This document shows, piece by piece, positions 1 through 25,011 of a stretch of DNA of 25,011 bases. The DNA comes from a virus: IMG/VR virus record IMGVR_UViG_3300025133_006759, positions 1-25,011 of that record; one strand, given 5' to 3'. The translations under genes were made by a program, and so were the position numbers. Numbering within the stretch: the first letter of the stretch is position 1; each line of letters begins with the position of its first letter. The notes beneath the pieces are model-generated. The model searched no databases, was not told the origin of the DNA, and saw only the letters and a program-made list of their open reading frames with translations.

Positions 1-2
1 CC

Positions 3-479
3 TTTATCTCGAGAGGTGCAAAGCCTATAGAAGTAGAAGGCATCACGAAAAACATAACAGCGCGTATTATGACTCTCGCTCAAGGAGGTCAAACGCTAAT
101 GAGTAAACGCGCAGGAGAGTACGCGCAAAGTGTCAAAGGCTCTCTGCTGATTAAGGACATCGGCAGATGGAGAATGAAAGGCGTGACACACTCTCTTCTG
201 CTGTATGCCGTATCGCACGACAAGTATCGACTATCGCCACCTAAAGAAACTGATAAGGTGAAAAGAGTACAAGCACCCGCACGCACTCCTGAAGAACAAC
301 GAATACGATTCTTTAAGGTCTGGATACTCCCCTATTTCTACCTTATCCTTCTTCGCGAATACCTAATGCTGTTTGCCTGGTATGAACACCTTCAAGGCGG
401 GACATATCTATATCTCGATGTGATATCAAGATACGTTTCCAGTGCTGTTCGCATTGTCCACTCTCTTTTTTATTACTGA
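3..479 (+). CDS. C-terminal part of class III adenylate/guanylate cyclase-like protein (5'-truncated by window edge)
   Basis: The reading frame is open from base 3, so the ATG at 69 is internal and the gene starts left of the window. The first ~85 visible codons match the end of class III nucleotide cyclase domains: a vEGITKNITARIM segment, then LAQGGQTLMS, then IGRWRMKGV followed by HSLLLYAV and a proline-containing linker (LSPPKETDKV). In the family this is the end of the catalytic domain that makes cAMP or cGMP. After the linker come a charged stretch and one strongly hydrophobic, aromatic segment (about bases 325-400) that could be membrane-associated. The last 54 bases overlap, in antisense, the end of the phage gene at 426-1133, so one of the two C-termini may be non-native. 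This is more likely a cellular gene than a phage gene, suggesting a host/phage junction at about 300-480, but a phage-borne copy is not excluded. Confidence 0.6.
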   Translation, partial: FISRGAKPIEVEGITKNITARIMTLAQGGQTLMSKRAGEYAQSVKGSLLIKDIGRWRMKGVTHSLLLYAVSHDKYRLSPPKETDKVKRVQAPARTPEEQRIRFFKVWILPYFYLILLREYLMLFAWYEHLQGGTYLYLDVISRYVSSAVRIVHSLFYY

Positions 480-1133
480 AGCTAGCGTTAGGGCTAACTC
501 TTCTCCTTGGTCCACAAATGTAGAGACCACAGCGAGGTCTATCTCGTCCCATTGCTCTCTCGTGGCTAATAAGCATTGACGGAGAAGAGTCGCAGGGCAG
601 GCCTTCGATTTTCTTTTCTCTTTGAACATCTTCTTTAACGCTTTAAGATCAACATCGTCCCAGGTGTCGTCTTCATGGAAATCAGGATCATCTAGTGCTC
701 CCTTGACCCCATCTAGCGCCTCTTGGATTCCCTTGAGGACGCTCTCAGGGTAAAAAGCATCTTTCCGTTTCTTAGATACGGCCTTCGCGAGGGCATTTAA
801 GGTCAATACGACATCCAAGTGCTCACTGCAATACTGTTGAGGTGTATCCTCAAAATCAGCGTCGTTTAAGCGATACAGTGATGCCGAAAATGAGCCTTTA
901 CTGACACCCTCTTGCTTTAGAATGACGCTCTTTACCCAATTAAACACGACATCTCCGCCGTGTGCTTCATACATGTCACACGCATCCTCTAGGTGATGAG
1001 AGTGCATTACTAAAGAAGCGTGTGCCTTCTTCACCTGATCATACGACACTTCTGCTCTTATGAGCGGAGTGGGAACATCCCCACGGAAGTGTGCAAGTGC
1101 GTGCGCTCGGACACGATAAGGGACTTTAATCAT
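426..1133 (-). CDS. Hypothetical phage protein downstream of portal
   Basis: A 235-aa protein I do not recognise. It is mostly acidic and charged, with a Lys-rich patch near residues 170-180 (KEKRKSKA) and no predicted membrane segment. ATGs exist at 1139 and 1133. The second is preferred because the GAGAGG Shine-Dalgarno sits at a workable distance from it and almost touches the first. The gene overlaps the end of the portal gene by 8 bases, so it is translated with it. The position after the portal suggests a head-associated role (scaffold, head-completion or virion protein), but nothing in the sequence proves this. Its 3' end overlaps the convergent cyclase-like ORF by 54 bases. Confidence 0.75.
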   Translation of the reverse strand: MIKVPYRVRAHALAHFRGDVPTPLIRAEVSYDQVKKAHASLVMHSHHLEDACDMYEAHGGDVVFNWVKSVILKQEGVSKGSFSASLYRLNDADFEDTPQQYCSEHLDVVLTLNALAKAVSKKRKDAFYPESVLKGIQEALDGVKGALDDPDFHEDDTWDDVDLKALKKMFKEKRKSKACPATLLRQCLLATREQWDEIDLAVVSTFVDQGEELALTLASVIKKRVDNANSTGNVS

Positions 1134-2541
1134 TATCATTCCTCTCGGATGTGCGCTCCGCTACAAACGATTGAATGTACGCATTGTCCATAATGAAAGA
1201 CCCCTTACCGTCCGGCAGAGGCTCTAAATCATACATAGCACGAACCTCGTCAATGGTCATGAAGGACTTCGCCTTTTGGATGTCCATTTTGAGCTGGTCC
1301 TCAATCGCGACCATGTCCAAGCCTGTGAAGACGAGCTCAAAACGTGGATCTAAACCATTGATCACATACTGATTTAACCAACGTTCTATAGCTCTCAATA
1401 AAGGCCGCAGTCCCTTTTCTTTTGAGCTCACGATCTTATATGAAGGCGTGGTTTGATTCATTGAGTGCGTTACGCCCTCTTGTCCGAAATCGAAACCCAC
1501 CTCCGCAGGGTCGATTTGGTAGATGCTGCACAGCTGTTTAATGTTGTAATGTATCCACTGCTGAAACTCCATCTCCCGATTAGATGTGCTCAAATTCAGA
1601 CTCTGAATGTCCTCATTCGCATCCGGGTCTAATTGAATCAGGGGTGTCTTCTTCGCGTTGTGCGACCCCGACAGCATGGAGTAAAACTCTCTGCGAAACG
1701 CTCTAAATAGTTGTGGGTGCATCTTGGTCTTTACAGCGACGATCCCAGAGACAGAGATCCCATTTGTAAAATTGCTCGCGTTGTAAACCTCCGCATTCAA
1801 AAGATGCGTAAGGATCCCGACAATCTCTTCGAGCTCAGGATATCCATATCCCCGATACTTTAACTCGCTCCTGGGTCTTCTAATCCCAAAACAGAGGTCC
1901 CTCGCATTAAACTCAGCCTTCACCTTATTGTTCAACACCTGCACAAAGTGAATACCTTCAGGGTCGCGGTATCCAACCTCGCGCTCGCCCTCTGTTAGTT
2001 TTGCTCTGCGAATCGTAGAGGAGTCCACATTCATAAACCCTGCAATACCTCCAACACGACTCCTGATAATCTCGAAACACGCTTGGTCATAAGTCAAAGA
2101 ATCCCGGACCAGCATCCTCAAAAAGACCTCGAAATTGTTCTCAAAAGATATACGAGGGTCTCCACAAGAGAGCATAAACTGATAAATTTCCTGAATCGTT
2201 GCAATATCTTCAGGTGTAGGTATCGCTGTCCTGTCTTTTAAACGAACCTGAAACCCAATGTCGCCTCCTGCCATCGCAGGTCTCGCAAACTCCGCTACCT
2301 GGTTTACTCTCGTCTGGAGTATCGCTGCGATGAGCGGCACACGAGTCATGGCTTTTAATTGCTCGTAGTTCAGCCCTCTATGAGGCTCCGCGTTATTGGC
2401 CCCGTCTTCCGCCATGAAAGCATTCGAGAGGTCCTGATTAGAGTATTGATACGACGCAGGTTCAGCAGGTGCCTTGTCCGGGGCAGGGAGCGCCTTATTG
2501 AGGCTGAACCAGCCTCTCACCTTTTGTAATGCTGTTGTCAT
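1126..2541 (-). CDS. Phage portal protein
   Basis: A 471-aa protein with the features of HK97/SPP1-type portals, the dodecameric ring at the capsid vertex through which DNA is packaged. Visible features are an N-terminal segment that samples successive repeats (LKAMTRVPLIAAILQTRVNQVA), a central part with LKYRGYGYPELEEIVGIL, corresponding to the YGxSPLE-type motif of portal proteins, and a stem-like LCSIYQIDPAEVGF motif. The C-terminal MTIDEVRAMYDLEPLPDG resembles the 'T.NE.R...gl.p..gGd' ending common in this family. Length is normal for the family. The start ATG at 2541 follows the end of the deaminase gene with a 4-base ATGA overlap (2538-2541), so the two are coupled. Confidence 0.88.
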   Translation of the reverse strand: MTTALQKVRGWFSLNKALPAPDKAPAEPASYQYSNQDLSNAFMAEDGANNAEPHRGLNYEQLKAMTRVPLIAAILQTRVNQVAEFARPAMAGGDIGFQVRLKDRTAIPTPEDIATIQEIYQFMLSCGDPRISFENNFEVFLRMLVRDSLTYDQACFEIIRSRVGGIAGFMNVDSSTIRRAKLTEGEREVGYRDPEGIHFVQVLNNKVKAEFNARDLCFGIRRPRSELKYRGYGYPELEEIVGILTHLLNAEVYNASNFTNGISVSGIVAVKTKMHPQLFRAFRREFYSMLSGSHNAKKTPLIQLDPDANEDIQSLNLSTSNREMEFQQWIHYNIKQLCSIYQIDPAEVGFDFGQEGVTHSMNQTTPSYKIVSSKEKGLRPLLRAIERWLNQYVINGLDPRFELVFTGLDMVAIEDQLKMDIQKAKSFMTIDEVRAMYDLEPLPDGKGSFIMDNAYIQSFVAERTSERNDND

Positions 2542-3098
2542 GAGGGGTCCCTTTGGAATGGCGAGTTAGATACGTCCCTCGTAACTTGAAAAAGAGGGAG
2601 AGGAGGCGTTATTAGGTCTTTGTAGTCAAATGATTCAAGGTCACCGTCTATGATCTTAACATTCACACTATGTTTCCTCAACGTGTTAAGGCCGTTATCC
2701 GTATCATACACGCCACCGACACATATCACACACTCTGCACCTACTTGTACAATCGCTTTAGCACATATTCTGCAAGGTTCCCCATTAATGATGAACCAGG
2801 AACCCATAAGTGAAGTCCCTAAGCGCACAGCATTATATATTGCGTTCTGTTCTGCGTGTACACACCCCACCTCAAGTTTCTCACCGCTCGTAATGCCTAG
2901 TAGTTCGCGACTACATAAGGCTTTATCTCCACACACAGATGTCCCTCCGCGAAGCCCTCCATTATACCCTTCACTTAAAATCACATTAGATTTAGGATCT
3001 ATAACGACACACCCGAACTGTCTCCTGAGGCAAGGAGACAGCGCCGCTAAGGAGAGACAATTCTGGATTCGTTGCTGTATGTGTTTAGCCTTCAACAA
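2538..3098 (-). CDS. dCMP/cytidine deaminase family protein
   Basis: A 186-aa zinc-dependent deaminase of the ComEB/T4 dCMP deaminase type, which would convert dCMP to dUMP and so feed thymidylate synthesis. The catalytic HAE is at residues 81-83 (HAEQNAI) and the other two zinc ligands are in PCRIC (C109, C112). Upstream are the substrate-loop GYNGGLRGG and extra cysteines (C56, C62) typical of dCMP deaminases. No ATG is available. The start is a TTG at 3098 (or the adjacent TTG at 3095), which lies inside the end of thyX after a TAGGGAT ribosome-binding-like stretch and gives the usual N-terminal spacing to SPCLRRQFGCVV. The tail after residue 150 is specific to this protein. It sits directly after thyX, matching a shared dTMP pathway. 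Confidence 0.87.
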   Translation of the reverse strand: MLKAKHIQQRIQNCLSLAALSPCLRRQFGCVVIDPKSNVILSEGYNGGLRGGTSVCGDKALCSRELLGITSGEKLEVGCVHAEQNAIYNAVRLGTSLMGSWFIINGEPCRICAKAIVQVGAECVICVGGVYDTDNGLNTLRKHSVNVKIIDGDLESFDYKDLITPPLPLFQVTRDVSNSPFQRDPS

Positions 3099-3786
3099 GA
3101 ATCCCTAGACCGTAAACTATCTCTAAGGTCTCAGGAAAGATATCTTCCATGTGAAGACGCATCGCCTTCGCGACCTCTTGTACTTCAGGTTGCGCGTGCG
3201 CGTCTAACCTCAGTTTCAGAAACTTGATATAGTTATGTAAACTCCCTGTCATCCAAAATGTACTGTACAAGTTCTGTGGGAGTATAGCTCGCGCTTGTTC
3301 ACGGCAAACCCCACTATCTAACAATAACTTATAGGCTTGATAGGCTTTGTTCGTTTGTTCTGTGTACCACGCGACTAACGAGGCGTTATGGTCTACCTCC
3401 GCGCCGGTGCTGCACTGTAGATTTCTCTTAGACTGCGCTCTGAATCGCTGTGGGATATGAAATTCGATACAATTACTCGTGTATCTTCGTGACACCTCAT
3501 TATATGAGAATGTGCGATGTCTCATTATCTGAGATCTGATATATAGTGGACATTTGATACGGAACGTGATCGTAGAGTGCTCAAAAGGACTCGTGTGCTT
3601 TTCTTTTATCATGAAAATGAGTAACTTTTTATCTCTAACACTTAACTTTTCGACGGACGCGAGGCCATCAAGATCCTCTAAGAAAGAAGCTCGTGCGGCG
3701 AGTGCTGCTCTCCGGTCATCTCCCATCCAATCAATCAATGAGACCTCGCCGATGTCATCATTGTATATACCTATGGCGTTTATCAT
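3085..3786 (-). CDS. thyX: Flavin-dependent thymidylate synthase ThyX
   Basis: A 233-aa enzyme that methylates dUMP to dTMP using methylene-tetrahydrofolate, FAD and NADPH. The diagnostic ThyX signature RHRxxSxNExSxRY is complete at residues 89-102 (RHRTFSYNEVSRRY). It is preceded by the FEHSTITFRIKCPLYIRSQIMR region that binds flavin and dUMP. A C-terminal LKLRLDAHAQPEVQEVA segment corresponds to the conserved LR...aQ.EI helix. Length is typical. The ATG at 3786 overlaps the stop of the upstream 84-aa gene as ATGA (3783-3786), indicating translational coupling. Together with the dCMP deaminase just downstream it forms a two-gene thymidylate module inside a late-type operon. Confidence 0.96.
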   Translation of the reverse strand: MINAIGIYNDDIGEVSLIDWMGDDRRAALAARASFLEDLDGLASVEKLSVRDKKLLIFMIKEKHTSPFEHSTITFRIKCPLYIRSQIMRHRTFSYNEVSRRYTSNCIEFHIPQRFRAQSKRNLQCSTGAEVDHNASLVAWYTEQTNKAYQAYKLLLDSGVCREQARAILPQNLYSTFWMTGSLHNYIKFLKLRLDAHAQPEVQEVAKAMRLHMEDIFPETLEIVYGLGILVEG

Positions 3787-4037
3787 TTAATGATATTCTC
3801 CGAGATGGCCTGAATACGCTCTTCTAAACGCGCAACAGCAGTCATAATCTTATGAACGTCGCGCTCAATACGCTGTAGCGTTTTGTCCTGTTGTTGAACA
3901 GTGTGCTCTAGTTGCTTCACCCTCGTGCGGAGCTCCGTAACCTCTCCATGGGCTGCCGCCTTCTCTTTAGCGAACTGCCAAAACGTATATACAAGGCCCA
4001 CTATCGTCGCGAGTTGTGTAATGGTCATCTGGTCCAT
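3783..4037 (-). CDS. Small coiled-coil protein with N-terminal hydrophobic helix (possible lysis or membrane protein)
   Basis: An 84-aa protein. Residues ~5-23 (ITQLATIVGLVYTFWQFA) form a hydrophobic helix. The rest is a heptad-rich coiled coil (VTELRTRVKQLEHTVQQQ, then MTAVARLEERIQAI). The ribosome binding site AGGA lies eight bases before the ATG at 4037. This layout is seen in XhlA/holin-accessory proteins and in i-spanins, but the family cannot be assigned from sequence alone. The gene is the third of three small membrane-type genes between the tail fibre and thyX, which is why a lysis role is worth considering. Confidence 0.75.
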   Translation of the reverse strand: MDQMTITQLATIVGLVYTFWQFAKEKAAAHGEVTELRTRVKQLEHTVQQQDKTLQRIERDVHKIMTAVARLEERIQAISENIIK

Positions 4038-4086
4038 GATGTGTTCCTACTCTCTAAATAAGAATAGTATACACCGTGTTAAGTAT

Positions 4087-4515
4087 TTAACGTACCACAA
4101 AATATGTAGGGACAGTAAGTGCGACAACGCCTAAACCCACTGCCACATACTTCGTTATACGACTAACTCTTTGTTCACGTTTAAGTTTCTTTTTCAGATC
4201 TTCTGCCTGTGCTTGTAACAATTCAATATACGTTTGGATATCAAATTGAGTCTCATCACAGTCGAGATATGCCCGTCGGAGAGCTTGTTCATTGTCTTCT
4301 GCTGCCTGCTCTAAGACATAACTACACACACCCTCTGCGCCCTCTACCAAATTCTTCACCGTAATGTAGTCCTTCGCCAACAACAAAACACCATTATTAG
4401 AAGCGACAACGCCTATACGCATCGGTGTACCTTTGACAACACCACCAGGGATCTTAATCTCAGTAATAGAATGAACCGAGAGGAGCAGAGGAACAAGTAA
4501 GGAGACTAAGGACAT
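4087..4515 (-). CDS. Hypothetical membrane protein: signal-like N-terminus, coiled coil, C-terminal TM
   Basis: A 142-aa protein. I chose the ATG at 4515 rather than the upstream in-frame ATG at 4587, because 4515 has an AAAGAGAT ribosome binding site and begins a clean signal-like segment (MSLVSLLVPLLLSVHS). The middle holds a small beta-rich stretch and an acidic helix. Residues ~98-118 are a charged coiled coil (LLQAQAEDLKKKLKREQR). The last ~18 residues (YVAVGLGVVALTVPTYFVV) are a transmembrane helix. It overlaps the end of the preceding small membrane gene by 10 bases. Function is unknown. With its neighbours it could form a spanin/holin group, but no lipobox is seen. Confidence 0.72.
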   Translation of the reverse strand: MSLVSLLVPLLLSVHSITEIKIPGGVVKGTPMRIGVVASNNGVLLLAKDYITVKNLVEGAEGVCSYVLEQAAEDNEQALRRAYLDCDETQFDIQTYIELLQAQAEDLKKKLKREQRVSRITKYVAVGLGVVALTVPTYFVVR

Positions 4516-4829
4516 AAGATCTCTTTTTCTAGGGCTATGTAGTCCTCTACAGCTTTTTGAGCACTCCCTACGCACATCGGCTGACACGTCTCAAAAGTAC
4601 AGTCCGATATGCCTTTTAACTTTAGGCGCTGACGCTCAACGTCACACGCTATAAACTTCTCGCGCTGCTGTACGAGCCCTGAGATCTCATCCGCGCACAT
4701 CTCGTGCTTAGGAGTGAAACCTACATAATGCCCAATACGGTAGCCGACCATTGTGACAGCCAAAAGTATAAACCCTATAATAGTGTATTTAATAGGATTT
4801 CCGCTTATTATACTGGGCATCTGGAGCAT
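4506..4829 (-). CDS. Small membrane-anchored Cys-rich protein
   Basis: A 107-aa protein. It has one N-terminal transmembrane helix (about residues 13-33, KYTIIGFILLAVTMVGYRIG) and a polar C-terminal domain with seven cysteines, several paired (CTFETCQPMC), suggesting disulfides in the periplasm or on the cell surface. An AAGGA site lies eight bases before the ATG at 4829, 13 bases after the fibre stop codon. The topology (N-in, C-out) matches i-spanins and other envelope-acting phage proteins, but I do not recognise the family. Confidence 0.72.
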   Translation of the reverse strand: MLQMPSIISGNPIKYTIIGFILLAVTMVGYRIGHYVGFTPKHEMCADEISGLVQQREKFIACDVERQRLKLKGISDCTFETCQPMCVGSAQKAVEDYIALEKEILCP

Positions 4830-4842
4830 GTATGATCCTTAT

Positions 4843-7800
4843 TTAGATGATGAAGTATTTTACACCGTTACTTACGATGGTTATCGAATTGTACTGTGTC
4901 GCGATATCGAAGGTGGCTGCCGCGTCAATGTCGGTTCCTCCTCCATTTATAGTGACGGTACCGGTTCCGATATTCTTAATATCGTATTGGAACCCATTAG
5001 GGAGTGCTGTCGCAGCAGGAAGCGTGACTGTAATAGTGCCCGTAGCGGTATAGATCTCTCTAGTCGCGTTTACAGGAGGCGTCGAGAGAGGTGCTGTCGC
5101 GCTCAGTCCAGTAACCTCTACAGGAGCGTCAGGCAGGTCAGAGACGATAAAATCAGCGCCGTCGTACGTTACACGGATATACGCTTTGCCGGGGTGAACT
5201 GTGACGGCGTTCGTGTATGTCGTACCGTCACCGATAACTTTGAAGTTCTCATTACCCGACGTTGCATTGTCTTCGAGGATAAACCTGCCCTGTTTAAGCC
5301 TTCCAAGTGTAAACGTCCAACCAGCATATAGACCGGCGGCGGGGGGCATCTTGACAGTAATATCGTTATTAGTATTCCCTGTAAATGTAATCCTCTGATT
5401 CCACGCAACGGCTGAAAGAGCGACTGAAACGGTAGTCGTATTCGTTACATATTCTTTCTCTAGGCTACCTTGATTCTCGACAACCCATGTGGCTTGGCTA
5501 GTCACATAGGTACATCTAATAGTGTCCCCTACAGGGTCGAAGGTTACGCTGGTTGTAGAACCCGTGTCGTTAGAGGAGGCTCTACGCACCTTCTGTGAAG
5601 TGTTCCCTGTCAACGTAATAGGGCCTTCAGCGAGGCGTGTCAGAAACACAAGGTCCCCATCGCTAGGGGACGCCGGCATAGTCACGGTTTGGGAGGTCGC
5701 GAGATGATCAAAGATATGATGATACCCGACCTGTGCGGTAATTGTGTTGTTGCTCGTTGTGTAAGCGATTGTCGGGTTGCTTGGCGAAGAAGGGAGATTC
5801 AGAAGTTGCGAGCCATCTATTTGAGGAAGTCCAACGGTGTTACCGATAGTCTCAAGGAGTGGGATATCACCAGCTGCCGTTCCGACATTTAGATTCGCGG
5901 CAGTGCCTGTGGCTTGGCCGAAGATATACCAGTTTGTACCGTTCCAACGAACAGTCATCTGTTGGTTATTGTTAGTCAGTATATGACTACTCGCCGCAGT
6001 GCTCCCATAATTTACGAGTGTCCCTCCGTCTCCGGCATTCTGGCGGATGTCGAGTAAACCAGCGTTCTCCCTGCTTACAATCACGGTATCACCATCGCTC
6101 AAAAGGGACGATGCTGGGAGAACAATAATAACCGTTGTCCCCGATCCATAAGTGAACCAGTACGCTTCGTTTTTTTGTGAGGCTATGGATGTTGTAGTCA
6201 CCACGTTTACATCGAATCCCGACATGGGGATACCGGTCAATTGTGAACCATCAACAGCAGGTAGTTTAGTTTGCGCTGTTAATTGGACTACTTGATTTGC
6301 AGCGGTTCCAACGTCTAAATTCGCAGCGGTTCCAGTGGCTTGATCGAAGATGTACCACGCCGAGCCATTCCATCGGATTGTTAGTTGCTGATAGTTGTTT
6401 TGAAGCGTCACACTGGCGGCTTGCGTTGCCCCAGAGTTGACAAGCGTTCCCCCATCCCCAGAGTTCTGCGTGATGACGAGCTCTCCTGCATTGGCCCTCA
6501 CGATCACCAACGTATCCCCCACTGCAAGGGTAGAGCCTAGAGGTAACGTCACTGCAATAGAAGATCCCGACGCAGCAGTATACCAATATGCTCTGTTTAT
6601 CGTAGGTGAATGTGTTGTCGACATCGAGGTAAAGACGCTAAGGCCGGAGAACCCTCCCGACTGATCAACCCAAGAGAGGACCCCATTGGCGTCGGTCTCG
6701 AGGACTTGATTTACTGCCCCCACCGCAGCAGGTAGGGTAAGTGCGTAATCAGTAGCCACAATATTAGGAGATTTAATCGCGATATAATTAGTGTCATCGA
6801 TATCATTGATACGAAGCTCACCAGAGTTCGTGTCACCCTTTACAACAACGGCTCCAGTTCCGTTTGGTTGGAATGAGATGCTCGCATCGGTCTCCTGCGC
6901 GACAAGACTCTCTAGTGAATTGGGGCGCTCAACAACCCATTTGTACATTGGAGTTTGTGTGGTTTTAAAACAATAGGCTACAATTTTTATGAAAGTTCCG
7001 GCGGTCACTTCAAGAGATGTCGTTGATTGAGAGAGGTGTGATCCACTTGCGTCTTCAATAGTGTCGTTCGCATCACACGCTAGCGTTAAGGTACCTGAAC
7101 GCGCACGACCGAACCACATCTCGATCATTGATCCGTCGCCCGTTCCGCCTCCCATGTTGTCTGGTAGTAACGTAGTAGTTAAGCGTGGGAGTGTCAGCGA
7201 GAATGTGTTCGTATTGTCCGCCCACTGGTATACGGTGAGCCCGTTCAGAGTAGGCTCACCAACACCCCCGGCTGTGTAACTGTTAGAATTATATATATGC
7301 TTCATCCGTCGAGAGGCTGCCGCCCCGTCAGCGCCGTCATTACCTGCGGGTCCTTGTGCTCCTGCGGGTCCTTGTGCTCCATCGTCCCCATCATTACCTA
7401 CGGGTCCTTGTGCTCCTACGGGTCCTTGCGCTCCATCGTCCCCATCATTACCTACGGGTCCTTGTGCTCCTACAGGTCCTTGTGCTCCTACGGGTCCTTG
7501 CGCTCCTTCAGCGCCATCATTACCTGCGGGTCCTTGTGCTCCTGCGGGTCCTTGTGCTCCTGCGGGTCCTTGTGCTCCTGTTGCTCCTCCAACAACCGAT
7601 TTCTGACTAAGGTTATTAGCCGCAGATCCTGCATTAACAGTCTCTGCGGCAGCATCACTAATGTTTAATGTACTTGTATATTCATTCTCCCCATTAGTTG
7701 TGGGGTATGTCATAATAGTTGCTGCATTATTTACATCATAGTCTGGATTTAAAACAACATTATGAACGACACTCAACCTACCTTGGTTACACTGCATCGC

Positions 7801-9303
7801 TGTATTATGTGAAGAGTGCAATAAATAGTTACCTGACCCTATGTTTGTTGATCCCATGCACACAATTTGTCCCCACGCATCTCCACTGCTCCCTATTCCT
7901 GTCCATACTTTATGATTCCCGTTAGTCATGGTGTTCGACTCTACCGTAACCTCCAGACCATGCCAGATTTGAATAGAGGAGCTCCATGAAGAGATCACAG
8001 CATTGTTTACGACAGTATTCCCTTTCCCTCCTATAATAAGTATCCCGTTATTAGCTGCTTCTTCGACAACATTAGAGTGAATTTGTACTCCTGTGCATCC
8101 AAACGCGGAGTCCCCTGAATAAGGGGACGCGCCTGTCGCGAGATAGATCCCACTTTCCAATGTCCTGTACGTCTTGTTCCCATATATTTGTCCGTTGGTA
8201 CAGTCTTGGACCCTTACCCCACGAAGACAGTATTCTACAAAGCAATTAGATACTTGGACATCTGAACACGCTTCTATACGGGTCGCTCCACCATTAGATG
8301 TATTGTTACCCGCCCAAACGAGAGCTTGATCCGTTTGATTTTTTGATCCGTCGTGATCTACAACATTACCACTAGACCCACAACGCACAAACCGCACATC
8401 TGAGAGGATGACGTTTGTACAGTCTTTAGCATATACTCCATATTTCGCAGTATCTATAGTTAGGGCGCGGAACTGAAGCCCTGCTGCCTTATTCGTCATA
8501 TAGAAACAGTCACTAGTGATTGCTCCCGCTGTAACAACGACCTCAGAACGGGACACACCCACAAAGGACAGTGAGCCTGTCCAAGCAGTCGTATCTTGTG
8601 TATTGAACGTATGTGTACCGGCTTGAAGAAAAATTGTAGTGTCTGTGGTAGCGTTCGCCGCAGAGAGCGCGTCACTTATCGTTGTAAAAGGGAGATTCAT
8701 ACTCCCGTCCCCAACAGATCCCCCAGGATAGTTCTGCTCTACATCAACATATATCACTTGATGGGCGAGAGATGGTGAAATCGTCGGTAATCCTGTGAGA
8801 TCCGTGTATAATCCTGAAGTCGCGACTGTAGCGAGTGCTGTAGAAGTCCAATTCGTACCGTCTCCTATAATAGCGTTACCAGCAGTAGGAGTGAGTGCCG
8901 CGATATCTGAACTCTCCGAGTTATCCACAACATCAATCTTAGACCCTGCGAGTGTGCCTCCCATATCAGCATTGATGATTAGGTGATCGCCTACGCTCAT
9001 CGCGAGCGTGGCGTATGTCCCTGCAACAGAAACATAATATACCTCGCCCTTACCTGCGTTAGTTAAACCTGCGCCTGTTGCAGACACTAAACCTGTACTA
9101 GCGTCGAACTGCCCCTTATATGACATACCGCCTATGACACCTGCGGCAATGCGCTCGGCAACGGTCAACGGTGTCATTACGAGACTATCACTGGTTCCTG
9201 TCGCGGCTTCAGCACTTGTGGCGATTCGGATCTTACCTGCAGCGGTCTCCGTCGCGTCAGAGACTGTGGAAGCATCTCCAAGTGGGATAAAATTGATGCT
9301 CAT
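4843..9303 (-). CDS. Large tail fibre/adhesin with beta-helix and collagen-like domains
   Basis: A 1486-aa virion protein, probably the receptor-binding fibre. Residues 1-170 are a tail-attachment-like region. Residues ~180-560 form a right-handed parallel beta-helix of the pectate-lyase/NosD type: it opens with [12 protein letters not shown], then [16 protein letters not shown], and carries many short N/V/G-rich rungs. Residues ~572-661 are a collagen-like (G-x-y)n stretch built of [12 protein letters not shown] and GNDGDD units. Residues ~884-1026 and ~1027-1171 are two homologous modules, each ending in DGSQL(T/L) and containing TLVN, RWNG and WYIF motifs. A last domain with DG-rich repeats follows. 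The ribosome binding site AGGA lies eight bases before the ATG at 9303. Beta-helix domains in fibres often bind or cleave surface glycans. No catalytic residues can be assigned here. Confidence 0.9.
7321..7590 (-). repeat. Collagen-like G-x-y coding repeat in fibre gene
   Basis: An 18-base unit (minus-strand sense GGTGCTCAAGGACCCGCA-like, encoding GAQGPA) is repeated with GNDGxxGA interruptions. Codons differ between copies at third positions, so the repeat is under protein-level constraint rather than a fresh duplication. Slippage between units would change fibre length. Confidence 0.9.
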
Positions 9304-9312
9304 ATGGAAGTC

Positions 9313-9696
9313 CTATCGATTAAAGCCGGCAAAGAGTAACACAGCGTCGGTATTTGTCGCTTTTTTGTATGAGATGCTCGTGATTGTTGCATTCAAAGTA
9401 TCTAGGTCATCTGACCATAAATTACCTACGGGGATCTCGTTTGTAGTCGCGTCACCAGGGTTACTCGTTCTATATTTGAGATACAGCGCCTGCGATCCAG
9501 GGTTCTGAACTCCTAAAAAAGCGAAGTCGAGTCCCGCCGCGCAATTAGATCCTGTGACAGGGTCAAAGAAATCTACGCTCGTGACTGTATGCCACAGTGT
9601 ATCATTCACACTCTCAACAGAGAGTATTCCGCGAACAGTCCCCGCAGATATGCTCGTCTGCGCGTTATTTGTCGTTGTCCCGTCAAAAAGTGCCAT
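9313..9696 (-). CDS. Small putative virion protein, hypothetical
   Basis: A 127-aa protein. The ATG at 9696 is preferred over the GTG at 9750, because it has an AAGGA site eight bases upstream and follows the previous stop codon directly. Composition is Thr/Asn/Ser/Gly-rich with alternating hydrophobics, predicted all-beta, and it lacks Cys clusters or membrane helices. It lies between TerL and the fibre, with a similar-sized neighbour upstream, so a structural role (decoration, tail or fibre-attachment protein) is inferred. No family recognised. Confidence 0.75.
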   Translation of the reverse strand: MALFDGTTTNNAQTSISAGTVRGILSVESVNDTLWHTVTSVDFFDPVTGSNCAAGLDFAFLGVQNPGSQALYLKYRTSNPGDATTNEIPVGNLWSDDLDTLNATITSISYKKATNTDAVLLFAGFNR

Positions 9697-9697
9697 T

Positions 9698-10024
9698 TTA
9701 TAGTCCTTCTCGCCAGAAAGTAACTGCGATTTCAGGTTCTGCGCCTGCACCGAGATTCGTAAACACTACACGAATTTCCTCATAGAGGGGTTTATCTCCC
9801 GCCATCAACACCATATTAGCCTCTGTCACATTCTCTTCAAAGACTATAATGTGCGATGTCCCGACAGGTACATACTCAACAGCGTAACTGCCACCGAGCA
9901 TACCCGATACACTCACTTGAACATTGCTCATAGTGTCAGCAGGTGAAAAACCTAAATTAGATCGGTTAAACCGCGAAGGTGATCCCGTCGTATTCTTAGT
10001 GATTACTGTTCTACGCGCTGTCAT
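9698..10024 (-). CDS. Small putative virion protein, hypothetical
   Basis: A 108-aa protein starting at the ATG at 10024, after an AAGGG site. The N-terminus is basic (MTARRTVITKN) and the remainder appears beta-rich (NVQVSVSGMLGGSYAVEYV and EEIRVVFTNLGAG). It ends one base before the start codon of the next gene at 9696, so the pair is co-translated. A structural protein is the likeliest role from position. No family recognised. Confidence 0.74.
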   Translation of the reverse strand: MTARRTVITKNTTGSPSRFNRSNLGFSPADTMSNVQVSVSGMLGGSYAVEYVPVGTSHIIVFEENVTEANMVLMAGDKPLYEEIRVVFTNLGAGAEPEIAVTFWREGL

Positions 10025-10029
10025 TGTGT

Positions 10030-11700
10030 TTACCCTTCATACCAATCAAAATTCGACCATAAACTAGACATATGTTCTTTCTCAGCTTGGGCAGAATACT
10101 GGTTTTGGCCATCGGTGAGATTACCGTACATATCATACTCTACATCGTCGCCAAATGATACCGCATATTGAAAACTTGCGTCTCTAATGGCGCATTCTGC
10201 GATCCATACGGACATCACTTGGTCATCGTGCTTTTCACGCCCTAGACCATAAAACTCTCTACAAAGCTCGTCAATGGCTCGCTGATCCTCTGATTCGCGA
10301 TAGGGAAAGATCACTTTACCGTTCTCGAACAGTGATGAGAGTGCCGGAACCCCTGTCCAGGGACTGTTTTTAGCTCCCGCAGTAGTTAGGTGCTGTTTCA
10401 GCGGGAGGTCCGTTGTGCTCTGTAAATTGAGAAGGTGTAACTGCCCGAAGGCGTTCTTCTCGATCATTACACAAGTCACAAAGGCTTTAAAGCGTTCATA
10501 TTCACATACAATTAATGCCTTTAACTCGTTTGGCGTTAGCCCTCTCGCACGCACGAGTGACAATAGGTATCTATTACCGTCTTGATCCTTCCCCCAAGTG
10601 GTTCCTACCGTGTAGTCGCCATCTTGATCTTCTGCACGCTTGGCGTCAGTGATCAGAGATAAGTCCCAACCTTGAACCACTTGAAGTTTATCAACGACCG
10701 GTAGTTCTCCAAGACTGAGATGGGCTCCTCTCGCCTTAGCGATATCAAGCCATTCCCACTTAAACGCCGCAGCCTCATCTGATTGCACCTGGTTCATAAA
10801 CTCACGCGCAAAGAGCAAGGACCCTATAGCCTGCTTCTCTCTTAACAGGTACTCAATAGGTCTATGCTCTGCCCAGAGCACCTTGCTCTCTCCGCTCACC
10901 TTGATATCCTGAATCACATCACGACCTTCAGCATCGATACTCATTGCATAAGAGTAATCCTCGGGCCATTGCGTAATCGCAGGGTCACATTGTACATGGA
11001 ACGTAGGGTCCTTCATCATATGCCCATATATATCATCATGGTGCTTTCTCGTACCCACGACGAGCATAAAGCCTCCACGAGAGAGCATAGGCTGTACCGT
11101 ACCTCTTAGCCATTCGCGAGTTTTTTGTCGAACGGTAGAGGAGTATGTCGTCTTATCGTCCTCGAGGTCATCCATAATGATACAGTCAACGTGAGCCCCT
11201 GTAATCGAGCCTCCACATCCGATAGCCTCTATTGAGGGGTCTACAGAGTCGTCAGATCTGTTAATATAGATCTGTGTCGCGATCCACTTTGTGTCCTCAG
11301 TCTTGAACGGGGGTAAGTCATCACTTCCCCAATCCTCGATGATTTTATCACTCAATAGAAAGTTCTTCACGAGACGAACACGCTTCTCGGCTTGTCCCGC
11401 AGAGGCAGAGATCCATAAGATCTTGATATTACGATCCAGACAGAGAGCGCGTATCGTAAAAGCAATCGATAACATGGACTTACCATGATCTCGTGGCGCG
11501 AGCAGTAACAGTTTCTGTTTACTGGTCGTACTCTTCGCACTCTTTACAAGATCTTCTATTCGGGATAACCAAACATCTTGATGCCCTGCATAATCGAGAC
11601 CTAGATAATAGGTCGCGAAGAATGAAGGGCTGTGTATGCTCAGAAGCCTGCGCCCATCACGAGTTGTTATTAGATCGTTGATTTGTTCTTTATTCATCAT
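10030..11700 (-). CDS. Terminase large subunit (TerL)
   Basis: A 556-aa packaging motor with both enzymatic parts. The ATPase has Walker A APRDHGKS at residues 68-75 and Walker B IIMDDLED starting at about 174. The RNase H-like nuclease has its acidic residues in GWDLS (D346), MIEKN (E414) and KHDDQ (D492/D493). It would pump and cut phage DNA at the portal. The ATG at 11700 (or the adjacent ATG at 11697) is chosen over the upstream ATG at 11745, because a CAGGA site precedes it and it overlaps the TerS stop by 11 bases, a usual TerS-TerL coupling. Length is normal. Confidence 0.95.
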   Translation of the reverse strand: MMNKEQINDLITTRDGRRLLSIHSPSFFATYYLGLDYAGHQDVWLSRIEDLVKSAKSTTSKQKLLLLAPRDHGKSMLSIAFTIRALCLDRNIKILWISASAGQAEKRVRLVKNFLLSDKIIEDWGSDDLPPFKTEDTKWIATQIYINRSDDSVDPSIEAIGCGGSITGAHVDCIIMDDLEDDKTTYSSTVRQKTREWLRGTVQPMLSRGGFMLVVGTRKHHDDIYGHMMKDPTFHVQCDPAITQWPEDYSYAMSIDAEGRDVIQDIKVSGESKVLWAEHRPIEYLLREKQAIGSLLFAREFMNQVQSDEAAAFKWEWLDIAKARGAHLSLGELPVVDKLQVVQGWDLSLITDAKRAEDQDGDYTVGTTWGKDQDGNRYLLSLVRARGLTPNELKALIVCEYERFKAFVTCVMIEKNAFGQLHLLNLQSTTDLPLKQHLTTAGAKNSPWTGVPALSSLFENGKVIFPYRESEDQRAIDELCREFYGLGREKHDDQVMSVWIAECAIRDASFQYAVSFGDDVEYDMYGNLTDGQNQYSAQAEKEHMSSLWSNFDWYEG

Positions 11701-12370
11701 CGGTCCTGCGTTGGAGCGTGATCTGCTTTGCCACATTATCACCAATTAAAGAGAAGGCGTCTTCTGGTATATTCAGTTTCTCGGCGGCGTCCCTGGCTAG
11801 GTCTTCTCTCGACTTATGTGCTGGTCCGGCATTCGTCTCAACACTAAGATTAATCTTATCCGCACCAATCATCGCACTCTGCCTCTTTCCAGCGTCCACT
11901 ATCATACGCAGATAAGCGAGTTTTAAGTTTTTATTAGTCTCGGTCTCGTAGAGTCTCCAACACTCCTCTTTTACACGATCGGCTTCCATATATATAGCTT
12001 CTCTGCGGACATTCACTTGTCCTATTGTCAGCGTCTTTGACCATCGCTCCTTCACTCCATTTACGAGAGCTTGTACATACCCATATGACAAACCCGTGAG
12101 TCTCGCCATCTGTTGAAGAGTCTTAACGCCTCGTTGAAGAAGTATTTCAACGGCGACGATCCACCGCTCCTCTTCGATCTTACTAAAGGGTGCTCTTTTG
12201 TTTATAGGAAAGTCTATACCTCTTGTCAGAGGGTCTTCTTCTACGATTGGCGTGAGCACACCTGAGTTCTGTAAATCACCATCCTTGAGAGGGTCGATTA
12301 ATAGTGACGGACCTCGCTTACTTCCACGAGTGGGGATGAAGACCTGTGGACCCATAACGTCTTTTGGCAT
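11690..12370 (-). CDS. Putative terminase small subunit (TerS)
   Basis: A 226-aa protein directly upstream of and overlapping TerL. A helix-turn-helix is visible around residues 76-112 (ILLQRGVKTLQQMARLTGLS then YGYVQALVNGVKERW), which fits DNA recognition at the packaging site. A long helical oligomerisation-like region follows (residues ~125-170, rich in E/R/L). The first 60 residues are proline- and glycine-rich and likely flexible. An AGGA site lies eight bases before the ATG at 12370. The identification rests on the HTH and on gene position; a regulator is the alternative. Confidence 0.78.
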   Translation of the reverse strand: MPKDVMGPQVFIPTRGSKRGPSLLIDPLKDGDLQNSGVLTPIVEEDPLTRGIDFPINKRAPFSKIEEERWIVAVEILLQRGVKTLQQMARLTGLSYGYVQALVNGVKERWSKTLTIGQVNVRREAIYMEADRVKEECWRLYETETNKNLKLAYLRMIVDAGKRQSAMIGADKINLSVETNAGPAHKSREDLARDAAEKLNIPEDAFSLIGDNVAKQITLQRRTDDE

Positions 12371-12371
12371 G

Positions 12372-14048
12372 TTAAATCCTATCTGCGTATATTAGCCTCT
12401 GCGGCTGGCCTGTAGTCTCGGATATTATCTTAGCGCGGCAATACGCTCGATAAGATGCTGATCCGAAGATACTGTGCTTATATGTGCATATATGTACGGT
12501 ATCTGCTCTCTGGCCTTTACGATGGGTCCTCGCGATTAATTGCTCACTCATTGTAGCATCCGCTAGAGGATGTGCGATCAGACTTACGGACCAAACCTGC
12601 AAGTTTTTACCGGTAGCGTGACTCTTAATTGACATAATACAGTTCTCTGCGTGTGGCGGTATACTAGACCCTCCTCCATAATAAGGGATATTGAGCGCAG
12701 ATGAAAGTTCTCTTCCAAACTCCACGAAGTCAACCCATATAATATAAGGGACTGTCTGCTCGCTCGCCCATATAGCGATGTCCTCAATCAAGTATCGTGA
12801 GACCCACACTGTCTTCTTTGGTGGGACAGGCCTATCTTTCACACGCTGCCAGGCGTCGTAGGCCTCCTCAAAGGCTCCCTGTAAATCCAAAGGTAAGTCA
12901 GTAAACCCCGACTCTATAAGATAACGAGAATCAAAATCAGGGATGTCTATCTCAAGAATCTTATTTAGAGCTCGGTTCCATGCTCGACGATGCTCTAACC
13001 ATTCTGTATCAGGCTCTCCATCAGGCCAATCCCAATAATAGAGCATCCCCATATTCATCTGTGACAGAGCTCTCAGCGCAAAAGCATCGGCGTCTTGCCA
13101 GAGGTGCTGACTCGCTGTTATAGCGTCAGAATCGAAATCAATGTCTAATGTAGAGAGTGTCTCGGCCATCGGCCCCTCTTCAAAACCTTGACGTATCGCG
13201 TCCTTTAACTCTTTAGGGATTTTAAGATCTCTCGTGTGGATCTGAAGAGAAGAGCCCACTTCAGCCTCTACGGTCACAACAACACCAGCAGCAGAACATA
13301 TACGAGCGTATGTTGCGGATCGTGGATCATCTCCCCACTTACGCATAGGTGCCCATGTCCCATACTGATACTTATTCGCATCTCCTGTGAGAACAGCATC
13401 AAAGACCTCAACATCTCGTGAATTTCTCGGGAAAGGGGAGTTCTCCTCAAGTGCCCAATCTGAGAGATGCGCGATATCTCCAATACTCCTATTATATAAT
13501 GTGCCCGACATCGCCACGAACCGACACTTCCCGTTCTCGACTAAAAAGCGAGCGAGACGCTTCGTGCGGGTACTCGTCATATCTTTTAGGTGATGAGCCT
13601 CATCACAAATAATTAAGTCGGGCGCGTATTCTTTTAAGATGCGGAGACCACTAGGTCTCGATAACTTTTGATAACTGACCACATATGGAATCTCGAATTG
13701 GAAGTGTTTTTGGTACTCCTCTGCCTCCGACTTAGTCTTCTCTCGTAAAGAAGCAGGGACCAACAGAAGCACTCGTGTCTTTTTCATCACCCGCCCTAAT
13801 AGAAGAGTGATCAGTGTCTTTCCATGACCACACCCTATAAGTGCGATGAGTCCTTTAGTTTTTTGTGCCTCTATTAGAGCTTCTGATTGGATCGGTCGAA
13901 GACGCATTTCTCCATCAGGTGTGCGTAAGGCCTCTGTCATATCCTTATATTCTCTGCGCTTCGTAGGGAGATCGCAGATTCTCTTTGTTTCAGATCTCGT
14001 GACTTTCTTCTTATTACTTGCAAACAGATGCGCGACTTGTGGATTCAT
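12372..14048 (-). CDS. SNF2/superfamily 2 helicase-like ATPase
   Basis: A 558-aa DNA-dependent ATPase. Motif I is GCGHGKT (residues 72-78), motif Ia is VLLLVPASL, motif II is DEAH (149-152), motif III is MSGT (180-183), and motif VI near residue 508 is ARTHRKGQ, the signature of SNF2-type enzymes. A RPIQ Q-motif-like sequence lies at 51-54. The C-terminal RecA domain carries IMSIKSHATGKNLQ, matching motif V. It probably remodels or unwinds DNA during replication or recombination. The ATG at 14048 overlaps the stop of the upstream nuclease gene (ATGA), so nuclease and helicase are made together and may act as a pair. Confidence 0.92.
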   Translation of the reverse strand: MNPQVAHLFASNKKKVTRSETKRICDLPTKRREYKDMTEALRTPDGEMRLRPIQSEALIEAQKTKGLIALIGCGHGKTLITLLLGRVMKKTRVLLLVPASLREKTKSEAEEYQKHFQFEIPYVVSYQKLSRPSGLRILKEYAPDLIICDEAHHLKDMTSTRTKRLARFLVENGKCRFVAMSGTLYNRSIGDIAHLSDWALEENSPFPRNSRDVEVFDAVLTGDANKYQYGTWAPMRKWGDDPRSATYARICSAAGVVVTVEAEVGSSLQIHTRDLKIPKELKDAIRQGFEEGPMAETLSTLDIDFDSDAITASQHLWQDADAFALRALSQMNMGMLYYWDWPDGEPDTEWLEHRRAWNRALNKILEIDIPDFDSRYLIESGFTDLPLDLQGAFEEAYDAWQRVKDRPVPPKKTVWVSRYLIEDIAIWASEQTVPYIIWVDFVEFGRELSSALNIPYYGGGSSIPPHAENCIMSIKSHATGKNLQVWSVSLIAHPLADATMSEQLIARTHRKGQRADTVHICTYKHSIFGSASYRAYCRAKIISETTGQPQRLIYADRI

Positions 14049-15085
14049 CCCGCGATCACCACGTCATCAGATAACGAGATTAAGACATCTCCGACGCGGC
14101 TATACAAGTGTGACCGTGGATCGATATAAATACTCTGAGGGGGGAGTCCACGCTCTTTCAGCAGTTTATGTAGAAGGGGCCAGCCTTGTCCGTAACTGAT
14201 CAATTCAATAGCCCCGACACCTGCTGTAGAGCATACTTCATCCATTAACGGTCCAATCGCGTCGAGGATTGGTGTCACTTCCCCAATAAGAGGCCGGCAT
14301 CCAACATATAGCGTCACTTTACCTGTCTTTTTCTTTTTTCTTAAAATATCAATAACTTGTGTCTGTTTCTCGCTCATCGGGATCTTCTCCATTGTTCCTA
14401 GTGTGTGAAAACATGAATCATAGTGTGGACACCGTCGTCCATACGCATAACAGTTCTTTGTGTTCTTCTCTGTGGCGTCTATCGTATCTATAGAGGCCGA
14501 TATCATACGCTCAACAATCGTTAAGAACGCTTGAAATTTAGTATAGATATCTTCTCGCGACACACGCACAGATACCTTTTTAGACGCATAGGGGGGTTTG
14601 GTTAGGTAATAAATATGTGTGAGGTCTATCTCTGGTGCATCACAGTGCTCAAGTACATGCCTCGCGTAGATGATCATCTGTATATTCTCTTTTAATTGGT
14701 CCTCTGTCTTCGCCCACTTGAAAGCAGATGTCGTCTTGTGATCAATGATGTGCGGGATCTCTCCAGGTATATAGACATCAATAAACCCCTTGAACGCGAT
14801 AGGGAGCTCCGCGACAGGGAACTCACTGAGACTCGCCTCGATGTGCTGCTCCTCAGATTGAGGAATCAGATGTATACCTGCCTGCGCGATCTGCCCTGCG
14901 ATAGTCGTATCCGGTAGAACTCCCGATAAGAGATAGTCCTCTAACTGTTTATGGACATTTGAGCCTCTAGCCATCGCCGCTGTTTGCGGAGACTTGTGCT
15001 CATTAATATATTGCTCATACCAACGGCGCTCGCACCCCTCAGAGAAGAGGGTGATCGACGATGCAGATACATGCTTTATTGTCAT
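14045..15085 (-). CDS. PD-(D/E)XK nuclease of Cas4/RecB type with Fe-S cysteines
   Basis: A 346-aa protein. From the ATG at 15085, motifs are GSNVH (41-45), FKGFIDV (D103), IIDHKT (D115, K117) and QMIIYA (136-141), the full RecB-type active site. Cysteines C18, C212, C219 and C225 bracket the nuclease core as in Cas4/AddB, where they hold a [4Fe-4S] cluster. After residue ~235 a further ~110-aa domain follows (starting near TLYVGCRPLIGEV) that is not part of the nuclease core. Its role is unknown. A TTG at 15103 is in frame, but the ATG has the better site (AGAAAG). Expected activity is DNA end resection or exonuclease action, possibly with the SNF2 ATPase encoded next to it. Confidence 0.9.
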   Translation of the reverse strand: MTIKHVSASSITLFSEGCERRWYEQYINEHKSPQTAAMARGSNVHKQLEDYLLSGVLPDTTIAGQIAQAGIHLIPQSEEQHIEASLSEFPVAELPIAFKGFIDVYIPGEIPHIIDHKTTSAFKWAKTEDQLKENIQMIIYARHVLEHCDAPEIDLTHIYYLTKPPYASKKVSVRVSREDIYTKFQAFLTIVERMISASIDTIDATEKNTKNCYAYGRRCPHYDSCFHTLGTMEKIPMSEKQTQVIDILRKKKKTGKVTLYVGCRPLIGEVTPILDAIGPLMDEVCSTAGVGAIELISYGQGWPLLHKLLKERGLPPQSIYIDPRSHLYSRVGDVLISLSDDVVIAG

Positions 15086-15245
15086 CTTGTTTCTTTCTGC
15101 CAAAAGTCACGCCAACAGGCTGAACCTTCTTAAAATCTAGGTCTTCACTTTCATATTTATAGAGGCACCGTATCACGCTCTTTGCCCCATGTCTAGCCCT
15201 CTGCCATGTGTTGGCGAGGCTGTTGGCAGAAAACTGGCAGAGCAT
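15039..15245 (-). CDS. Doubtful small ORF upstream of the nuclease
   Basis: A 68-aa frame starting at 15245 (open without stop back to 15309). It contains a basic stretch (QRARHGAKSVIRCLYKYE) and would overlap the nuclease start by 47 bases. The sequence before its ATG is pyrimidine-rich, without a Shine-Dalgarno, and no family is recognised. It could be a degraded gene, or a chance ORF in the divergent control region. Confidence 0.25.
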   Translation of the reverse strand: MLCQFSANSLANTWQRARHGAKSVIRCLYKYESEDLDFKKVQPVGVTFGRKKQDDNKACICIVDHPLL

Positions 15246-15386
15246 AAACGTATGAAGAATAAAAGAAAAAGGGTCTACGCCACCATCGCCATCTAAAAAA
15301 CTCGGACTCTACAAAACATATAGTTTGTTTATTTAGGTGACCCTATATATGTTCATGAATATACCTGATCAGAGATCGGAGGCTCG
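15246..15386. promoter_or_regulatory. Divergent control region between the two operons
   Basis: All genes to the left read leftward and all genes to the right read rightward, so promoters for both operons should lie here. An imperfect inverted repeat AACATATAG (15315-15323) / CTATATATGTT (15343-15353) surrounds an AT-rich core and could be an operator or overlapping -10 regions. A strong GGAGG site (15379-15383) serves the gene starting at 15387. I cannot assign exact -35/-10 boxes. Confidence 0.5.
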
Positions 15387-15977
15387 ATGACAAGTGTGGC
15401 GTGTTTTGATGCGAACTATAATTATAGGGACCAATATCCTGTTCTTCAAATTGAAGAGAGCAATCTCTTAGATGCGAAGGTACAGTCTAGTAATACAATC
15501 GCACAGGTAACCGGTTGGGGGGCTCGCAGAACAGAGGCTTTAGTGACTCTTTTATCTCTACTCCGTGTCGAGACACCTACTTTCTTAAAGCATACGGTAG
15601 GGCTAGATGACGAATCTTCAGTATTATTAGCTAACTATATGGGAGACTTAGGCTCTTTGGGTGTGTGCGGTGTGCCTCTCTCCGCGCTCCCAACGCTCCT
15701 CCCAGGCTCTACACCTCCTAATTGGCCTGCGTGGTTATTGTCGACGCACGCTGTCATCGCTGTGTGTCGTGTATTACAAGCGAGTCTTGACGAGCTCCGA
15801 GAGAGTTTAGATGACAATTCTTTAGAGCCTCACGCTAAAACAGAGATCATCATAGGTACGGTCTCTGAATATGCTTGTGCGACCGGGGAGAACTATAAAT
15901 TCCCTCTGTGGCTCAACGATACAATTCAAGAGAAGGTCCTAAGAAAAATCTCACTACTTGCGGCAGAAGACACTTGA
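15387..15977 (+). CDS. Hypothetical protein, first gene of the rightward operon
   Basis: A 196-aa protein beginning ATG at 15387 with a near-perfect GGAGG site. It is soluble and mostly helical, with leucine-rich stretches (LVTLLSLLRVETPTFLKH, VIAVCRVLQASLDELRESL) and an acidic helix near the C-terminus. There is no recognisable motif. Being promoter-proximal in the replication operon it could be an early regulator or replication accessory, but this is only positional inference. Confidence 0.75.
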   Translation: MTSVACFDANYNYRDQYPVLQIEESNLLDAKVQSSNTIAQVTGWGARRTEALVTLLSLLRVETPTFLKHTVGLDDESSVLLANYMGDLGSLGVCGVPLSALPTLLPGSTPPNWPAWLLSTHAVIAVCRVLQASLDELRESLDDNSLEPHAKTEIIIGTVSEYACATGENYKFPLWLNDTIQEKVLRKISLLAAEDT

Positions 15978-16026
15978 CGATACCTGTGTATTATATTACA
16001 TCGTTCACAAGTATAAGGAGAAAGAT

Positions 16027-18942
16027 ATGAAGAAGCATAAGTTACAAGATAGACCTGCGGTCGCACCGGCTTTACCTAAAGAGTTAGAAGGTAAGAGTTT
16101 TTACGCGGCGAGGTCCTTAAAACAAAATCATCATCATCTGAACACGGGCCTCGCCTATGAGCAACGATACACACTGCTTGGGTGTTGGCCAGCACCGGAC
16201 AAAAGAGAGAGAGGCTCGCAGAGCGGAGCGCAGATGCACAAAGCTCTGGGACTGTTCTTCGATTTAGACTTCACCGACATCTTAACAAGTGACTCGAGAA
16301 TCCAAAACTCTCTAAGATCTGCACGCAAATGGATCTCTGACAATAACATCGCGCATATATATAGTCACTCAAGTGGATCTAAGATTGATGTCTCTGATGA
16401 TACGAAGGCACAAGATATCATCAAGGCGTGGCTCACATCATGGTCACCTCAAGAGATGATGAACCTCGTAAATGAGCATGTCCCTACAGTAATAGAGACG
16501 CTCAAACCCTACGCAGGGAAGCCTAATATAATAACGTATACAGGGACTGGAGCGCACATCCACTATTGGCTAAGTGATGTAGACGGATTCACGGATGCTG
16601 GGAAAGTCCTGTCTCCTGAAGGGGTCACGAACATCGCGATGTTCAAGTCTTGGTACAAAGCAGTGAACCAGGTGCTGCTGGACATACACGGGTTTCAGTT
16701 TGACCCCGCGAGATGCGATGTGGGGACAGCATGTACTAGAGATGTCAACAACATAAACAACAAAAACAGCGCAAATCCTAAAAAAGTAGAGGCTGTGTTA
16801 CCTCATCTCTGCACTGTGACATCGCGCTTGAGCATGTCTAACATCGTTTGGCCTGCGAATGTGACCGCGAAGAAGAAGATGTCCGCGAAACTCCGAGATG
16901 TACAAGGTCGTGAGTACGATCGAAGAGTAAAGCGCGTCCCAAAACATCTCGATCCGCTAGAGACCGTGACATACTCTAATAGTAAGCAAGAAGAAGTCAC
17001 TATTAGCGTTGAAGATCTGCACGCGCAGTGGGAGGCCCTGAAGAAGCAGGGAGATGTTAGGAACGACAATGGTGATAAGATCCCATGTCGCCTGAATTGG
17101 GTGAGCCACGGATCAATTAATAGCATCTGTCGTAGAGGCGATGACGGGCATCTTCTGTTTATTTGTGATGTCGATAAATATCTCAATGCAGAGGACCGGC
17201 ACGTCGCTGAGAAGAACGGGAAACTCGTAGGTTTATGGGTGTTTGGGTCTTCTCTACTCTCGGAGCTCCAAAGGGACGAGAAAGGGAGAGTGCTCTATCA
17301 TGGGACAAATCTACTCACGATCCTTAAAGGTGATCCTCGGACAGCAGGTAAAATAAGAGAGAATACTCGCAAAAAGAAGATCGAGATACACAGTGATATA
17401 GATGTCGCTGCGAACCCTGGTAACCGTCGAAAAGTGCGCCAAGCGAAGCGTAGAAAGTGGGTGTCTTTATCGGACAGGCACGCTGATTGGATCGGCATGG
17501 TGGTGATCGGTGAATACTTTGGAAAGATCCCTAACAAAGATAACACCTACGTCGCGATAGATTTGGTAGCCGCGACGAACGGATTTGACCCTGTCGCTGA
17601 TTGGGTAGAGACACTACAATGGGATGGACAACGGAGATTGGACGGTGAAGGAGCTTGGTTGCCTCGTATACTAGGTCTCAATAAGAGTCACGAGAAGTGG
17701 GACCTCTACTCTGTGTTTGGTAGGGCGTCAATGCTCGGTACGATGCGATATATCTTCGCTGATGATCAAGACTGTGTGAGCCAGCATACACTCACACTGA
17801 TGGGGCCTCAACGATCGGGTAAGTCAACATTCGCGGAGACCTTCGCAGCATGTGATTATATTGGCGCGGACTACTTCGCTGATCAAAATGTCAATTTAGA
17901 CGATAAGACCGCTGATATCATGGCCGTCGTGAGAGGCAAGTTCGTCATGGAGTTTCCTGAGAATGTAGCGTTCTCAAGGAAAGGTGACGAGCGTCAAAAG
18001 AACTTTATCTCACAAAAGAAGATGATCGGTAGACCTGCCTATGGGCGTAATATCGTCGAAGAGAATCGCGAAACGTACTTCATCAGTACAACGAATCATC
18101 ACACCCCTTTTAGTGACCCTACAGGGAATAGAAGATACCTCGCTATTGACCTATACAAAGATCTGAAGACGGGTACTGGTTATATCGATAACTCTTTGTT
18201 GCGCGATATGATCCCACAGTTATACGCCGAGGCTTATCACAGAGTCGTTCTAGGTATTGATATCCCGCACGACCGTAAAAACGATACACGACGGTACTGC
18301 GGAGAGCCTGTAGAGGATTGGAACCTCTCTCACGCAGAATCACTGATGAATGAGCAGTCGATCAAGACCAAGACGAGTGTTGATGAGCTCAAAGACGCGC
18401 TCGAAGAGATCTTTGAAGAGACGCTCGAAGCGGGTAATGTATGGGTACACTCTAAGATCCTCACAGCACGATTGGACGAAGAGTACGGTGTAAAGAGGGT
18501 GAACCCTCTGAAGAAACATAACCTGTTAGTCTCTTTAGGTTGGGAGCCTCAGAGGAATGGGAACTTGAGAGGTTGGGGATATGTAGGACAAGGACCCGAC
18601 CCTGAACCAAAGAAGGAGACAACAGCGCATAAAAAAGAGACCTCTGAGTGGGGCGTGAGTCCTAAAAAAGAGACCTCTGAGTGGGGCGTGAGTCCTAAAA
18701 AAGAGACCTCTGAGTGGGGCGCTAAACTTCCCGATGTCAATGAAAATAGAATTAAAATAGACACTATGGTCGCACAAACTTTTGAATTAGACCTCACAGA
18801 TGAAGAGAGGGCACGCATACAGAAGAAGAAACGTGTGTACGATAAATCTATAGGAGACCAAAGGAGACAAAAGATAAACAGAGAGGCCTTGATGATGGCA
18901 ATCAACGACATAAGACAAAAGAAAGCACGAGAAGAGACATGA
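16027..18942 (+). CDS. Primase-helicase fusion: AEP/PrimPol-like N-terminus and VirE/VapE-type ATPase C-terminus
   Basis: A 971-aa protein. The ATG at 16027 is chosen over an in-frame TTG at 15958, because AAGGAG lies ten bases upstream of it. The N-terminal part has the archaeo-eukaryotic primase pattern: FFDLDF (D79, D81), TGTGAHIHYW (about 172-181, sxH-type motif), then FDPARCDVGTACTRDVNN, resembling the 'D..R..GT.N.K' motif III. The C-terminal half is a VirE/VapE-type (PF05272-like) superfamily 3 ATPase: Walker A GPQRSGKST (593-601), the Walker B region FVMEFPEN, FISTTNHH as sensor, and TGNRRYLAID (arginine motif). It would prime and unwind DNA at the phage origin. Near the C-terminus is an 11-aa tandem repeat. 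The stop codon overlaps the next gene as ATGA. Confidence 0.9.
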   Translation: MKKHKLQDRPAVAPALPKELEGKSFYAARSLKQNHHHLNTGLAYEQRYTLLGCWPAPDKRERGSQSGAQMHKALGLFFDLDFTDILTSDSRIQNSLRSARKWISDNNIAHIYSHSSGSKIDVSDDTKAQDIIKAWLTSWSPQEMMNLVNEHVPTVIETLKPYAGKPNIITYTGTGAHIHYWLSDVDGFTDAGKVLSPEGVTNIAMFKSWYKAVNQVLLDIHGFQFDPARCDVGTACTRDVNNINNKNSANPKKVEAVLPHLCTVTSRLSMSNIVWPANVTAKKKMSAKLRDVQGREYDRRVKRVPKHLDPLETVTYSNSKQEEVTISVEDLHAQWEALKKQGDVRNDNGDKIPCRLNWVSHGSINSICRRGDDGHLLFICDVDKYLNAEDRHVAEKNGKLVGLWVFGSSLLSELQRDEKGRVLYHGTNLLTILKGDPRTAGKIRENTRKKKIEIHSDIDVAANPGNRRKVRQAKRRKWVSLSDRHADWIGMVVIGEYFGKIPNKDNTYVAIDLVAATNGFDPVADWVETLQWDGQRRLDGEGAWLPRILGLNKSHEKWDLYSVFGRASMLGTMRYIFADDQDCVSQHTLTLMGPQRSGKSTFAETFAACDYIGADYFADQNVNLDDKTADIMAVVRGKFVMEFPENVAFSRKGDERQKNFISQKKMIGRPAYGRNIVEENRETYFISTTNHHTPFSDPTGNRRYLAIDLYKDLKTGTGYIDNSLLRDMIPQLYAEAYHRVVLGIDIPHDRKNDTRRYCGEPVEDWNLSHAESLMNEQSIKTKTSVDELKDALEEIFEETLEAGNVWVHSKILTARLDEEYGVKRVNPLKKHNLLVSLGWEPQRNGNLRGWGYVGQGPDPEPKKETTAHKKETSEWGVSPKKETSEWGVSPKKETSEWGAKLPDVNENRIKIDTMVAQTFELDLTDEERARIQKKKRVYDKSIGDQRRQKINREALMMAINDIRQKKAREET
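18631..18720 (+). repeat. 33-bp tandem repeat, 2.7 copies, in the primase-helicase gene
   Basis: Copies start at 18631, 18664 and 18697 (the last is 24 bases). They are identical at DNA level and encode KKETSEWGVSP units in a polar linker between the ATPase part and the C-terminal tail. The perfect identity points to recent expansion. Confidence 0.95.
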
Positions 18943-19523
18943 CTGAGTTACGAATTTTAAACACTTACTTATCCGCGATGGATGAGCAGAGACAAGATAT
19001 GGTTGATGCAATCGATCACCACGATGAAGAGTATCTGGATTTGTTGTGTGGCCTCGGATTCGCGATCGCGAAGTTGAAGCACTACGCAGACTCAAAATTG
19101 CCTGATCCGCTCACAGAGACAAAATGGTATCAGGACGAGAAGCTGAACGGGGATCCTAAAGACATACTCAAATACATCTTCAAATGCGATGTACAGAGCG
19201 CCGGCGCGGATACTCTGATCAAAGCTCTACTGTTGAGCAGGATACCTACTCCTCCGGACAGCAGAAGCGCATTGAAGCCTTTACCGCAGGCAGACCTGCT
19301 CGAAATCGCACAATACTATTATAGCGATGTCACTATTGAACAGATCAAAGAGATTAAGAAGACCTTTGTCTCCACAAAGGATCGATTAGAGCAGATGTCA
19401 TACCCTACATCCGCGTTCTACAGGGAGTCCTACCTGGACAAACTTGAAGAGGCTTGCGAGCCTTATGTGCTTAAAGAAAGCGCGTTAGATAGGGCACACG
19501 CGATCCTTAAATTAAAAAAATAA
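18939..19523 (+). CDS. Hypothetical protein in the replication operon
   Basis: A 194-aa, mainly helical, charged protein, starting in a 4-base ATGA overlap with the primase-helicase stop, so coupled to it. It contains an acidic/His-rich N-terminal helix (AIDHHDEEYLDLL) and a Lys-rich C-terminus (AHAILKLKK). No motif is recognised. Coupling to the primase-helicase suggests a replication accessory such as a loader, but no loader signature is visible. Confidence 0.75.
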   Translation: MTELRILNTYLSAMDEQRQDMVDAIDHHDEEYLDLLCGLGFAIAKLKHYADSKLPDPLTETKWYQDEKLNGDPKDILKYIFKCDVQSAGADTLIKALLLSRIPTPPDSRSALKPLPQADLLEIAQYYYSDVTIEQIKEIKKTFVSTKDRLEQMSYPTSAFYRESYLDKLEEACEPYVLKESALDRAHAILKLKK

Positions 19524-19612
19524 AATAATTATTGAAAGAAGAGAATAGGTATGGTTTATATCTATTACTCGTTGTGAGAATTTAAGAACCCAGAAAAACA
19601 AGGACAAAAAAA

Positions 19613-20062
19613 ATGGGATTCAGAGAACAAGTTAAAAACAGTGAAGCTCGTAGACAGAGCGAATACTTCTCCCCTGGTCGCTACCTCGTAGAGATCCGAG
19701 ACTTCAAAGAGGGCGAGAACCGAAACGGGCGAGAGTTTGTTGTGCTCGAGACAAGTGTCCTCGACGCAGAAGATAAAACGATGCACCCTAAAGGCGCGGA
19801 GCGCACTTGGCTACAGATGACCGATCAAGACGCAGCGCCGCGTAACATCCGTGGATTCCTGTGCAAAGCCTTGAATGTGCCTGACACAGCCTTAAGTGAT
19901 GAGATGATCGATGCCGCGTTCGAGCCTGATGCTGACACCGGCAGAAGCCCGCTCTCAGGACTGAAGTTGTGCGTTCACGCGAGAGAGATCATCACCAAGC
20001 GCGGGACTCCTTTTACTCTGTGTGACTTTGTGAGCGTGGATCAAGACGCCACTGAGATCTAA
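19613..20062 (+). CDS. Possible single-stranded DNA-binding protein
   Basis: A 149-aa protein starting at the ATG at 19613 behind an A-rich leader with AAGGAC. The opening pattern, FSPGRYLVEIRDFKEGENRN followed by GREFVVLETSV, is what OB-fold phage ssDNA-binding or DUF669-type proteins look like (P-x-Y-x-v-x-I, then small charged loop, then beta strand). The C-terminal strand TPFTLCDFVSV fits a beta barrel. Length and position between primase and polymerase agree. No experimentally defined motif can be pointed to, so the call is tentative. Confidence 0.5.
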   Translation: MGFREQVKNSEARRQSEYFSPGRYLVEIRDFKEGENRNGREFVVLETSVLDAEDKTMHPKGAERTWLQMTDQDAAPRNIRGFLCKALNVPDTALSDEMIDAAFEPDADTGRSPLSGLKLCVHAREIITKRGTPFTLCDFVSVDQDATEI

Positions 20063-20137
20063 GGTGTGTCGCCCTAACCAAGCGCCCCTTTGGTGGGCAT
20101 ATTCCGAAAAACCTATAAAAAAGCAAAGGAGATGTCG

Positions 20138-20215
20138 ATGAGTAATCCTAATTACCCTTCAGGCACCGGGCGCCCCTCTGGCGGGGGCCGTGGTAACAGC
20201 CCTAAATCTAAATAA
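20138..20215 (+). CDS. 25-aa Gly/Pro/Ser-rich peptide
   Basis: A very short frame with a perfect AAGGAG site six bases before the ATG at 20138, which argues for translation. The peptide starts MSNPNYPSGTGRPSGGG and ends SPKSK. It is basic, unstructured, with no hydrophobic core. It is followed 24 bases later by an intrinsic terminator, so it closes the upstream transcription unit. Function unknown. Confidence 0.55.
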   Translation: MSNPNYPSGTGRPSGGGRGNSPKSK

Positions 20216-20232
20216 GTAATAAAGATTCAAGC

Positions 20233-20344
20233 CCAAATGAGCCTCTCGATTATGTGCTAGTCAGAGGCTTTTTTAGTATGAGAGAGGTCCAAATGAGCCT
20301 CTCGATTATGTGTTAGTTTTTTTCTTTTTTAGTATGAAAGAGGT
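20233..20344 (+). repeat. 56-bp imperfect tandem duplication containing terminator and micro-ORFs
   Basis: Copy 1 is 20233-20288, copy 2 is 20289-20344. They differ mainly where copy 1 has TCAGAGGCTT and copy 2 has a T-rich replacement, plus two point changes. Both copies keep a seven-codon frame (20237-20260 and 20293-20316) encoding MSLSIMC and stop, differing only by a synonymous TGC/TGT. Copy 2 of this frame has a GAGAGAGG site before its ATG. The end of copy 2 (AAAGAGG) is the ribosome binding site of the next gene. Confidence 0.85.
20240..20274 (+). terminator. Intrinsic terminator in first repeat copy
   Basis: Stem AGCCTCT (20240-20246) pairs with AGAGGCT (20263-20269) and is followed by a run of six T. 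The second repeat copy has lost the downstream stem half, so only copy 1 should terminate. It separates the PrimPol-SSB unit from the methyltransferase unit, perhaps with partial read-through. Confidence 0.8.
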
Positions 20345-20350
20345 CAAAAA

Positions 20351-20503
20351 ATGGAAACAGGTCAAATCCCAAAGACAGAAGAAGATAAAAAGAAGTTACT
20401 GAGCGAGCTCTATCGTTTATTGGTAGGCCGCGCCTGTGAGGAGACATTCAAGGATGCGTACCTCCTGTACTCACAAATCAAAGAAGAATTAGATAAAAGA
20501 TGA
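20351..20503 (+). CDS. 50-aa hypothetical protein
   Basis: Starts at the ATG at 20351 behind AAAGAGGTC. Highly charged and helical (KTEEDKKKLLSELYRLLVGR, later YLLYSQIKEELDKR). The stop overlaps the next small frame as ATGA. No family recognised, but composition, ribosome binding site and coupling support a real gene. Confidence 0.65.
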   Translation: METGQIPKTEEDKKKLLSELYRLLVGRACEETFKDAYLLYSQIKEELDKR

Positions 20504-20574
20504 CACCGTTCGTCATAATCTTCATCGTGACGATCGTCGCGATCTGGGTACTAGATGAACGCGGGATATTTTAG
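20500..20574 (+). CDS. 24-aa single-transmembrane peptide
   Basis: Starts in an ATGA overlap with the 50-aa gene. Residues 3-18 (PFVIIFIVTIVAIWVL) form one transmembrane helix with a short charged tail (DERGIF). Its stop codon is part of the TTTTAGGAG that serves the following double start. Small phage membrane peptides of this kind act as holins, antiholins or host-takeover factors; which applies is unknown. Confidence 0.5.
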   Translation: MTPFVIIFIVTIVAIWVLDERGIF

Positions 20575-21853
20575 GAGCAATAATGTGGGTAATACCAAAG
20601 AAATTAGACACCTCAGCTTATGTGCCGGATACGGTGGAATTGATCTCGGACTCTCAAGAGTTATCGAAGATATTAGAACGATCTGTTTTGTGGAGATCGA
20701 AGCCTTCGCCATCGAAAACCTGGTCGCGAAGATTGAAGCGGGATTGCTCGATCTCGCGCCTGTTTACACAGATCTTAAAACCTTCCCATTCGGAAAGTTT
20801 CGAGGATGCGTGGACATCCTCTCTGGAGGCTTCCCTTGTCAGCCCTTTAGCGTCGCCGGACAACGCGCAGGGACAGAAGACCCAAGACATTTATTCCCCT
20901 ACATTCTCAAAGGCATCACAGAATGTAGACCTCCCGTTGTTTTCCTTGAAAATGTCGAAGGAATCATCTCAAGTAAACTCAAAGGAGACCGCTGGAACGA
21001 TCCCGAAGGGACGCCCGTTCTGTTGCATGTCCTCAGAGAGCTGGAAAGAGTGGGTTACCAGGCGACGGCAGGAGTATTCAGTGCGGCTGAAGTCGGTGCG
21101 CCTCACCAAAGAAAAAGAGTGTTCATCGCAGCTGTGGATCTCACCGGCAGCACAAGCGAGCGCATCACAAGAGCCCTTATTCACCAAAGAGGGGGCGCCT
21201 TGGAAGGGCGACGGGCGGGCATATCGAGCGGACGGGACTCACAAATCGATGACACTAGACTTGCAAGCATATGCTACCCCGCAGGCCGAGGACAAGAGCA
21301 ATACGGATGGGAACCCCCAAGGACGGTGGGCAACGCCCAAAGCGACACCAACAGGGATGACAGCGAGAACGCGGGGACGCCCTATCGAGAAATCCACTCA
21401 TCTTACAACGCAAGTTTGGCTAGAGAATCAAGTGAATTGGGCAACGCCAACAGCGAGCGAAGGGAACAAGATCTCGAACAATCCCGAATCGAAGGGGCAG
21501 CGGGGGTTGTCCAACGACCCGGCGCTTCGTTGGACAACGCCGATCGCGAGGGATGTCTTCGAGATCTCGTTGACGAAGCCTGTAGCGATACGGAAGGACG
21601 GGAGATCGCGGATGGATACGATGCCTCGACAAGTGCATCCTCAACAAAAATACAGGGGCAAATTGAACCCGCGTTGGGTCGAAACTTTGATGGGAGTTTG
21701 TGTGGGGTGGACTATGCCAAGCTGTGCCTCTCCGTGGACAATAGAACGGACGAGCTCCGACTGCTCGGGAACGGAGTCGTGCCCGAGACAGCCGCGCGAG
21801 CATTCTATATCTTGTGGCGAGAATTGGCCTACGCCTCCCGCATGCTCCGCTAA
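20555..21853 (+). CDS. C5 cytosine-specific DNA methyltransferase
   Basis: A 432-aa Dcm-type enzyme that adds a methyl group to C5 of cytosine. Motif I is LSLCAGYGGIDLG (20-32), motif IV is GGFPCQPFSVAGQR with catalytic C95, motif VI is ENVEG (132-136), motif VIII is QRKRVFI (185-191), and motif X is GNGVVPETAARAF (from 405). Between VIII and X, where the target-recognition domain belongs, the sequence is unusually polar (R/S/D/E/G/N-rich, with VGNAQS, LGNANS and LDNADR repeats) and mirrors an overlapping frame. The ATG at 20555 has only a weak site. A GTG at 20585 is in frame and uses the AGGAG at 20573-20577, so the true start may be 20585. It may protect phage DNA from restriction. Confidence 0.9.
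   Translation: MNAGYFRSNNVGNTKEIRHLSLCAGYGGIDLGLSRVIEDIRTICFVEIEAFAIENLVAKIEAGLLDLAPVYTDLKTFPFGKFRGCVDILSGGFPCQPFSVAGQRAGTEDPRHLFPYILKGITECRPPVVFLENVEGIISSKLKGDRWNDPEGTPVLLHVLRELERVGYQATAGVFSAAEVGAPHQRKRVFIAAVDLTGSTSERITRALIHQRGGALEGRRAGISSGRDSQIDDTRLASICYPAGRGQEQYGWEPPRTVGNAQSDTNRDDSENAGTPYREIHSSYNASLARESSELGNANSERREQDLEQSRIEGAAGVVQRPGASLDNADREGCLRDLVDEACSDTEGREIADGYDASTSASSTKIQGQIEPALGRNFDGSLCGVDYAKLCLSVDNRTDELRLLGNGVVPETAARAFYILWRELAYASRMLR
20573..20587 (+). promoter_or_regulatory. Shared Shine-Dalgarno and ATGTG double start
   Basis: AGGAG (20573-20577) precedes ATGTG (20583-20587). ATG at 20583 opens the 576-aa frame and GTG at 20585 is in the methyltransferase frame, with spacings of about 5 and 7 bases. 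One ribosome binding site can therefore serve both overlapping genes. Confidence 0.6.
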
Positions 21854-22313
21854 AGATTCCAGCTATACAACCTATTTACGAAAGTGCATCAACCGCGTAA
21901 AAGCAGGTGGCGCTCCGTTTGCGCCCACGTTACAAGTCTCAGTAGAAAATCCAAACGCAGACACCTCTCTGTTCAAAGACTTAGATCTGAGTAAAGATAC
22001 GGAACAGTTAATAAAAGAGATAAAAGGAGAAAATTGGGCTACACCTACGACCCGAGACTGGAAGGGTGCGTATAGCGAAGAGAACCAGAAGAAGAAACCG
22101 AGAAATCTCTTGCTGGATCAAGTCAAAGCAGAGACAATTTTAGACCCTGTATTCGTCTATTTGGTTGCTTTATTAAAAAATGAAAACCCTAAAAAGGGGA
22201 TCGCGATACACATTTTATTGCTGAAACGTAACATAAATGTACAAAAATTGAGAAAAGAATATAGAATTGAAGAGTCACCGGAGTCTTATATAGAGCGCGT
22301 GCTGAATGCCTGA
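20583..22313 (+). CDS. W-x-TP-repeat protein overlapping the methyltransferase in another frame
   Basis: A 576-aa frame with a good AGGAG site, open for 1.27 kb inside the methyltransferase gene and 460 bases beyond its stop. It carries recurrent W-x-TP blocks: WATPKATPTG, NWATPTASEG, RWTTPIARDV, NWPTPPACSA and NWATPTTRDWKGAY. It also has KLNPRWVETLMGVCVGW (from residue 361) and a SLKMSKESS block followed by EEWVTRRRQEYSVR-like sequence. From memory, such WPTPxAxD / LNPxWVExLMG proteins occur in other phages and prophages, next to or annotated as cytosine methyltransferases, without a defined function. The part downstream of the methyltransferase stop keeps the same repeat type, and the stop overlaps the KTSC gene start (ATGCCTGA), both arguing for real translation. 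Residues ~1-190 largely shadow methyltransferase motifs and could be unselected. Confidence 0.65.
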   Translation: MWVIPKKLDTSAYVPDTVELISDSQELSKILERSVLWRSKPSPSKTWSRRLKRDCSISRLFTQILKPSHSESFEDAWTSSLEASLVSPLASPDNAQGQKTQDIYSPTFSKASQNVDLPLFSLKMSKESSQVNSKETAGTIPKGRPFCCMSSESWKEWVTRRRQEYSVRLKSVRLTKEKECSSQLWISPAAQASASQEPLFTKEGAPWKGDGRAYRADGTHKSMTLDLQAYATPQAEDKSNTDGNPQGRWATPKATPTGMTARTRGRPIEKSTHLTTQVWLENQVNWATPTASEGNKISNNPESKGQRGLSNDPALRWTTPIARDVFEISLTKPVAIRKDGRSRMDTMPRQVHPQQKYRGKLNPRWVETLMGVCVGWTMPSCASPWTIERTSSDCSGTESCPRQPREHSISCGENWPTPPACSAKDSSYTTYLRKCINRVKAGGAPFAPTLQVSVENPNADTSLFKDLDLSKDTEQLIKEIKGENWATPTTRDWKGAYSEENQKKKPRNLLLDQVKAETILDPVFVYLVALLKNENPKKGIAIHILLLKRNINVQKLRKEYRIEESPESYIERVLNA

Positions 22314-22665
22314 TACTTTCCAACCCTATGTACACGCTCCTACAGACACCCGCCTGGGCGATGTACTCTCCTCTTTCTTTCTTAAAGATCCACAAACAAA
22401 GCAAGAGGATCTCGAAGTCGTATTCGTAGCGAGCTCCAATATCGTTTGGATGTCCTATTCGACATCACGCAAAGAGATGACGATAGAGTTCCGGAAAGAC
22501 AATAAGCAAAGAGGCGGTGGCCCACGCTATGTCTATTATCATGTACCCTACGCTGTGTTCTTAGCTTTGAAACAATCAGGGAGTAAGGGCAGGTACTTCT
22601 ACTACAACATTAGAGGCCCCGGCAGAGTAGGGAAATCAAGATTCGCTTATCGAAGACTCAGATAA
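22306..22665 (+). CDS. KTSC-domain protein
   Basis: A 119-aa protein with a KTSC domain (PF13619) over residues ~42-110: ASSNIVWMSYSTSRKEMTIE for the first strands, YVYYHVPYAVFLAL for the 'Y.Y..VP..v...l' part, then SGSKGRYFYYNIRG for the closing 'S.G.yfn..Ir' part. KTSC domains are small, often nucleic-acid-associated modules found alone in phages or fused to lysyl-tRNA synthetase-type proteins; their activity is poorly defined. The first 40 residues contain an acidic linker. The gene starts inside the end of the W-x-TP ORF (8-base overlap), so its translation depends on that ORF being translated. Confidence 0.78.
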   Translation: MPDTFQPYVHAPTDTRLGDVLSSFFLKDPQTKQEDLEVVFVASSNIVWMSYSTSRKEMTIEFRKDNKQRGGGPRYVYYHVPYAVFLALKQSGSKGRYFYYNIRGPGRVGKSRFAYRRLR

Positions 22666-22687
22666 CAAAAGAACAAAGGACTAAGAC

Positions 22688-24679
22688 ATGAGATATGTAG
22701 GCTTTGATTGCGAGACCTATAAAATTGAAAACCAAGTGATGCCTGAGATCGTATGTTGCACTTTTTACGATGGGACAGAGACGCTGATCTTTAAACAAGA
22801 GGAAGGCTTGGCTTATTTGCTGGACTTGCTCAAAGATTCAAAAACGCATGTGATCGCACATAACGCGAACTTTGATATGATCTGCGCCTCCGTTCTAAAT
22901 AGGGACGTGTTCTATTGGGCGAACAGAGCCTACAAACAAAAAAGAGTACACTGCACAAAGATCAGAGAGATCATGTTGAACTGCGCTGATGAGCGTACAG
23001 GTGGCGACTATAAAGGAATGGTGCCGGGCACTAAGAAGGGAGCCTCGCGCTCTTCTTTGGCAGGGTGCGTGTACTGCTACTTTAATAAAGACATCACCAT
23101 GATGAAAGGGGGCGATAGTTGGAGACTGCGGTACTCAGAGCTTATGTTCACAGATTTGTGTGGTTGGCCTGCGGAGGCCGTGTCGTATGCAAAAGATGAC
23201 GCTGTATTCGCTCGCGATGTCTTCTTCGCGCAGAATGAGCGTAAGGTCGTTGACCTCACAGATGCTACGAGACAAGCCTACGCAGAGTATGTACTCATGT
23301 ATATGGCCGGTGTACTGGGCGTGCGTATAAACGATCAACAGATCAAAGACGCACGCGATGTCTTCGCGGACGAACATGACCAAGCGATCGTGAGCGCCAA
23401 CGCGATTAAAGAGGTCTACAAAAAGAACCCTAAAAAGAAGAGGAAGTGGCAGAGAGATGACGCAGCACGCGCAAAGTTATTTGAGTCCGCATACGCTATA
23501 TTACGTTACGACGAACCAGGCATCTATACTGAAAAAGGTAAGATCAGCACAGCGAGTGATACCCGAAAAAAGTTGATATCAGTCGTAGAGAAGTGTTTCT
23601 TATCAGGACGAAATTGGCACCAGATGCCCTTGAGCGACACCGATAAGGTAGATTTGGAAACGATCCTTAAATGTATAGAGCATATTACGCTCGCAGAGGG
23701 CACATGGAAAGACATGAACTCCTTCATCGATGCGCTGTCCAATGCCTCATTGAATAGAGATCATAGGTTACGATATCAATATCACGGACTGGTCGCGACC
23801 GGGCGAACGAGCTCCTCTAGTCCCAATATGCAGAACCTGCCGAGAAAAGATGCGATTAGGAAGTGCGTGATCCCTAGACAGGGGTATATATTTGCTGTCG
23901 CGGACTACAGTAACGCAGAGATGCGGACTCTCGCTCAAGCGATCCTCACAGAACGCATAGAGAGCGAATTGGCGAAAGAATACCAAAAAGATCCACTATT
24001 CGATCCGCATCTGTACGCCGCGTGGAAATTACATATGATAGAGACTGGAGAAGACATCACATATGAAGAAGTGAAGGCCCGTAAGAAGGACTTCAAAAAG
24101 AAGAGGACCCTCTGTAAAATTTTAAATTTCGGATTGGCCGGTGGGCTGAGTCATGTCTCGTTCGTGACATACGCTCAAGGGTTTGGCGTGGATCTCACCA
24201 TGAAAGAGTCCAAAAGACTGTGTGATGCCTGGTTGGAAGTGTGGGGTGAGATGAAGGACTACTTCAATAAACGAAAAAATATCGATATCGATCCGAGAAG
24301 ATACACATTCGCTGTTTCACGCAGATCCAGATTTCTCGAGAAATATACCGTAGCCTGCAACACTCCGTTTCAGGGGATCGCTGCCGATGGTGCGAAGGAC
24401 GCGCTCATATTCGTCTTTTGGGAATGCTTCTTCGAGAAGAAGTCGCCACTGTTCGGGTGCAAACCTATTCTGTTCGTGCATGATGAGATCGTTCTCGAAG
24501 TGCCTGATGATCAGCAGAAGGCCTCCAAAGCAGCGAAGCGGTTACAAGAGCTAATGGAGACCGGTATGCAGAGGCACACTCCTGATATTCCCGCTGTCGC
24601 AGAAGCGCATCTCACAAGAGTCTGGACCAAAGATGCCGAGTCAGAAGAGGTGAACGGTGTGCTAAGTGTCTATGAGTGA
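22688..24679 (+). CDS. Family A DNA polymerase with 3'-5' exonuclease
   Basis: A 663-aa replicative polymerase. The exonuclease domain has FDCET (D7, E9), AHNANFD (D63) and YAKDD (Y167, D171), all catalytic residues present, so proofreading is expected. The polymerase domain has motif A ADYSNAEMR (D406), motif B with R473, K477 and F481-G482 (RTLCKILNFG), and motif C HDEIVLEVP (H598, D599, E600). A TGRTSSSSPNMQNLPR block (the T-G-R-LSS.-PN-QN region) precedes motif A. No 5'-3' exonuclease domain is present, as in phage enzymes. The ATG at 22688 has an AAAGGA site eight bases upstream. It is the last gene of the rightward operon and is followed by a terminator. Confidence 0.97.
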   Translation: MRYVGFDCETYKIENQVMPEIVCCTFYDGTETLIFKQEEGLAYLLDLLKDSKTHVIAHNANFDMICASVLNRDVFYWANRAYKQKRVHCTKIREIMLNCADERTGGDYKGMVPGTKKGASRSSLAGCVYCYFNKDITMMKGGDSWRLRYSELMFTDLCGWPAEAVSYAKDDAVFARDVFFAQNERKVVDLTDATRQAYAEYVLMYMAGVLGVRINDQQIKDARDVFADEHDQAIVSANAIKEVYKKNPKKKRKWQRDDAARAKLFESAYAILRYDEPGIYTEKGKISTASDTRKKLISVVEKCFLSGRNWHQMPLSDTDKVDLETILKCIEHITLAEGTWKDMNSFIDALSNASLNRDHRLRYQYHGLVATGRTSSSSPNMQNLPRKDAIRKCVIPRQGYIFAVADYSNAEMRTLAQAILTERIESELAKEYQKDPLFDPHLYAAWKLHMIETGEDITYEEVKARKKDFKKKRTLCKILNFGLAGGLSHVSFVTYAQGFGVDLTMKESKRLCDAWLEVWGEMKDYFNKRKNIDIDPRRYTFAVSRRSRFLEKYTVACNTPFQGIAADGAKDALIFVFWECFFEKKSPLFGCKPILFVHDEIVLEVPDDQQKASKAAKRLQELMETGMQRHTPDIPAVAEAHLTRVWTKDAESEEVNGVLSVYE

Positions 24680-24688
24680 CTCATGCGT

Positions 24689-24707
24689 GGTCAGGTGCTG
24701 ACCTTTT
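24689..24707 (+). terminator. Intrinsic terminator after DNA polymerase
   Basis: A perfect six-base stem GGTCAG / CTGACC with a GTG loop, followed by TTTT, nine bases after the polymerase stop. The U-tract is short, so termination may be partial. Confidence 0.7.
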
Positions 24708-24741
24708 GTGACGCGAATAATTCTAATATAAGAGAACAAGA

Positions 24742-24802
24742 GAGTAACTAGTATAGGAGTCTAGGCTTATAGAGTCTAGGAGATTAGAGTCTAGGCTTAT
24801 AG
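24742..24802. repeat. 15-bp iteron-like tandem repeats
   Basis: GAGTCTAGGCTTATA (24757), GAGTCTAGGAGATTA (24772) and GAGTCTAGGCTTATA (24787) are in exact 15-base register, preceded by a degenerate copy GAGTAACTAGTATAG (24742). First and third copies are identical, while the middle one shares GAGTCTAGG. GCTTATAG recurs once more at 24873. Such iterons next to AT-rich DNA are typical of initiator-binding origins or operators. Confidence 0.65.
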
Positions 24803-24956
24803 GTGAAATACCTACATCTATAACAAATAATTGAGGTCGTTCTTAGAGGTTAGGGGGATTAGGGATTGGGGAGCTTATAGGGCTCTCCCGTGGGGGGGAT
24901 GTTTTTCTAAATTATGAATTATTATATATTGTATATTAATTATGAAAAACAGAAAA

Positions 24957-25003
24957 AAGTGTTATAAATTAAACACTTATCCCCCCCTCCCCCCTAAGTG
25001 TTT
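24957..25003. other. Hairpin with C-rich loop and a competing upstream stem
   Basis: AAACACTTA (24971-24979) and TAAGTGTTT (24995-25003) form a perfect 9-bp inverted repeat around a loop of T, seven C, T, six C. AAGTGTT at 24957-24963 is a second complement of AACACTT (24972-24978), so two mutually exclusive stems are possible. The G-rich complement of the loop could stack as a G-rich structure. Confidence 0.6.
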
Positions 25004-25011
25004 GATATGTG

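Follow-up and report, generated by a model that had tools for sequence, protein, structure and literature searches.

The 25 kb phage contig analysed here (25,011 nucleotides, the whole of which is referred to as the window) carries portal, terminase, family-A polymerase and ThyX genes, and contains a locus that very probably encodes one C5-cytosine methyltransferase as two subunits overprinted on a single stretch of DNA. Specifically, two reading frames remain open together for 1271 bases (Table 1), in agreement with the approximately 1.27 kb of double openness described in the initial annotation. In the arrangement proposed, frame 1 would supply the catalytic subunit, composed of the AdoMet and cytosine site formed by motifs I-VIII together with a motif X reached via an unstructured linker, and frame 2 would supply a small-domain subunit, composed of an N-terminal part encoded over motifs I-VIII, a series of WxTP modules, motif IX, and two further modules located past the frame-1 stop. 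A single Shine-Dalgarno sequence would place ribosomes such that initiation at either codon of an AUGUG yields both subunits. We infer translation from this AUGUG, assembly of the two subunits into an HhaI-like enzyme, and methylation of the phage genome by that enzyme.

Table 1. Features of the overprinted methyltransferase locus, in window coordinates.
Feature	Position	Strand	Remarks
Frame 1 (long form)	20555-21853	+	432 aa, from alternative upstream ATG 20555
Frame 1, C5-cytosine methyltransferase catalytic subunit (putative)	20585..21853	+	motifs I-VIII and X
Frame 2, putative target-recognition / motif IX subunit	20583..22313	+	576 aa, offset +1
Shine-Dalgarno AGGAG	20573..20577	+	5 nt upstream of ATG
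ATGTG ambiguous start	20583..20587	+	ATG 20583 opens frame 2, overlapping GTG 20585 opens frame 1
Frame-2 N-terminal part, overprinted on motifs I-VIII	20583..21134	+	across the family, few +1 stops and dN/dS 0.56
Five WxTP modules, putatively target-recognition	21135..21662	+	starts 21135, 21270, 21327, 21438, 21531
Frame-1 linker, motifs VIII to X, 'LGNANSERR' repeats	21218..21763	+	+1 shadow of frame-2 WxTP modules
Motif IX, LNPRWVETLMGVCVGWT	21663..21713	+	frame 2
Motif X, LRLLGNGVVPETAARAF	21755..21814	+	frame 1; PHROG matches phrog_363 and phrog_1008
Frame-2 C-terminal extension	21825..22310	+	beyond frame-1 stop; WxTP modules at 21825, 22035

As had been noticed at the outset, frame 2 continues past the methyltransferase stop in the same repeat style, the extension containing two more WxTP modules, and overlaps the start of the next gene, a KTSC-domain gene at 22306-22665, by 8 bases. 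Among the ten flanking window genes, a Pfam scan revealed no dedicated restriction nuclease; the same scan returned a helicase-like ResIII/DEAD match at 12375-14048. Elsewhere in the window, the minus strand encodes a dCMP deaminase adjoining the ThyX thymidylate synthase (2538-3786) as well as a long protein with collagen-like repeats, possibly a tail fibre (4843-9303).

The openness of the two frames lies far beyond chance. When the frame-1 codons of the window were shuffled such that the frame-1 protein was unchanged, 3.93 stops were expected in frame 2 across the motif I-VIII part and 2.26 across the middle, and none is present in either (P 0.003 and P 0.027, respectively); in the reverse test, in which frame 2 was held fixed, 5.73 stops were expected in the middle of frame 1, and again none is found. 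Homologous loci were collected in two ways, by frame-2 motifs and, separately, by methyltransferase-frame motifs only, and the 88 loci fetched by the methyltransferase-frame motif alone constitute a set unbiased as to frame 2. Codon shuffles of these loci predict 268 stops in the +1 frame of the motif I-VIII part and 106 in that of the middle, of which only 27 and 3 are observed; in the +2 frame, stops occur as expected in both the motif I-VIII part (723 vs. 724) and the middle (474 vs. 461). In 166 other phage ORFs, examined as a control, 2718 +1 stops were counted against 2815 expected, and not one ORF was fully open. Similarly, with a frame-2 HMM trained on half of the loci, all 46 held-out loci outscored their own codon shuffles. 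Breakage of frame 2 by stops in homologues had been put forward as the sign of a spurious overlap; frame 2 proves to be nearly always intact.

Consistent with these counts, dN/dS values, which are approximate and were obtained by simple counting over 41 independent family pairs, reverse along the gene. Across the motif I-VIII part, dN/dS is 0.24 (95% 0.21-0.27) for frame 1 and 0.56 (0.49-0.64) for frame 2, while across the middle it is 0.77 (95% 0.54-1.07) for frame 1 and 0.22 (0.16-0.28) for frame 2. Within close pairs, changes in the middle fall upon frame-2 third positions, as exemplified by L022/L023, which differ at 24, 3, and 3 sites at frame-1 positions 1, 2, and 3. Together these data show that, across the family, the main coding frame switches within the gene, frame 2 taking over in the middle. 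Across motifs I-VIII, frame 2 is also under purifying selection throughout the family; the initial annotation had named a lack of purifying selection on frame 2 as a second sign that would count against the pair, and had ascribed the first ~190 residues of that frame to shadowing by frame 1, a view contradicted by the family-wide avoidance of stops and by the purifying selection detected in precisely this part. As the window has no close relative, these estimates describe the family and not the window gene itself. For the C-terminal extension of frame 2, comparison of the window with L015 over 37 codons showed an excess of third-position changes in this frame, with 9, 12, and 23 differences at codon positions 1, 2, and 3, respectively.

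The identity of the frame-1 product is indicated by both its sequence and its predicted structure. Catalytic motifs I-VIII, including PCQ and ENV, are present in the frame-1 translation, and PF00145 is matched with a value of 8.2e-35 over residues 18-194 only. An AlphaFold model is mostly confident over the catalytic domain (residues 16-216, pLDDT 80-97) and again over the motif X helix (residues 404-431, mostly pLDDT 80-95), with residues 273-403 predicted to be disordered (mostly pLDDT under 50) and values of 33-46 over most of the length of the linker. With the disordered stretch omitted, the model aligns with M.HhaI over 205 residues (Z 19.2, rmsd 3.6), indicating an HhaI-like fold for the modelled catalytic part. 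A small domain of its own with motif IX is absent from frame 1, in both the translation and the AlphaFold model, and frame 1 alone is therefore regarded as a catalytic subunit and an incomplete enzyme. The original claim that frame 1 contains all core motifs thus holds for motifs I-VIII and for motif X, which lies near the end, and is to be amended for motif IX, which is found in frame 2.

Within frame 2, the sequence LNPxWVExLMGxPxGWT occupies the position expected of motif IX in a C5 methyltransferase, and it resembles the known C5 motif IX, LTPRExxRLMGFP. Of 222 methyltransferase loci, 199 have motif IX in the +1 frame and two have it in frame 1, and the distance between motifs IX and X is 59, 80, or 98 nt in most loci, each of these being 2 mod 3. 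The window frame 2 matches phrog_1008, designated 'DNA methyltransferase', and the frame-1 motif X matches the same profile further along; this spread of matches over the two frames pointed to one enzyme in two frames. All 59 of 59 frame-2 homologues match phrog_1008. Searches of frame 2 against Pfam and NCBIfam recognised no domain, sequence searches against solved structures returned no match worth noting, and the N-terminal part resembles no known part of a methyltransferase. The comparison of structures suggested initially was fruitful for frame 1, as described above, and less so for frame 2: for the frame-2 relative in L061, AlphaFold alone gave a weak model (mean pLDDT 61, pTM 0.28) with N-terminal helices (parts at pLDDT 70-94), a motif IX helix near pLDDT 90, and disordered modules, and a search of this model against viral structures returned no match.

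The relationship between frame 2 and the methyltransferase is also visible in relatives in which the same parts are joined differently. In five loci (L034, L061, L067, L073, and L085), frame 1 stops after motif VIII, and frame 2 continues from motif IX into motif X, as it also does in L185, L253, and ArV1; Firecracker gp6/gp5 and ArV1 067a/b display the same split layout as L034 and L061. In Starcevich gp69, from a mycobacteriophage, and Bibwit gp4, from a Gordonia phage, motifs I-VIII, xxTP modules, motif IX, and motif X follow one another in one frame, and a profile built from overprinted loci only detects these two proteins at 7e-11 and 3e-7, respectively. The best value among 1850 decoys and frame-1 sequences was 0.26, with L188, whose frame-1 protein contains motif IX, set aside. 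Taken together, the in-frame fusions and the profile matches connect frame 2 with that part of a C5 methyltransferase which forms the small domain. In a tree of the catalytic part, split loci are scattered among overprinted ones with at least seven changes of label on well-supported branches, from which it appears that motif X has switched frames repeatedly.

These split loci also bear upon the middle of frame 1. Over 99 loci, shuffling of frame-2 codons predicts 418 stops in the frame-1 middle and 76 are observed, a comparison that is partly circular in that an open frame 1 entered into the recognition of most of the remaining loci; for the split loci, the location of motif X in frame 2 is an independent criterion. 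All 76 stops lie in nine loci, comprising the split ones (L029, L034, L061, L067, L073, and L085) and three more (L058, L098, and L163), the other 90 of 99 being without any, and each of these nine contains approximately the neutral number (e.g., 5 vs. 5.2, 10 vs. 10.7, and 8 vs. 7.3 expected). From such neutrality it appears that access to motif X is the sole reason for which the middle of frame 1 is kept free of stops.

Several further variants were observed. A third layout, with motifs IX and X in frame 1 and the xxTP part in frame 2, occurs in L188 (2480-3361) and represents either a real variant or a single-base error. The locus is in three pieces in L058, L098, and L223, with a stop-interrupted frame 1, motif X on a further small ORF, and an open frame 2. 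In L270 (4164-5153, Flavonifractor), motifs I-VIII continue in frame into motif IX and modules are lacking, probably as the result of a deletion, and from position 2501 of L042 to the end of frame 2 there is a long, unrelated-looking tail, apparently a fusion with the downstream gene. In L283 (601-1362, E. coli PCP07014), each frame contains a stop and the two stops nearly coincide in position, such that both subunits look to have been lost together. Lastly, the Bibwit gp4 gene harbours an out-of-frame HNH endonuclease (L281, 350-805), which resembles the hidden HNH insertions described previously (PMC11855218).

The W-x-TP blocks noticed at the outset in frame 2 can be resolved in the window into seven WxTP modules altogether, five upstream of motif IX and two in the extension, and from one to nine such motifs are present per frame 2 across the family. 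L091 and L125, whose catalytic parts share 95% identity, have no module in common, and L040 and L055, with near-identical catalytic parts, differ in one of five modules. Differing modules beside near-identical catalytic parts are the pattern expected of exchangeable target-recognition units, and the frame-2 modules may accordingly be those that read the DNA target. The first module of the extension is common to the window, L014, and L015, and the nearest modules occur in other phages. Single-linkage clustering joined almost every WxTP module into one group and yielded no useful types.

How two overlapping products might be initiated is suggested by the sequence upstream. The initial annotation assigned frame 2 a Shine-Dalgarno sequence of its own, and an AGGAG is indeed present; since it precedes ATGTG, however, it may serve frame 2 and frame 1 alike, and need not be exclusive to the former. 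When AGGAG is aligned to UAAGGAGG, the start distance is 12 for the ATG and 14 for the GTG, 12 being the distance seen most often in homologues whose Shine-Dalgarno sequence is clear; the frame-1 ATG at 20555 is weakly supported. Of 150 loci, 92 have an ATGTG or GTGTG in matching phase close to the start, as compared with 14 that have one in a control stretch of equal length taken from motif IV, and other loci start with xTGAATG. E. coli ribosomes have been shown to initiate in both frames at an AUGUG at distance 12/14, with AUG favoured, by Kohl and colleagues, who knew of one natural bacterial ambiguous start (PMC9841429). By analogy, both starts of the window AUGUG would be used. The window resembles the AUGUG and GUGUG starts of E. 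coli and the Thermus rnpA-rpmH start in that one Shine-Dalgarno sequence precedes two starts in overlapping frames (PMC9841429); the latter cases join different genes or reporters, whereas the window would join two subunits of one enzyme, in an arrangement conserved over a family.

Four other explanations of the locus were weighed. The idea that frame 2 is a mere shadow of the composition and repeats of frame 1 draws upon the fact that the same DNA gives the WxTP repeats in one frame and the LGNANSERR repeats in the other, and was rejected in its shadow-only form on the basis of the codon shuffles, the stop counts in 88 loci, and the 166 control ORFs; as it is also contradicted by the +2 frame, by the rates at the codon positions, and by the continuation of frame 2 beyond the frame-1 stop, its probability is close to nil. 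Nor is frame 2 at all likely to encode an unrelated protein, be it an anti-restriction protein, a nuclease, or a regulator, that overlaps the methyltransferase by chance. Such a reading would account for the failure to recognise a Pfam or NCBIfam domain and for an N-terminal part unlike known methyltransferase parts, yet it is contradicted by relatives in which the modules and motif IX are joined in frame with motif X and with motifs I-VIII, and by the finding that none of seven checked loci has a frame-2 homologue without traces of the methyltransferase frame. With respect to the initial annotation, the stop counts, dN/dS values, and controls lend strong support to its suggestion of an overprinted pair in which the second protein acts as a modification partner or specificity factor, and its alternative of an anti-restriction role found no support.

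Two explanations that retain frame 2 as part of the enzyme deserve closer consideration, each being improbable. Synthesis of one polypeptide by programmed frameshifting, in which translation of motifs I-VIII is followed by a +1 slip into the modules and motif IX and by a slip back for motif X, would fit the collinearity of motifs I-VIII, modules, IX, and X at constant spacing, and in split relatives a single +1 shift would indeed produce a full-length enzyme. The window and most relatives would, however, need two shifts; moreover, frame 2 possesses its own conserved AUGUG start and Shine-Dalgarno sequence, frame 1 stays open through the modules, and the openness of frame 2 over motifs I-VIII (27 vs. 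268 stops) and the selection acting upon it would be pointless were this frame entered after motif VIII. This explanation is rated as quite unlikely, and only slightly less unlikely is one in which both frames are translated, target recognition resides in the middle of frame 1, and frame 2 supplies motif IX only. A target-recognition domain has been predicted in the large subunit of M.EcoHK31I (PMC3404938), but in the present family the frame-1 middle is nearly unconstrained (dN/dS 0.77), is predicted to be disordered, and accumulates stops as expected under neutrality in loci with a frame-2 motif X, and single-chain relatives carry modules of the frame-2 type in the corresponding position. 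Recognition by frame 2 within a two-subunit enzyme is thus the reading preferred.

The small polypeptide of M.EcoHK31I, about 176 aa in length, is produced from another frame within the large gene. This bacterial restriction-modification enzyme (YGGCCR), by its described layout the nearest precedent for the window, has motifs I-VIII and X on its large polypeptide, together with a predicted target-recognition domain, and motif IX alone on a second (PMC3404938), and the title of an earlier report cited therein states that two proteins are required (Lee, Kam and Shaw 1995). The window agrees with M.EcoHK31I in this layout and differs in its 576 aa frame 2, its seven WxTP modules, the extension beyond the frame-1 stop, and the shared AUGUG start. 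The present data suggest recognition in the small subunit for this family, which, if M.EcoHK31I belongs to it, would run contrary to the prediction made for that enzyme. In M.AquI, a catalytic subunit with motifs I-VIII is accompanied by a second subunit containing the distal variable region and motif IX (PMC3404938), and this layout recurs in Firecracker gp6/gp5, ArV1 067a/b, L034, and L061. Motif X resides in the small subunit of M.AquI and, likewise, in frame 2 of L034, L061, L067, L073, and L085; with motif X in frame 1, the window is not of the M.AquI type. Starcevich gp69 and Bibwit gp4 are like the window in motif order, xxTP modules, and motif IX, and unlike it in consisting of one frame and one polypeptide.

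The second product, initially considered undescribed, is therefore not so in kind, given that M.EcoHK31I has been published and that phrog_1008 already holds frame-2 proteins as 'DNA methyltransferase'. The literature search, conducted mostly without subscription papers, found no description of such overprinting in phages. The kind is already known, and what appears new is its prevalence, the overprinting of the modules together with the extension, the start common to both frames, the movement of motif X from one frame to the other, the placing of target recognition in the small subunit, and the exchangeability of the modules. Among bacterial and archaeal genome loci with both parts, which were fetched by the frame-2 motif and of which some are likely prophages, 69 of 70 display the +1 arrangement, in organisms ranging from Pseudomonas to Planctomycetota and including one archaeal contig. 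Traces of the second frame can be found in existing records: frame 2 of Paenibacillus phage Diva (L027, 1501-2205) is annotated as 'g49 internal gene', two methyltransferase features are listed over one stretch in other Paenibacillus phages, and for a Pseudomonas aeruginosa plasmid (L275, 2498-3184) the frame-2 protein WP_232060884 is listed and the methyltransferase frame is absent from an incomplete gene table.

Long overprinting on the same strand is rare outside small viruses, and we know of no other case in which the halves of a single enzyme are encoded by two frames over such a range of phages and bacterial phyla. It is conceivable, at odds somewhat short of even, that these loci represent a widespread and unrecognised class of C5 methyltransferase in which the specificity subunit lies within the catalytic gene, the AUGUG sets the ratio of the subunits, and swaps of WxTP modules change specificity. 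Annotations commonly show an overprinted gene as one 'DNA cytosine methyltransferase' and overlook the specificity half, such that any methylation specificity predicted for phages from these genes would be based on the wrong sequence. As a split methyltransferase occurring in nature, the locus is of the type used for targeted methylation, and it makes testable the setting of a subunit ratio by an ambiguous start, the evolution of target recognition under a second frame, and the recombination of WxTP modules. If the proposal is true, a single catalytic subunit in combination with several modules would methylate several different sequences simultaneously.
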